NCBI RefSeq assembly: GCF_000373365.1
Contig: NZ_KB891285.1
Span: forward strand, 1-64,000
Length of the DNA: 64,000 nt
Direction of reading: 5' to 3'
Origin: Parafrankia discariae
GTDB lineage: Bacteria; Actinomycetota; Actinomycetes; Frankiales; Frankiaceae
Below, piece after piece: positions 1 through 64,000 of this stretch. The position numbers were made by a program, and so were the translations under genes. Positions within the stretch are counted from its first letter, which is position 1. The number at the start of each line of letters is the position of its first letter. The notes below the pieces were generated by a model that did no database searches, was not told the origin of the DNA, and saw only the letters and a program-made list of their open reading frames with translations.

Positions 1-493
<493 letters not shown>

Positions 494-807
494 GCTCGCC
501 TCCCGTGTCCCGCCGGCGTGGCGGCAGGCCGGCGAGGCCTCCCCGCCTGCGGCGACAGTCCCGAAAAATCCGTGTGGCCGCAGGCGGAACCGGTGCCGAA
601 CAACGCCATCCGGACCAGCCGCGCACAACCCCGACCAGCTCCCGCGGACCGACACCGAACCGGCCCACCACCGGGCTCGGTGATGGGCCGGGCTGGCGCT
701 GGACCCGGGTCCGCACACGTTGTGTCCGCCACCGGTCCTACTGGGGAGGACGGCTCAACTGAGGAGGGCGGCTCAAGGGAAGGGAAGAGAAGGTACGGCG
801 AGGGAGG

Positions 808-2085
808 TCAGTCGTCGCCGAGGCCGGCGGCCTCGAACGCGGACAGCGAGGGCGGGATCGTGGCGGTGGGGCCACCCGTGGCGACCAGGGGGTCGAGGGT
901 CTTCAGCCCGTCGCCGGTGTTGTAGATGACCGTCTCGACATCCGGGTCGAGCAGGCCCTCGTTCAGCAGGCGGCGCAGGCAGGCGACGGTGACGCCGCCG
1001 GCGGTCTCCCCGAAGATCCCCTCGGTGCGGGCCAGCAGGCGGATGCCGTCCACGATCTCGTCGTCGGTGACGTCGGTGATGGCACCGCCGGTGCGGCGGG
1101 CGACGTCGAGGGCGTAGGGGCCGTCCGCCGGGTTGCCGATCGACAGCGACTTGGCGATCGTCGACGGCTTCACCGGGGCGACCGTGTCGGCGCCGCGGGC
1201 GTAGGCCGCCGCCACCGGGTTGCAGCCGGCGGCCTGGGCACCGAAGACCTTGTACGGGGTGGGCTCGACGAGCCCGAGGCGGCCGAGCTCACCGAACGCC
1301 TTGTCGATCTTGGTGAGCAGGGAGCCGGAGGCGATCGGCACCACGACCTGGCCCGGGATGCGCCAGCCGAGCTGCTCGGCGACCTCGTAGCCCAGGGTCT
1401 TCGAGCCCTCCGCGTAGAACGGCCGGACGTTGACGTTGACGAACGCCCATTCGTACTCGCCGGCCAGTTCGCTGCACAGCCGGTTGACGTCGTCGTAGTT
1501 GCCCTTGATCGCGACCAGGGTGCCGCCGTACACGGCCGTCGACACGGTCTTGCCGGCCTCCAGGTCGTGCGGGACGAGCACGACCGAGCGCAGGCCGGCG
1601 GACGCGGCGTGCGCGGCGACGGACTGGGCGAGGTTCCCGGTGGACGCGCAGGCGACGGTGTGGAAGCCGAGCTCGCGGGCGGCGGTGAGGGCCACCGAGA
1701 CGACCCGGTCCTTGAAGGAGTGGGTCGGGTTCGCGCTGTCGTCCTTGACCCACAGGGTGCGCAGGCCGAGCTCGGCGGCCAGGCGCGGGGCGGGTCGCAG
1801 CGGGGTCCAGCCGGCGTCCAGCGAGACCCGCCGCTCGGCGACGTGCCCGGCGGGCAGCAGGCCGACGTACCGCCACAGGTTGGACGGACCGGCCTCGATC
1901 GACGCCCTGGTGACCTTGCGCAGCCGGTCCTCGTCGTAGGAGATCTCGAGTGGGGCGAAACACTCGATACAGACGTGGGTGGGCGACAGTGGGTACGACG
2001 CACCGCAGTGGCGACAGGACAGCGACACGGCGGGGTTGGCGGCGTCCGGGCTCGGGAGAGTGGCGCGCTCGGGCGCGAGAGTCAT
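808..2085 (-). CDS. thrC: Threonine synthase
   Basis: 425-residue PLP enzyme converting O-phosphohomoserine to threonine in the cytosol, the last step of the threonine branch. The N-terminus carries a zinc-ribbon-like pair, C24-x2-C27 and C39-x2-C42. The PLP lysine is K125 in NPTHSFKDRV, followed by the glycine-rich SIGNPADGP region typical of the fold-type II family. The ATG at 2085 follows GAGGAG at an ideal distance. The leader is a SAM-I riboswitch whose closing helix overlaps that ribosome site, so methionine/SAM status should control this gene. In Streptomyces, thrC likewise sits beside groEL2 and the trehalose genes. A related-reaction enzyme of the same fold cannot be excluded, but no competing family fits as well. 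Confidence 0.95.
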   Translation of the reverse strand: MTLAPERATLPSPDAANPAVSLSCRHCGASYPLSPTHVCIECFAPLEISYDEDRLRKVTRASIEAGPSNLWRYVGLLPAGHVAERRVSLDAGWTPLRPAPRLAAELGLRTLWVKDDSANPTHSFKDRVVSVALTAARELGFHTVACASTGNLAQSVAAHAASAGLRSVVLVPHDLEAGKTVSTAVYGGTLVAIKGNYDDVNRLCSELAGEYEWAFVNVNVRPFYAEGSKTLGYEVAEQLGWRIPGQVVVPIASGSLLTKIDKAFGELGRLGLVEPTPYKVFGAQAAGCNPVAAAYARGADTVAPVKPSTIAKSLSIGNPADGPYALDVARRTGGAITDVTDDEIVDGIRLLARTEGIFGETAGGVTVACLRRLLNEGLLDPDVETVIYNTGDGLKTLDPLVATGGPTATIPPSLSAFEAAGLGDD

Positions 2086-2094
2086 GCGAAACTC

Positions 2095-2210
2095 CTCATC
2101 TTCCCCGGGAGCCGGCTGCGTCCCGGGACGGAATTAGCACCTGCCGCGCATGGATGCGTCGGTGGTTGCCGGGGCTTCGCTGGGCCGTTCCCTCTGCCCC
2201 TCTGGATGAG
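2095..2210 (-). promoter_or_regulatory. SAM-I (S-box) riboswitch upstream of thrC
   Basis: On the minus strand all conserved blocks appear in order: CUCAUCCAGAG, GGCAGAGGGA, CGGCCC, GCGAAGCCCCGGCAACC (kink-turn and core), AGGUGCUAAUUCC, and closing GAAGAUGAG. P1 pairs CUCAUC (2210-2205) with GAUGAG (2100-2095). The 3' strand of P1 runs straight into GAGGAG (2097-2092), the thrC ribosome site, so SAM-bound P1 would hide part of it. This suggests translational repression; I see no separate terminator hairpin with a U-run. From 2211 to 2414 I see nothing further. Confidence 0.95.
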
Positions 2211-2414
2211 CCAGATGAAGTTGTCTGTCCGTACTGTAGACCGCGTGCGGACAGGCGTGCACCGGAGTTCCAGTGGTTTGCCGTGTGCCACAGGTGCTTC
2301 GATGACACGTCCTGAGGTGGGTCGCGGCCGGGCAGCGGGGCCGTGTGCCCCCGCCACCTGGGCCGCTGGCCGCCGGCCGCGATCTCGCCGGACCGACACC
2401 AGGGAGCCCGAAGC

Positions 2415-3215
2415 GTGAGCGTTCGCGTGGTCTACACCGATCTCGACGGAACGATGGTGGGCCCGCGGGGCTGCTTCTTCCGGGCCGAGGGCGGCGACAC
2501 CACCCTTGACCCCGCCCGCGCCCTCGTCGACCTGCACGACGCGGGCATCGCGCTGGTGCTGGTCTCCGGGCGGACGAGGCCGCAGCTCGTGGAGGCCGCC
2601 GGGATCTTCGGCGCCGACGGGTTCATCGGCGAGCTGGGCGCGATCGTCGGCTGGAACACCGGGCTCGACAGCGAGATCCTGCGCGGGGCGATGCCCGACT
2701 CGTTCGAGCGGGTGCCGGAGAGCCTGCTCGACGAACTGGTCAAGCTGCACCCCGGTCGCCTGGAGCTGCACACCCCCTGGCACACCGGCCGCGAGGTGGA
2801 CGTCATGCTGCGTGGCCGGATCGACGTCGCCGAGGTGGACGGCTGGCTGGCCGAGTCCGGTTTCGGCTGGCTGAGCATGCGCGACAACGGGCTCATCTCA
2901 CCGGCGCACATGCCCGGTCTCGGGGTGCACCCGCACGTGTACCACCTGGTGCCGGACGGCGTCAGCAAGGGCGACGCCGTCGCGCACGACCTGCGGCGGC
3001 GCGGGGTGGACCCGGCCGAGGCGATCGCCATCGGCGACTCCGCGAGCGACCTCGCGATGGCCCCCTCGGTGGGGCGGATGCACCTGGTGGCCAACGCGGT
3101 ACGCCACCCGGACATCGCCGCGCTGCTCCCGGCCTACGACAACGTGGTGGTCGAGGACGGCCCGCTCGGCGCGGGCTGGGCCACCGCGGTACGCAGCGCA
3201 CTCGCCACCGACTGA
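2415..3215 (+). CDS. HAD-superfamily sugar-phosphate phosphatase (mannosyl-3-phosphoglycerate-phosphatase/Cof-like)
   Basis: 266-residue HAD hydrolase. Motif I is DLDGT with nucleophile D9 and acid D11, motif II is LVSGRT, and motif IV is AIGDSASDLAMAP. A type-II cap lies between motifs II and III. The start chosen is GTG 2415, preceded by AGGGAG at 8 nt; upstream in-frame codons have no ribosome site and look non-coding. It lies directly before otsA, so a role in dephosphorylating a sugar phosphate or sugar phosphoglycerate is likely, but the substrate cannot be read from sequence. It is not the trehalose phosphatase, because a separate otsB is present. Confidence 0.85.
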   Translation: MSVRVVYTDLDGTMVGPRGCFFRAEGGDTTLDPARALVDLHDAGIALVLVSGRTRPQLVEAAGIFGADGFIGELGAIVGWNTGLDSEILRGAMPDSFERVPESLLDELVKLHPGRLELHTPWHTGREVDVMLRGRIDVAEVDGWLAESGFGWLSMRDNGLISPAHMPGLGVHPHVYHLVPDGVSKGDAVAHDLRRRGVDPAEAIAIGDSASDLAMAPSVGRMHLVANAVRHPDIAALLPAYDNVVVEDGPLGAGWATAVRSALATD

Positions 3216-3252
3216 CCGCGCGGGTGGCGCCCCGACAGGGCACCCGATGGCC

Positions 3253-3258
3253 TACGCT
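3253..3258 (+). promoter_or_regulatory. -10 box (TACGCT) for a leaderless otsA transcript
   Basis: TACGCT fits TANNNT and lies 7 nt before GTG 3266. No ribosome site is present, so transcription probably starts on or next to the start codon. Confidence 0.45.
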
Positions 3259-3265
3259 CCGCTGT

Positions 3266-4798
3266 GTGCGTCACATGCCGGGCATCGCGGAGTTCACGGC
3301 GCCCGGGAGCGAGTACCCGGCCCAGGCCGATCTGCTGATCGCGTCGAACCGGGGGCCGGTGTCGTTCGTCGCCGGCGACGACGGTCGTCTGCATCCCCGG
3401 CGTGGCGGCGGCGGTCTGGTCAGCGGCCTGGCCCAGGTCGTGCAGGACGCGCCCGAGGACGGTCGGGAGATCGTCTGGGTCTGCGCGGCCCTGAGCGACG
3501 CCGACCGGCGGGCCGCCCGCTCCGCGCCGGGCGGCCGCATCGACCGCAGCGGCTACGACACCGGCGGCGCCTCGGTGCGGATGCTCGACCTCGACCGGGT
3601 GCTGTTCGACCGTGCCTACAACGCCGTCGCCAACCGGACGCTCTGGTTCGTCCTGCACCTGCTGCACGCCCCGGCGACGGAACCGAGTTTCGGGGCGTCC
3701 TTCCGCGAGGACTGGGCCGCCTACGAGGCCTACAACGCGGCGTTCGCGGACGCGCTGGCCGAGCTGGCCGCGCCGGGGGCGTGCGTGCTCGTGCAGGACT
3801 ACCACCTGACGCTGGTCCCCGCCCGGCTGCGCCAGATGCGACCGGACCTGCGGATAGCCCATTTCAGCCACACGCCGTGGTGCCCGCCGGAGTACTTCCG
3901 GATGCTGCCCGACGACGTGTCCGCGGCGATCCTGCACGGCATGCTCGGGGCGGACCGGCTCGGCTTCCTCGCCCCGGCCTGGTCGGCGGCCTTCCGGGAC
4001 TGCTGCGCCGAGATCCTCGACGCCGAGGTGGTGGGCGACTCCGTCACCGCCGGCGGGCGCACCGTGCGCACCAGCCTGTACCCCCTCGGGGTGGACGCCC
4101 CCGAGCTGCGGGACCGCGCGGCCCGCCCCGACGTGCGCGCCCGCGCGGCCGAGCTGCGCGAGCTGGCCGGGGGCTGCCGCCTGGTGGTCCGGGTGGACCG
4201 CACCGAGCTGTCCAAGAACATCGTCCGTGGCCTGGACGCCTACCGCGAGCTGCTCCGCTCGCACCCGGAGTGGCACGGCCGGGTCATGCACCTGGTCTGT
4301 GCCTACCCGTCCCGCCATGACCTGCCCGAGTACCGCGAGTACACGGCGGCCGTCCAGCGTCTCGCCGCCGAGATCGAGGACGAGTTCGGGACGGACACCT
4401 GGCTGCCGGTACACCTGGAGATCAACGACGACTTCCCGCGCTCGCTGGCCGCCATGACGCTCGCCGACGTCCTGGTGGTGAACCCGATCCGGGACGGGAT
4501 GAACCTGGTCGCCAAGGAGGGGATGGTGGTCTCGGCCGACGGCGGGGTCCTCGTGCTGTCCCGGGAGGCCGGGGCGTGCTCGCAGATGGCCGCCGACGCG
4601 GTCGTGGTGAACCCGTTCGACGTGACGGCCACCGCGGAGGCGATGCACACCGCACTGGTCATGCCGGCGGCCGAGCGGCGCGCCCGGGCCCGGCGGCTGG
4701 CCGCCGTCGCCGGTGAGCTGCCGCCGCGGGCCTGGTTCCAGGCGCAGCTGGACGAGATCCGCGGCCACGCGCCGGCGGAACCGGAGCACGCCGGCTGA
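3266..4798 (+). CDS. otsA: Alpha,alpha-trehalose-6-phosphate synthase (GT20)
   Basis: About 510 residues, the full GT20 length. It makes trehalose-6-phosphate from UDP/GDP-glucose and glucose-6-phosphate in the cytosol. Visible motifs: SNRGPVSF and RRGGGGLVSGL near the N-terminus (sugar and phosphate binding), QDYHLTLVPARLR, HFSHTPWCPPEYFRMLP, VDRTELSKNIVRGL, and the nucleotide-sugar site DGMNLVAKEG. The start is uncertain: GTG 3266 is preferred because a TACGCT -10 box lies 7 nt upstream (leaderless), while ATG 3275 and GTG 3224 are alternatives. It converges with otsB 30 bp downstream; the two encode the OtsAB osmolyte pathway. Confidence 0.95.
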   Translation: MRHMPGIAEFTAPGSEYPAQADLLIASNRGPVSFVAGDDGRLHPRRGGGGLVSGLAQVVQDAPEDGREIVWVCAALSDADRRAARSAPGGRIDRSGYDTGGASVRMLDLDRVLFDRAYNAVANRTLWFVLHLLHAPATEPSFGASFREDWAAYEAYNAAFADALAELAAPGACVLVQDYHLTLVPARLRQMRPDLRIAHFSHTPWCPPEYFRMLPDDVSAAILHGMLGADRLGFLAPAWSAAFRDCCAEILDAEVVGDSVTAGGRTVRTSLYPLGVDAPELRDRAARPDVRARAAELRELAGGCRLVVRVDRTELSKNIVRGLDAYRELLRSHPEWHGRVMHLVCAYPSRHDLPEYREYTAAVQRLAAEIEDEFGTDTWLPVHLEINDDFPRSLAAMTLADVLVVNPIRDGMNLVAKEGMVVSADGGVLVLSREAGACSQMAADAVVVNPFDVTATAEAMHTALVMPAAERRARARRLAAVAGELPPRAWFQAQLDEIRGHAPAEPEHAG

Positions 4799-4828
4799 TC
4801 CGGTTCCTCGCGCCGGGGCGGTTCCCAG

Positions 4829-5716
4829 TCAGGCGCCGAGGCGGTCGGCCAGCACCTCCAGCAGGGTGACCATGCCGGTCGGGCCGCCGACGACCAGGTC
4901 CGCCCGCGCGCGCAGCACGTCGGGCACCTCCGGGCTGTCGCTGCACACGGTGATCGCGCCCAGCCCGCCGGCCCGCAGCTCGTCGACCGCCTCGAAGGCG
5001 GGGAGATCCCCGTAGTCGTCGCCGGCGACCAGGACGGACCGGGCCGCCCGCTCGGCGACGAGCCCGCGCAGGGCCCGGCCCTTGTCGTGACCGGGCGGAC
5101 GCAGCTCCAGGACCCGCTTGCCCGGCGCCGCCTCCAGCCCGTACTCCTCGGCGAGCCTGGTCAGCGCCGGGGTGAGCGCCGCCAGCGCGGCGTCGGGGTC
5201 CGCGGTCCGCCGTACGTGGACGACCAGCGCGTGCCGTTTGTCCTCGACGGACGTCCCGGCCGGGGCGTCGCGCAGCGCGTCCGGCAGGGCCGAGCGCAGC
5301 GCCTCCACCCCGGGCAGCGGTTCCGGGGCGGTGGTCTGCCGGGTCTCGGCGTCCCATCGCTGCAACCCGTACTGGCCGAGGACGAGCAGGCGCCCGAGAT
5401 CGGCGAACCGCTCCGCCCCGGTGAGCTCGAGGACGGCGTCCACCGGCCGGCCGGTGATGATCGCGACGGTGCCGACACACCGGGAGATCCGCCCCAGCGC
5501 GGCCATCGCGCCGGGCGCGGGTACCGCGTCGGAGGGCCGGGAGACGATCGGGGCGAGGGTGCCGTCGTAGTCGAGGGCGACGAGCGCCTTGCCCGGCGTC
5601 GTCAGCAGGGCGGCCAGGCCGGCGCCGCCGGCCAGGGTGCGCGGGGCGGGGGCGGGCTCGGCGGTGGCGCGGGCACCCGCGGGAGCGGGCGGCGAGGGCG
5701 CGGAGGAGTCGGTCAC
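4829..5716 (-). CDS. otsB: Trehalose-6-phosphate phosphatase
   Basis: 295-residue HAD phosphatase that releases free trehalose from trehalose-6-phosphate. Motif I is ALDYDGTLAP (D49 nucleophile, D51), motif II is IITGRP, and motif IV is VAGDDYGDLPAF. The first ~40 residues are a Pro/Ala-rich tail not seen in the core family. GTG 5716 follows GGGAAGGG. It is convergent with otsA, so the two pathway genes do not form one operon. Translation of otsB probably depends on its own promoter within 5717-5762 or on read-through from the LytR_C gene upstream on the same strand. Confidence 0.93.
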   Translation of the reverse strand: MTDSSAPSPPAPAGARATAEPAPAPRTLAGGAGLAALLTTPGKALVALDYDGTLAPIVSRPSDAVPAPGAMAALGRISRCVGTVAIITGRPVDAVLELTGAERFADLGRLLVLGQYGLQRWDAETRQTTAPEPLPGVEALRSALPDALRDAPAGTSVEDKRHALVVHVRRTADPDAALAALTPALTRLAEEYGLEAAPGKRVLELRPPGHDKGRALRGLVAERAARSVLVAGDDYGDLPAFEAVDELRAGGLGAITVCSDSPEVPDVLRARADLVVGGPTGMVTLLEVLADRLGA

Positions 5717-5762
5717 GGTCCCTTCCCGTCACGTGTGAGGGCTGGTGGCTGGTGGGCCGTTG

Positions 5763-6416
5763 TCACGGTTGGTCGTCGGTCGGGAAGTCCCGGGTGACGA
5801 CCAGGATCAGGGTGTCGGTCTCGATGATCCTCGTTTCCGCCCGGGGCACCATCCGCCCGACGCCGGGAACCGTCTCGAGCAGGGTGCGCGCGGCGTCGGC
5901 GTCCTCGGGATCGTAGAAGACGGTGGAAACCGGCACGTTGTACTGGCTCAGGTAGTTGCCGACCCGTTCGACCCGGAAGCCGGCCGCCTCCACCCGGTCG
6001 GCGGCGCTGTCCGCGAGGCCCGCGATCCGGGAGTTGTTCAGCACGACCACGGGCGCGAAGACCTTCGGCGCCCCGGTGCCCGGGGGCGCGGGCGGCTGCG
6101 CCGGGGCGGACTGCGGCGTCGGCGACGGCCGCGGGGCGGGCGTCGGGCTGGGCGACCGGCTCGGGGTCGCCCGCTCCGAGGGCGTCGGGCTGGCGGAGTC
6201 CTCGGGGCGGTCGGCACCCGGGGTGGGCCCGCCCGAGGGGGCGGCGGGCCCACCGGCCACCGCCGGGGCGGCGCCGTCGGAGTCGCCGGAACCGTTGAGC
6301 AGGTTCACCAGCAGAATTCCGGCCAGTACGGCCAGCACGGCCACTCCGGCGGCGCCCGCCATGCGCAGGCGGTCACCACCGGGGTGCCGGGAGAAGTCGT
6401 GGGAGCCTCTGGGCAC
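5763..6416 (-). CDS. LytR C-terminal-domain membrane protein
   Basis: 217 residues: a short cytosolic start, one membrane segment at about residues 18-40 (AGAAGVAVLAVLAGILLVNLL), a Pro/Ser/Thr-rich linker of about 75 residues, then a LytR_C domain beginning VVVLNNSRIAGLADSAADRV and ending in the DTLILVVTRDF strand. The domain is associated with cell-envelope attachment of polymers, but here it has no LCP catalytic domain, so it is an accessory or anchor rather than a ligase. GTG 6416 follows GAGGAG and lies 10 nt after the DUF3263 stop, so the two form an operon. Confidence 0.82.
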   Translation of the reverse strand: MPRGSHDFSRHPGGDRLRMAGAAGVAVLAVLAGILLVNLLNGSGDSDGAAPAVAGGPAAPSGGPTPGADRPEDSASPTPSERATPSRSPSPTPAPRPSPTPQSAPAQPPAPPGTGAPKVFAPVVVLNNSRIAGLADSAADRVEAAGFRVERVGNYLSQYNVPVSTVFYDPEDADAARTLLETVPGVGRMVPRAETRIIETDTLILVVTRDFPTDDQP

Positions 6417-6425
6417 GGGCTCTCC

Positions 6426-7040
6426 TCAGGCGTCGTCGGAACCGTCGTCGCCGGGCTCGCCGGCGTCGTCCACCTGACCGGAGCGGGCGCGCCGGCGTTG
6501 CTCGCGCAGCCGGCGCAGCCGGCGGACGAGCATCGGGTCGGCGGCCAGCGCGGCCGGCGAGTCGATCAGAACGTTCAGGATCTGGTAGTAGCGGGTTGAC
6601 GACAGGCCGAACTCCGCCCGGATGGCGGCCTCCTTGGCACCGGGGTAGCGCCACCACTGACTCTCGAAGGCGAGAACCCGGGCCTCCCGTTCGGTCAGCC
6701 CGTTGCCACCGCGACCGTTGCCACCATGTTCGTGGCCACCGTGCTCGCCGCCACCGTGCTCGCCGCCGCCACGCCCGTTCTCCGCGCGCCCGTTCCCGCC
6801 GGAGCCGCCCGCCCCGCCGCCGGTCGCGCTCCCGCCCGCCGCCCGGTTGGGACCGGACCCGCCCGGCCCGGAACCCGCGGGCCCACGGCCGGTGGGCCTG
6901 GAGCCGGTGGGCCCGGAACCGGTGGGCCTGGAGCCGGTGGGCCTGGTGCCGGTGGGCGCGGAGGCGCTCCGCCCCGGGCGTGGCGGCGAGGCCGGGGCCG
7001 GGACACTTCGGCGCCGGGCCTCGGCAGGGGCGGCGTCCAC
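6426..7040 (-). CDS. DUF3263 protein with a long repetitive N-terminal extension
   Basis: 204 residues. The C-terminal ~85 (LTEREARVLAFESQWWRYPG, then KEAAIRAEFGLSSTRYYQILN) match DUF3263, a small actinobacterial helix-turn-helix-like family of unknown role. The first ~115 residues are low complexity: repeats of the pentapeptide (G/R)PTGS, then Gly/His/Asn-rich stretches. The extension is probably translated, because GTG 7040 has an excellent ribosome site (AAGGAGG, 9 nt away) and no comparable internal start exists. The encoding DNA has four 15-bp tandem units at 6891-6950. In Streptomyces a DUF3263/LytR_C pair also lies near groEL2. Confidence 0.8.
   Translation of the reverse strand: MDAAPAEARRRSVPAPASPPRPGRSASAPTGTRPTGSRPTGSGPTGSRPTGRGPAGSGPGGSGPNRAAGGSATGGGAGGSGGNGRAENGRGGGEHGGGEHGGHEHGGNGRGGNGLTEREARVLAFESQWWRYPGAKEAAIRAEFGLSSTRYYQILNVLIDSPAALAADPMLVRRLRRLREQRRRARSGQVDDAGEPGDDGSDDA
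6891..6950. repeat. Four 15-bp in-frame tandem repeats in the DUF3263 gene
   Basis: Units GGTGGGCCTGGAGCC / GGTGGGCCCGGAACC / GGTGGGCCTGGAGCC / GGTGGGCCTGGTGCC, encoding a pentapeptide repeat on the minus strand. Confidence 0.9.
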
Positions 7041-7237
7041 GCTGGGACCTCCTTGTGGGCCGCCTCGCTACGGAGGCGCTCGAGCGGGCGACACGCACCA
7101 CGGTCGCGTGGTCGCCGCCCACTATTTCACCCTGTGGGTCCGACATCCCCGTTCGTTCCCCTGGCGCGTCGGTCACGCCGCCCCCGTGTGGAGCCGCCCG
7201 GGGGCGCGGGGCCGTCCGGACCGGGCGTGCCCTGCCC

Positions 7238-7243
7238 TACCGT
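7238..7243 (+). promoter_or_regulatory. -10 box (TACCGT) for a leaderless RNHCP transcript
   Basis: TACCGT fits TANNNT and ends 6 nt before GTG 7250; no ribosome site is present. Confidence 0.45.
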
Positions 7244-7631
7244 TGAACGGTGCAACCGCCTGAGGACGGGCCCGGCGCCACCCGGGGCGCCGACGACGGC
7301 CGCCGGTTCGCCCGGACGCCGGAGGACTTCGCGTGCCTGGTGTGCGGCGCCACCGTGCGCGGCGACGGGTACACGAACCACTGTCCCGCCTGCCTCTGGT
7401 CGCGGCACGTCGACGTCAACCCCGGCGACCGGGCGGCGCCGTGCCGCGGGCTGATGCGTCCCATCGGGGTCGAGATGCGCGCCCGCGACACCGTCCTGAC
7501 CCACCGCTGCGAGAGCTGCGGGCACCTGCGGCGCAACCGGACCTCGCCCGCCGACGCCGAGTCGGCGCTGTTCGCGCTGGCCGCCCGGGTCGCGGACGAG
7601 GTGTCCCTGCGCGGCCCGGGCGGCGCCGGTC

Positions 7632-8888
<1,257 letters not shown>

Positions 8889-9121
8889 AGAACACCTCCG
8901 CGGCGCGTCCGGCCACCCGTAACGCGCGGAACGCGCCGTCGGGCTCCGCGCTCACGTGCGCAACGCGCACCGTGGAGTGACTCCTGCTGTCGGTAGCAGG
9001 TACGTGGGCTCGAGTCACGTAACCGCTGGTGTGACGCTAGGTAGCGCAGCGTACTCGCATGGCTACGACTGTCCCACGCCGGTACCGCGCTCGCCGCCGC
9101 GACCGGTACCTTCCGGGGATC

Positions 9122-10627
9122 GTGAGGAGCTCGGGAGAGGCAGGGCCGACAGGACGGACCCGCGGCCCGGTACGTGGCCTGGCGCGCTGGCGCGCGGCCC
9201 TGCGCCGACGGCCGCTGGCCGTCACCTGGGTCCTCAGTCGGGCTCTGCTGCTCACCCTGGCGCTGGCCGGCCAGGTTTTCGGTGCCCAGCAGAGCGTGCT
9301 CGGCGACGTCGATCTCTACCGGGAGTGGGGCCACACGCTCGTCGGTGACGGGACGGTGCCCGGGGACGAGAAATGGCAGTACCCGCCGGGCGCGGCGGTC
9401 GTCCTGGCCCTGCCCGCGGTGCCGCGCGAGCTGGCCGGCGTCCCGTACGAGGTGTCCTTCTACCTGCTGATGCTCGTCGTGGACGCGCTGGTCACCCGGG
9501 CGCTGGCCCGCCGCTCACCCACGGCGGCCCGCTACTGGCTGCTGGCCACGCTCGCCCTCGGCCCGGTGCTGCTGACCCGGTTCGACCTGGTGCCGGCGGC
9601 GGCGGTGCTGGCCGCGCTCCTCGCTCTGGGCGGCTCCGCGCCCGGTGGGCCCCCCGGCCCCGGCTCCGGTTCCGGCCCCGGCCCCGGCGACGGCCGGTTC
9701 GGCCGGTTCGGTGGCTGGGTGGCGCTGGGTGTGGCGGTGAAGGTGTGGCCCGGGTTGCTCCTGGTGGCGCTGGGACGACGCGGGCTGACCCGCCCGGGCT
9801 CCTCGGTACCGGGCCGGGTGGCGCGGATCGTGGCGGGCGCGGGCGGGACGGCCGCCGTCCTGGCCGCCGTCCTGGCGCTCGCCGGCTGGTGGCGGGGCGC
9901 GCTGGGGTTCCTGGACGCGCAGAGCGCGCGCGGCCTGCAGATCGAGGCGGTGCCGGCCACCCCGTTCGTCGTGGCCCGGATGTTCGGGATCGGCTCCGCC
10001 CCGGAGTACTCCTACGGGTCGCTCCAGTTCGACGGCGGGCTCGCCAGGGCGGTGGCGACGGCCTGCTCGCTCGCCGAGGTGATCGTGATCGCCGCCGCGG
10101 TCCTGTGGTGGTGGGCGCGCCGGACCGCCGGCCCGACAGCGGACGCGGAGGGCACATCATCCGTCGCGGAACGTGGTCTCGTGCTGGTCCTGATGGTTGT
10201 GGTCACCTCACGGGTGCTCAGCCCGCAGTACCTGGTCTGGCTGCTCGTCCTCGCCGCCGCCGCCAGCCGTCCGTCCACCGCCGGGCCACGTGGCCGGAAG
10301 GTCGACGCGGCGGGGCTGCTCGCCGTCTGCGCCGTGCTCTCGCAGGTCGTCTACCCGTGGCGTTACAACGACGTCGTGCAGGGGCGGGTCGTCGGCGGGT
10401 TGCTGCTGGTCGCGCGCAACGCCGTGCTCGTCACCGCGGCGTGGTACGCGCTCCGGGCCGCGGCCCGGGAATCGCCCGGCGCCGGACAGCCGCCACCGTC
10501 GCCGCTGACAACGCTGCCACCAGCACCACCGCCAGCGCGACGCCGAGCAGCGGGTAGGTCCGGCCGAGCAGTCGCCAGGTGGCGGCGAGCGGCGACAGCG
10601 TCGCGAGGCACAACCACACCGACGTGA
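9122..10627 (+). CDS. GT87-like membrane glycosyltransferase (DUF2029 family)
   Basis: About 501 residues with roughly ten hydrophobic segments. Early in the protein, DVDLYREWGHTLVGDG followed by KWQYPPGAAV matches the GT-C/GT87 pattern of polyprenol-phosphate-mannose-dependent mannosyltransferases, in which an acidic residue in the first extracytoplasmic loop is catalytic. It would add mannose to a lipid or polysaccharide outside the membrane. The start is uncertain: GTG 9122 has a -10-like TACCTT 9 nt upstream, and ATG 9059 would add 21 Arg-rich residues without a ribosome site. The Pro-rich last ~45 residues are encoded antisense to the end of the next gene. Confidence 0.78.
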   Translation: MRSSGEAGPTGRTRGPVRGLARWRAALRRRPLAVTWVLSRALLLTLALAGQVFGAQQSVLGDVDLYREWGHTLVGDGTVPGDEKWQYPPGAAVVLALPAVPRELAGVPYEVSFYLLMLVVDALVTRALARRSPTAARYWLLATLALGPVLLTRFDLVPAAAVLAALLALGGSAPGGPPGPGSGSGPGPGDGRFGRFGGWVALGVAVKVWPGLLLVALGRRGLTRPGSSVPGRVARIVAGAGGTAAVLAAVLALAGWWRGALGFLDAQSARGLQIEAVPATPFVVARMFGIGSAPEYSYGSLQFDGGLARAVATACSLAEVIVIAAAVLWWWARRTAGPTADAEGTSSVAERGLVLVLMVVVTSRVLSPQYLVWLLVLAAAASRPSTAGPRGRKVDAAGLLAVCAVLSQVVYPWRYNDVVQGRVVGGLLLVARNAVLVTAAWYALRAAARESPGAGQPPPSPLTTLPPAPPPARRRAAGRSGRAVARWRRAATASRGTTTPT

Positions 10628-12401
10628 CGGCGATCAGCCCGACGGCCGCGCGGGTCTGCCGTCCGACCGGGGGCGGGGCGAGCGCGACCAGCACGGCCAG
10701 GAACGGCACGCTCAGGGCGAGATACCACGGGTAGACCACCGGCGACCCGAGCGCCACGGCCATCCCCCCGAACCCCACGACGATCAGGTCGTCCCGGCGG
10801 CCGGACTCCGGTCGGTCGGCCGACCGGCCCGGCCAGGTCCGCAGCGCGAGCCAGGCGACGGTCAGGCCGACGCCGGCCAGCACGACGGTGCGGGTGGCGC
10901 CGAGCACGGCGTCGGAGCCGCCGGGCCACTCCAGCCCGAAGATCCGCGGTGCGAGGCCGACGAGGCTCGCGAGGATCGAGGCGGGCGCGATGCCGGTCTC
11001 GAGCTTGCCCGAGGTGGCCAGCGCGCCGATCCAGGTCGGCCCGAACCCGCCCGCGGCCATCCCGACCAGCAGCGCCCCGGCCGCCGCCGCGGTGTCCGCG
11101 GCGAGCGCCCGCCCGACCGCCGCCGCCCGCCCACCGGCGCCGGGCCGCTCATCCGAGCCGGGCCGCCCGGTGCCGAGAGCCGGCTCGCGGTGCCAGGCGT
11201 CCCGGACGTGGACGAAGACCAGCCAGCCGGCACCGAGGAACGCGGTGGCCTTCACGCTGCCGGCGAGACACGCGAGGGCCACGGCGGCGGCGCCGAGAGC
11301 CCAGCCGGCACCGCGGTCGGACGTCCGAGCCCGGTCCGTCACCAGCGCCGCGGTGAGCAGCGCGGCGGCGAGGGCGTCCAGGTGCGCGCCCCCGACCAGA
11401 TGAATGATCACGAACGGGTTCGCCGCCAGCAGAGCGAGTGTGATCGCCGCCGCCCGGCCGCGCCGGCCGTCCTGGTCCGCCTGGCCGGAACGGTCGTCCT
11501 GGTCCGACCGGCCGGGCAGCCGCAGCGCCAGGGCGACCAGGGCGACGGTCGAGATCAGGGCGACCACCCGCAGCGCGGCGACCGTCCCGGCCGCGCCGGT
11601 CCCGAGCAGGTCGGCGAGCGCGGCGCACGCCCGTTCGGCACCCACCCCCAACCCCCCGTAGGGGGCGTGTGTGTCGCGCCACCGCGGATCGACCGCGGCG
11701 ACGAACAGATCGGCGCCCGAGTCCCGGGACAGCAGACTGTTGACGCCGTGCGTCGCCGGGTCGAGACCGTGGTGGGCGAGCTCGCCCTGGGCGGCGTAGG
11801 CGTAGACATCCCGGCTGAACAGCGGCGGCCCCACCGCGAACGGGACGGCCCACGCGAGCGCGGCGGCGCCGGCCGCCCGCGGCGAGATCGTCCCGCGGCG
11901 CGCACGGGCCAGCAGAAGCAGCCAGCTCAGACAGAGCCCGATCACGGCCAGCCCGGCTGTGGCGGCAAGCACGCCCCTGGCCGTGTCCGTGGGCTGTCCG
12001 GATGGGAGAATTCCCCACCAGGACGACGGGTCGACAACTTCGGGATCTCGCGGCCCGAGCCGGGCCTCGCAGATCATGGCGAGCGCGGCGGCGATCGTGC
12101 CGGCCACGACCAGTCGCCACGCGGGCCGGCCACCGGCCCCTCGGTCGACGCGGCCGTGCAGCTCGGGATGGGATGGTCCAACGGGCTCGGCGGGGCCGTC
12201 CGCCCGGCCGGGCACGCCCCGACGGGCGGCCCGCGGGTCGCCCTGGGCGGTCACGGCGCCGGACGGACCGGCGGCGGAAGGTGGGGAGGTGGCGGGTGGG
12301 TCTGCTCGCGACGCCCGAACCACCGGTCGGAACCACCGCTGACGCGCCGGCCGGGTCGGGGATCCTCCGGCCGGGCGGAACCGGGCGTCGCCACGACTCA
12401 C
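10431..12401 (-). CDS. Polyprenol-phosphomannose-dependent mannosyltransferase-like membrane protein (MptA/MptB type)
   Basis: About 656 residues with 12-13 hydrophobic segments. After TM2, the loop with FSRDVYAYAAQGELAHHGLDPATHG and later DPRWRDTHAPYGG matches the alpha-1,6-mannosyltransferase (MptB-like) GT-C family, which extends mannan cores in mycobacteria and corynebacteria. Start GTG 12401 is supported by AGGAGG with 9 nt spacing (12416-12411). The region before TM1 is a 100-residue Pro/Arg-rich cytosolic tail. Its 3' end overlaps the GT87-like gene by 197 bp tail to tail. A second divergent GT-C-like gene starts close upstream, so the three genes look like an envelope-glycan locus. 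Confidence 0.82.
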   Translation of the reverse strand: MSRGDARFRPAGGSPTRPARQRWFRPVVRASRADPPATSPPSAAGPSGAVTAQGDPRAARRGVPGRADGPAEPVGPSHPELHGRVDRGAGGRPAWRLVVAGTIAAALAMICEARLGPRDPEVVDPSSWWGILPSGQPTDTARGVLAATAGLAVIGLCLSWLLLLARARRGTISPRAAGAAALAWAVPFAVGPPLFSRDVYAYAAQGELAHHGLDPATHGVNSLLSRDSGADLFVAAVDPRWRDTHAPYGGLGVGAERACAALADLLGTGAAGTVAALRVVALISTVALVALALRLPGRSDQDDRSGQADQDGRRGRAAAITLALLAANPFVIIHLVGGAHLDALAAALLTAALVTDRARTSDRGAGWALGAAAVALACLAGSVKATAFLGAGWLVFVHVRDAWHREPALGTGRPGSDERPGAGGRAAAVGRALAADTAAAAGALLVGMAAGGFGPTWIGALATSGKLETGIAPASILASLVGLAPRIFGLEWPGGSDAVLGATRTVVLAGVGLTVAWLALRTWPGRSADRPESGRRDDLIVVGFGGMAVALGSPVVYPWYLALSVPFLAVLVALAPPPVGRQTRAAVGLIAVTSVWLCLATLSPLAATWRLLGRTYPLLGVALAVVLVAALSAATVAAVRRRAIPGPRPGARTTPR

Positions 12402-12481
12402 TCGCACCAGCCTCCTGCCTCGCCGTGGAATCCCGTCGCCGCAGCCGGCTGGCCGAGGGGGCCGCGACGCTGGGGACGGCG

Positions 12482-14035
12482 GTGCGGCGGCGCCCCTGGC
12501 TGCTGACCGCCGTCCTGTGCCTGGTCTGCGTGTGCCTCGACGTGACCGGCCCCGACACCCCCGCCCAGGAGTATCGGGTGTGGCTGTTCGAGCACGGCGG
12601 CGCGGTGCTGTGGGACGACGGCTGGTACGGCGGCCATACGATACCGGGCTACAGCGTCCTGTTCCCCCCACTGGGCGCCCTGCTGGGCGTGCAGGCGGTG
12701 GGCGCGCTCGCCTGCGTCGCGTCGACCGTCGCCGTCACCAGGCTGCTGCGCGGGCCGGGGGTGCGCCGCGGGCAGGACCTGCCGCTGCTGTGGTTCGCGG
12801 TGGCCACCGTGGCCAATCTGGTGGTCGGCCGGATGCCCTTCGCGCTCGGCATGGCCTTCGGTGCCGTCGCGCTGGTCGGGGCGCGCGAGCGCCGGGTGTG
12901 GCTGGTCTGGGCCGGGGCGGTGCTGTCCTCGCTGGCCTCGCCGCTGGCCGCCGGCTTCGTGCTCATGGTGGGCCTGGCGCTGGCGCTGACCGGGTCGCTG
13001 CCGCGCCGGGTGATCCTCGCCTTCGGTGGGGCCGGAGCCGGGATCATCGTCGCCCTCGCCTTCCCGGAGGAGGGCTACCAGCCCTTCCCGGCGGTGACCT
13101 TCCTGTCGCTGCTGGCCCTGATCGGTGGTGGGCTGCTGCTCGTCCCGAAGGAGCACCGGGCGGTCCGCAACGGGCTGTTGCTGTGGGCGGGCGCGGCGAT
13201 CGTGTTCTTCTTCGTGCCCACCCAGGTCGGGGGGAACATCACCCGGCCGGCGACGCTGCTCGCCGGCCCCGCCGCCGCGGTGTTCCTGGCCACCCGGCCG
13301 CGGGCGCTCGCGGTGGTCGCCATCCCGTTGATCGGCTGGCAGATCGGGCCCATCCACGGCGCGTTCGTGACCCATGGTGATCCGTCCGCGGCGCCCGGGT
13401 ACTACACCGACCTGCTGGGCTATCTGGACAACGACGGCCCCGTGCCGGCGGGGCGGGTCGAGATCCCCTTCACCCAGGCGCACTGGGAGGCCCGGTACGT
13501 CGCCCCGCGGCTGCCCATGGCCCGCGGCTGGCTCCGCCAGCTCGACAGCAAGTACAACGCCCTGTTCTACGACGGGACGCTCACCGCGGAGACCTACCAC
13601 GAGTGGCTGCTGGCCCGCGGCGTCACGTATGTCGCGCTGCCCAACGTCGATCTCGACCCGTCCGCGGTCGCCGAGGCGAAGCTGCTCCGTTCCGGCCTGC
13701 CCTACCTGGAGCTGGCCTGGCAGAACGCCGACTGGAAGGTCTGGCTGGTCCGGGATTCGTCCGGCCTCGTGCGGGGCCCGGCGACCCTCACCGAGCTGGG
13801 CGTCAGCTCCGTCGCGGTGTCGTTCGCCAGCCCGGGGGTCGCCACGGTCCTGGTGCACTACACGCCGTACTGGCAGCTTACCGAGGGTGACGCCTGCGTG
13901 TTCCGGGCCGCCGGCGGCTGGACGGGCATCCTCACCCAGTCGGCCGGCGCGGTGCGCCTGTCCGCCCGGCTCTCCGTGGACGGCCTGACCCGGGCCAGCG
14001 CCCTGGACTGCCCGGCCGACCACCGCCTGCACTGA
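12482..14035 (+). CDS. Multi-pass membrane protein, putative GT-C-type glycan enzyme
   Basis: About 517 residues. Roughly ten membrane segments occupy residues 1-330 (RPWLLTAVLCLVCVCLDV, then WFAVATVANLVVGRMPFALG and others), followed by a soluble ~190-residue C-terminal domain with LDSKYNALFYDG and WLLARGVTYVALP. This architecture occurs in conserved actinobacterial integral membrane proteins next to mannosyltransferases. I cannot name the reaction. Start GTG 12482 has GGGGAC just upstream; GTG 12425 is the alternative and would leave only 23 bp to the divergent gene. No signal peptide other than TM1 is seen. Confidence 0.75.
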   Translation: MRRRPWLLTAVLCLVCVCLDVTGPDTPAQEYRVWLFEHGGAVLWDDGWYGGHTIPGYSVLFPPLGALLGVQAVGALACVASTVAVTRLLRGPGVRRGQDLPLLWFAVATVANLVVGRMPFALGMAFGAVALVGARERRVWLVWAGAVLSSLASPLAAGFVLMVGLALALTGSLPRRVILAFGGAGAGIIVALAFPEEGYQPFPAVTFLSLLALIGGGLLLVPKEHRAVRNGLLLWAGAAIVFFFVPTQVGGNITRPATLLAGPAAAVFLATRPRALAVVAIPLIGWQIGPIHGAFVTHGDPSAAPGYYTDLLGYLDNDGPVPAGRVEIPFTQAHWEARYVAPRLPMARGWLRQLDSKYNALFYDGTLTAETYHEWLLARGVTYVALPNVDLDPSAVAEAKLLRSGLPYLELAWQNADWKVWLVRDSSGLVRGPATLTELGVSSVAVSFASPGVATVLVHYTPYWQLTEGDACVFRAAGGWTGILTQSAGAVRLSARLSVDGLTRASALDCPADHRLH

Positions 14036-14037
14036 CG

Positions 14038-14078
14038 CCGCTGCCGCTGCCGCTGCCGCTGCCGGCGCCGGCGCCGGC
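14038..14078. repeat. CTGCCG/GGCGCC hexanucleotide repeats
   Basis: Four tandem CTGCCG units followed by three GCCGGC-type units, just after the stop codon of the upstream membrane protein gene. Simple low-complexity DNA. Confidence 0.8.
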
Positions 14079-14092
14079 GATCGCCACCGCCA

Positions 14093-14112
14093 CCGCCGCG
14101 GGTCCGCGGCGG
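14093..14112. terminator. Stem-loop between convergent genes
   Basis: Perfect 9-bp inverted repeat CCGCCGCGG / CCGCGGCGG with a 2-nt centre, 6 bp beyond the stop of the minus-strand RyR gene (in its transcription direction) and 58 bp beyond the plus-strand gene. It has no T-run on either side, so it would be an actinobacterial I-shaped terminator serving both directions. Confidence 0.5.
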
Positions 14113-14117
14113 TCGGG

Positions 14118-16232
14118 TCAGCCGGGTGGGCGGGGGGTCATCCGGACGATGCGCAGGCCGGCCATGGCCAGCACCTCGGGCATGTTGCGCACCACGTCGC
14201 GGTCGCGGTCCTGGTCCGCCGGGGAGAGCTGCTCCCAGTCGACGAGCGAGGGATGGCGTGGATCGGAGCCGCCCCGCTCGACCGGCCCGTACCGCACCCC
14301 GCGGCTCTCCCGCTCACGCCGCCAGCGGGCGTGCTCCTCCCGGGCGAGCTCCGCCAGCTCCTCCGGGGTGAAGACGAACTCCGGGTCGTGCTCCCCGGCC
14401 GGCATGAGCATCCAGTTCCGCCGGCGCAGGACGTCGCTGTACCCGATCGCCTGCGCCAGGTTGGCGGCCCGCAGATCGTCGTCCAGTTCGTCCCAGGGGC
14501 GCAGGCTGCGCCGCGTGCGCAGCACCGCCCCGCCGGTCAGCTCCTTGAACAGGTACTTCTCGTGGATGATCCGCGCGAAGCGCTCGATGAGGTCGTTCGC
14601 CCCCGGGTCGAGCGGCAGCGCCTCGTCGTTCACCGCGAAGAACCGCAACCCGCCCTGGACGTCGTCCAGCAGCGCACCGCCGCCGCGTCGCCGCGGGCCG
14701 GGCGGCGGCGGGACCGGCGGGTCCGGGTCATCCGGGCCGCCCGCGTCGTCCGGGTCGTCGTCGGGGCCGTCCGGGTCGCCGGGCGCCTCGCGCGAGCCGA
14801 AGACGTCCTCGAAGCTGCGCTGCCGGCCGGTGCGCACGACCACCCGGGTGCCGTGCTCGCCGAGGCTGGTGGCGCCCAGCGCGCGCGCCACCTCCAGCCC
14901 ACGCAGCAGCGCCTCCTCCTCGTCGCCGTGGCACACGTAGACGAACTCCGGCGGGACGGTCCGGGTCCCCTCGACCGGGTCGTCCAGTTCGAGGACCGCC
15001 CCGGGCAGTTCCCCGGACGGACTGTCGTGGGCCATCAGCTCCACCCGGGCCAGCGCCGGCTCCCGTGAGCGCATCGCCGCCGCCTCGAGGGTCGCGTTCC
15101 GCCCCGACAGGACGATCCGCAGCGGCGGCGCGCCGGGCGCGCTGTTGTCCCGCCAGCGCCGCGCCAGCTCCATCACCACGGCCTGGCCCAGGTCGGACAG
15201 CCCGAGAACGACGACGGGCGCCGGGCGCGCCCGCGGGTCGGGGAAGCCGTCCGGCCGGGCCCAGGCGGGCGCGTTGCCGTTCAGCATGGCGTGCGCGCCG
15301 AGCACCTCCACCGCGAAGAAGTCGAGGCGGAAGCCCGGGTCGTTCTCCAGGCCGATGCGGCGCGCCCGCAGGTGCGGCAGCAGCGAGAGATCGCCTACCT
15401 GGGCCAGGCAGCGCAGCGGATGGTCCAGCCGGGTGGTGGAGAGCCGACGGCTGCCGGCCCGGCTGGACCGCACGACGCCACGGGCGGTGAGCGCGACGGC
15501 GAGGTTGGACGCGGTGTCGTCCAGGCAGCTGTAGACGACGTCGGCCCGCGTGATGCCCGCGCTGGCCAGGACGAGCCGCTCCACCGGGTCACCGATGACC
15601 CGCAGCAGGTTCGGGGGCCGCTCGGCGTCCGGGTACTCCCGTTCGGCGTCCTCGGCGACCAGCACCACCCGGCTGCTGCCGACGAGCTTGTCCACGAGCG
15701 CGGAGGCGGTCGGCCCGGTGCCGCAGACGATGACGTGCCGGTGCGCGTGCCGGGCGCGGAACCGCTCGAACCGGTGTGCGAACAGGGTGCTGGCGGCGTC
15801 GGCGACACCGACGGCCGTCGCCAGCGGGGCGAGGAAGCGGGCGACCTCCAGCGCCGGGGGGAACTGCCCGCCGTTCTCGAACATCGTGCCGTCGGCGAGG
15901 AACAGCGTCGAGGCGAAGAAGATCACGTTCGCCCAGGTGAACGCCGCGGGGTCCGCGGAGAAGTGCTGATACGCGCCGATGAGGCTCAGCACGAAGGCGA
16001 TCAGCCCGAGCACGAGGAACGTGCCGAGCAGGTGGCGGCGCAGCCAGCGGCCGATCCGTCCCATCCGGCCGAACAGCAGCGTCGCGTAGAGCCGCGCCGC
16101 CCGCGCCACCACCCCGCCGAGCAGGTGGCGCGGGTCCAGTTCCCGGGCGAGCCGGCCCAACCGGCCCGGCCGGCCGGGCGGACCGGGTGGACCCGGACCG
16201 CCCGACGGACCTCGGGAACCGCCGGCGGTCAC
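14118..16232 (-). CDS. Membrane protein with two TrkA-N (RCK-like) domains and a C-terminal RyR domain
   Basis: 704 residues. Residues 1-60 are Gly/Pro/Arg-rich. Membrane segments follow at about 68-90 (LLGTFLVLGLIAFVLSLIG), 99-115 and 128-150. The first Rossmann-type TrkA-N domain starts near 166 (HVIVCGTGPTASALVDKL) and a second near 340 (VVVLGLSDLGQAVVMELA). An acidic Pro-rich spacer lies near 475-520. The last ~150 residues are RyR-like: PWDELDDDLRAANLAQA, then LAREEHARWRRER, GVRYGP and HPSLVDWEQL. The plan is that of a ligand-gated ion channel, but the K+ filter TVGYG is absent; FASTLFLADGTMF occupies the pore position. It is coupled to the PP2C gene: GTG 16232 lies 17 nt past that gene's stop. 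The ligand is unknown. Confidence 0.75.
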   Translation of the reverse strand: MTAGGSRGPSGGPGPPGPPGRPGRLGRLARELDPRHLLGGVVARAARLYATLLFGRMGRIGRWLRRHLLGTFLVLGLIAFVLSLIGAYQHFSADPAAFTWANVIFFASTLFLADGTMFENGGQFPPALEVARFLAPLATAVGVADAASTLFAHRFERFRARHAHRHVIVCGTGPTASALVDKLVGSSRVVLVAEDAEREYPDAERPPNLLRVIGDPVERLVLASAGITRADVVYSCLDDTASNLAVALTARGVVRSSRAGSRRLSTTRLDHPLRCLAQVGDLSLLPHLRARRIGLENDPGFRLDFFAVEVLGAHAMLNGNAPAWARPDGFPDPRARPAPVVVLGLSDLGQAVVMELARRWRDNSAPGAPPLRIVLSGRNATLEAAAMRSREPALARVELMAHDSPSGELPGAVLELDDPVEGTRTVPPEFVYVCHGDEEEALLRGLEVARALGATSLGEHGTRVVVRTGRQRSFEDVFGSREAPGDPDGPDDDPDDAGGPDDPDPPVPPPPGPRRRGGGALLDDVQGGLRFFAVNDEALPLDPGANDLIERFARIIHEKYLFKELTGGAVLRTRRSLRPWDELDDDLRAANLAQAIGYSDVLRRRNWMLMPAGEHDPEFVFTPEELAELAREEHARWRRERESRGVRYGPVERGGSDPRHPSLVDWEQLSPADQDRDRDVVRNMPEVLAMAGLRIVRMTPRPPG

Positions 16233-16248
16233 TCCGGGCGGTGGGCCG

Positions 16249-18084
16249 TCATCGCGCCGACGGCTCCGAGACCAGGTCGGCGACGACGATGGTCGTGTCG
16301 TCGCGGGCGCCGGCCAGCAGCGCCGCCTCCACCAGGGCGTCCGCCGCCCGCTCCGGGGGCTCCGGGCCGAGCTCGGTCATCAGCCCCAGCAGCTGCTCGG
16401 GGGTCATCACCTTCGTGATGCCGTCACTGCCCAGGATCACCCGGTCACCGGCCCGCACCGCCTCGCGCAGGATGTCGGCCTCGATCCGGTCGGCCAGGCC
16501 GATGGCGTTGAGCAGCGGGCCGTTCTTGATGGCGTGCGGTGTCGTGACCTGGCGCGGGCGGCCCTTCTGCGGCTGCAGCCAGACGGAGCTGTCGCCGACG
16601 TGGGCGATGAACAGCGTCTCGCCCGTCGACTGCTGGCGGCCGAGGATGACCACGTCGAGGGTGCAGGCCATGCCCCGCCAGGACGGCTCCTGCCGGGGCT
16701 TCTCCCGCACGACCTGGTTCGCCCGGGCGACCGCCTGGCGTAGCCCGTCAGCCGGGTCCTCGGCGTACTGGGGACGGAACCCGGCCACCGTGGTGACCGT
16801 CAGCGTCGAGGCGATCTGGCCGGCGGCCTCCCCGCCGACACCGTCGGAGACGGCGAGCAGACCGTCCGACACGACGTAGGCGTCCTCGTTGGGGCCGCCG
16901 CGCTTGCCACGCCGGGTGCGGCCGGCCGCGGCCAGCCGCAGCGCGGGAGCCGTGGTGTGGACCGGCTCGGCCGCGACCAGACCGGGCGCGGAGGCTTCGG
17001 GGGTGGGAATGGTCGGCGCGGTCGTCGTCGGCGAGGCCGCGGCGCCCCAGGCCGCCTCACCACCGGCCGCGTCCGTCCCGTAAGCGTCCGTCCCGTAACC
17101 GCCGGCGCCGTAACCGCCGGCCGCGCCGGGCCCGGACGGCGCGGTCGAGCCGATCCGCGCCGTCTCGCCGGCCGTCGGGTCGGGGTAGGAGGCCGGTCCG
17201 GAGTACCCCGACGGCGTCTGGTGCGGGAAGCCGCCGGCGAGCGGGTCGCGGTCGTCGACCGCGAGTCGGTAGGCGGAGTCGTCCGCCTCGCCATGGTGGG
17301 GGCGCCCGCTGGGGGGCGGGGTCCACCCGGTGGCATCCGGGTCTCGGCTGTCGTTCATGTAGGTGTCCCTGCCGCCTGAGTCGAGTCCGCTCATGTCGAT
17401 ACCCCCCGTGCCGTGGGCGCCGGTGTGGGGGCCGCCGGGCTGTGCGGCTCCGGTGAGGTACGCGCCCGGAGGGGACGGATCCGCCGGGACCGCGCCGGTA
17501 TCGGCGCGTGACGTGTACGCGCCACCGATATTGTGACCGCCGGTCCGGCCGCTTTCCGTAGCGGACACGACCGTGTCGGTGTCATTCGCTGTACTCCCCG
17601 GCGCGCCGGCGGCCCCGTGGCCGGTGGCGCCGTGACCGGGATCGAGCGGACTCTCGACCCGGGTGGCGTCGGCGTCGCCCCATCCGGCGTCGCCCCATCC
17701 GGCGTCGCCCCAGGCGGAACCGTCGTCCGGACCCGGCCCGCCCACCCCGCCGTCGCCGGGGTCCGTGCCGTCGCCGCGGCTCGTGCCGTCCGCGGCAGGC
17801 GCCACCCGCACCGCGGCGGGAGCACCCGCGGGCGCCGTGAAGCCGGGTACGACGTCGTCCGGTGACTGTGGGTCCGCCCCGCCGGGGTCCGGCGCGTCCG
17901 GAGCCGGGGGCTCCGGGGTGTCGCGCAGCGGGATGCTGCCGGGCCGCGAGCGTCTCGTCTCCAGTGAGCGCCTGCGCCCGGACTCGTACCCGGTGCGTGG
18001 TGCGCGACTGGACAGGACGACGAAAACCACCGCGCCCACCAGAAGCACCACGATGAGCATGATTGGTACCAGTGAGCTACCCAT
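16249..18084 (-). CDS. Membrane-anchored PP2C-family Ser/Thr phosphatase
   Basis: About 611 residues. One membrane segment (LVPIMLIVVLLVGAVVFVVL) lies at residues 5-24, followed by ~360 residues of disordered Gly/Asp/Pro-rich linker with repeats (GWGDA). The C-terminal PP2C domain covers about 380-605: RRGKRGGPNEDAYVV, LLAVSDGVGGEAAGQIAS, FIAHVGDSSVWLQ, VILGSDGITKVMT and GARDDTTIVVADL supply the metal-binding aspartates. It would dephosphorylate Ser/Thr-phosphoproteins at the inner membrane face. ATG 18084 is preferred (GGAGG just upstream); GTG 18102 adds six residues. It is the first gene of a two-gene unit with the RyR/TrkA-N protein, which is therefore a candidate substrate or partner (inference). 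Confidence 0.88.
   Translation of the reverse strand: MGSSLVPIMLIVVLLVGAVVFVVLSSRAPRTGYESGRRRSLETRRSRPGSIPLRDTPEPPAPDAPDPGGADPQSPDDVVPGFTAPAGAPAAVRVAPAADGTSRGDGTDPGDGGVGGPGPDDGSAWGDAGWGDAGWGDADATRVESPLDPGHGATGHGAAGAPGSTANDTDTVVSATESGRTGGHNIGGAYTSRADTGAVPADPSPPGAYLTGAAQPGGPHTGAHGTGGIDMSGLDSGGRDTYMNDSRDPDATGWTPPPSGRPHHGEADDSAYRLAVDDRDPLAGGFPHQTPSGYSGPASYPDPTAGETARIGSTAPSGPGAAGGYGAGGYGTDAYGTDAAGGEAAWGAAASPTTTAPTIPTPEASAPGLVAAEPVHTTAPALRLAAAGRTRRGKRGGPNEDAYVVSDGLLAVSDGVGGEAAGQIASTLTVTTVAGFRPQYAEDPADGLRQAVARANQVVREKPRQEPSWRGMACTLDVVILGRQQSTGETLFIAHVGDSSVWLQPQKGRPRQVTTPHAIKNGPLLNAIGLADRIEADILREAVRAGDRVILGSDGITKVMTPEQLLGLMTELGPEPPERAADALVEAALLAGARDDTTIVVADLVSEPSAR
17671..17715. repeat. Three 15-bp in-frame tandem repeats in the PP2C linker
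   Basis: Units GGCGTCGCCCCATCC twice, then GGCGTCGCCCCAGGC, encoding repeated GWGDA on the minus strand. Confidence 0.85.
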
Positions 18085-18339
18085 GGCCTCCGTCCCCGCC
18101 ACGACAACCCGATCACGCTATAGGACGTGTCGGCAGCCGTCTCCATACATAACCAAAGGCAACAACTCGGCGAAGACCGGGCCTGTGTCAGGACTGCGAC
18201 AGAAAGCAGCTGATTCCGCCGATGCCGTGTCAGGGGCCTGCCGGTCACCGGCAGCGGGTGTCGGGTTCCCGTCCGTATCACCCAAAGGTCAGTATCGCCG
18301 GAAGTGTGGCGTCACCGGAAGGCCCTGACGCCCGGTCGC

Positions 18340-20040
18340 TCAGATGGCGTCGGCGCGTGGGCGGGCGAGGGTGAAGCCGTCGAACGGCACGGGCACGGCG
18401 TTCGCCGAGTCGTAGACGGTGACCTGGAGGCGGGTCGTCCCGCCCGGCTGGCCCGGATCGACGGTGAGCGCGGCGAACGCGTACGGATGCTCGGGGAAAC
18501 GGGCCGCCAGCCACGGCGCCGCCTCGACCACGCGGATCGAGGCGCGCTGGCGCTGCCCGGGGGCACGCTCCCGCACGCCGACGACCACCCGGCACGCCGG
18601 CGGGTCGTACAGCTGGCCGGCCGACGGCGTGGACGAGCCACCGGTGCCGATCAACATGTGCACCGTCCCGGCGGACGTGTCCAGTGTGGCCGCGCCGGCC
18701 CCAATCCCAGCCCCAGCCCCAGCCCCAGCCCCGGTCCCGGCCTCGCCCTCGGTCTCGCCGCCGGCGCTCCCGCCCGCGCCGATCGCACTCGCGTCGCCGG
18801 CGACGGACACCGAGCCCGGAACCGGTCGCGGGGTCAGCGTCGGGGTGCCGTCCACGACTCCCCGGAGCGGATAGGTGCGCTCGTAGTGGTGTTCGTGCCC
18901 GGAGATCACCAGGTCGACGCCGTAGCGGTCGAACAGCGGCAGCCAGGCCTCGCGCAGGCCGAGATCCGCGCCGTTGTGGTACTCAGCCGTGGAGACGGCG
19001 GCCTGGTGCAGGGCGACGACGATCCAGTCGACCGTCCGGTCCGCCCGGGCCTCGGCCAGCTGCCGCTCGAGCCAGGCGGTCTGCCGGCCCGAGCTGTAGC
19101 CGCGCAGATACACACGGCCGGCGTCCTGGTAGCAGACGTCGTCGCCGCTGAGCACGACGAACCGCACGCCGCCGACGGTGAAGGCGTACCAGAGGCCGGT
19201 CAGGTACGGCTCCTCGTCGTTGTCCGGCAGCTGGAAGTAGGTCTGGTACGCGGCGAGCCCCAGCGCGCCGTTGCCCCGCTCGGTCTCGTGGTTGCCGACA
19301 CTCGGCATCCACGGGCGGCGCGCGGCCGAGGTGCTGATCATCGCGAACCAGTCCGCCCACGCCCGCGGCGGGGCGTCGCTGACGTTCGAATAGGCCAGAT
19401 CGCCGTCGACCAGGGTGAACAGCGGGTCCACCCGCTCGACGCCGGCGACGAGCGCGCCGGAGGCCGGTGTGCCGAACGGGTCGTCGGACGCATCGGTGCC
19501 GTGATCGCCGAAGCAGGTGAAGGTGAAGGCGGCCCGGCCGCGGGGGGCCGTGCGGAACGAGGCCCCGCCCACCGCGCGGACGGTGCCGACAGCCGGAGTC
19601 CCGTCCGGGGTCCCGTCAGTGGTCTCGGGTGCGGTCTCGTAGGTGATCTCGTAGGTGTACCGGGTGTCCGGTTCCAGGTCGTCCAACAGCGCGTGGTGCG
19701 CGTGGATCCGCCATCCGGTGACCGCGTCCGTGTACGACCTGGAGCCGGCCTCGACCTCGCGGACGGCCCCGGCGGCACCCGTGATCACCTGGACCAGTGG
19801 CCGGGCCACTGGTGCCGGGGTGATCCAGGAGACCACCATCGACGTCGCCGGATCCGGACCGAAGGCGAGGTGCACCCCGTGCTCGGCCAGCGACGACGGG
19901 CCGTCGGGCCGCGACGGGACGTCCCGTGATGTCGGGTCTCGTGGCGCGGGGGTAAGCGGTGCGGCGTCTCGTGGTGCGGAGGTCGGCGACTTGGAGGATC
20001 GTGCCCGGGAACGTCGTGGACCGCGAAGGCTGTGAGGCAT
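18340..20040 (-). CDS. Purple-acid-phosphatase-like metallophosphoesterase
   Basis: 566 residues. A fibronectin-like N-terminal domain (residues ~45-150, TSMVVSWITP...YEITYE) precedes a dinuclear-metal catalytic domain with FGDHG, VDGDLAYSN, VGNHETE, VALHQAAVS and SGHEHHYERTYP, the ordered ligands of purple acid phosphatases. A Gly/Ala-rich insertion with an alternating GA repeat interrupts the catalytic domain near residue 430, encoded by (CCAGCC)n DNA at about 18702-18735. No clear signal peptide is visible at the N-terminus, although the family is usually exported; the first 45 residues are Arg/Ser/Pro-rich. ATG 20040 follows GGAAG. Substrate unknown; phosphomonoesterase or phosphodiesterase are both possible. 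Confidence 0.85.
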   Translation of the reverse strand: MPHSLRGPRRSRARSSKSPTSAPRDAAPLTPAPRDPTSRDVPSRPDGPSSLAEHGVHLAFGPDPATSMVVSWITPAPVARPLVQVITGAAGAVREVEAGSRSYTDAVTGWRIHAHHALLDDLEPDTRYTYEITYETAPETTDGTPDGTPAVGTVRAVGGASFRTAPRGRAAFTFTCFGDHGTDASDDPFGTPASGALVAGVERVDPLFTLVDGDLAYSNVSDAPPRAWADWFAMISTSAARRPWMPSVGNHETERGNGALGLAAYQTYFQLPDNDEEPYLTGLWYAFTVGGVRFVVLSGDDVCYQDAGRVYLRGYSSGRQTAWLERQLAEARADRTVDWIVVALHQAAVSTAEYHNGADLGLREAWLPLFDRYGVDLVISGHEHHYERTYPLRGVVDGTPTLTPRPVPGSVSVAGDASAIGAGGSAGGETEGEAGTGAGAGAGAGIGAGAATLDTSAGTVHMLIGTGGSSTPSAGQLYDPPACRVVVGVRERAPGQRQRASIRVVEAAPWLAARFPEHPYAFAALTVDPGQPGGTTRLQVTVYDSANAVPVPFDGFTLARPRADAI

Positions 20041-20047
20041 GACTTCC

Positions 20048-20103
20048 GGTGGCTACGGCCGGCTACGGGGCTGGCTACTGGCTACGTGTGGCTACGACTG
20101 GTG
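20048..20103. repeat. GGCTAC short repeats
   Basis: Five copies of GGCTAC at irregular short spacing directly upstream of the metallophosphatase start codon. No function can be assigned. Confidence 0.6.
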
Positions 20104-20143
20104 GCCGCGGTGGCAAGCGGGGGCGCCGCCGTGGCCGCGGACG

Positions 20144-20181
20144 CCGAAGGGCGGCTGCGCTGGCGCGCAACCGCCCTTCGG
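20144..20181 (-). terminator. Terminator-like hairpin after clpC
   Basis: Perfect 11-bp arms CCGAAGGGCGG (20144-20154) and CCGCCCTTCGG (20171-20181) around a 16-nt loop that can itself pair (TGCGC/GCGCA). It lies about 90 nt past the clpC stop. There is no U-run. Confidence 0.6.
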
Positions 20182-20268
20182 ATGGGTCTCCGGCCCGGAG
20201 TGGATGACGGCCCGCTTCATGGCGGAACCGGCCGTCACCTCACGCGCGGGGCGTCCTGCGGGCCGATC

Positions 20269-22773
20269 TCACTCGCTGGACTTGGCGAGGTCGATCGGCG
20301 GGGAGTCCGGCACCGAGTTCGGCTTCGGCTCACCGCGGAAGACGAACTTCGCCTCCTCGCCCTCGCCCTCGACGTCGCCGACCACGATCTCGCCCGGACG
20401 CAGCGTCCCGTAAAGGATCTTCTCGGACAGGACGTCCTCGATCTCCCGCTGGATCGTCCGGCGCAGCGGCCGGGCGCCGAGCACCGGGTCGTAGCCGCGC
20501 TTGGCGAGCAGGACCTTGGCGGCGGGCGTGAGCTCCAGCGCCATGTCCTTGTTCTTCAGCTGGCCGTCGACGCGGGCGAGCATGAGATCCACGATCTGGA
20601 TGATCTCGTTCTCGGAGAGCTGGTGGAAGACGATGATGTCGTCGATCCGGTTCAGGAACTCAGGCCGGAAGTGCTGCTTGAGCTCGTCCTGGACCTTCGC
20701 CTTCATCCGCTCGTAGTCGACCGCGCCCTGACCGGTGGCGAAGCCGATGCCGGGGCCCTTGGAGATGTCCCGGGTGCCCAGGTTCGACGTCATGATCAGG
20801 ACGGTGTTCTTGAAGTCGACCAGCCGGCCCTGGGAGTCGGTCAGGCGACCGTCCTCCAGGATCTGCAGGAGCGTGTTGAAGACGTCCGGGTGGGCCTTCT
20901 CGACCTCGTCGAAGAGGACCACGGAGAACGGCTTGCGCCGCACCCGCTCGGTGAGCTGGCCGCCCTCCTCGTACCCGACGTAGCCGGGCGGGGAGCCCAC
21001 CAGCCGTGAGACGGTGTGCTTCTCCATGTACTCGGACATGTCGAGCTGGATGAGCGAGTCCTCGTCGCCGAAGAGGAACTCCGCCAGCGTCTTCGACAGC
21101 TCCGTCTTACCGACACCGGACGGGCCGGCGAAGATGAACGAGCCGCCGGGGCGCTTCGGGTCCTTCAGACCGGCGCGGGTGCGCCGGATCGCCTGGGAGA
21201 CGGCCTTGATGGCCTGCTCCTGGCCGATGACCCGGCGGTGCAGCTCGTCCTCCATGCGGAGCAGACGCGCGGTCTCCTCCTCGGTGAGCTTGAAGACCGG
21301 GATGCCGGTCCAGATCGCGAGGACCTCCGCGATCTCCTCGTCGCCGACCTCGGCGACGACGTCCATGTCGCCGGCCTTCCACTCCTTCTCCCGCTTGGCC
21401 TTCTCGGCCAGCAGGGTCTTCTCCTTGTCGCGCAGCGACGCGGCCTTCTCGAAGTCCTGCGCGTCGATCGCGGACTCCTTGTCCCGGCGGACGTTCGCGA
21501 TGCGCTCGTCGAACTCCCGCAGGTCCGGCGGAGCGGTCATCCGGCGGATGCGCATCCGGGAGCCGGCCTCGTCGATCAGGTCGATGGCCTTGTCCGGCAG
21601 GAACCGGTCGGAGATGTAGCGGTCGGCCAGCGAGGCCGCGGCCACCAGGGCGGCGTCGGTGATCGAGACGCGGTGGTGCGCCTCGTACCGGTCGCGCAGG
21701 CCCTTGAGGATCTCGATGGTGTGCGCCACCGACGGCTCCGCTACCTGGATCGGCTGGAACCGCCGCTCGAGAGCGGCGTCCTTCTCCAGGTGCTTGCGGT
21801 ACTCGTCCAGGGTGGTCGCGCCGATCGTCTGCAGCTCGCCGCGCGCCAGCATCGGCTTGAGGATGGAGGCGGCGTCGATCGCGCCCTCGGCGGCACCCGC
21901 GCCGACGAGCGTGTGCAGCTCGTCGATGAACAGGATGATGTCGCCGCGGGTGCGGATCTCCTTGAGGACCTTCTTCAGCCGCTCCTCGAAGTCACCGCGG
22001 TAGCGGGACCCGGCGACGAGCGCGCCGAGGTCGAGGGTGTAGAGCTGCTTGTCCTTCAGGGTCTCGGGGACCTCGCCCTTGACGATCGCCTGCGCGAGCC
22101 CCTCGACGACGGCGGTCTTGCCGACGCCGGGCTCGCCGATCAGGACGGGGTTGTTCTTCGTCCGGCGCGACAGCACCTGCATGACACGCTCGATCTCCTT
22201 CTCGCGCCCGATGACCGGGTCGAGCTTGGACTCACGAGCGGCCGCGGTGAGGTTGCGGCCGAACTGGTCGAGGACCAGCGAGGTCGACGGCGTTCCCTCG
22301 GCCGGGGCGCCGGCGGTCGCCGGGTCGCCCTTGCCCTGGTAGCCGGACAGGAGCTGGATGACCTGCTGGCGGACCCGGTTGAGGTCCGCGCCGAGCTTGA
22401 CCAGCACCTGGGCGGCGACGCCCTCGCCCTCGCGGATCAGGCCGAGCAGGATGTGCTCGGTGCCGATGTAGTTGTGGCCGAGTTGGAGAGCCTCACGCAG
22501 GGACAGCTCGAGGACCTTCTTGGCCCGGGGCGTGAACGGGATGTGCCCGCTCGGCGCCTGCTGACCCTGCCCGATGATCTCTTCGACCTGTGACCGCACA
22601 CCCTCGAGCGAGATCCCGAGCGACTCGAGGGCCTTAGCAGCTACGCCCTCGCCCTCGTGGATCAGGCCGAGCAGGATGTGCTCGGTCCCGATGTAGTTGT
22701 GGTTGAGCATCCTGGCCTCTTCTTGGGCCAGGACGACGACCCGACGTGCCCGGTCGGTGAACCTCTCGAACAT
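20269..22773 (-). CDS. clpC: ClpC AAA+ unfoldase of the Clp protease
   Basis: 834 residues, full length. Clp_N repeats (1-140) show the duplicated [12 protein letters not shown] motif. D1 AAA+ has Walker [10 protein letters not shown] and Walker [15 protein letters not shown]-type coiled middle domain lies near 420-460 ([18 protein letters not shown]). D2 AAA+ has Walker [10 protein letters not shown] and the ClpP-docking region typical of ClpC. It unfolds substrates for ClpP. ATG 22773 has AAGGAGC upstream. The C-terminal tail is acidic/serine-rich. In other actinobacteria lsr2 and lysS usually lie between clpC and the coaX cluster; here they are replaced by unrelated genes. A hairpin terminator follows. 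Confidence 0.98.
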
Positions 22774-23362
22774 GTGCGCTCCTTCGAGCTGCGACCGACC
22801 ACACGACAGCCGGTATCCGCATGCTAGCTCCGCCGAGGCATGTCCTCACGCATCGAACAGAAACCTACCCGCCGGAACCGTCCTCCTCGTGGGGGACGGC
22901 GTCGCGGCCGGATTGCCGGCCGACCAGCGGAGACGTTCATCGCAACCGTGGCCGACCAGGCATGATTCCGTCACGTGGTTCCGCCAAGAGCGGAACGACA
23001 CGGTGACCCCGACAGTCCTGGGACGGGGCTCGACGGGCAGATGATCAGAACTTGTGGCCGGAGCCGCGATGCTCCGGGACGGTGGCGGGAACGGGCGTAC
23101 TGAGGGCCCTGGCCACCGGCTGGATCCGAATCCAGCACTACCGACGGTAACTGATGCTCGGGTAGCCCTTCAGTGTGATTCAGGCCACGTTGAGACCACG
23201 TCTGGCCTGGTGGCGTGCGTTTGGACCAGGTTCCTCCGGAGGAAGGCCGTCCAGCACGCGGCCCTCCAGGCCGGGTACCACCCGAGCTTGTCCGAGCTCC
23301 ACCCGAGCCCGGCCGACCGGACCGGAGCCGGCCCCGCCCGTCCTCGCCCCGTGGACGTCGGG
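22774..23362. other. Intergenic region upstream of clpC
   Basis: The clpC promoter should lie here. A TAGCAT sequence about 60 nt upstream of the ATG could be a -10, but I see no convincing -35 or ClgR-type palindrome. Open frames here have no ribosome site, no recognisable domain and Arg/Pro-rich composition. The rest shows nothing identifiable. Confidence 0.5.
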
Positions 23363-24445
23363 TCACACGGCGAGACCACCCGGACCCTGGCTGTCGATCC
23401 ACTCCCGGAGCCGGCTCTCGCGCTCATCGGCGGCCACGAACGGACACGCGGTGCAGAACTCGGCGGTCAGCCGGTGTGCCAGACAGCACGAGCCGCGCCG
23501 CATGCCCGTGTACGGTCGGCCGTGATGGACGAACTGCTGCCAGGTCGGCCTCGCCCGCAGCGGGGGTGAGGCGCTCGCGAAGAAGGCGTCCGCCTCCAAC
23601 CGGCCGGCGTGGGGATCACCACTCACCCGTTCGGTGAGAAGAAAGGCGCGGCCGCACTGCGCGGCGACGGCGCCCCACAGCGCCGCCTGCCCGAGACGGG
23701 CCCGTGGGCGTAGATCGGCGAGCACGGGCTCCAGATGGCCGACGATCTGGCTCACGAGCCGCGAGCGCAGCGTCTCGACGTCGGCCACGACCTCCACGAC
23801 CTCGATCGGGTCGTCCACCGTGGGACTGCCCGGGTAGCCGACGAGTGTCGCCGCCGTGTCGGCGACGGCTGTGTCGGCGACGGCTGTGCCGGTGATGGCG
23901 GTGCCGGTGATGGCGGTGTCCGCGGCGACCGTACTGGCCGGGAGCACCCGCTCGGTGACCGCGGAGCCGCCGGCCTGGGCCGTTAGCCCCGGTACCGGCC
24001 GCTCCCGTGCGTGGGGCGGCGTCGGCGGGGCCGTCAGGACCGGATCCGAATCCATGATCGTGATCCGCCGCGTTCGGAACGCGGTGGCGTCGAACCAACC
24101 GCCTTCGCGGCAGTGCACCGAGATTCCCGCCGGGTCGAGGTCAGGGACCCGGCCGGTGAGAACGAACGCGGTGACGGCCGGCCCGACGATGGTCGCCGAG
24201 TACCAGGCGGTGAGGTAGCTGACGGCGACCTCGGCGCTGGCCTGGTGATCGTCACGGATGACGCTGAGCGCCGCGTCCAGCCCCGCGGGGCTGCGCAGGT
24301 CGGTGGCGTCGATCCAGCCGTCGACCGGCTCGGGCGACCCGGCGATCGCGTGGCGGTGGTCGAGGGCCGGGGCCACCGCTTGGAACGTGGAGCCGAAACC
24401 CGCCAGGCCGGCGGGCCGGTTCGCACAGTTCTGGGCCGGAATCAT
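23363..24445 (-). CDS. FhuF-like ferric-iron reductase / (2Fe-2S)-binding protein
   Basis: 360 residues. The C-terminus carries the FhuF cluster motif, two adjacent cysteines then C-x2-C (GSCCLAHRLTAEFCTACPF), which binds a 2Fe-2S centre; the family reduces ferric siderophores in the cytosol to release iron. The middle has a Thr/Ala/Val pentapeptide repeat (TAITG, TAVAD) encoded by four 15-bp units. ATG 24445 overlaps the stop of an upstream short reading frame (ATGA). About 50 codons upstream, in the same frame, are open and have coding-like GC3 but no start codon. A DmdR/IdeR-type iron box at 24602-24620 fits iron repression. No siderophore biosynthesis or transport genes are nearby. Confidence 0.8.
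   Translation of the reverse strand: MIPAQNCANRPAGLAGFGSTFQAVAPALDHRHAIAGSPEPVDGWIDATDLRSPAGLDAALSVIRDDHQASAEVAVSYLTAWYSATIVGPAVTAFVLTGRVPDLDPAGISVHCREGGWFDATAFRTRRITIMDSDPVLTAPPTPPHARERPVPGLTAQAGGSAVTERVLPASTVAADTAITGTAITGTAVADTAVADTAATLVGYPGSPTVDDPIEVVEVVADVETLRSRLVSQIVGHLEPVLADLRPRARLGQAALWGAVAAQCGRAFLLTERVSGDPHAGRLEADAFFASASPPLRARPTWQQFVHHGRPYTGMRRGSCCLAHRLTAEFCTACPFVAADERESRLREWIDSQGPGGLAV
23856..23915. repeat. Four 15-bp in-frame tandem repeats in the FhuF-like gene
   Basis: Two copies of GTGTCGGCGACGGCT followed by two copies of GTGCCGGTGATGGCG. Confidence 0.9.
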
Positions 24446-24597
24446 CTGCGTGGTCCGGCGGTCGATCGCGCGGCTACCGTCGCGCCGGGCGGGCGGGCCG
24501 AGCGCGGCGTCGCGGTCAGGGTCCTCGTCGGGAGGACTGCCACCGGGGAGGCCGCCGCCGGCCCGGACTGCAACCGGAGAGGCGTTGCGGAAGACAT
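24442..24597 (-). CDS. Possible 51-codon leader reading frame, stop overlapping the FhuF-like start
   Basis: ATG 24597 lies 5 bp past the iron box, where a promoter would place the transcript start, so it could be leaderless. The frame runs 51 codons and its TGA shares bases with ATG 24445 of the reductase. The peptide (starting MSSATPLRLQSG) has no recognisable domain and its third-codon GC falls in the second half, whereas the adjacent reductase frame has coding-like GC3 throughout. Either this is a coupled leader peptide, or a one-base frameshift separates the true start from the reductase body. Confidence 0.35.
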   Translation of the reverse strand: MSSATPLRLQSGPAAASPVAVLPTRTLTATPRSARPPGATVAARSTAGPRR

Positions 24598-24601
24598 GTT
24601 G

Positions 24602-24620
24602 TTAGGTAAGCCTAACTTGA
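24602..24620. promoter_or_regulatory. DmdR/IdeR-type iron box
   Basis: TTAGGTAAGCCTAACTTGA matches the 19-bp consensus TTAGGTTAGGCTAACCTAA at about 15 positions. On the minus strand a TTGACG lies upstream and the box covers the -10 region, the usual arrangement for iron-dependent repression. Confidence 0.8.
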
Positions 24621-25054
24621 CCCTCTCCGTCAACTCGGCGTCGCGCACCCGCCGGTGCGTCGAGGGCGTCGCGGCTGGTCGCGGGCCCGCTTGGCCGGTA
24701 AGACGGATTCGTCACAGTCCACGGAAGGTTTGAGTGCGCGACGTCCGGGTTCGCCCGGAAATGGTCGGTGTGCCGCCGCATCTGCCCTGGTGGACCAGGC
24801 TCGACTCGGTGGGCTCGTCGGACAAGCCCGCCGGGCGCCGCCTTCTTCCTCGCTGCCTGCCCCGCGTACGAGCGCACTGAACCGACCACGGACGGGTTCG
24901 TCGCGGACGATCTGCGTGACTGGGCGACTCGGGGGTCGATGACCGATCTGGCCGGTGACCCAACTGGCCGGTGACTCGGCGAACCTGTGACACTCCTGAC
25001 CGTGACGCGCCCGATTCGGGGTTGACCCGACCTGGGGCCGCGCCGACGAGATCA

Positions 25055-25073
25055 GCAGGTGAGCCTGACCTTA
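25055..25073. promoter_or_regulatory. Second, weaker iron-box-like palindrome with adjacent -10 on the plus strand
   Basis: GCAGGTGAGCCTGACCTTA matches the iron-box consensus at about 13 of 19 positions and overlaps TTATAC (25071-25076). A strong ribosome site (GAGGAGAG) and GTG follow at 25109-25123, but no recognisable gene does. The rest of 24621-25250 shows no gene. Confidence 0.4.
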
Positions 25074-25120
25074 TACCCCGAGTCCGCCTCGACCCGGCTC
25101 ATCACAAGAGGAGAGGCCCG

Positions 25121-25357
25121 GTGGCGCCGACCCGGGCCGTCACCGGCACCGGCGAGGCTCCGCCGGGCCGGGCCGGGCCGGGGCGGGTGGCCCGGGTGGG
25201 CCGGGTGCGGGTTGGCCGGCGGCGAGCAGCCCGGGGCGGGTGGGGTGGGGTCAGCCGGGGTGGCCGGGGCGGGGGCGGCGGTCGGGGCGCGCCCGGGGTA
25301 TGGCGACGGTGGGCGGCAGCCCCGGGGGCAGCGGAGCGGCCATCGAGACCGGGCTGA
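25121..25357 (+). pseudogene. Possible remnant start of an iron-regulated gene
   Basis: GTG 25121 has an excellent ribosome site and an iron-box promoter but opens only 78 Gly/Arg/Pro-rich codons with no domain, ending 107 bp inside the convergent ParA gene. It could be the surviving 5' end of a gene whose body was lost, or chance. Confidence 0.2.
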
Positions 25358-26888
25358 CGGAGTCCGGGCTGGGGGCGATGCCTGCCTCGGGGGTCACCGG
25401 GGCACCGACGGCCAGACCGGGCCCGCCGGCCATCCCCCCACCGAGTCCGCGGGGCATGCCGGCGATGGGCCGGGCGGGTACGTCCGCGAAAGGTCCGGCT
25501 GGCAGTCCCGGGCCTGGGCCGGTCGGGGTGCCTGCGGGCGGGCCCGTGGGGACGCGGGTGGCTGGGGAGCCGGCCGTCGGCACGTGCGGGGAAGGCTCGG
25601 CCCGGGTGACCGGGACTCTGCTCAGGGCCACCTCGGTGCCGGGGCCGAGGACCGGGCGCGGACCGCCCCCCGTGGCGGGACCCGCCACGGGGCCGACCGC
25701 CGAACCTGCCGCCGGACCTGCCGCGGAACCGGCCATAGAGCCTGCGGCGGAACCTGTCACGGACCCGGCCACCGGGGTCGCGACCGGCGGCCGGCCGTCC
25801 AGGGGGCGGTGCGCTGCCCGCGGGGCGGGCTCGAGCGGCCGCGGGGCGGGCTCGAGTGCCCGGGGGGTGGGCTGCCGTTCGGCCTCGGCCATCCGGCGTG
25901 CGATCCGGACGGCCAGCGTGGAGAAGTCACGGTAGGCGCGCTGTGTGGTCTGTAGGTGGCTTCCGACGATGCCGTCCGACGGGCGCAACGCGAAGACCGG
26001 CCGCCGGGAGAGCTGCGCGAGCGGCATGAGGCTGCGGTAGTGCTGCACCTGCGCCAGACAGTGCTGGTCGACGGCGATGTCGACCGGCACCCGGGGGGCG
26101 ACGCCGAGAACCTCCTGCGCGTAGACCGTCGGCATGCGGGCGATCCAGCGGCTGTGCGCGCGCGAGGGCCGGTCGGAGCGCCCATGCGGTGTCAGCATGA
26201 CGTAACCGAGGGGGCGCATACCCCCACCGGGCAGGCCGGCCACGTCGCGTGGGGCCCGGGCCAGCCGGTCGGCCCAGCCGTCGCGCCACGTCCGCAGGGC
26301 CGGGCCGAGGTTGCGCAGGCCCTGCATGCTGAACAGGTCCGGGGCGAGTGGGACGACGACATGGTCGCTGGCCACCAGGGCGGCCCGGTTGATCACGCCG
26401 AGGTTCGGGCCGACGTCGATCACCACGATCTCGACGTCGTGCAGGTCGGCCACCGCGCGCACCAGTCGGCCCAGCGCGCTCATCACGCGGAAGGCCCGGG
26501 GGTTGCCGGGTCCCTCGAGGCAGCGCGGCCAGGCCTGCGAGAGCTCGTCCTCGAAGCCGGAGAGCTCCAGGTCGCCGGGGAGCAGGACGAGGTTGTCGCT
26601 GACCAGCTGGCCGGGGGCGGGCGCGATGTCACCGGTGCCCTCGATCAGCGGGCGCAGCATCCCGTGGATGGTCCGGGCCGGCGCGGTGGACCGCCGGGCC
26701 TCGGGGTGCCACAGCCGCTCGAGCGCGTCCTCGTCCAGGAAGGAGGCGGTCAGGTTCGCCTGTGGGTCGAGATCCGCCGCGAGGACGCGGCGGCCGAGGT
26801 CGGCGTACATGCTCGCCAGGTGGTAGACGAGGGAGGTCTTGCCCACGCCGCCCTTGTTGTTGAAGAACGCGACCACTGCGGCGGACAT
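25251..26888 (-). CDS. Orphan ParA/MinD-family ATPase with a long low-complexity tail
   Basis: About 545 residues. The N-terminal ~300 form a ParA-type P-loop ATPase: deviant Walker A NKGGVGKTS (residues ~11-19), DLDPQANLT, VVIDVGPNLG and the DHVVVPLAPDLFSMQGL switch region. The C-terminal ~150 residues are Pro/Gly/Ala-rich, with a four-residue GSAA/GPAA-type repeat, unlike chromosomal ParA. ATG 26888 follows GGGGAGG; the longer upstream frame has no support. No parB or parS-like site is nearby, so it probably positions another cargo or regulates a process. The flavoprotein gene is divergent. Confidence 0.85.
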   Translation of the reverse strand: MSAAVVAFFNNKGGVGKTSLVYHLASMYADLGRRVLAADLDPQANLTASFLDEDALERLWHPEARRSTAPARTIHGMLRPLIEGTGDIAPAPGQLVSDNLVLLPGDLELSGFEDELSQAWPRCLEGPGNPRAFRVMSALGRLVRAVADLHDVEIVVIDVGPNLGVINRAALVASDHVVVPLAPDLFSMQGLRNLGPALRTWRDGWADRLARAPRDVAGLPGGGMRPLGYVMLTPHGRSDRPSRAHSRWIARMPTVYAQEVLGVAPRVPVDIAVDQHCLAQVQHYRSLMPLAQLSRRPVFALRPSDGIVGSHLQTTQRAYRDFSTLAVRIARRMAEAERQPTPRALEPAPRPLEPAPRAAHRPLDGRPPVATPVAGSVTGSAAGSMAGSAAGPAAGSAVGPVAGPATGGGPRPVLGPGTEVALSRVPVTRAEPSPHVPTAGSPATRVPTGPPAGTPTGPGPGLPAGPFADVPARPIAGMPRGLGGGMAGGPGLAVGAPVTPEAGIAPSPDSVSPVSMAAPLPPGLPPTVAIPRARPDRRPRPGHPG

Positions 26889-27105
26889 GCGCCTCCCCGT
26901 CGTCGACCGGAGGATCCCGCGGCCCCGGTCGTCCATAGTGGCACGGACGAGACATTCTTCCCGCAGTCGGCGCGCCTGCGGTGCCGATTCGGCAAGTCCG
27001 CGGCCTTTCCGCGGACGATCCGTGATTGATCCGCGGACGATCGCGGACGATCCGCGCGGCGGAGGTCTCGCACCGGGGCCTGCCGGCCACCGAGACTGGG
27101 CAGCC

Positions 27106-27642
27106 ATGACGACCTCACCACGAGTGCTCTACCACGTCGTGTGCGCGGCGCTGCCCGCGCTGGCCGCCGCGGACTTCGCCGCCGAGGCCCGCCAGGACGG
27201 CTGGGACGTGTGCGTCGTGACGACACCGCGGGCCGCCGCCTGGCTGGACCTGCCCGCCCTCGCCGCGGTTACGGGGCATCCGGTGCGCACCGACTACAAG
27301 CTCCCGGGCCAGCCGGACGTGCTTCCGCCGCCGGCCGCCTTCGCGGTCGTCCCGGCGACCTTCAACACGATCAACAAGTGGGCGGCCGGCATCGCGGACA
27401 CCCTCGTGCTGGGGCTGCTCACCGAGGCGCTCGGCCTCGGGCTCCCGGTCGTCGCGGCGCCCTGCCTGGCGGAGGCGCAGGCGGCGCACCCGGCCTTCGC
27501 GGCGTCGTGTCGCACGCTGCGCGGCGCCGGCGTGCGGCTGCTCGACCGCTGGACGGCCCGCGATCCCGGCCTGGCCGGCGGGGGGTGGGAGGCCGCCGAC
27601 ACCCACCGGGTACTCACCGAGCTCCGCCGCGCCGCGAACTGA
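27106..27642 (+). CDS. Flavoprotein (phosphopantothenoylcysteine-decarboxylase/HFCD-like)
   Basis: 178 residues, single-domain HFCD fold. Visible: the N-terminal strand RVLYHVVCAALPAL, the FMN-binding and active-site segment VVPATFNTINKWAAGIADTL (PASxNT-like, here PATFNT) and PVVAAPCLAEAQAAHP, including the cysteine after the strand. Members decarboxylate phosphopantothenoylcysteine or peptide C-terminal cysteines, or act as flavin reductases; lacking the synthetase (CoaB) domain, this is not a full CoaBC. ATG 27106 has only a weak GGG ribosome site. It is divergent from parA. A role in CoA synthesis is tempting because the panC-coaX operon is next door, but unproven. Confidence 0.78.
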   Translation: MTTSPRVLYHVVCAALPALAAADFAAEARQDGWDVCVVTTPRAAAWLDLPALAAVTGHPVRTDYKLPGQPDVLPPPAAFAVVPATFNTINKWAAGIADTLVLGLLTEALGLGLPVVAAPCLAEAQAAHPAFAASCRTLRGAGVRLLDRWTARDPGLAGGGWEAADTHRVLTELRRAAN

Positions 27643-27693
27643 GGCTGCCGCCCGTCTGCCGGCCGCCGTCTGCCGGCCGCCGGCCGGCCGGTG

Positions 27694-28638
27694 TCAGCGG
27701 TCGTCGAAGAGAGCCTTGTGGACGGTTTTCGCCATGGCTTCCTGCCCGGCCCGGGTCGGATGGGCGCTGAGGCTCCGGCTCGCGCCGAAAAGACCGATCG
27801 GGTTCACCCAGGAGTCCTTGGTGCACATTTCATGACCGCGCAGGGAGCGATCGGTCGACACGTACTCGACACCGGCGTCGGACGCCGCATTGCGGATAGT
27901 CCGGTTGAGCGCGTTGTTGAGGCTGGCGAGCTGGCGGCGCTCGGTGCTGTCGAGCCAGCGGCAGGTGTTGTCCCGCTGGGACCGCGGAACGATGGTGGGA
28001 TAGCCGACGACCACGATCCGGGAGCCCGGAGCCGCCGCCTTCACCTCTTTGTAGGTGGTGACCAGGATGTCGGGAAGCACGTCCTGGACGTAGTCGCGCC
28101 GGCGGCGGTCGTCGCCGTCCCAGAAGCACTTCCACGCGACACAGCTGAACATGACCTGGCTGAACCCGGCGTCGTTGCCGCCGATGGTCAGCGTCACCAC
28201 GTCCGGCCGGGTCGGCAGGGCCCGCAGCTGGTCGAGCTGGGGCGGGGAGCCCCGCTGGGGCTCGGTCAGGGCCTCCGTCGTCGCGCCCCCGCACGCCGCG
28301 TGCAGGACGTTGGCGGCCGGCGGGTCGAGGGTGGCCAGCAGCCGTGGCCACGCCCCGGCGCTGCGCCGGCAGCTCGCGAAGGCCGCTTCGAACGGGGGTG
28401 ATCCCTCGCCGGAGGAGTACGAGTCGCCCAGCGCGGCCACCGTCAGCGTTCCCGGGGCCGCGGTGGCCGTGCCGGCCAGCCCCATCGGTGTGCAGACGAG
28501 AAGGAACAGGGCGGCCGAGACGAAAAGCACCGTCCAGGTGAACGGCGCTGTTCGGTTGAACGTCGCTGTTCGTGTGGACGGGGCCGTCCGGCCGTGCGGG
28601 CCGCCGAATCGTGAGGTCGCCCCCGTGCTGTGCCGCAT
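27694..28638 (-). CDS. Secreted SGNH (GDSL) esterase/lipase
   Basis: 314 residues. A twin-Arg-free signal region with a hydrophobic core (WTVLFVSAALFLLVCTPM) and a probable cleavage near GTATAAPG precedes the SGNH domain: block I ALGDSYSSGEG (nucleophile Ser), HAACGGATTEAL, block III IGGNDAG and block V SAHPTRAGQ (catalytic His). Six cysteines in the mature part suggest disulphides and export. Start ATG 28638 has no ribosome site, but TAGCCT lies 7 nt upstream, so it is probably leaderless. It likely hydrolyses esters outside the cell, as the Streptomyces secreted homologues do. Confidence 0.9.
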   Translation of the reverse strand: MRHSTGATSRFGGPHGRTAPSTRTATFNRTAPFTWTVLFVSAALFLLVCTPMGLAGTATAAPGTLTVAALGDSYSSGEGSPPFEAAFASCRRSAGAWPRLLATLDPPAANVLHAACGGATTEALTEPQRGSPPQLDQLRALPTRPDVVTLTIGGNDAGFSQVMFSCVAWKCFWDGDDRRRRDYVQDVLPDILVTTYKEVKAAAPGSRIVVVGYPTIVPRSQRDNTCRWLDSTERRQLASLNNALNRTIRNAASDAGVEYVSTDRSLRGHEMCTKDSWVNPIGLFGASRSLSAHPTRAGQEAMAKTVHKALFDDR

Positions 28639-28645
28639 GAGGGAG

Positions 28646-28651
28646 AGGCTA
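28646..28651 (-). promoter_or_regulatory. -10 box (TAGCCT) for a leaderless esterase transcript
   Basis: TAGCCT fits TANNNT and ends 7 nt before ATG 28638. Confidence 0.45.
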
Positions 28652-28814
28652 ACCCGGGCGCGCCGATGCCGGACGGTTTCCTGCCCGGAACGGGGATGTA
28701 GCTGACGACCTGGCAAAGGATTTGCCGCGGCGTCCGGCTGTTTCACCGGCGGCGGCCGGGTGGTTGTCGGACATCCGATAGGGCGGCGCGGGCCGGGTCT
28801 TCCCGGACTTCACC

Positions 28815-29576
28815 TCAGCGCGGTTCGACGTTCTTCTCGAAGACAAGACGCAGCCCGATCAGGGTCAGGTGCGGCTCGTGATTGTCGAGGGTCTCGCTCT
28901 CCTTGATCACCAGTGGGGCGAGGCCGCCGGTGGCGATCGTGGTGGCCGGTGTGCCCAGCTCGGCCCGGATGCGGCGGACCAGCGCGTCCACCTGGCCGAC
29001 GACGCCGTAGATCATCCCGGACTGCAGGGCCTCGACGGTGCTCTTGCCGATCACCGAGCGGGGGGTGGTCAGCTCGACGTTGCGCAGCTGGGCGGCACGG
29101 GAGGCCAGTGCGTCCAGCGCGACCTCGATGCCCGGCGCGAACGCCCCGCCGAGGAACTCGCCCCGGGCGGACACCACGTCGATGTTCGTGGCGGTGCCGA
29201 AGTCGACCACGATCACCGGGCCGCCGTAGAGGTGGTGGGCGGCCAGCGTGTTCATGATCCGGTCGGCGCCGGCCTCCTTCGGGTTGTCGATGAGGATCGG
29301 CACCCCCGTCCGGGTGCCCGGCTCGACGACGACGGTCGGCATCGCCGGGAACGTCCGGCTGACCATCCGGCGGATCTCCCGCAGGGCGGCCGGCACGGTG
29401 GAACACACCGAGACACCGTCGATCGGGTGGTCACCGAGGAGACCACGGTAGAGCCAGCCCAGCTCGTCGGCGGTCGCTCGCGAATCGGTGCGGACCCGCC
29501 ACGAGTTGGCGAGCTGATCGCCGTCGAAAACACCCAGCACGGTGTTCGTGTTGCCTACGTCGATCGTCAGCAGCAT
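28815..29576 (-). CDS. coaX: Type III pantothenate kinase
   Basis: 253 residues. It phosphorylates pantothenate, the first committed CoA step. ASKHA-fold motifs: TIDVGNTNTVLGVF (phosphate 1), GADRIMNTLAA, VIVVDFGTATNIDVV (phosphate 2) and GGAFAPGIEVALDAL. The ATG at 29576 is fixed by the family start LLTIDVGNTNT. It is the last gene of the panC-panD-nadB-nadC-coaX run, 96 bp after nadC. Confidence 0.96.
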   Translation of the reverse strand: MLLTIDVGNTNTVLGVFDGDQLANSWRVRTDSRATADELGWLYRGLLGDHPIDGVSVCSTVPAALREIRRMVSRTFPAMPTVVVEPGTRTGVPILIDNPKEAGADRIMNTLAAHHLYGGPVIVVDFGTATNIDVVSARGEFLGGAFAPGIEVALDALASRAAQLRNVELTTPRSVIGKSTVEALQSGMIYGVVGQVDALVRRIRAELGTPATTIATGGLAPLVIKESETLDNHEPHLTLIGLRLVFEKNVEPR

Positions 29577-29672
29577 CTTTCGGCCGTCCAGGGTTGTCGA
29601 CTTCGGGGCGTGTCGGCTTCGGGGGGTGGGGGCGCGCTGGCGTCGACCGCGCGGGCGTCGGGCGCGCCGGCG

Positions 29673-30680
29673 TCAGCGCGGAGCCGGCACCGCGAGGTCG
29701 AAGCCGAGGTCGAGCGCGGGCGCCGAGTGGGTGAGCCCGCCGACGGCGAGGAAGTCGACCCCGGTGGCGGCCACCGCGGCGGCCACGTCGAGGGTGAGCC
29801 CGCCACTGGCCTCCAGCAGGACCCCGGCCGGCCGGGCGACGGCGACCGACGCGCGCAGCTCGTCCAGGGACATGTTGTCACAGAGAATCAGGTCGGCCCC
29901 GGCGCCGACCGCCTCGACGACCTGCTCGACGGTGTCGCACTCGACCTCGACGGGCAGGTCCGGGTAGCGGGCGCGCACCGCGGTGAACGCCGCCGCCACG
30001 CCGCCGGCCGCGATCACGTGGTTGTCCTTGACCAGCGCGGCGTCGGTCAGCGACATCCGGTGGTTGCGCCCGCCGCCGCAGCGCACCGCGTACTTCTCCA
30101 GCGCGCGCAGGCCGGGCAGGGTCTTGCGGGTGTCGCGGACGGCCGCGCCGGTACCGGCGACCGCGTCGGCCCACAACCGGGTCACGGTGGCCACCCCGGA
30201 CAGGTGGCAGAGCAGGTTGAGCGCGGTCCGCTCGGCGGTGAGCAGCCCGCGGACGGGACCACGCACCCGGAGCACCTCCGTGCCCGGGACGACCCGGTCA
30301 CCGTCGGCGCTGGTCGGCGTCACGGTCACCGCCGCGCCGAGCAGCACCTCGAACACGGCCGCGGCGACCGGCACGCCCGCCACCACGCCGTCCGCCCGGG
30401 AGACCACGGAACCGGTACTGGTCAGCGCCGCGTCCACGGTCGCCGCGGAGGTCGCGTCCACCGCCCAGGCCGCCTCGCCCGCTGCCCCGGCCGTCTCACC
30501 CGCCGGGCCGGCCACCCCACCGACCTGGGGAGACGTGCCCAGCGGAAGATCCTCGGCGAGGGCCCGGCCGATCACGTCGAGGACCGCCGCCGCGTCCAGC
30601 CCGGCGGACTTCAGCCCCGCGAGGACGGCGGCCGACAGCTGGTCGGGGCCCAGCGGCGCCCCGGGCCGCCCGCCACTCAC
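29673..30680 (-). CDS. nadC: Nicotinate-nucleotide pyrophosphorylase (QPRTase)
   Basis: 335 residues. It converts quinolinate and PRPP to nicotinate mononucleotide in de novo NAD synthesis. Motifs: TALNLLCHLSGVAT, DTRKTLPGLRALEKYAV, GGGRNHRMSLTDAALVKDNH, VEVECDT and LEASGGLTLD. An Ala/Gly-rich insertion (GPAGETAGAAGEAA) extends the N-terminal domain by about 25 residues. GTG 30680 overlaps the nadB stop (GTGA), so the two are translationally coupled. Confidence 0.96.
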   Translation of the reverse strand: MSGGRPGAPLGPDQLSAAVLAGLKSAGLDAAAVLDVIGRALAEDLPLGTSPQVGGVAGPAGETAGAAGEAAWAVDATSAATVDAALTSTGSVVSRADGVVAGVPVAAAVFEVLLGAAVTVTPTSADGDRVVPGTEVLRVRGPVRGLLTAERTALNLLCHLSGVATVTRLWADAVAGTGAAVRDTRKTLPGLRALEKYAVRCGGGRNHRMSLTDAALVKDNHVIAAGGVAAAFTAVRARYPDLPVEVECDTVEQVVEAVGAGADLILCDNMSLDELRASVAVARPAGVLLEASGGLTLDVAAAVAATGVDFLAVGGLTHSAPALDLGFDLAVPAPR

Positions 30681-32413
30681 GCCGACCGCGCCGGCTGGTC
30701 CTGGGCCGCCCGCGCGCCGTTCGACCGGTCCTCGGCCGACGGTGCCTCGTAGGTCACGATCAGCTTCCCCTCCTGGTCCAGCCTGGTCAGCACGTGCCCG
30801 CGCCAGTGCTCGTCGTCGCGGGCACCGAAATCCTCGCGCCAGTGGCAGCCGCGGGTCTCGGTGCGCAGCGCCGCCGCCGCGACCAGCGCGGTCGCCACCG
30901 TGCGCAGGTTCGTCATCTCCCAGGCCGCCGGTCCGGCCTGCACCGTCGCCCCGCTGACCCGCAGGTCACCGAGGCCGGCGAGCATCTTGGACGTCGCTCG
31001 CAGGCTCTCGGCGCTGCGCAGGACGCCCGCCCCGTCGGTCATCGCCCGAGCCAGGTCACCGCGCTCGGTCGGATCGGTCAGGCCCGAACCCCGGGCCCCC
31101 GTCGGCTCCGCGGTGGACGGCGTGCCATCCGGGCCGTCCACCGAGCGGACCCCGGGCAGCCCGGCGATGTGGTCGGCGATCCGGGCCGCGAACACCAGCC
31201 CCTCCAGCAGGCTGTTGGACGCCAGCCGGTTCGCCCCGTGCACCCCCGTGCAGGCGACCTCCCCGCACGCGTACAGCCCGGGGACACTCGTGCGCCCCCA
31301 CACGTCGGTGCGGACCCCGCCGCTGGCGTAGTGCGCCGCCGGGGCCACCGGGATCGGCATGGTCACCGGGTCGATGCCCGCGGCCCGGCACCGGGCGGTG
31401 ATGGTCGGGAACCGGCGCAGCAGCGTCTCGGCGCCCAGGTGGCGGGCGTCCAGGAACAGGTGGCGCACCCCCTGCTCGGCCATCACCCGCGACATCTGCT
31501 TCGCGACGACGTCGCGGGGCGCCAGGTCGGCCAGCGGGTGGACGCCGGCCATCACCCGCCGGCCGGCCGCGTCCACCAGCAGCGCGCCCTCGCCGCGCAT
31601 CGCCTCGCTGACCAGGGGCTGCTGGCCCGACTCGTGCTCGGGCAGCCACAGCGCCGTCGGGTGGAACTGGACGAACTCCAGGTCGGTCACGACCGCCCCG
31701 GCCCGCAGGGCGAGCGCCACCCCGTCGCCGGTGGAGACGGCCGGGTTGGTGGTCGAGGCGAAGATCTGCCCCATACCGCCGGTGGCCAGGACGATCGCGC
31801 GGGCCGTCACGGCGCCGACGCCGTCCCGGCTGCCCTCGCCGAGGACGTGCAGCGTCGCTCCGACCGCCCGGCCGTTACGGTCCGTGAGCAGATCCAGGAC
31901 GAGGGCGTGTTCGAGCACCTCGATGGCCGGGTCGGCGCGCACGGCGGCGATCAGGGCGCGCTCCACCTCCAGCCCGGTGGCGTCGCCACCGGCGTGCGCG
32001 ACGCGGTCGCGCAGGTGGCCGCCCTCGCGGGTCAGCGAGAACGCCCCGTCGGGCTCCCGGTCGAACCGGGCGCCGAGCGCCGCGAGCTCCCGCACCCGGG
32101 CGGGACCTTCGCTGACCAGGATCTCGACCGCCGCCGGGTCGCACAGGCCCACCCCGGCCACGAGCGTGTCGCGGTGGTGTTCGGCCGGCGAGTCCCCGAG
32201 GCCCAGGGCCGCGGCGATGCCACCCTGGGCCCAGCGGGTCGATCCGGCGTCCAGCAGGGCCTTGGTGACCAGCAGGACGCGGCTGCCGGGGCTCGCCGCC
32301 CGCGCGCGCAGCACGGTGGTGAGCCCGGCGACCCCGGATCCGATCACCACGATGTCGGCGTGCCGGGTCCAGCCCGGACGGGGCGCGCCGAGCCGGTGTG
32401 GGAGAACAGGCAC
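30677..32413 (-). CDS. nadB: L-aspartate oxidase
   Basis: About 578 residues. This FAD enzyme oxidises aspartate to iminoaspartate, the first de novo NAD step. Motifs: ADIVVIGSGVAGLTT (FAD), STRWAQGGIAAALG, EFVQFHPTALW, ASGGVRTDVWGRTSVPGLYACGE and GANRLASNSLLEG. GTG 32413 is chosen because AGGGGGG precedes it and it starts 5 nt after the panD stop; GTG 32446 would overlap panD. The C-terminal ~40 residues are charged and variable. nadA is absent from the window. Confidence 0.95.
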   Translation of the reverse strand: MPVLPHRLGAPRPGWTRHADIVVIGSGVAGLTTVLRARAASPGSRVLLVTKALLDAGSTRWAQGGIAAALGLGDSPAEHHRDTLVAGVGLCDPAAVEILVSEGPARVRELAALGARFDREPDGAFSLTREGGHLRDRVAHAGGDATGLEVERALIAAVRADPAIEVLEHALVLDLLTDRNGRAVGATLHVLGEGSRDGVGAVTARAIVLATGGMGQIFASTTNPAVSTGDGVALALRAGAVVTDLEFVQFHPTALWLPEHESGQQPLVSEAMRGEGALLVDAAGRRVMAGVHPLADLAPRDVVAKQMSRVMAEQGVRHLFLDARHLGAETLLRRFPTITARCRAAGIDPVTMPIPVAPAAHYASGGVRTDVWGRTSVPGLYACGEVACTGVHGANRLASNSLLEGLVFAARIADHIAGLPGVRSVDGPDGTPSTAEPTGARGSGLTDPTERGDLARAMTDGAGVLRSAESLRATSKMLAGLGDLRVSGATVQAGPAAWEMTNLRTVATALVAAAALRTETRGCHWREDFGARDDEHWRGHVLTRLDQEGKLIVTYEAPSAEDRSNGARAAQDQPARSA

Positions 32414-32417
32414 CGCG

Positions 32418-32867
32418 CTACGCCCCCCTGCCCAGGCCCCGGGCACCGGCCGCGTCCAGGACGTCGCCGCGCAGACTGGCCGGATCGCCCGGCAGCGCCG
32501 CCGCCGGGTCGCCGCCCTGCCCGATGATCCGGTTCTCCGCGTCGACGAACAGCACCTTCGGGACGTGGGTGCGCGCCTCGGCGTCGTCCATCATCCCGTA
32601 GGAGATGATGATGACGAGGTCGCCGGGGTGCACCAGCCGGGCGGCAGCCCCGTTGATCCCGATGACGCCGCTGCCGGCCGGGCCGCTGATCGCGTAGGTC
32701 TCCAGGCGGGCGCCGTTGTTGATGTCGACGATCGTCACCTGCTCGCCGGGCAGCAGGTCGGCGGCCGCCATCAGGTCGGCGTCGATCGTCACCGAGCCCA
32801 CGTAGTGCAGGTCGGCCTGGGTGACCGTCGCCCGGTGGATCTTCGAGGTGAGCATGGTCCGGAACAC
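32418..32867 (-). CDS. panD: Aspartate 1-decarboxylase proenzyme
   Basis: 149 residues. It makes beta-alanine for pantothenate. The self-cleavage Gly-Ser is in [10 protein letters not shown], where the Ser becomes the pyruvoyl group. Other motifs are [22 protein letters not shown] and [13 protein letters not shown] 32867 gives the family start [10 protein letters not shown] and has GGAGG 8 nt upstream inside the panC end. ATG 32855 is a shorter alternative. It lies 3 nt after panC. Confidence 0.96.
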
Positions 32868-32870
32868 CGG

Positions 32871-33857
32871 TCAGACCTCCTTGCCCGCGGGGGCCGGGCC
32901 GGCCGCCCCCGTCAGGACGAGTTCGACGTTGTCGATCAGCCGGGTGCTCCCGACCCGGGCGGCGACCAGCAGCAGGGCGGGCCCGTCCTCGACCGGCCCG
33001 AGATCGGACGGGCTGGCCAGCGTCAGATAGTCGACGTCCACGCCGGGCTCGGCGGCCAGTACGGACCGGGCCGCGGCCAGCACCGCGGCCGTGCCGGCGC
33101 CCGCGCCGGCCCGCGCGGCGCCGGCGGACAGCGCCCGGGAGAGCGCCAGCGCGCTGCGCCGCTGCTCCGCCCCAAGGTAGGCGTTCCGGCTGGACAGGGC
33201 CAGACCGTCGGGGTCACGCACCGTCGGTACCCCGACGATCTCCACCGGGAAGGCCAGGTCGGCGACCATCCGGCGGATGCAGACGAGCTGCTGGGCGTCC
33301 TTGCGGCCGAAGAAGGCCACCTCCGGCCGGACGAGGTGCAGCATCGTCCCGACCAGGGTGAGCATCCCGTCGAAGTGGCCCGGCCGGGACGCCCCCTCGA
33401 GGACGTCGCCGAGCGGGCCGGCACTCAGCGTGACCAGCGGTGCGGGATCGTGCACCCGGGTCGGCGCGTAGACGACGTCGACGCCCTCGCGCGCGCAGAG
33501 GTCGAGGTCGGCCTCGAAGGTACGGGGGTAGCGGTCGAGGTCCTCACCCGGCCCGAACTGCAGCGGGTTCACGAAGATCGTGACCACCACCTGGTCGGCC
33601 CGGAGCCGGGCCGTTCTGATCAGCTCGGCGTGCCCGCGGTGCAGGGCGCCCATCGTCATCACGACGGCGCGCACCCCCCGCGGTCCGTCGCCTCCGGCCG
33701 GGGAGGCGGCGGGTTCGTTCAGGGACGCGGCGAGCTCGGCACGGGTGCGGGCGACGGCGGGTCGGCCCGCTCGGGTCGCTCGGGGCGGGCTGGGAACCGG
33801 GCCGGCCGGCCCGGGAACCGAGCGGGCGAATGACTGGGCAGGCATGTCTACAGGCAT
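32871..33857 (-). CDS. panC: Pantothenate synthetase
   Basis: About 328 residues. It joins pantoate and beta-alanine using ATP. Motifs: [15 protein letters not shown] (HIGH-like), [43 protein letters not shown]. Before the catalytic core there is a ~50-residue Pro/Arg-rich extension. ATG 33857 is chosen; ATG 33845 is possible. It is the first gene of a five-gene operon joining pantothenate/CoA and NAD synthesis. A TACAGT -10 candidate lies at 33903-33908, about 40 nt upstream. Confidence 0.95.
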
Positions 33858-34125
33858 CTGGTCCGTTCCAGTCCTCGGATGGGGTACCGGACGTCGCCGG
33901 ACACTGTAACCCGCCTGCAACCTTCTCCGGACCGGTCTGTGAGCTGGCTTTCTTTCGCCGTCCGAGCCTGGCCGGGACGGCACCGGACCGCCCCGCGCCG
34001 CGGCCGGAGACCCGAAAGGACACCCCGCCTCCAGCGGCCCGGAAAGACCACCGCCCCCGGCCGCGACGGCGCGACCGGGGGCGGTGACTGGACGGAACCG
34101 GTGATCGGTGACCGGTCCCGCGCGG

Positions 34126-36684
34126 TCAGTCCTGGCGGTGGCGGGGGTAGTCCCCCGCTCCGGAGAACGGGCCGCGCCCGGACGGCGCCGAGGGCACGGG
34201 GGCCTGCGCCGGCAGCACCGGTACCGGGACCGCCGTCCCCCGGCCGCCCTCGTCCTCGTCGTCCTCGTCGGCGGCGTCGGTGACGGCGGCGACGGGCCGG
34301 CGGCGCCACGCCCGCTCGCCGATCAGCGTCAGGACGGCGGGCATCAGGATCACCCGGATCACGGTCGCGTCCAGCAGGATCGCCGCGCCGAGTCCCACGC
34401 CGAGCTGCTTCATGCTCACCTGCGACAGGGTGGCGAAGATGCTGAACACCGCCACCATGATCACAGCGGCGCTGGTCACCACCCCGGCGCTGCGCCGGAC
34501 CCCGACCAGCACCGCGTCGCGCATCGGCAGGCCCGAGTCGTAGGCCTCCCGGACCCGGCTGAGCACGAACACCTGGTAGTCCATCGACAGGCCGAACAGG
34601 ATCACGAACAGCATCAGCGGCAGCCAGTTGGTGATGGCCCCGGTCGAGGTGTAGCCGAGCAGGCCGTCCGCCCAGTGATGCTGGAACACCACCACGAGCA
34701 GGCCGTACGCCGCCGCCACCGACAGCAGGTTCAGCGCGACGGCCGCCGCGGCGACGACGGCGCTGCGGAACGCGGCCAGCAGCAGGAGGAAGGCCAGGAC
34801 CAGGACGAACCCGATCACCAGCGGGGTGCGCCCGTTGAGCTGGGCGTTGAAGTCCGCCGAACCGGCAGTCCACCCGGTGACGTCCGCCGACATGCCGGCG
34901 ACCGGGTCGATCGTGCCGGGGATGATCTCGTCGCGCAGCGCGTCGAGCACCCGCAGCGACGCGTCGTCGGTGCCGCTGCCGGCGATCGGGATCGAGATCT
35001 TGGCGACCTGCCCGTCCCGGCTGATCTCGGTGGTGATCGGCTCGTACATCACCCCGCTGGCCAGCGCCCGCTCACGCAGCGCGTCGATGGCTCCCGCCGC
35101 CCGCGGCGCCCGCACGTCGGCGGCCGAGACCACGATGACCGCGGCCGTCTGCTCGCCGGGGAAGGCCGCCTGCACCCGGTCGTAGGTCTGCATGATCGGA
35201 AGATCGTCGGGGATGTCGTCCATCCCCGGTTCGACGGTCCGCAGCCCCAGGGCGGGCACGGCCAGCAGGATCAGCAGCCCACCGGTGACCACCGCGACGA
35301 TGCCGGGGCGGCGCAGCAGCCGTCCCATCAGGCCGGGCCGGGTCAGATCGGCGCCCGCGGGGGTCGTGGTGCCCGTCGTGTTCGCTTCGGCCGTGGTCGA
35401 GGCGGTGGTCGCGGCCACCGCCGCGGCGTCGGCGCGGGTGGCGGCACGGCGGTGCCAGGGCAGCCGCAGCAGTTCGACCCGGTCACCCAGCCAGGACAGC
35501 ACCGCCGGCAGCACCGTGAGCGAGCCGAGGACCGCGATCAGCACCACGATGACCGTGCCGCCGGCGATCCCGCTGAACACGCTCAGCCCGGTCAGCAGCA
35601 GACCGGCCATCGAGACGGCGACCGTCAGCCCGGACACCAGGACGGCGTGGCCCGAGGTGTCCGCGGCGATCTCCAGCGCGCGGCGCGGGCTGTGCCCGGC
35701 GGCCCGCTCCTCGCGCTCCCGACGGATGTAGAACAGGGCGTAGTCGACGCCGACCGCCAGGCCGATGAGCAGCATGACCGAGGTCGCGGTCTCGTCCGTG
35801 GGCAGCAGCCGGCTGGAGAAGGCGACCACGCCCAGCGCTCCGACGAACGCGGTCAGCGCGAGCGCGACCGGCACCAGCGCGGCGACGACCGCGCCGAAGA
35901 CGGCGAGCAGGATGCCCAGGGTGAGCGGGATGGCGAGCAGCTCGGCCCGCTGGAAGTCCTTGCCGATCGTGTCGCCGAGCGCCTTGTCGGCACTCGCCTC
36001 GCCGACCTCCTCGACCAGCAGCCCCGGATGCGCGTCGGCCGCGGCCGAGACGGCGGCCAGCACCGGGTCGATCCGGTCGGTGGCGGTCTCCTCGTCACCG
36101 CGCATCTCGAAGGTCACCATGACCGAGCGACGGTCGGTGGACACCAGGCCGGGGTTCGCCTCCACCCCGGGCAGCGCGATCGGCGCCCGCAGGTTGGTCA
36201 CCTCACCGGTGCCGTCGAGCCGCGCGGTGACATCCGCGAGGGTGGCCCGCAGCTCGGGATCGGTCAGCAGCTCCTCGGGGCCCGCCGCCGCCGCCGGCCG
36301 CTGGATCAGCACGTTCTCGTTGGCGGGGGAGGTGAACCCGTGCGCGTCCAGGGTGCGCTGGGCCCGCCCGTCCTCACCGACGCTGTAGTCGTCGTCATCG
36401 AGGGTGCTGGTTCCGATCAGGCTCCCCAGCAGCGTGACGAGCACGACGCCGAGGATCCAGCCGCCGATGGCGAGGCGGCGGTGCCGCACGCTCCACCTGG
36501 CCGCGCGGGCGGCCAGGTGGGTGGCGTGCGTGCGGGTGTGCGGGGGGTCATCGGGGGACGGGCCGGTCGGCGCGGCCCGGCGGGTGTGGCGTGGGCCGCG
36601 GTCGGCCGGCCCGTCCGAGGCGCCGGACCCCGACGGGGCGGGTGAGCGGCGCGGCGTTGATGCTGTCGGAGGTCTCGTGCGCAT
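34126..36684 (-). CDS. MMPL/RND-family membrane transporter
   Basis: 852 residues with two repeats of the MMPL plan: TM1 ([19 protein letters not shown]), a ~200-residue external domain, a TM2-6 block with [19 protein letters not shown], then TM7 ([19 protein letters not shown]), a second external domain and TM8-12 with [20 protein letters not shown]. The GXXXDY motifs carry the proton-relay aspartates. Such transporters export lipids, polyketides or drugs. The first ~65 residues are disordered and His/Pro/Arg-rich. The ATG at 36684 is embedded in an 8-bp inverted repeat that looks like a repressor site. Confidence 0.9.
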
Positions 36685-36704
36685 GGAACGACGATCTCGT
36701 TCCA
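36684..36704. promoter_or_regulatory. Inverted repeat at the MMPL start (operator candidate)
   Basis: TGGAACGA - 5 nt - TCGTTCCA, perfect 8-bp arms, overlapping the first base of the MMPL start codon and the sequence just upstream. The size is typical of TetR/MarR-type operators. No regulator gene is adjacent. Confidence 0.45.
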
Positions 36705-36828
36705 GCCGTTCCTGGTCACTGCGGAGAGCTACCAGATTCGAGGTGCCGAAACCCTCCGGCGCCCGGTGGGGTTCGCTCGCGGCCGCCGGTGGGGCTAACC
36801 CCCGGTCAGCCTCCGGCCACGGGGGTGC

Positions 36829-37740
36829 TCACGCGGTCGACAGGTAATCCTTGAACGAGATCCCGGTCAGCCGCTCGTAGGCCTCGACATAGCGGGCGCG
36901 CGTCGACTCGACGATGTCGTCGGGCAGCTCCGGCGCCGGCGGATTGCGATCCCATCCCGTGCTGACCAGGTAGTCGCGGATGAACTGCTTGTCGTAGGAC
37001 GGCTGGGTGCCGCCCGGCGTCCAGGCGTCCGCCGGCCAGAACCGGGACGAGTCGGGGGTGAGCACCTCGTCGGCGAGCCGCAGCACGCCGTCGGTGTCGT
37101 GGCCGAACTCGAACTTGGTGTCGGCCAGCAGGATCCCGCGCTCGGCGGCCAGGTCGCTGGCCCGCCCGAAGATCTGCAGGGTGAGCCGCTCGAGCTCGGC
37201 CGCCAGCTCCGCACCGACCCGCCCGGCCGCGTCGTCCCGGCTGATGTTCTCGTCGTGCTCCCCGATCGGCGCCTTCGTCGACGGCGTGTAGATCGGGTTC
37301 GGCAGCCTGCTGCCGTCCTCCAGACCGGCGGGGAGTGGATGGCCGCTGACGGTGCCGGAGCGCCGGTAGTCCTTCAGCCCGCTGCCGGTCAGGTAGCCGC
37401 GGGCGACACACTCGATCTGCACCATGTCCAGTCGGCGGCACAGCATCGAACGCCCGCGCAGCTGCTCGGCGTAGGGCGCGAGCTCCGCCGGGTACTCGTC
37501 CACACTCGAACTGATCACATGGCTCGGGACGAGATCACCGAGCTGGTCGAACCACCACAGGCTGAGCCCGGTGAGCACCGCGCCCTTGTCGGGGATCTCC
37601 GTGGGCAGCACGACGTCGAAGGCCGAGATCCGGTCGCTCGCCACGAGCAGCACCGCGTCATCCCCGACCGCGAACAGCTCACGCACCTTCCCCGAGCCGA
37701 GATGTGTCAGCCCGGCAAACTCCTCATGTGTCAGCGGCAT
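36829..37740 (-). CDS. purC: SAICAR synthetase (phosphoribosylaminoimidazole-succinocarboxamide synthase)
   Basis: 303 residues. It adds aspartate to CAIR in purine synthesis. Motifs: HLGSGKVRELF, SDRISAFDVVLPTEIPDKGAVL, ECVARGYLTGSGLKDY, LADTKFEFG and YVEAYERLTG. The ATG at 37740 has no ribosome site, but TACGGT (37752-37747) ends 6 nt upstream, so it is probably leaderless. It is divergent from a membrane-protein gene. Confidence 0.96.
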   Translation of the reverse strand: MPLTHEEFAGLTHLGSGKVRELFAVGDDAVLLVASDRISAFDVVLPTEIPDKGAVLTGLSLWWFDQLGDLVPSHVISSSVDEYPAELAPYAEQLRGRSMLCRRLDMVQIECVARGYLTGSGLKDYRRSGTVSGHPLPAGLEDGSRLPNPIYTPSTKAPIGEHDENISRDDAAGRVGAELAAELERLTLQIFGRASDLAAERGILLADTKFEFGHDTDGVLRLADEVLTPDSSRFWPADAWTPGGTQPSYDKQFIRDYLVSTGWDRNPPAPELPDDIVESTRARYVEAYERLTGISFKDYLSTA

Positions 37741-37746
37741 GGTCCG

Positions 37747-37752
37747 ACCGTA
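37747..37752 (-). promoter_or_regulatory. -10 box (TACGGT) for leaderless purC
   Basis: TACGGT fits TANNNT and ends 6 nt before ATG 37740. Confidence 0.5.
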
Positions 37753-37899
37753 CCGGTAGCCCCCTGCCCGGGACGCCCGCTCAACGTGCCTCTTCGTGAT
37801 GCCCCGGCTCGGTCGCCCGGCGGCGGACCCGGGCCGGGGCGACTGGCCGGGTCCTGGTCGGGATGCGGATGCCGCCGGCCGTCGGCAGCATGTCGCCCT

Positions 37900-38625
37900 G
37901 TGGCGAACGCCGGGGACACCGCGGGCGGTTCAACGGCCGACGGCGTCTTCCGCGCCGCGGCCCGGGCTGTCCTCCTCTCACCAACCGGTCATCCCCGGCA
38001 CGCCGTCTACGGGACGGTGCTGGCCGCCGGCCTGATCGCCGCCCAGGACCCTGATCAGGACTCGGCCGCCGAGATCATCGCCGCGGTCGCCACGACGATG
38101 GTCGTCTTCTGGCTGGCACACGGCTACGCCCATGCCGTCGGCCACCGCGTCCGGCGCGACACCGGCGACGGCCGCGGGCGCGTAGCCGATCACCGGGCCG
38201 CCGTCGCTGACACCGCCGCCGTCGCTGACACCGTCTCCGGCTCCGACACCGTCTCCGGCGTCCACCCCGGTCCTGGCACCGCTGCCGCTGCCGCTGCCGC
38301 TGCCGCCGACGTCGACGTCGACGTCGGACGGTCGGGCGAGGCCGGCTCCGACTGGCCCGGCGCCTGGCGCGCGCTGGCCGAGAACTGGCCGATGGTCCGG
38401 GCCTCGTTCCTGCCGCTCGCCGTGCTGGCGGTCGCCCGGGCGGCCGGGGCGAGCGTCAGCGACGCGCAGGAGGCGGCACTGTGGACCTCGTTGCTGCTGC
38501 TCTGCGGGTGGGGCCTGTTCTCCGGGCACGCGGGAGGCCTACGCCGCTGGCGACTCGCCGGCTACACCGCGGGAATCGCCCTGCTCGGCATCATCCTGAT
38601 CGGTCTGGAAGTCGCCATCCACTGA
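37900..38625 (+). CDS. Small multi-pass membrane protein of unknown function
   Basis: About 241 residues. Two hydrophobic segments near residues 30-85 (YGTVLAAGLIAAQ; IIAAVATTMVVFWLAHGYAHAVGH) and three near the C-terminus (PMVRASFLPLAVLAVARAAG, AALWTSLLLLCGWGLFSG, AGYTAGIALLGIILIGLEVA). Between them a ~65-residue loop is built of repeats: four 18-bp units (38197-38268), then (GCTGCC)n and (GACGTC)n, encoding poly-Ala and DVDVDV. GTG 37900 is the best start available but lacks a ribosome site. I do not recognise the family. It is divergent from purC, and co-regulation is possible. Confidence 0.6.
   Translation: MANAGDTAGGSTADGVFRAAARAVLLSPTGHPRHAVYGTVLAAGLIAAQDPDQDSAAEIIAAVATTMVVFWLAHGYAHAVGHRVRRDTGDGRGRVADHRAAVADTAAVADTVSGSDTVSGVHPGPGTAAAAAAAAADVDVDVGRSGEAGSDWPGAWRALAENWPMVRASFLPLAVLAVARAAGASVSDAQEAALWTSLLLLCGWGLFSGHAGGLRRWRLAGYTAGIALLGIILIGLEVAIH
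38197..38268. repeat. Four 18-bp in-frame units in the membrane-protein loop
   Basis: Two copies of GCCGCCGTCGCTGACACC followed by two related units beginning GTCTCCGGC; hexamer repeats GCTGCC and GACGTC follow at about 38280-38325. Confidence 0.85.
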
Positions 38626-39260
38626 CCGTTGCCACCGTTGCGCAGAAGTAGCCGGAAACCGCCAAACGCGGCGGGTGTTCGGACCTCCGCGAAGGGGTGA
38701 CCGGGGCGGAGGCGGGGTGGGGCAGGTGGCCGGACCCGACCCCGGCGGTCCGGACCGGTTCTGGCGCTCGGCTACTCGCCTTTTCATTTCTTTCTCGCCG
38801 TTTCGGGGGCATTTTTTGGTGGAACCCTGCCTGAAAGGGCGAGAAGGATGTCAAAGGGCGAGCGGGATACCCGGGTGTGCGGGGTCGACCCGTGATCTAT
38901 GATCTCCGGCCCCCGATCTCTGATCCCGGAGATCTGATGCCGAGGTCCGATCTCAGAGGTGCGGACTCCGGGCCCCCGGGCCCCCGGGCCCAGAGGCCCC
39001 GGCTTCCGGGCCCAGAGGCCGCCAGGGCTTACGACTCCTGGGGCGAGACCGCCGGGGGCCGCCCCCGGCGCTTCGTCCCGCCGGTGCCTGGCCGGGATCC
39101 CCACCTCTGAACTCAAAAGACAAAAATATTGGGAAATCGTATTCGTGCTTATATCTTTGGCGTGCCCGACGGTCGGCTGTCGAAGAATTTTGGGTCAGGT
39201 CATCGATCGAGAGCTGGATATCGGCGCACGACTGGATTTGCTCCTGGCACCGTGGAAGGC
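38626..39260. other. Intergenic region with inverted repeat and AT-rich stretch
   Basis: A 9-bp inverted repeat GATCTCCGG / CCGGAGATC (38901-38909, 38926-38934) sits among several GATC sites. CCCCCGGG-type repeats and two copies of GGGCCCAGAGGCC lie near 38968-39022. The 40 bp from 39121 have only 13 G/C, unlike the surroundings, and probably hold the promoter of the next gene. No gene is supported. Confidence 0.5.
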
Positions 39261-39854
39261 ATGAGTCGCCACGACCCCGCGCTTGCTCGGGCCCTGGCGG
39301 TCGCGTGCCGCCAGAAGGGTGCGCTCACGCGCGTACAGGCGCGTTGTGCCGGCCTTACCGACCATCGCCTACACCAGTTGGTCCAGAACGAGGACTGGCT
39401 CAATCCCGTCCAGGGTGGATATGTCGTCCCGACCTGCGACACTTATCTTGGGCGCTGTCAGGCGGCGCTGCTCGTCCTGCCGTGCGCGACCCTCTGCGGC
39501 CTGACGGCGGCGCGCCTGCACGAGTTCCCGACCCTGCCGCCGTGCTCGGACGACGAGCCGATCCACCTGCTCCTGCCACCCGGCTCCTCGCGGCGGCGGA
39601 ACAAGGGGGTCGTGCTGTGGTACGACGCGATGTCCGCCGAGCAGCAGGAGCAGGTGCACGGCCTGCGGGCGACGAGCGTGGCCCGCACGCTCGTCGACCT
39701 GCTGGCGTCGGGGTCACGTGACACCGCGGTCAGCCTGCTCGACCATGCGACCGAGGGCGGCCTCGTCGCGCCCGAGGCGCTCGACGAGCTGCGCGGCGCC
39801 CTTGACACCCAGCCCGAGGCGACCGGCCCGGACCCCGTCCGGCCCGACACCTGA
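39261..39854 (+). CDS. AbiEi-type antitoxin/transcription-regulator-like protein, short form
   Basis: 197 residues. An N-terminal winged-helix region (GALTRVQARCAGLTDHRLHQLVQNEDWLNPVQGGYVVP) is followed by a beta-rich AbiEi_C-like region (TLCGLTAARLHEF, IHLLLPP, VARTLVDLLASGSRDTAVSLLDHA). Actinobacterial relatives are usually near 300 residues with a Vsr/DUF559-like nuclease domain after this point; here the gene stops at 39854 and tandem GGACC-type repeats follow. No AbiEii-like toxin is adjacent. ATG 39261 has GGAAGG upstream. The AT-rich 5' flank and the position inside the purine gene region suggest acquisition by transfer. Confidence 0.7.
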   Translation: MSRHDPALARALAVACRQKGALTRVQARCAGLTDHRLHQLVQNEDWLNPVQGGYVVPTCDTYLGRCQAALLVLPCATLCGLTAARLHEFPTLPPCSDDEPIHLLLPPGSSRRRNKGVVLWYDAMSAEQQEQVHGLRATSVARTLVDLLASGSRDTAVSLLDHATEGGLVAPEALDELRGALDTQPEATGPDPVRPDT

Positions 39855-39875
39855 CCCCGGCTTTCACCCGTCGCT

Positions 39876-39958
39876 CCGGACCGGACCAGACCAGGGCCGG
39901 ACCTGACCGGACCTGGCCGGACCGGACCAGGGCCGGACCTGACCAGGCCGGATCAGGC
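39876..39958. repeat. GGACCGGACC/GACCTGACC imperfect tandem repeats
   Basis: Iterated GGACC, GGCCGGACCTGACC and CCGGACCGGACCAG elements between the convergent AbiEi-like gene and purB; GGGCCGGACCTGACC occurs twice 36 bp apart. Confidence 0.8.
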
Positions 39959-40019
39959 CCTTCCGCCCGGTCCGGCCCGGTGGCCGTCCAGCTGCTTCGT
40001 CTTGCTCAGCCAGCTACAG

Positions 40020-41327
40020 CTAGCTCAGCGCGGCCAGCCGGTCGAAGACCGGGGTGAGCCGCTCGACGTAGCGTTCCGGTCGGCTGACCTCGTCCAGGCG
40101 GGCCTCGTCGAGCGGCAGGCCACGGTCGCCCGCGTGCTTGCGCAGCGTCTCGCGGAAGGGGACGCCCGTCTGCCACGTCTCCATGGCCGCGGCCTGGGTG
40201 ACGGCGTAGGCGTCCTCGCGTGACAGCCCGGTTTCCACCAGTTCCAGCAGTACCGCCGAGGTGTAGACGAGCCCACCGGTGGCGTCGAGGTTCGCCCGCA
40301 TCCGTTCCCGGTCGACGACGAGACCGTCGACGAGCCGGGTGGTGAGGTGCAGCAGGTAGTCCACGCCGCAGGCGGCGTCCGGCAGGGCGATCCGCTCGGT
40401 GGAGGAGTGCGAGATGTCCCGCTCATGCCACAGCGGGACACCCTCGAGGACGGGCACGTACTGTGCCCGGACGATCCGGGCGATCCCGGCGATGCGCTCC
40501 GACATGATCGGGTTCTTCTTGTGTGGCATCGCGGACGAGCCCTTCTGGCCCGATCCGAACGGCTCGGAGAGCTCCCGGACCTCCGTGCGCTGACCGTGCC
40601 GCACCTCGAGGGCGACCGCCTCGCAGACCGTCGCCAGGCCGGCGAGGGCCGCGACCCAGGAGGCGATCCCGTCCCGCAGGACGACCTGTGTCGCGACCGG
40701 CGCGGGGATTAGGCCGAGCTTGTCCGCGACGTAGCCCTCCACGTCGGTGTCGATGTTCGAGTAGGTGCCGACGGCGCCCGAGATCTTCGCGACGCCGACG
40801 TCCGCCCGTGCCGCGCGCAGCCGGTCCCGGCAGCGGGCCATCCCGAACGCCAGGTCGGCGACGCGGTGGCCGAAGACCGTCGGCTCGCCGTGGATGCCGT
40901 GCGTGCGACCGACCCGCAGGGTCGCGCGGTGCGCCAACCCGAGGTCGCGCAGCGCGGCGACCAGCCGGTCGGCACGGGCGAGCAGCAGGTCGGTGGCCTC
41001 GACGAGCTGGCAGGCGAGCGCGGTGTCGAGCAGGTCCGACGAGGTCATGCCGAAGTGCACGTAGGCGGCGGCCGAACGCGGCTCGGTCTGGTCGGCCCAG
41101 GCACTCAGGAAGGCGATCACGTCGTGCTGGGTGACGGCCTCGATCTCGGCGACGGCCTCCGGCGTCGGGGCCGGCGCGGCGCGCACCGGGCCCACCGCGT
41201 CGGCCGGGACGCGCCCGGCCGCCGCGTGCGCCTCCATGACCAGGACCTCGACCTTGCACCACAGCTCGTACTTGTTCGCCTCGGACCACACTCGACCCAT
41301 GTCGGGCAGCGTGTAGCGACCGATCAT
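40020..41327 (-). CDS. purB: Adenylosuccinate lyase
   Basis: 435 residues. It catalyses two fumarate eliminations in AMP synthesis (SAICAR to AICAR, and adenylosuccinate to AMP). Fumarase-superfamily motifs: AAAYVHFGMTSSDLLDTAL, RTHGIHGEPTVFGH and the signature GSSAMPHKKNPIMSE. ATG 41327 overlaps the purE stop (ATGA), so the genes are translationally coupled. The open frame continues upstream across purE and purD, but that part is antisense-like noise. Confidence 0.97.
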   Translation of the reverse strand: MIGRYTLPDMGRVWSEANKYELWCKVEVLVMEAHAAAGRVPADAVGPVRAAPAPTPEAVAEIEAVTQHDVIAFLSAWADQTEPRSAAAYVHFGMTSSDLLDTALACQLVEATDLLLARADRLVAALRDLGLAHRATLRVGRTHGIHGEPTVFGHRVADLAFGMARCRDRLRAARADVGVAKISGAVGTYSNIDTDVEGYVADKLGLIPAPVATQVVLRDGIASWVAALAGLATVCEAVALEVRHGQRTEVRELSEPFGSGQKGSSAMPHKKNPIMSERIAGIARIVRAQYVPVLEGVPLWHERDISHSSTERIALPDAACGVDYLLHLTTRLVDGLVVDRERMRANLDATGGLVYTSAVLLELVETGLSREDAYAVTQAAAMETWQTGVPFRETLRKHAGDRGLPLDEARLDEVSRPERYVERLTPVFDRLAALS

Positions 41328-41881
41328 GGGCGTGCCGCCGCGGTCGCCGCCGCCGCGACGTCGGCGAGGGAGTCGGCCGCGGCCTGCTCGAACTCGTCCT
41401 TGAACGTGGCGAGCTTCAGGCCGAGATCCGGGTCGGCCAGCGCCAGGATCTGGATCGCGAGGATCGCGGCGTTCGTCGAGTTGTTCAGCCCGACGGTCGC
41501 CACCGGCACCCCGGGCGGCATCTGCGCGATGGCGAGCATGGAGTCCATGCCGTCCAGCGCGCCGCCGGAGATCGGCACGCCGATGACCGGCAGGGTCGTC
41601 AGGGCCGCGACGGCGCCCGGCAGCGCGGCGGCGAGCCCGGCGCCGGCGATCACCACCTGGATCTCCCGCGCGCGCAGCTTCCCGACGTACTCCGCGAGGG
41701 TGCGCGGGGCGCGGTGCGCGGAGAGGGAGACCTCCTCGTAGGCGACCCCGAAGCGCTCCAGGGTGGCGCCGGCCTTGCTCATGGTCTGGGTGTCCGACGG
41801 GGATCCGTAGACGATCGCCACCCGCGGATCCGCCGAGCCGCTCGTTGCTCCATTGCCCTGTGACGACTTGCCCTGCGACAC
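41324..41881 (-). CDS. purE: N5-carboxyaminoimidazole ribonucleotide mutase
   Basis: About 185 residues, class I PurE, which moves the carboxylate of N5-CAIR to C4. Motifs: AIVYGSPSDTQTM, LSAHRAPRTLAEY, IAGAGLAAALPGAVA and PVIGVPISGGALDGMDSML. GTG 41881 is preferred because AAGGAG precedes it by 5 nt; GTG 41887 overlaps the purD stop and has the ribosome site too close. purK is not in the window. Confidence 0.96.
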   Translation of the reverse strand: MSQGKSSQGNGATSGSADPRVAIVYGSPSDTQTMSKAGATLERFGVAYEEVSLSAHRAPRTLAEYVGKLRAREIQVVIAGAGLAAALPGAVAALTTLPVIGVPISGGALDGMDSMLAIAQMPPGVPVATVGLNNSTNAAILAIQILALADPDLGLKLATFKDEFEQAAADSLADVAAAATAAARP

Positions 41882-41883
41882 GC

Positions 41884-43224
41884 TCACTCCTTTTTGTCCT
41901 GCTGGTCACGCGATCTGTCCTGCTGGTCCCGCGACTCGTGAAGGTCACCCGTCCCCGAACCGGCCAGGGGGACGCCCACCGCGCCGCGCATCCGGGACGG
42001 GTCCCCGATGTCGGTGCGGTAGTGGGCACCGTCCAGCGAGATGCGGCTGATGGCCTCGTACGCCGATCCTCGCGCGGACTCGAGGTTCGAGCCGATGGCC
42101 GTGACGGACAGCACCCTGCCACCCGACGCGACGACCTGCCCCTGCTCGTCCCGGCGGGTCCCGGCGTGGAGCACGTCCACACCCGCCAGCGCGCCGGCCG
42201 CGGCCAGACCACGGATCGGATCACCCAGCCGCGGGCTGGTCGGGTAGCCGGCGGCGGCGACGACCACGGTGATCGCGGCCCCCGACCGCCACACCGGCGC
42301 CCGCCGGCCGGAAAGCACGTCGGTCAGCGGCGTGTTCAGCAGGGCCAGGATCGCCTGCACCTCGGGGTCACCGAACCGAACGTTGAACTCGACCACGCGA
42401 AGGCCACGGGACGTCAGCGCCAGGCCGGCGTACAACAGGCCGGAGAACGGGGTCCCCCGGCGGGCCATCTCGTCCACCGTCGGTTGGATCACCGTGCGGA
42501 CCACCTCGGCGGTCAGGTTCCGCGGCGCCCACGGCAGCGGGGTGTAGGCCCCCATCCCGCCGGTGTTCGGGCCGGTGTCGCCGTCGCCGACCCGCTTGTG
42601 GTCCTGGGCGGGCAGCAGCGGCACCACCGAGCCCGACTCGGTGACGATCGCGAACAGCGAGACCTCCGGCCCGTCGAGGTACTCCTCGAGCACCACCCGG
42701 TCGTCCGGGCCCCGCAGGCTCGCCCGGACGGCCTCGACGGCCGTGTCCCGGTCGGTGGTCACGGTGACGCCCTTGCCCGCGGCGAGACCGTCGTACTTCA
42801 CGACGTACGGCGGGCCGAAGGCATCCAGATCGGCCAGCGCCGAGGAGATCTCGGTGTGATCCCGCGAATCGGCCGTCGGGACGCCCGCGGCCCGCATGAT
42901 CTCCTTCGCGAACGCCTTGCTGCCCTCCAGCCGCGCGGCCGCGGCGGACGGGCCGAACGCCCGCAGCCCGCGCGCCCTGATCTCGTCGGCCGCCCCGGCG
43001 ACCAGCGGGACCTCGGGGCCGATCACCGTCAGGTCGGCGCCCACCGACTCGGCGAGGGCGGCCACGGCGTCCGGATCGTCGACGCGCAGTGGCCGCGGCT
43101 CGGCCAGCTCCGCCGTCCCCGCGTTGCCCGGGGCGCACACGAGTGAGCCGACGTTGGGATCCCGGGCCAGCGCGCGGCACAGCGCGTGCTCACGCCCGCC
43201 GGATCCGACGACGAGGACCTTCAC
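41884..43224 (-). CDS. purD: Phosphoribosylamine-glycine ligase
   Basis: 446 residues, ATP-grasp enzyme making GAR. Motifs: VLVVGSGGREHAL, IGPEVPLVAGAADE, GPSAAAARLEGSKAFAKEIM, VVKYDGLAAGKGVTV, GPNTGGMGAYTP and EFNVRFGDPEVQAIL. The C-terminus ends in a charged repeat (RDQQD twice, then KKE) encoded by a TCCTGCTGGTC repeat. GTG 43224 has no clear ribosome site. It is first in the purD-purE-purB run; purE starts within a few bases of its stop. Confidence 0.96.
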   Translation of the reverse strand: MKVLVVGSGGREHALCRALARDPNVGSLVCAPGNAGTAELAEPRPLRVDDPDAVAALAESVGADLTVIGPEVPLVAGAADEIRARGLRAFGPSAAAARLEGSKAFAKEIMRAAGVPTADSRDHTEISSALADLDAFGPPYVVKYDGLAAGKGVTVTTDRDTAVEAVRASLRGPDDRVVLEEYLDGPEVSLFAIVTESGSVVPLLPAQDHKRVGDGDTGPNTGGMGAYTPLPWAPRNLTAEVVRTVIQPTVDEMARRGTPFSGLLYAGLALTSRGLRVVEFNVRFGDPEVQAILALLNTPLTDVLSGRRAPVWRSGAAITVVVAAAGYPTSPRLGDPIRGLAAAGALAGVDVLHAGTRRDEQGQVVASGGRVLSVTAIGSNLESARGSAYEAISRISLDGAHYRTDIGDPSRMRGAVGVPLAGSGTGDLHESRDQQDRSRDQQDKKE

Positions 43225-43584
43225 CGTTCGTGGGAGGCCGGGGTGGCGGCCGCGGAAGTCACGGGGTCCAGGTTAGCGCGCACGTTGATCATCCTTTGCC
43301 TTGTGGCCCTGTCGGCGATGCCGTCCCGAGTGTCCCGGGGATCGACCGGTGCCAGCAATGTCCGCTTGCTCATCAGCAAGAAGAGACCACGGCGGGACCC
43401 CGCCACCTCCACCCGGCCGCCTCCACCTGCCCGGAGTCGCCCCGCCGGCGGGAGGCAGGATCGGGACTTCGGCCGGCCCGAGTCGGCATGGGGCGGTCGG
43501 CCTCGGCCCCGGGCCGGCGCGGTCCGGACCCGGAAGCCGGACCGGCCGCCGCCGGAAGCCCCTGTCGCTCCGTTTCGATGAAGC

Positions 43585-43624
43585 GTGGCGATTCACTGAG
43601 CGGATGGGATCACTGAATCGCCAC
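43585..43624. repeat. 11-bp inverted repeat
   Basis: GTGGCGATTCA (43585-43595) and TGAATCGCCAC (43614-43624), perfect arms around an 18-nt spacer that contains GATGGGATC. Confidence 0.85.
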
Positions 43625-43625
43625 A

Positions 43626-43666
43626 CATCTGATCCCATCTCCGCGCGGCGGAGATGGGATCAGATG
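43626..43666 (-). terminator. Perfect 19-bp-armed palindrome (terminator or repeat element)
   Basis: CATCTGATCCCATCTCCGC and its exact complement GCGGAGATGGGATCAGATG are separated by 3 nt. It lies 30 bp past the stop of the minus-strand hypothetical gene, where a terminator would sit, but it is unusually long and perfect, lacks a U-run, and shares GATGGGATC with the neighbouring inverted repeat. Confidence 0.6.
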
Positions 43667-43695
43667 GGTGTAAGAGCTTGGCTTTGGGACGGTGG

Positions 43696-44670
43696 TTACA
43701 GGCCTACGCCGGCCTGCCAGAGCATGTGAGCCATTCCGTGCACCAGGTGCAGGGCGCAGCGGCGGGCGTCCACCTCGGCCATGCCCTCGACTATCGACGG
43801 TGCGTCGACAGGCCACACCTGCACCTCGCGCCCGAGCACCGTCAGCGGGGCGGGGTCGTCGCGCCCCTCGAAGGTGCGTCCGTCCGGTTCGACGAACAGG
43901 TGCAGGGAACGGCCCGGCGCCGGAAAACTCTCGCAGCGCCAGTAGAGGAGTGGCCAGGCGTGCAGCCGCTCGCGGCGCAGGAGCCGGCGGCGCGCCGGCG
44001 CGGTCCCCGACCGACGCGCGTGCCGGCCGGCGGGCCGCGGGTGGGTGGTCTGCCGGCCCGCGGCCAGCGGGTCGGTGGTGTCGGGGTCCGTGTCGTCCTC
44101 GTCCTGGTGGGGGTCCCGTCTGGAGTCGTCCTCGCCGGACCGCCCGGCGGCGCGTCCGGTGGTTGACGTCCTGAGCCGTGGGGTGCCGTTCCAGGCGGGG
44201 ACGTCGTCCCGGGATCGTTCGGCTCGGCGGCCGTTCGTGCGGACGATGACCGGTGGGATGAGCTGTTCGACCGCGCAGAAGCCCAGGAAGTCCTCGATCT
44301 GGGCCTGGACGTGGTCGGCGATCGCCGCGGCCCGCTCGAGCCGCTGCGCCTCGGCGCGCTTCGAGCTGCGGATGGCGTGACTGCCGCGCAGGAGCACGTC
44401 GGTCAGGGTCTCCGGCAGTGCCTCGCCGGTCGGGGAGAAACCGACCGGCCACGTCGCGGGGTCGATGCCGTGGCGCAGTGGATGGTCCGGATGGACGGTG
44501 GGTGACCAGTGCGCCGGGCCGGGCTGGCGTGGTGCCGTCGCGGTCGCCGTCTCGAGCTCGGTCGAGGGTCGCGCGGTGGCGAGTGTCTCGTTCGTGATCT
44601 CGGAGTCCGCGGCGCCGGCGCCGTCGGCGCGCTCGTCGTCCCAGGAGGCCTGCGACGGGTATCCCGCCAT
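43696..44670 (-). CDS. Conserved-type hypothetical protein
   Basis: About 324 residues that I do not recognise. Residues ~50-150 contain a possible helical region (SSKRAEAQRLERAAAIADHVQAQIEDFLGF). A middle section is Arg/Asp/Thr-rich and looks disordered. The C-terminus (LHAWPLLYWRCESFPAP, HLFVEPDGRTFEGR, MAEVDARRCALHLVHGMAHMLWQAG) has a compact pattern with His residues. ATG 44670 has GGGGGTGG upstream; a TTG start at 44709 is less likely. It lies between purA and purD on the same strand, so co-transcription with purA is possible. Confidence 0.55.
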   Translation of the reverse strand: MAGYPSQASWDDERADGAGAADSEITNETLATARPSTELETATATAPRQPGPAHWSPTVHPDHPLRHGIDPATWPVGFSPTGEALPETLTDVLLRGSHAIRSSKRAEAQRLERAAAIADHVQAQIEDFLGFCAVEQLIPPVIVRTNGRRAERSRDDVPAWNGTPRLRTSTTGRAAGRSGEDDSRRDPHQDEDDTDPDTTDPLAAGRQTTHPRPAGRHARRSGTAPARRRLLRRERLHAWPLLYWRCESFPAPGRSLHLFVEPDGRTFEGRDDPAPLTVLGREVQVWPVDAPSIVEGMAEVDARRCALHLVHGMAHMLWQAGVGL

Positions 44671-44792
44671 CGCCACCACCCCCGGTCGTCGCTTGCTGTG
44701 ACCGGTCAAGCGTCAACCGTAACGCTCCGTAGTGCAACTCCGGCCCGCCCCGGCCCGCTGGGCGGCGGTGCCGGAGGGGGCTGCTCCCGGGT

Positions 44793-46076
44793 TCAGATCA
44801 GTTCGTTGATCACCAGGGTCTGGGCGCGGCCGGGGCCCACCCCGACCGCCGACACCGGGGCGCCCGCCATCTCCTCGATGGTCGCCACGTACGCCCGGGC
44901 GGCCTCGGGGAGATCGGCGAACCGGGTGATGCCCGAGATGTCCTCGTGCCAGCCGGGCAGCTCGACGTAGACCGGCTTCGCGTGGTGGAACTCCGTCTGC
45001 GTCATCGGCATCTCGTCGGTGCGCTGACCGTTGATCTCGTAGCCCACGCAGACCGGCACCTTGTCGAAGCCGGAAAGCACGTCGAGTTTGGTGAGGAAAA
45101 GGTCGGTGAGGCCGTTCACCCGGACCGCGTAACGCGCGATGACCGCGTCGAACCAACCGGTGCGCCGGGCCCGACCGGTGGTGACCCCGAATTCTCCGCC
45201 GATGCGGCGCAGTTCCTCGCCGACCTTGTCGTCCAGCTCGGTCGGGAACGGGCCGGCGCCGACCCGGGTGGTGTAGGCCTTGATGATCCCGATCACCCGG
45301 TTGATGCGGGTGGGGCCGATGCCGGCGCCGGTCGCGGCGTAGCCGGCGGTCGGGTTCGAGGAGGTCACGAACGGATACGTGCCGTGGTCGACGTCGAGCA
45401 GGGTGCCCTGCGAGCCCTCGAGGAGGACCACCTTGCCCTCGCGCAGGGCGGTGTCCAGGAGCAGGCCGGTGTCGGCGATGTGCGGGGTCAGCCGCTCGGC
45501 GTAGGCGGCGTACTCCTCGACGACCTCGTCGACCTCGATGCGCCGCCGGTTGTAGACCTTGGTCAGGACCTGGTTCTTCTCCCGCAGGGCCAGCTCCAGC
45601 TTCTGCCGGAAGATGCCGGGGTCGAGCAGGTCCTGCACCCGGATGCCGGTGCGGGCGACCTTGTCCCCGTAGGCGGGGCCGATGCCGCGGCCGGTCGTGC
45701 CGATCCGGGCCTTGCCCAGGTACCGCTCGGTGACCCGGTCCAGGGCCCGGTGGTGCGGCATGATCAGATGGGCGTCCGCGCTGATGAGCAGGCGGGAGAC
45801 GTCGACTCCGCGGGCCTGCAGGCCGTCCATCTCGGCCAGCAGCACACCCGGGTCGATCACGACGCCGTTACCGATCACGGGAACGCAGTCGGTGCGGAGT
45901 ACACCGGACGGAATCAGGTGCAGAGCGTAACTCTCCGCACCGATCACCACCGTGTGTCCCGCGTTGTTGCCACCCTGGTAGCGGACGACGTAGTCGACGG
46001 CGCCGCCCAGGAGGTCGGTCGCCTTTCCTTTTCCCTCGTCGCCCCACTGGGCGCCGATGAGGACTAGTGCGGGCAC
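44793..46076 (-). CDS. purA: Adenylosuccinate synthetase
   Basis: 427 residues. It joins IMP and aspartate with GTP, the first AMP-specific step. Motifs: [18 protein letters not shown] (P-loop-like), [68 protein letters not shown] 46076 has no ribosome site, but TAACCT (46088-46083) ends 6 nt upstream, so it is probably leaderless. Confidence 0.97.
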
Positions 46077-46082
46077 CGGGCG

Positions 46083-46088
46083 AGGTTA
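46083..46088 (-). promoter_or_regulatory. -10 box (TAACCT) for leaderless purA
   Basis: TAACCT fits TANNNT and ends 6 nt before GTG 46076. Confidence 0.5.
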
Positions 46089-46164
46089 CTAGGGATATGG
46101 GCCCGTCGTGGTCCGTCCGCCAGACCTCGCGGGCCGGCGGCGGCGTTGCGTGGCCGGATGGGGG

Positions 46165-46593
46165 CTATGCGAGACCGAGTTCCGCGGCCGCGGCCGGGTC
46201 GCTGTCGGTGAGGAACTGCCGGCACCGGGCCGCTTCCTCGTCATCGTTGATCGCGGCCGCGGCGCGGGAGAGCGCGGCCAGCGCGCGCAGGAAGCCGCGG
46301 TTCGGCTCGTGGGACCACGGGACCGGCCCGTGCCCCTTCCAACCGGACCGACGGAGCTGGTCCAGACCCCGGTGGTACCCGGTCCGCGCGTAGGCGTACG
46401 CCTCCACCGGGCGCCCGGCGCTCAGCGCGCCCTCGGCGAGGGCCGCCCAGCCGAGGCTGATGGCCGGGAACCGGGCGGCGACCGAGTCCGGCGTGTCGCC
46501 GGCGCGCAGCGCGTCCGCGGCCACCGCGTCGGAGGGCAGCAGCGTGGGCGGCGGGCCCGACAGGAGGTTCTGGTTCGCGGGCGGTGTCGTCAT
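46165..46593 (-). CDS. DUF3151 protein
   Basis: 142 residues, mostly helical. FPAISLGWAALAEGAL, PVEAYAYARTGYHRGLDQLRRSGWKGHGPVPWSHEPNRGFLRAL and AAAINDDEEAARCRQFL match DUF3151, a conserved actinobacterial family of unknown role often found near the class II aldolase. It resembles a short TPR-like bundle. ATG 46593 has GAGG upstream; ATG 46611 is possible. It lies 88 bp upstream of purA on the same strand. Confidence 0.85.
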   Translation of the reverse strand: MTTPPANQNLLSGPPPTLLPSDAVAADALRAGDTPDSVAARFPAISLGWAALAEGALSAGRPVEAYAYARTGYHRGLDQLRRSGWKGHGPVPWSHEPNRGFLRALAALSRAAAAINDDEEAARCRQFLTDSDPAAAAELGLA

Positions 46594-47310
46594 GACCTCA
46601 TCCTGCCTGAACATCACCTGACGGCGGCCGGCCCGTCGGCGTCGCGCCGGCGCTATACCGCACCGCCCCCGCACCGCCCCCGCACCGCCCCCGCGACCGG
46701 CATCCGACCGGCGCCGCGTCGGCACCGATCCGACTTCTTCTGTGTCGGCGGATTTCGTCCGTAGTCGATCTGTTGTTCGTCGGATTTCTGCTTGCTGGCA
46801 ATCGAGGGTCGGGCGGACCAGGACGCGGGCATGGAGGCGAGATCGGGACCAGTTCAGGACCACGGCGCCCTCGGGCAACCTCGTGCCAACGAGGCATAGC
46901 CCGACCTGCCAGACGGTCATGAGGATCCGGGGCCCGGCCTACGGGGGACGCCCGGCCGCCGCTGGCCCGGCGCCATCCGCGGTCTCGGCGGGTGGCGACG
47001 GCGGTGTCAGGAGGCTGCGCCGGGTATGGCCATGCCGTGCCCGGCGCCCGGCCCGGCCGCCAGCCGCTGACGGCGCTGTCAGCCGCTGGGCGCGAGGTGC
47101 GGATGCGGGGGCGCGGGCGCCGTCGGCCGTGCCGCCAGCCGGCTGACGGCGCTGTCAGCCGCGCTGGGGCGGTGTCGACGGAGCGAGGACGCTGGCGGCC
47201 GTCTCAGGGCGCGCGACAGCTGTCGGTGTTGTCAGTCGCCGGCGGCGTCAGTCACCGGCGTTGGCAGTTGCCGCAGCGCCCGTCGGGGCCGCCGACGTCG
47301 GCGGCCGCTG
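46594..47310. other. Intergenic region with duplicated hairpin element
   Basis: Downstream of rpf 1 in its transcription direction. An element with GCTGACGGCGCTGTCAGC occurs at 47066-47083 and 47142-47159; the second copy extends to 8-bp arms CGGCTGAC/GTCAGCCG (47140-47161). Further CAGTC/GTCAG fragments lie at 47205-47270. These may act as terminators for rpf 1. No gene is supported. Confidence 0.5.
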
Positions 47311-48054
47311 TCAGCCACTGACCGTGGCGCTCCACAGGTTCTGGCCGACCACGCCCGGCTGACCGTCGCTCACCCGGGTGAGGTACGAGTAGAGCGCGGC
47401 GATCCCCTGCGATTCCGGGCCGAACTTGCCGTCGACGGTCAGGACGAACCTGCGGTCGCGCATCTCCGCCTGCCAGACGAAGGCGTCCGCGCGCACGTCG
47501 TCGCTCATACCGACGTTCAGTGCCTCGCCGCCGAACCGGCCGGCGACCTCCGAACGGGCGCGCTCGAGGGTCATGGGCGGCTCGGCCGGTGTCAGGGCCT
47601 GGGCGATCACGTCGCCGCCGGCACCGGACGACTCCGGCGCGGGGCCGTTCCGGGTGAGGCCGAGCTTGCCGGTGCAGCCGGGCCAGGGTGACCAGCCGCG
47701 GCTGTCGTACAGCTTGTACGCGGCCTCGTCCTGCATCGCGGGCGGAGCCTGGTCGGGTCGGCCGGGGTAGCCCAGGCCCGTCCAGGTGCGCTGGTCGAAC
47801 TGGTAGGCACCGTAGAAGCCGTTGCCGGTGTTGATGGCGTAGTTGCCGCCCGACTCGCACTTGCGGAGCTTCGCGAAGTCGTCGGCGGTCGCCGCTCCCG
47901 CGGGAGCCGCGGTCACCGCGAGCCCGGTGCCGACCAGCGCCGTGACGGCGCCGGTGGTGCGCAGGACCCGAGTCGCGGTGGACGGTCCCTGGGTCGCTCG
48001 GTGCCTTCCGCCACGGCCATTGGAACGGGCGGGAACACGATCATGCGATCGCAT
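47311..48054 (-). CDS. Resuscitation-promoting-factor-like secreted muralytic protein 1
   Basis: 247 residues. A signal peptide (RTTGAVTALVGTGLAVTAAPAGA, cleavage near residue 55) is followed by an Rpf/transglycosylase-like domain (DDFAKLRKCESGGNYAINTG, GAYQFDQRTWTGLGYPG, with catalytic Glu in CESGG). The C-terminus (VLTVDGKFGPES, GVVGQNLWSATV) resembles a peptidoglycan-binding repeat but is degenerate compared with rpf 2. It would cleave peptidoglycan outside the cell and help resuscitation or spore germination. ATG 48054 follows GGAAGGA, right at the end of a c-di-AMP riboswitch. Confidence 0.92.
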   Translation of the reverse strand: MRSHDRVPARSNGRGGRHRATQGPSTATRVLRTTGAVTALVGTGLAVTAAPAGAATADDFAKLRKCESGGNYAINTGNGFYGAYQFDQRTWTGLGYPGRPDQAPPAMQDEAAYKLYDSRGWSPWPGCTGKLGLTRNGPAPESSGAGGDVIAQALTPAEPPMTLERARSEVAGRFGGEALNVGMSDDVRADAFVWQAEMRDRRFVLTVDGKFGPESQGIAALYSYLTRVSDGQPGVVGQNLWSATVSG

Positions 48055-48065
48055 CAGAATCCTTC

Positions 48066-48283
48066 CCGTCGCCTACGGGGTGAGCTGTCGGGTTCGGGCT
48101 GGAAGTTGCCCGGCCGGCGCCGCTGGCCCGGAGCCCGTCCTCGCGGATCGGTGCTCCCGGCCGGATGTCTCGCCGGCTTAACCCCTAGGACGCCGGGGGC
48201 GTCCGGATGGTGGGTCCCCCGCTCCTGCCCGATGTTGTCCGTGCTCGTTCCGGCCATGAGGACGGGGGCAGGACTCGGCGTCC
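48066..48283 (-). promoter_or_regulatory. c-di-AMP (ydaO/yuaA-type) riboswitch upstream of rpf 1
   Basis: On the minus strand the conserved blocks appear in order: GCAGGAGCGGGGGACCC, then CUAGGGGUUAAGCCG, then CCCGAACCCGACAGCUCACC, then CCGUAGGCG, with the ends pairing (CGCC with GGCG). The ribosome site GGGAAGG of rpf 1 follows directly. In Streptomyces, rpfA is known to be controlled by this riboswitch class. Confidence 0.9.
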
Positions 48284-48320
48284 GTCCGCATGACCTCGCC
48301 CGGGGAGGCGAGTGGGCGGA

Positions 48321-48350
48321 ACTGTAGCGAGATCTAGCTAGACGGCGCAA
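48321..48350 (-). promoter_or_regulatory. rpf 1 promoter
   Basis: TTGCGC (48350-48345), 18 nt, TACAGT (48326-48321) on the minus strand; transcription would begin about 30 nt upstream of the riboswitch. The spacer contains the palindrome TCTAGCTAGA (48333-48342). Confidence 0.55.
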
Positions 48351-57174: not shown

Positions 57175-57803
57175 CTGACCCCGCCGGCGACCCTGCCGAC
57201 CGGCCGTCCCGGATGTCGCGGATGGCAGGTCAAGCGGCTTTATGCCGTGGATGACCTGGCGGTGGGGGTATGTCAAGAATGGCCGAGCCGGGGTCAGGGC
57301 GGCCTGGATGGCCTGGCAGTGGTCTGACGATCGCCGGGTGACCCGGCAGACACTGTTACTTAGAGTTAACATCGTCGGCGTGTCGGGTGGCCCGAACGTC
57401 GGCCCGTGCCGCGCCGCGAGCCGGTGGCCCGGCCCCGGGCGCGGACGCTCCAGGCGCCCGCTGTCCAGCGGCCGATCGCCCGAATGTGCCATCGGCCCAG
57501 GTCACCCTCTTCTCCTCACCGCCTGAGGGTGGTATTCCTGAGGACCCCCCGAGGCCGGGGTGTCGGCTATCCGACACGGGTTTTTCATGGTTCGGTGAGA
57601 CGGCGCGGCCGGGCCGGACACGCCGACACTCCGGCCCCCTGTTCAGATCGTGACGTCCTGGGGCACCATAGGAACCGATGTCGCAACCGGTAGCCGGTGA
57701 GCCCGGCCCGGCGAGGGCATCTGCGACGGGCCGCGGGCGGCGCGTCGCAATGGGGAGGGAGCCCGCACGTTCGGCGTCACCTGCGCCCTGGGAGGTCTGC
57801 ACG
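57142..57803. other. Intergenic region upstream of the nucleotidyltransferase gene
   Basis: It contains an imperfect palindrome TGTTACTTAGAGTTAACA (57354-57371), AT-rich relative to its surroundings, a possible operator or promoter. No gene is supported; ATG 57678 would extend the next gene by 42 residues without good support. Confidence 0.4.
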
Positions 57804-58895
57804 ATGAGCGTGGATGCCCGTCGGGAAGTTCCCACCGGAACACGGTCGAGTGAGGTCACGTACGACCATCTGATCATTCCGCCGCACTGGCGGCGGCCGG
57901 CCGGGTCCGCGCCGGGGGAGCCGAACACGCTGTTCCCCGCAAGCGAGCAGGCGATGGCACCGCCGCCCGGGCCCGCGGTGACCGGTGCGTCCCCGATCAA
58001 CCCGATGACCGGTCCGATGACCGGTCCGCTGCTGGTCGGCACGACCGCCCGCGCCTTCGCCAAGCTGGACGACCTGGTCCGACTCGGCGACGACGACCGC
58101 GCGGTGATCGACGACCGGCGGGCCGAGGCGGAGCGGGCGCTGCGGTCGATCTTCCCGCCGCGCTGCGCGCTGCCCCTGGTGGGCGTGGCCACGATCGGGT
58201 CCGCCGGGCGTGACACGATGATCCGTCCCCTCGACGAGGTGGACATCTTCGTGGTCTTCAGCGCGGCGAACAGCGCGTGGAAGCGCTTCCGGTGGGATTC
58301 CCGCGACCTGCTCGTCTGCGTCCGCAACGCCATCGGCGGCGACCGGGTGCAGACGATCGGCACCCGCGGCCAGGCGCTGCGCATCGTCTACGACGCCGCG
58401 CCGGACGTCCACCTCGTGCCGGCCTTCGACCACCCCCGCGCCGGCTACGTCATCCCGGACCGGGTGGGCGGCTGGCTGCCGACCCGCCCGGAGCGGCACG
58501 CGAGCTGGACGATGGACCTCGGCCCCCGGGTGATCTCGGCGGTCCGGCTGCTCAAGGCCTGGAACCGGGTGTGCGGCAGCCACCTGCGCTCGTTCCACAT
58601 CGAGGCGCTCGCCGGGCAGGTGCTCGCGGGCCGCGGGCTCAACACGCGCCAGGGCCTCGCCGAGGTGTTCCGGTACATGGACGAGGTCGGCCTCGCCGTC
58701 GGCGATCCGTCCGACATCCGCGGTGACCTGTCCAGTTACCTTCGCCGGGACGACCTCGAAGATCTTGGCGCCGTCGTCCGCCAGGCGCGTGTCTACTCGG
58801 CCAAGGCGGTCGCGGCCGAGCGCGCCGGGGACCACGAGGAGGCCGTGAGCCTGTGGGGCACCGTCTTCGGCCCGGAGTTCCCGACCTTCGGCTGA
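57804..58895 (+). CDS. Orphan SMODS/CD-NTase-like nucleotidyltransferase
   Basis: 363 residues, Pol-beta-type nucleotidyltransferase. Residues 128-151 hold the GS motif (TIGSAGRDTMI, GS at 132-133) and the metal-binding pair E145-x-D147 in PLDEVDIFVVF; a third carboxylate is probably D201 (PDVHLVPAF). The C-terminal helical region includes SAVRLLKAWNRVCG and SFHIEALAGQVL, the OAS-like substrate-binding helices. Members of this superfamily make cyclic or linear oligonucleotide messengers (as in CBASS) or modify tRNA-like ends. No effector, Cap2/Cap3 or HORMA/TRIP13 gene is adjacent. ATG 57804 follows GGGAGG at 8 nt. The Pro/Met-rich residues 40-75 contain a short MTGP repeat. Confidence 0.8.
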   Translation: MSVDARREVPTGTRSSEVTYDHLIIPPHWRRPAGSAPGEPNTLFPASEQAMAPPPGPAVTGASPINPMTGPMTGPLLVGTTARAFAKLDDLVRLGDDDRAVIDDRRAEAERALRSIFPPRCALPLVGVATIGSAGRDTMIRPLDEVDIFVVFSAANSAWKRFRWDSRDLLVCVRNAIGGDRVQTIGTRGQALRIVYDAAPDVHLVPAFDHPRAGYVIPDRVGGWLPTRPERHASWTMDLGPRVISAVRLLKAWNRVCGSHLRSFHIEALAGQVLAGRGLNTRQGLAEVFRYMDEVGLAVGDPSDIRGDLSSYLRRDDLEDLGAVVRQARVYSAKAVAAERAGDHEEAVSLWGTVFGPEFPTFG

Positions 58896-58951
58896 CGCCG
58901 GCCCGCCCGCTCGCTCGGCCGGGCACCCGGCCGGGGCGCCCGGTCCTGGGC

Positions 58952-60391
58952 TCAGTGCACCGCGTCAGGGTCGCGTGCCCCGGGCAGGCCGTGCACTCGG
59001 GGTAGGTCGCGAGCTTCGGGCAGGTCACGCGCCCCGGACAACGGGCGCAGCGGCGTCCAGGCCGGCGAGCCGGTCGGGATCGGCACGGCGGTGACCCGAC
59101 TGAGCCGGGAGCGTTCGGCCTGCGCGGCCACGATCGCGTGCGCCTGGCGGACGTCCAGCAGCCGGGCGTGGATCCGCACCGGCCCGCCCGCGCAGTCGAG
59201 GTGGACGTCCGCCAGGCGCAGCAGGCGATGAACCGGGTGCTGCACGAGCCGGATGCTCTGTACCTTGCCGTGCGGGATGATGTCGGTCCGCTGCCACAGC
59301 ACTCCGCCGCGGACGACGAACACGCGGTCGTCCGCGCCGCAGCGCATCCGGCGCCACCGGACGGGCGCGATCAGCCGGGCCCGGCCCGGCGGGCGCAGCA
59401 GCGCCACGTCGTCGACGTCGACGGCCGGCAGGAGCCGTTCGATCACGCTCACGGCCTGCCCGCGCGGGGCGACGGGCAGCAGCATGCTCCGGGCGTCCCC
59501 GGCGACGTTGATCTGGAGCTCCACCCAGCCGAGCCAGCGCCACAGCGGTGAGCCGCGCAGGCTCACCGCCTGGACCCGGCCGTGCGGGACGGTGTGATGG
59601 GCGCGGTCGAGCAGCCCGCTGCGGATGCGCAGGCCGTCCGGCGACTCCGACACCGTGAACCGGAAGTTGGTCGCGAAGCGGTCCAGGGTCGTCCGCCACA
59701 CTCCGACCAGCGCGGGCGCGACCGCGATGAACCCGGCGAAGGTACCGGTCAGCAACGCCGGGGTGACCAGGATGAAGGCCGCGCCGAGCGCCAGCCACGG
59801 TGCGGGGGAGAGAGCGATCGCGCCGGCCAGGCGCAGCGGCGGGACGTACACGAGCGGGCGCTCGGGCGCCTCCCCGGCTCCGGGTGCCACACCGGCGGCG
59901 CGGGCGAGCAGCTCCGCCCGCAGCAGCCTCGCGTGTTCGAGCGAGAGGTAGCTGAGGCTGGTGCCGGATTCCTCCGCGTCCCCGTCGTGGGTGCCGGCGA
60001 GGTCCAGCCGCAGCACGGCGAGCCCGGTCACCCGGGCGATCAAAGGCTGGGCGACGTCCACCGACTGGATGCGGTCGAGTCGGACGTGCCGGATACGCTT
60101 GATCAGCAGGCCGGTCTCCAGCCGCAGGTCCTCGGCTTCGACCCGGTAGCGGGTGAACCGCCAGGCGCAGTAGCCGTAGGCCGAGGCCGTCGGCAGCAGC
60201 GCGGAGAGGGTGAGGGTGACGCTGCGAACCGTCAGCTCCTCGGCGAAGTTCTTCAGGATGCTGACGGCGACCGCCGCCACCAGCAGCCAGCCGCGCAGCA
60301 GCGGCGTGAGCGGATGGAGATGGTGGTAGCCGTCGTCCGGCTCCACCGCGTCGTCCGGCCCCGCTCGGCCGTCCGGCCCCGCCCCGCTCAC
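58952..60391 (-). CDS. Bacterial PH-domain membrane protein (YdbT-like, three bPH_2 domains)
   Basis: 479 residues. Two membrane hairpins (GWLLVAAVAVSILKNF...TLTLSALLPTASAYGY; LRLAGAIALSPAPWLALGAAFILVTPALL) separate three bPH_2 domains, each with the repeated pattern RL...G...(R/H)xV(R/H)...R(I/V)Q(S/A): LETGLLIKRIRHVRLDRIQSV, IRSGLLDRAHHTVPHGRVQAV and VRGGVLWQRTDIIPHGKVQSI. The family is often paired with a single-PH YdbS protein, as here. The role is unclear; in Bacillus, YdbS/YdbT have been linked to resistance to a bacteriocin. A C-terminal tail repeats GARDLPxARDLPR. GTG 60391 follows GGGAG and lies 30 bp after the YdbS-like stop. Confidence 0.88.
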   Translation of the reverse strand: MSGAGPDGRAGPDDAVEPDDGYHHLHPLTPLLRGWLLVAAVAVSILKNFAEELTVRSVTLTLSALLPTASAYGYCAWRFTRYRVEAEDLRLETGLLIKRIRHVRLDRIQSVDVAQPLIARVTGLAVLRLDLAGTHDGDAEESGTSLSYLSLEHARLLRAELLARAAGVAPGAGEAPERPLVYVPPLRLAGAIALSPAPWLALGAAFILVTPALLTGTFAGFIAVAPALVGVWRTTLDRFATNFRFTVSESPDGLRIRSGLLDRAHHTVPHGRVQAVSLRGSPLWRWLGWVELQINVAGDARSMLLPVAPRGQAVSVIERLLPAVDVDDVALLRPPGRARLIAPVRWRRMRCGADDRVFVVRGGVLWQRTDIIPHGKVQSIRLVQHPVHRLLRLADVHLDCAGGPVRIHARLLDVRQAHAIVAAQAERSRLSRVTAVPIPTGSPAWTPLRPLSGARDLPEARDLPRVHGLPGARDPDAVH

Positions 60392-60421
60392 CGGACACTC
60401 CCGCTCACCGGACGTTCCTGG

Positions 60422-60946
60422 TCAAAGGACGGCCGCCTGGGCCTCGCCGCGCTCGGTCAGCGAATCCCGCAGCCGGGCCGCCTCGCGCGGTGACAGCCCG
60501 GGGATCACGGCGTCCGTGGTGGCCGCGGCGGTGTGCAGCCGGACCTGCGCGATGCCGAACCGCTGCGCCAGCGGGCCGGCGGTGACGTCCACCAGCTGCA
60601 TGCGGCCGTAGGGGACGACCACCAGCCTGCGGACGAAGGTCCCGTGGCTGATCAGGAGATCGTCCTCGCGCTCGGCATAGCGCCAGGCGCTCCAGGCCCG
60701 GCCGATCGAGCGCCAGCCCCACACGGTGGCCGCGGTCGGCACGACCCCGACGACAAGCCCCGGCAGCCCCAGGAACGCCCCGCCGATCAGGCTGGCCAGC
60801 CCGATCACCGGGACGGCACCGACCAGCAGCAGCAGGCGGCGCAGGCGGCGCAGCTGCGGTGACAGCCCCCGCCAGCCGCCGGGGTCGATCCGCCAGGAAT
60901 GGGAGCTCCACCCCGGGCCAGGGGTATCGGCCGGAGCTGTGTGCAT
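60422..60946 (-). CDS. Bacterial PH-domain membrane protein (YdbS-like)
   Basis: About 174 residues: two membrane segments (RRLLLLVGAVPVIGLASLIGGAFLG; GLVVGVVPTAATVWG) then one bPH_2 domain (AEREDDLLISHGTFVRRLVVVPYGRMQLVDVTAGPLAQRFGIAQVRLHT region). ATG 60946 lacks a ribosome site but has TATGGT (60958-60953) 6 nt upstream, so it is probably leaderless. It forms an operon with the YdbT-like gene. Confidence 0.88.
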   Translation of the reverse strand: MHTAPADTPGPGWSSHSWRIDPGGWRGLSPQLRRLRRLLLLVGAVPVIGLASLIGGAFLGLPGLVVGVVPTAATVWGWRSIGRAWSAWRYAEREDDLLISHGTFVRRLVVVPYGRMQLVDVTAGPLAQRFGIAQVRLHTAAATTDAVIPGLSPREAARLRDSLTERGEAQAAVL

Positions 60947-60952
60947 CTGGCA

Positions 60953-60958
60953 ACCATA
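60953..60958 (-). promoter_or_regulatory. -10 box (TATGGT) for the leaderless PH-protein operon
   Basis: TATGGT fits TANNNT well and ends 6 nt before ATG 60946. Confidence 0.55.
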
Positions 60959-61099
60959 AGGTCTTGCGCGTGGCACACTGAGCCGTTTCGCGGCGTGACG
61001 ACCACGGCGGAACCACCACCGGGCGGCTGTGCCGTCCCGACCGTGCCGTCCCGACCGTGCCGTCCCGACCGTGCCACCCCGTGGGCGGTGGCGGCCTGG

Positions 61100-63391
61100 T
61101 TATCGGTTCGTGGCCTGCCGGCTCGCGGCGGCCTCGTCCGCCGGGCGGGTGTCGGTCTCTTCCCCGGCTTCTGCCTCGGAGCTCTCGAGGGCCGCGGCCG
61201 CGGGCTCCATCGCGCTCAGGGGAAGACCAGGTGCCTCGTGGTCGGAGAGCGGGTCGGCGAGCGGGCTGGCGGGGTGGGCGCGTTCCGGGCGGCTGGGCCA
61301 CCACACCACGGGGCCGACGTCCAGCGCGAGCGCCGGCACGAGAACCGAGCGGACCACGAGCGTGTCGAGCAGGACCCCGAACGCGACCAGGAAACCGGTC
61401 TCGGCCAGTTGCACCAGTGGGAAGATGATCAGAACGGCGAACGTGGCGGCGAGCACGACCCCGGCTGAGGTGATGACCCCGCCGGTCACCGCGAGGCCGC
61501 GGCGGATACCGGCGGCGTGCCCGAGGTGCTCGGTCTCCTCCTTCACCCGGGTCATCAGGAAGATGTTGTAGTCGACGCCGAGCGCGACCAGGAAGATGAA
61601 GCCGATCAGCGGGAGCGCCGGATCGATGCCGGGGAAGTCGAAGACGTAGCGGTAGACCAGCGCGCTCGCGCCGAGCGCGGCGAAGAACGACAGCACGACC
61701 GTGCCCATGAGCAGCAGTGGCGCCACGACGGAACGCAGCAGCAGCCCGAGGATGAGCAGTACCACGATGAGCACGACCGGGATGATCAGCTCGCGGTCCC
61801 GCACGGCCGCGTCCCGGACGTCCAGGTTGACGGCGGTGTTGCCGCCCACGAGCGCGTCGGCCCCGGGCAGCGCGTGCACGGCCGTGCGCAGCCGCTGCAC
61901 CGCCCGGAACGACTCGGGGCTGTCCGGCGGCGCGTCGAGCACGACCAGGAACTGGACGAGCTCGGCAGTCCGCCCGCTCTCCACCGCCGCGGCCACGCCG
62001 GGGGTCGCGCGGACCGTCTCGGCGACGGCGTCGGCGCGCGCGCTGTCCGCCACCACGAACGTGGGCGCGGTGACACCCGGTGGGAAGCTCCGTTCGGCCA
62101 GGTGCTGACCCTGGACCGACTCGACGTCGTCGCGGAAGGCCTGGTCCTGGCGCAGGACACCGGGCAGGACGAGCATGCCGAGGACGAGTGCGCCCAGCAC
62201 GGCCGCGGTGGTGACCCAGACCGTCCGCGGGCGTCGCCCGATCACGGCGCCGACGCGCGCCCACGCGCCGGTCTCCACCGACCGCTCCGGTTGGTCCAGA
62301 TCCGGCTGGTCCAGATCCGGCTGGTTCGGATCGGATTGGTTCAGATCCGGCTGGCTCAGGCGCGGCACGAACGGCCAGAACAGCCGCCGCCCGCCGACCA
62401 CCATCGCCGCCGGCAGCAGCGTGAGCATGGTGACCAGCGCGACCGCGATCCCGATCGCGCAGACCGGGCCCAGCCCGCGGTGTGAGTTCAGCTCGCCCAG
62501 CAGCAGGCACAGCATGCCGATGATCACTGTGCCCGCCGAGGCCAGGATCGCCGGTCCGGCGCGGCGCAGCGCGACCAGCATCGCCGCGGCCGGCTCGGCT
62601 TGCCGGGTCAGCTCCTCGCGGTAGCGGGAGATGAGCAGCAGGGCGTAGTCGGTGCCGGCGCCGAAGACGAGCACCCGCAGCATGCCGGCACTCTGGCCGT
62701 TCACCGTGAGCCCGGCGTGCTCGGCGAGCAGGTAGATCAGACCGGCCGCGGTCTGGTCGGCGATGCCGACGGACAGCAGCGGCACGACCCACAGGAACGG
62801 ACTTCGGTAGACCACGAGCAGGATCACGGCCACGATCGACGCGGTCACGATCAGCAGCGCACCCTCGATCTTCACGAACACGTCGTAGGTGTCGGAGACC
62901 AGACCCGCGGGCCCGGTCACCGCGGAATCCAGGCCGGGTTCCGCGGCGGCGGCGTGTCTGGCGATCGTCCGCATGCGGGCGACGTCGGAGGTGAACCGGT
63001 CGGCGTCCGTGGTCTGCGGCATCGGGATGGTGATGAGTACCGCACGGTGATCCGGGGCGGGGATGATCTGCGGGATCGTCGTCGTCGCGAAATCGGCGAG
63101 CTCGGTGCGCAACGTCGTCGCGACGTTCAGATCTTCGCTGGTCAGGCCGCTGTCGCGGGCCAGGACGACCACCGCCGGCACGGCGTCGCCACCGGGGAGC
63201 CGGCGCTGGGCCTCGAGCAGACGGGTCGACTCGGCGTCCTCGGGGAGGAAGGCGGCGGCGTCGTTGGTCTCGGCGTCGGTGAGCATGAGCGCGAGTGGGC
63301 TGATGGCGACGCCGATCAGCAGCCACACCAGGACGACCGCCCAGCGGAACCGCCGCGTGCGGAGTGCGGCGCCGGAACGAGGCAGGCCCAT
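61100..63391 (-). CDS. Second MMPL/RND-family transporter
   Basis: About 763 residues with the duplicated MMPL plan: TM1 RFRWAVVLVWLLIGVAISPLAL, a periplasmic-type domain with FLPEDAESTRLLEAQ, TM2-6 including FGAGTDYALLLISRYREE, then a charged cytosolic linker with NQPDL/DQPDL repeats, TM7, a second external domain and TM8-12 including LVALGVDYNIFLMTRVKEE. The GXXXDY aspartates are present in both halves. Probably proton-driven export of a lipid or small molecule; substrate unknown. ATG 63391 has GAGGG about 10 nt upstream. The C-terminal ~45 residues are Glu/Ala-rich and cytosolic. Confidence 0.92.
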   Translation of the reverse strand: MGLPRSGAALRTRRFRWAVVLVWLLIGVAISPLALMLTDAETNDAAAFLPEDAESTRLLEAQRRLPGGDAVPAVVVLARDSGLTSEDLNVATTLRTELADFATTTIPQIIPAPDHRAVLITIPMPQTTDADRFTSDVARMRTIARHAAAAEPGLDSAVTGPAGLVSDTYDVFVKIEGALLIVTASIVAVILLVVYRSPFLWVVPLLSVGIADQTAAGLIYLLAEHAGLTVNGQSAGMLRVLVFGAGTDYALLLISRYREELTRQAEPAAAMLVALRRAGPAILASAGTVIIGMLCLLLGELNSHRGLGPVCAIGIAVALVTMLTLLPAAMVVGGRRLFWPFVPRLSQPDLNQSDPNQPDLDQPDLDQPERSVETGAWARVGAVIGRRPRTVWVTTAAVLGALVLGMLVLPGVLRQDQAFRDDVESVQGQHLAERSFPPGVTAPTFVVADSARADAVAETVRATPGVAAAVESGRTAELVQFLVVLDAPPDSPESFRAVQRLRTAVHALPGADALVGGNTAVNLDVRDAAVRDRELIIPVVLIVVLLILGLLLRSVVAPLLLMGTVVLSFFAALGASALVYRYVFDFPGIDPALPLIGFIFLVALGVDYNIFLMTRVKEETEHLGHAAGIRRGLAVTGGVITSAGVVLAATFAVLIIFPLVQLAETGFLVAFGVLLDTLVVRSVLVPALALDVGPVVWWPSRPERAHPASPLADPLSDHEAPGLPLSAMEPAAAALESSEAEAGEETDTRPADEAAASRQATNR
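62293..62352. repeat. Four 15-bp in-frame tandem repeats in the second MMPL gene
   Basis: GGTCCAGATCCGGCT twice, then GGTTCGGATCGGATT and GGTTCAGATCCGGCT, encoding (N/D)QPDL-type pentapeptides on the minus strand. Confidence 0.9.
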
Positions 63392-63786
63392 CAGGCGTGC
63401 CCTCCTCCCGTCTCCCACCGGTGTCCTCTCCGATGCTGCCAGCTCGGAGCGTCGGGTGCCCACCCCAGCGCGACGTGAACCACCTGTCACCTGCCGATGG
63501 AACGCTCCGTGTCCGATCAATCGCATGCCCGACTGGTCGTGTGTCGTCGTCGCCGGGCCGCGAACGATTGCTGTGGCGCGAACGACGGGAAGGCCGGGCG
63601 ATGTCAAGGGGGGTACCAAGCTCCCGGCCGGCCGCCGGCTGTCCCCACGACGACAGAAATCATGGTGTCCGCAGTCGCATTTATGCGGCATCGTTGACGG
63701 GACCGCCAATGCGGTGTGCAGCCGCAATGACGCGGAATTAACGGTCCGACTTTTCGATTCGGGCCGCCATTCTTGGGGGTTCGACG
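63392..63786. other. Divergent intergenic region
   Basis: Between the MMPL gene and the lipoprotein gene. It probably holds both promoters; I cannot place boxes with confidence and see no gene. Confidence 0.4.

Positions 63787-64000
<214 letters not shown>

Follow-up and report, generated by a model that had tools for sequence, protein, structure and literature searches.

The window analysed here is the whole 64,000-nucleotide stretch of Parafrankia discariae DNA (contig NZ_KB891285.1, positions 1 to 64,000), and the locus of interest lies near its beginning, on the minus strand. A SAM-I (S-box) riboswitch aptamer (2093-2212) precedes a gene of the annotated type thrC (808-2085) that encodes a 425 aa PLP fold-type II protein with a zinc-ribbon N-terminus, a predicted O-phosphohomoserine-dependent homocysteine synthase; we refer to this gene as metM. 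Downstream, and identified from its sequence, is the 5' part of the chaperonin gene groL (1-290, -), which is preceded by a CIRCE-like element (468-494, -; core 472-490) with the inverted repeat CACTC-N9-GAGTG. A second repeat of this form is found before groL at 438-456 (-). The groL gene with its CIRCE-like element still neighbours metM in most of the 13 Frankiaceae sampled, and in 46 of 95 genomes the stretch of 1.5 kb that follows metM encodes GroEL. Elsewhere in the window, a c-di-AMP (ydaO/yuaA) riboswitch (50056-50275, -; 62.9 bits) is followed by an open frame (50122-49370) for a secreted protein that resembles resuscitation-promoting factors and has a peptidoglycan-binding domain (domains assigned by eye), a kind of pairing that is expected in actinobacteria.

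The aptamer was matched over its full length by the Rfam SAM family (cmscan, Rfam 15; RF00162, model positions 1-108 of 108, window 2212-2093 on the minus strand) with 76.2 bits and an E-value of 4e-16, against a gathering score of 44.4 bits, and it is the sole SAM-family match in the whole 7.89 Mb genome. The sequence-only reading of this DNA had placed a SAM-I riboswitch at 2092-2210 (-), which was correct to within 2 nt, and had suggested the same search for the leaders of thrC-type genes across actinobacteria. It had also taken the regulated gene to be threonine synthase, with the hedge that this "thrC" might have another role, and it is the hedge that has held.

A canonical hom-thrC-thrB operon is present at another locus of the same genome, and the gene in the window is thus a paralogue. 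The ThrC of that operon, encoded between homoserine dehydrogenase and homoserine kinase, scores 310 bits with TIGR00260 and is 39% identical to the window protein. The two proteins share the fold, the PLP lysine motif SFKDR and, as predicted for the window protein, O-phosphohomoserine as substrate, but the window protein has other active-site motifs, an additional Cys-rich (zinc-ribbon-like) N-terminus and a separate gene without linkage to hom or thrB. Its best named relatives are from Parafrankia (98% identity to P. soli). In a sample of 138 Actinomycetes genomes, which are related to one another, 95 were found to carry a MetM at 499 bits or more and 43 were not; the MetM clade (58-100% identity) is separated by a clean gap from all other homologues, which reach at most 233 bits, and the tree splits it from ThrC with full support (100). 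Membership was judged by belonging to this SAM-I- and MetO-linked clade apart from canonical ThrC, the S. albulus MetM being compared by its description. Each of the motifs NxNxRP(F/Y)Y, EGSKT and ETAGG, which align as active-site segments, occurs in at least 94 of the 95 MetM proteins, and the MetM-specific motifs are present in all 13 Frankiaceae. The corresponding ThrC motifs EGQKT and GNAGN were found in all three ThrC proteins compared and in none of the 95 MetM proteins, the window protein included; most of these have EGSKT and P(I/V/L)ASGS instead. A second ThrC-like protein is encoded in every one of the 95 genomes.

MetM was described as a homocysteine synthase of Streptomyces albulus, a homologue of ThrC that works with the sulfur-carrier protein encoded by metO and whose gene has a SAM riboswitch upstream (Hasebe et al. 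2024, doi 10.1128/aem.01247-24, as cited in PMC12172450). As far as that account goes, the window gene resembles metM of S. albulus in encoding a ThrC-homologous enzyme behind a SAM riboswitch, and the role in methionine synthesis from O-phosphohomoserine is the one we predict for it. The class sample points the same way. An RF00162 match lies upstream of all 95 MetM genes, on the same strand and within 257 nt, and conversely 95 of the 102 RF00162 matches in the sample lie upstream of MetM genes. A MetO-type carrier of the ThiS family directly adjoins metM, downstream, in 73 of the 95 genomes. The homoserine acyltransferases MetX and MetA are both absent from 49 of the 95 carriers and from only 2 of the 43 non-carriers (Fisher p 2.7e-8, which ignores relatedness and is indicative only). 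The MetO-type neighbour and the frequent lack of MetX/MetA are what one would expect of a homocysteine-forming enzyme that has no need of acyl-homoserine. On the grounds of clade, motifs, MetO-type linkage in relatives and distribution, the window gene almost certainly encodes a MetM-type homocysteine synthase. Outside the Actinomycetes the linkage to SAM-I is not universal: in a sample of the phylum, SAM-I adjoins MetM in at least 66 of 110 genomes, 25 have no adjacent match and 19 have matches that could not be placed.

A protein of the cystathionine gamma-synthase type is also encoded in the genome, as are MetX and MetY. MetM as its sole homocysteine route was therefore rejected, and MetM may be one of two such routes; it is the only one under a SAM riboswitch. 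There are two neighbouring genes of the MetY type, one of them directly adjoining metX, and neither has a SAM riboswitch.

While a SAM riboswitch on metM and direct attenuation are both known already, the unusual feature here is a Frankiaceae metM without an adjacent metO. In contrast to S. albulus, as that system is described in PMC12172450, metO is absent beside metM in the window and in every sampled Frankiaceae genome (13 of 13, read over 590-1500 nt downstream of the gene), and MetX and MetY are encoded in the window genome as well. A metO remnant was considered, and neither a remnant nor a ThiS/MetO-like open reading frame was detected between metM and groL at E 1e-2. Absence of metO recurs in other lineages, and on the tree, whose root is uncertain, metO adjacency has to change five times; since the root falls on very long branches, an ancestral metO-less state of the Frankiaceae is neither favoured nor disfavoured.

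Which protein could then supply the sulfur? Three ThiS-family proteins score above the cut-off in the window genome, namely CysO, one MoaD-like protein and one ThiS-like protein that adjoins a thiE-like gene. CysO, encoded in mec-cysO-cysM, is the sole carrier of the CysO/MetO type. In mycobacteria the CysM-CysO-Mec system makes cysteine with a synthase of PLP fold-type II that receives its sulfur from a carrier in thiocarboxylated form. MetM has the fold type of CysM and is predicted to be supplied in the same way, but its substrate and product differ. Each of the metO genomes checked has both a CysO (58-72% identity to that of the window genome) and a MetO (47-57%). As the window genome has CysO alone, our prediction is that CysO serves both synthases. 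We put forward as a tentative proposal that in the Frankiaceae, and perhaps in other metO-less actinobacterial lineages, CysO feeds both CysM for cysteine and MetM for homocysteine, and that SAM, by way of the riboswitch of metM, controls how much goes to methionine. In nodules of Frankia alni, CysO exists as a real protein that is expressed (PMC8951365).

In most Frankiaceae, including the window genome, the CysO sequence continues past the GG tail, and a repeat of the tail VT(I/V)LPAVAGG is present in the CysO of two Frankiaceae genomes and of one genome of another family. Such a repeated or extended tail would have to be processed, and the Mec (JAB) protease encoded alongside is a possible candidate for this. 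The extension was also considered as a signature of metO loss and was discarded, there being no correlation: Pseudofrankia-type and other metO-less genomes lack it.

The loss of metO could also be taken to mean that the Frankiaceae enzyme has since drifted to free sulfide or another substrate, leaving the riboswitch as a relic or in a new role. The absence of metO from all 13 genomes would be in keeping with this, as would the presence of MetX in 11 of them. However, all 13 retain the aptamer core, the geometry of P1 and ribosome binding site and the MetM motifs, which argues for continued selection, and the riboswitch is also kept in other lineages without an adjacent metO. We therefore regard such drift as unlikely.

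With regard to the leader itself, the SAM-I fold is kept across 38 metM leaders sampled class-wide. Both-side changes were observed in P2 and P4, at 7 of 24 pairs in all, and the four-helix junction is thereby supported by covariation. All six pairs of P1 are invariant or nearly so and are uninformative on pairing, for or against; their invariance fits a strand that doubles as ribosome site. The 5' strand of P1 is CUCAUC (2205-2210, -) and the 3' strand GAUGAG (2095-2100, -), both assigned from the RF00162 alignment, the sequence and the 38 leaders; CUCAUC is unchanged in 38 of 38. The ribosome binding site GAGGAG (2092-2097, -) shares three bases with the 3' strand, so that its first GAG lies within P1, as the sequence-only reading had claimed; the same layout is seen in the 13 Frankiaceae leaders. 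Only 7 nt separate the end of the aptamer from the metM ATG (2085-2083, -), which leaves no room for a terminator hairpin, and no terminator-like hairpin was found. This bears out the compact translational arrangement that had been proposed. Binding of SAM by the aptamer is predicted.

Four Pseudofrankia-type genomes have a metM aptamer with an insertion of ~120-215 nt in the P3 arm, which in one of them (L196) contains repeated GGTGCTTCTGACC-like units. The core and the P1/ribosome-site arrangement are intact in these leaders. For three of these four genomes the Rfam match listed is confined to the 5' part of the aptamer, and the true 3' strand of P1 lies just before the start codon.

Since P1 overlaps the ribosome site, the spacer is short and a terminator is lacking, the metM leader is most simply read as a case of direct translation attenuation. 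This mode has already been described for actinobacterial SAM-I riboswitches, in which, as here, the 3' side of P1 holds the start of the ribosome site (Barrick and Breaker 2007, PMC2258182). Nothing essential differs between those leaders and this one, where only half of the ribosome site is inside P1. It appears improbable that control is exerted through termination of transcription, or through a mutually exclusive sequestor, instead of direct occlusion by P1. The minimum free energy fold does contain a small hairpin between part of the ribosome site and an ACUC just after the start codon, but there is no terminator-like site, and a short gap, 6-18 nt from aptamer end to likely start codon in most lineages (counted after setting aside AUGs internal to P1 in some rows), has been kept. 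Single-sequence folding did not cleanly return the P1 state (z -0.46) and was dropped as uninformative proof of a switch.

Two further pairings were noted in the segment at 2198-2220 (-). Ahead of P1 and close to it lies CUUCAUCU, a possible partner for the 3' strand of P1 and the ribosome site in place of CUCAUC, while a hairpin formed by CUGGCUCAUCCAG would have the 5' strand of P1 in its loop; both are possible SAM-free states. The stretch ACAACU(GAA/UCA) ahead of P1 recurs in many lineages.

No sigma-70 consensus promoter was found. Upstream of the aptamer, the hexamer TACAGT (2233-2238, -) recurs at a fixed distance in 12 of the 13 leaders from Frankiaceae and is TAGAGT in the remaining one, within flanks that otherwise diverge, and from this conservation it is a putative -10 element. 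It would place the start of transcription upstream of P1. A start downstream of 2205, which the sequence-only reading had named as evidence against its proposal, is therefore disfavoured.

That the gene is instead a genuine second threonine synthase, repressed by SAM to spare O-phosphohomoserine or aspartate-derived carbon as first suggested, is very improbable: the protein scores above the TIGR00260 cut-off (267.8 bits), has a PALP domain, has threonine synthases as its nearest solved structures and has a cyanobacterial homologue that retains threonine synthase activity in vitro (PMC12172450), but the genome already has a canonical ThrC, the motifs EGQKT and GNAGN are missing throughout MetM, repression at high SAM would push the substrate towards methionine and so give feedback of the wrong sign, and neither the linkage to MetO nor the inverse relation to MetX would be explained. 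Threonine synthase was accordingly rejected as the regulated function, and with it falls the supposed paradox of SAM repressing thrC.

Taken as a whole, it is highly probable that metM is controlled by a SAM-I riboswitch acting as a direct translational OFF switch without a separate expression platform. The aptamer, the geometry, the orthology, the clade-wide linkage and the paralogous ThrC were all observed here, while the reaction is taken from the S. albulus literature; for P. discariae itself both the repression and the enzyme activity of MetM are predicted. When SAM is plentiful, the aptamer would bind SAM and P1 (CUCAUC/GAUGAG) would lock, burying the first bases of GAGGAG within the 30S footprint, and MetM would not be made. 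When SAM is low, P1 would open and MetM would be translated. O-phosphohomoserine made by Hom and ThrB would then be converted by MetM to homocysteine, the sulfur coming from a carrier protein in thiocarboxylated form, which in the Frankiaceae is probably CysO; Hasebe and co-workers reportedly found in 2024 that O-phosphohomoserine and thiocarboxylated MetO give homocysteine. Homocysteine would lead to methionine and on to SAM, closing the loop. Since ThrC draws on O-phosphohomoserine as well, the share of this common pool that goes to methionine would be set by the switch. With a MetM function, repression by SAM becomes ordinary end-product feedback.

Beyond removing the apparent conflict between SAM and threonine synthase, these findings flag a systematic mis-annotation: "threonine synthases" behind SAM-I riboswitches in the Actinomycetes are most likely MetM. 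As the linkage was complete among the carriers in this class, the riboswitch can serve as a diagnostic for reassigning thrC-type genes to MetM. For the Frankiaceae, the loss of metO offers a case in which the sharing of one carrier by two sulfur pathways can be tested.

What the first reader, a model, noticed from the sequence alone, without database searches (positions are those of the whole stretch)
14118..18084. PP2C phosphatase coupled to a TrkA-N/RyR membrane protein: a possible ligand-gated signalling channel
The 704-residue protein joins a membrane module without the K+ filter, two Rossmann TrkA-N domains (known to bind NAD/ATP or cyclic dinucleotides in relatives) and a C-terminal RyR domain, a module proposed in prokaryotes to sense nucleotide-derived signals. 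Its partner is a membrane-tethered PP2C. The combination could form a phospho- and nucleotide-controlled ion conductance and does not correspond to a system I can name.
Basis: partly seen in the sequence, partly recalled or inferred. Interest (0 to 1): 0.58.

Follow-up and report, generated by a model that had tools for sequence, protein, structure and literature searches.

The report
Bacterial channel with ryanodine-receptor nucleotide sensor
This soil-bacterium gene encodes what looks like an ion channel carrying the nucleotide-binding module of animal ryanodine receptors, and its relatives in other bacteria often sit beside immune enzymes of a kind known to make such nucleotides.

Summary
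The two genes are real. The 704-aa protein (14118-16232, minus) has a two-helix K+-channel-like membrane module without TVGYG, two tandem RCK (TrkA-N) domains and a C-terminal tandem RyR module. AlphaFold2 gives pLDDT 85; folds match GsuK (whole channel), the DMI1/CASTOR gating rings and human RyR3 Repeat12 bound to AMP-PCP. The residues by which phage RyDEP and RyR3 hold adenine ligands are present (H634, W637, H660, D677); H634 is invariant in 63 of 63 homologues. The family is broad: 80 loci in many phyla, 71 with all five modules. In 10 of 15 non-Frankia actinobacterial genomes a TIR gene lies within 3 kb of a channel gene (0.11 expected), but in only 1 of 17 genomes of a second, mostly MAG set. 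The window's contig has no TIR. The PP2C pairing holds only in Parafrankia and Frankia; the same PP2C exists, unpaired, in all 11 other family genomes checked, so it says little about mechanism. Best reading: a ligand-gated ion channel of K+-channel descent sensing an adenine nucleotide, probably NAD+-derived. Conduction, ligand and role are inferred, not shown. Novelty: new variant of a known kind.

The parts
14118..16232 (-). RCK-RyR channel-like protein, 704 aa
   Evidence: open frame and coding score; Pfam TrkA_N and RyR; dN/dS 0.18-0.31 against three Parafrankia relatives
15957..16037 (-). TM1 (residues 66-92 of the model's helix 36-92)
   Evidence: AlphaFold2 helix 36-92; membrane span inferred from hydrophobicity by eye
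15906..15935 (-). pore helix (residues 100-109)
   Evidence: model helix 100-109; conserved aromatic at 105 and LF at 110-111 in 63 homologues
15858..15905 (-). position of the selectivity filter, residues 110-125 (LFLADGTMF...), not TVGYG and not conserved between homologues
   Evidence: alignment columns; a TVGYG paralogue of the same genome aligns over this region
15750..15857 (-). TM2 / inner helix (residues 126-161) with the LEVARFLAP motif
   Evidence: model helix 126-161; motif conserved, but it was the search pattern
15228..15740 (-). RCK1 / TrkA-N domain (residues 165-335)
   Evidence: Pfam, structure match
14799..15215 (-). RCK2, second Rossmann domain (residues 340-478)
   Evidence: not found by Pfam; found by AlphaFold2 and fold search
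14379..14651 (-). first RyR repeat, degenerate (residues 528-618; H557, Y560, W580)
   Evidence: own HMM RYR1 in homologues; Repeat12 fold; H557 and W580 63 of 63
14133..14378 (-). second RyR repeat (residues 619-700) with ligand residues H634, W637, H660, D677
   Evidence: Pfam RyR; column counts 63, 59, 41 and 47 of 63; fold match to RyR3 Repeat12
16249..18084 (-). membrane-tethered PP2C phosphatase; ATG start at 18084, longest frame to 18102
   Evidence: Pfam PP2C_2 E 1.3e-12; PDB relatives incl. PstP; membership of the system doubtful
16252..16923 (-). PP2C catalytic domain (residues 394-617 of the long frame)
   Evidence: dN/dS 0.04-0.05

Best explanation
The 704-residue protein is the subunit of a (presumably tetrameric) two-TM, tandem-RCK ion channel of K+-channel descent. 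It has lost the K+ filter and gained a C-terminal tandem RyR module. The RyR module, and perhaps RCK1, binds an adenine-containing nucleotide, most likely an NAD+-derived one such as ADPR or a cyclic ADPR. Binding is passed through the RCK ring to the inner helices and changes a cation conductance. In many actinobacteria the signal is probably made by the TIR protein encoded next door. In the window's lineage the gene has become a core chromosomal gene beside an older, separately inherited PP2C, and its signal source is unknown. Shown here: architecture, fold, conservation of ligand residues, TIR proximity in relatives. Inferred: tetramer, conduction, ligand, direction of gating, role.
For: Domain hits. 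AlphaFold2 pLDDT 85.3, pTM 0.81, helix-P-helix then RCKs. Foldseek top match GsuK, E 4e-9, also MthK, Slo1, CASTOR, RyR3. VIA: MtDMI1 ring Z 19.3, GsuK Z 18.9. RyR module alone: Bt/human RyR chimera Z 14.3, RyR3 Repeat12 with AMP-PCP Z 14.2 over 159 residues, first unrelated row Z 3.8. Family profile against PDB sequences: RyR 1.9e-43, TrkA 1.5e-20, GsuK 4.2e-18. Ligand residues H634 63/63, W637 59/63, D677 47/63, H660 41/63. In print: RyDEP residues H75, W78, H100 and D117 contact the ADPR ligand and correspond to RyR3's; GsuK is activated by ADP and NAD+. TIR within 3 kb of a channel gene in 10 of 15 genomes, 0.11 expected; 10 of 84 immediate neighbours in 50 loci are TIR_2.
Against: The filter stretch is not conserved between homologues, unlike a selective pore. 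No oligomer was modelled. The window's contig has no TIR_2 hit although the genome has 21. TIR proximity is 1 of 17 in the second genome set. The gene is present in 31 of 35 family genomes (my count), with fixed synteny in two genera, unlike a typical defence gene. H660 is S in 17 of 63 and D677 is lost in 16 of 63. There are no binding or flux data.
Confidence: 0.6

Rival explanations
1. A housekeeping, metabolite-sensing cation channel: RCKs and RyR read the ADP/NAD+/ATP state of the cell, as GsuK does, with no immune role; TIR neighbours elsewhere are a later recruitment.
For: Core gene in 31 of 35 family genomes with fixed synteny in g1 and g5; no TIR on the window contig; GsuK is activated by ADP and NAD+; RyR3 Repeat12 structures hold ATP, ADP and AMP-PCP (titles).
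Against: TIR, SLOG-like and RelA/SpoT-SLOG-RyR neighbours in relatives point to made signals; patchy presence outside the family (RyR in 20 of 396 phylum genomes).
Confidence: 0.3
2. Not a conducting channel: the two helices only anchor a membrane nucleotide sensor or a RyDEP-like glycosidase that destroys cyclic ADPR.
For: Filter stretch not conserved, no TVGYG; both residues of the RyDEP catalytic pair (H75 and D117) have counterparts in the window, H634 and D677.
Against: Pore helix and inner helix are conserved and the fold is that of RCK channels; D677 is A, S or N in 16 of 63 homologues, so catalysis is not the family's shared function.
Confidence: 0.15
3. One reading: PP2C dephosphorylates the channel and sets its gating.
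For: 16-nt gap, same strand; pair kept in the window plus 16 of 16 examined g1 and g5 loci.
Against: PP2C beside none of 13 homologue loci in g2, g4, g6 and G013, while the orthologous PP2C is present elsewhere in 11 of 11 of those genomes searched; in G013 PP2C abuts the next gene with the channel missing; PP2C evolves far more slowly, dN/dS 0.04-0.05 against 0.18-0.31.
Confidence: 0.12

Closest known systems
GsuK, multi-ligand-gated K+ channel of Geobacter (PDB 4gx0-4gx5)
   Same: TM1-P-TM2 followed by two tandem RCK domains; best whole-channel fold match; adenine nucleotides gate it
   Different: a K+ channel; lacks the RyR module, which is the extra C-terminal sensor here
Plant DMI1/CASTOR/POLLUX channels
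   Same: tandem RCK ring is the top structural match (Z 19.3 and 18.6); no TVGYG filter (passages)
   Different: Ca2+-selective nuclear channels of plants with four predicted TM segments; no RyR module (recalled)
Animal ryanodine receptor Repeat12 (and Repeat34) domains
   Same: same tandem fold and homologous sequence; adenine nucleotide pocket
   Different: in RyRs the module is a peripheral part of a ~5000-residue channel with an unrelated pore; Pfam finds no other RyR-channel domains in the window protein
Phage RyDEP proteins (PMC13232231, preprint of May 2026)
   Same: same domain family (PF02026); H75, W78, H100 and D117 all have counterparts by my alignment
   Different: phage glycosidases or sponges that remove 2'/3'cADPR; here the domain is fused to a channel-like membrane protein
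Thoeris anti-phage systems
   Same: in relatives a TIR gene lies beside a membrane protein bearing a nucleotide-binding domain
   Different: the Thoeris sensor named in the passages I read is a SLOG domain; a RyR-RCK effector was not found in my searches; the window copy has no TIR nearby

Membership tests
RCK-gated two-TM channel family (GsuK/MthK/Slo/CASTOR) | TM1-pore helix-TM2 followed directly by RCK | tested here: met
   AlphaFold2 helices 36-92, 100-109, 126-161 then RCK; Foldseek and VIA match to GsuK and MthK including the TM part
RCK-gated two-TM channel family (GsuK/MthK/Slo/CASTOR) | two tandem RCK domains | tested here: met
   280 residues on the MtDMI1 ring, Z 19.3, 3.3 A
K+ channels | TVGYG-type selectivity filter | tested here: not met
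   absent in all 63 aligned homologues; present in the paralogue on contig C109
RCK-gated two-TM channel family (GsuK/MthK/Slo/CASTOR) | tetramer with ion conduction | not testable with these tools
   no multimer prediction or assay available
RyR domain family PF02026 (Repeat12 type) | profile score above gathering and Repeat12 fold | tested here: met
   32 bits against 27.4; RyR3 Repeat12 Z 14.2, 159 residues, 3.3 A
RyR domain family PF02026 (Repeat12 type) | ligand-contact residues H, W, H, D of RyDEP/RyR3 | tested here: met
   H634, W637, H660, D677 in the window; family counts; residue roles from PMC13232231; the pairing to RyDEP numbers rests on my alignment by eye, as no RyDEP sequence was at hand
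RyR domain family PF02026 (Repeat12 type) | binds adenine nucleotide or cADPR | not testable with these tools
   needs binding assay
Animal ryanodine receptor | full RyR-channel domain set (MIR, RIH, SPRY, six-TM pore; recalled) | tested here: not met
   Pfam lists only TrkA_N, RyR and weak other families
Thoeris | TIR gene next to the effector | tested here: not met
   for the window copy: none of the 21 TIR_2 hits of the genome is on contig C184; met in 10 of 15 genomes of relatives
Thoeris | protects against phage through a cADPR-type signal | not testable with these tools
   needs phage assays
Stp1/IreP-type PP2C (NF033484) | equivalog score cut-off | tested here: not met
   109.5 bits against 230; it is a PP2C by Pfam

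The most novel reading that the evidence does not exclude
The family is a bacterial cADPR-to-RyR-channel pathway. TIR enzymes (or SLOG-like and RelA/SpoT-SLOG-RyR enzymes) make an NAD+- or nucleotide-derived signal. The tandem RyR module of a tandem-RCK channel reads it, and the channel depolarises the cell. That would be an undescribed Thoeris-like effector class and a prokaryotic counterpart, with homologous sensor and unrelated pore, of the disputed animal cADPR-RyR axis. Stand-alone tandem RyR genes beside some channels would be the off-switch.
Probability: 0.35. Interest if true: 0.9.

Novelty: new variant of a known kind. Interest (0 to 1): 0.68.

Why it matters
A 2026 preprint showed that phage proteins of the RyR Repeat12 family cleave or sequester cADPR immune signals. 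Here the same module, with its ligand residues kept, sits on what looks like a bacterial ion channel, and relatives are strongly enriched beside TIR genes in actinobacteria. If the ligand is a TIR product, this gives a simple bacterial system for asking how NAD+-derived signals open channels, a long-debated point for animal ryanodine receptors, and a new kind of TIR-linked effector.

Tried and rejected
Defence-model scan of the two window proteins: no PADLOC hit for the channel, a marginal one for PP2C. PHROGs: only weak unknown families. CASTOR/POLLUX membership: considered because of the gating-ring match, but the C-terminus differs and no Castor/Pollux family was hit. The 28%-identical paralogue on contig C109 turned out to be an ordinary TVGYG K+ channel. 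A control with that K+ channel in the 15 genomes failed because only 1 of 15 has it, so the TIR expectation rests on genome-wide density, not on a matched control gene. SLOG identity of the small neighbours is below Pfam cut-offs (YAcAr 0.004, YpsA 0.048) with no PDB sequence hit to a SLOG protein; I call them SLOG-like from recalled motifs. PADLOC on 84 neighbours gave few hits, among them TIR-type models in a handful. PP2C as the system's partner: rejected as ancestral. tblastn with the RyR module against phages and with the channel against plasmids: no match. The viral structure library gives phage RyR proteins at marginal E-values, best 7.8e-4.

Papers. PMC13232231: parts 1 and 2 of 6, and passages. 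PMC6697748, PMC9503650, PMC7824862, PMC7159879 and PMC8195603: passages only. PMC3510474: outline with abstract, and passages. Burroughs et al. 2015 (NAR; seen only in a reference list) and a 2020 J Bacteriol paper (recalled) are not held; the former may already list TrkA-N/RyR proteins. My statement that no RCK-RyR channel was found in print rests on searches only.
Full report
What is there. The window carries two adjacent minus-strand genes: 14118-16232 (704 aa) and 16249-18102 (617 aa, natural start probably the ATG at 18084), 16 nt apart. Pfam finds TrkA_N at residues 167-252 and RyR at 628-695 of the first, and PP2C in the second. The own genome (7.9 Mb, 194 contigs) has no other RyR gene. 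The channel gene is under purifying selection against three Parafrankia relatives, dN/dS 0.18, 0.31 and 0.29; the PP2C catalytic domain is far tighter, 0.04-0.05 against two of them.

Structure. AlphaFold2 on 63 homologues (alignment A2) gives mean pLDDT 85.3 and pTM 0.81: a long first helix, a short helix 100-109, a second membrane helix 126-161, two Rossmann domains and a helical C-terminus. Foldseek's best matches are GsuK chains (E 4e-9), then TrkA, MthK, CASTOR, Slo1 and RyR3 Repeat12. VIA-align puts the MtDMI1 gating ring first (Z 19.3, 280 residues, 3.3 A), then GsuK (Z 18.9, 342 residues including the TM part, rmsd 10.3, which I read as domain motion) and CASTOR (Z 18.6). So the second RCK, which Pfam misses, is real. 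The C-terminal module folded alone (pLDDT 86.4) matches RyR structures only: the Bt/human chimera Z 14.3 and RyR3 with AMP-PCP Z 14.2 over 159 residues; the first unrelated row is Z 3.8. The 63-sequence profile finds ryanodine receptors among PDB sequences at 1.9e-43, TrkA at 1.5e-20 and GsuK at 4.2e-18.

Pore. A paralogue in the same genome (contig C109) is a normal K+ channel with TVGYG and TrkA_N, and aligns at 27-28% with residues 45-256 of the window protein. In the RyR proteins the pore helix is kept (Y or F at 105 in 63 of 63, L110 63 of 63, F111 59 of 63) but the filter is not: LFLADGT in the window, LFVLESG, LFVFQPP and others elsewhere. The conservation of LxVARFLAP cannot be used as evidence, because it was the pattern by which the 80 loci were found. 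A variable filter argues against a selective pore and leaves a non-selective pore or no pore.

Ligand site. In the phage protein RyDEP, H75 and D117 contact the terminal ribose, W78 the adenine and H100 the phosphates of the ADPR ligand, with matching residues in RyR3 (PMC13232231). By alignment the window has H634, W637, H660 and D677. Across the 63 homologues these columns are H 63, W 59 (F 4), H 41 (S 17, N 4, T 1) and D 47 (N 9, A 5, S 2); E633, H557 and W580 are 63 of 63. Binding residues are thus largely kept, while the catalytic pair is not kept throughout, which fits a sensor better than an enzyme for the family as a whole.

Distribution. Among 58 relatives, 39 had a match to the protein (some to the K+ paralogue only); within the window's family I count the RCK-RyR protein in 31 of 35 genomes, one more having only a RyR fragment. 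The scan of the species genomes kept 80 loci of 81 confirmed: Frankiaceae (22), Micromonosporaceae, Streptomyces, Promicromonospora, Nocardia and others, and MAGs labelled Chloroflexi, Planctomycetota, Verrucomicrobia, Aminicenantes, Thermoanaerobaculaceae, Longimicrobiales, Coriobacteriaceae, Pseudomonadales and one Methanomicrobiales archaeon. In 71 of 80 one open frame holds all five modules by my own HMMs, which were trained on family members; the other 9 lack or split one or two. RyR of any kind occurs in only 20 of 396 genomes sampled across the phylum.

PP2C. The pair stands side by side on one strand in the window and in 16 of 16 loci examined from genera g1 (Parafrankia by contig-length match) and g5 (Frankia); G034's contig was not examined, and G013 lacks the pair. 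None of 13 loci of g2, g4, g6 and G013 has PP2C near the channel homologue. Yet the PP2C gene itself is present in 11 of 11 of those genomes searched, at 65-84% identity. In G013 it is followed directly by the membrane gene that flanks the channel in the window. The channel is an insertable unit beside an older PP2C; adjacency is weak evidence of function.

Neighbours in relatives. Outside the family, recurring neighbours are TIR proteins, several with WD40 repeats; small SLOG-like proteins whose frames overlap or abut the channel (L108, L111, L133, L145, L147, L153, L154); large proteins with RelA/SpoT, SLOG, TPR or NUDIX plus RyR (L118, L122, L159); AAA-RyR proteins (L130, L163, L169, L172); and NTPase-like proteins beginning FISSTF or FVSSTF. 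Of 84 immediate-neighbour proteins taken from 50 loci (6 dropped for length, distance or N runs; one locus had no channel call; 7 of 8 syntenic Promicromonospora left out), 10 are TIR_2 at E up to 1e-3.

TIR test. I searched TIR_2 in the genomes of the named actinobacterial isolates outside the family (15 held; L112's genome not held; one of the 8 Promicromonospora loci used). Nine had a TIR within about 3 kb of the channel that brought them in. A tenth, the Promicromonospora genome, has its single TIR gene 0.2 kb from a second channel copy that my pattern had missed. So 10 of 15 genomes against 0.11 expected from TIR density (P about 1e-19; counting seven families by majority, 6 of 7, P about 6e-13; family names recalled). 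This treats genes as randomly placed, and I had already seen TIR neighbours when I set up the test. In the second set, genomes of 17 of the 34 MAG-type loci, only 1 of 17 has a close TIR (L166, the only TIR_2 of that genome), 0.13 expected. The link is therefore strong in actinobacteria and unproven elsewhere. The window's genome has 21 TIR_2 hits, none on its contig. A pattern search over neighbours of eleven loci showed seven TIR proteins with a W-x-x-x-E-type motif, the position I recall as the catalytic glutamate.

Reading. The best account is a ligand-gated ion channel of K+-channel ancestry whose added RyR module senses an adenine nucleotide. For relatives next to TIR genes a TIR product is the natural candidate; for the window copy the ligand could equally be ADP, ATP or NAD+. 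The novelty lies in the joining of two known modules and in the TIR link; each module is known. Whether the TrkA-N/RyR architecture was listed in older comparative-genomics papers I could not check.

Noticed in passing
L063:8445-8954 (also L058, L064, L065, L066): Frankia genomes carry a second, stand-alone tandem RyR protein of about 170 aa with the ligand residues, among glycosyltransferase-like genes; the window's genome lacks it.
   Followed up: partly
L056:1188-1727, L115:2404-2880, L159:5995-6501: Stand-alone tandem RyR genes lie beside some RCK-RyR channel genes and resemble phage RyDEP in layout; possible signal-removing off-switch.
   Followed up: partly
L086, L087, L089: Genus g10 of family f4 (mycobacteria by inference only) has 670-700-aa proteins with two membrane-like helices, RyR repeats and an extra C-terminal domain.
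   Followed up: no
L118:3970-6465, L122:7799-10306, L159:2664-5753: RelA/SpoT-like proteins with TPR, SLOG, NUDIX (in part) and a C-terminal RyR domain next to the channel gene: a second candidate signal source.
   Followed up: partly
L057:9587-11377 (G013): The divergent channel copy of G013 has stop codons in its RyR part, so it looks like a decaying gene.
   Followed up: no
L056:1188-6774: In G008 the channel and a stand-alone RyR gene lie between two glutamine-synthetase-like genes, next to a glnE-like gene; G013's copy lies near glnD/glnK/amt-like genes. Names by eye.
   Followed up: no
window 17640-17720: The PP2C linker contains short repeats (GDAGWGDAGWGDA) and is long and low-complexity, while the catalytic domain is 83-99% identical across two genera.
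   Followed up: no
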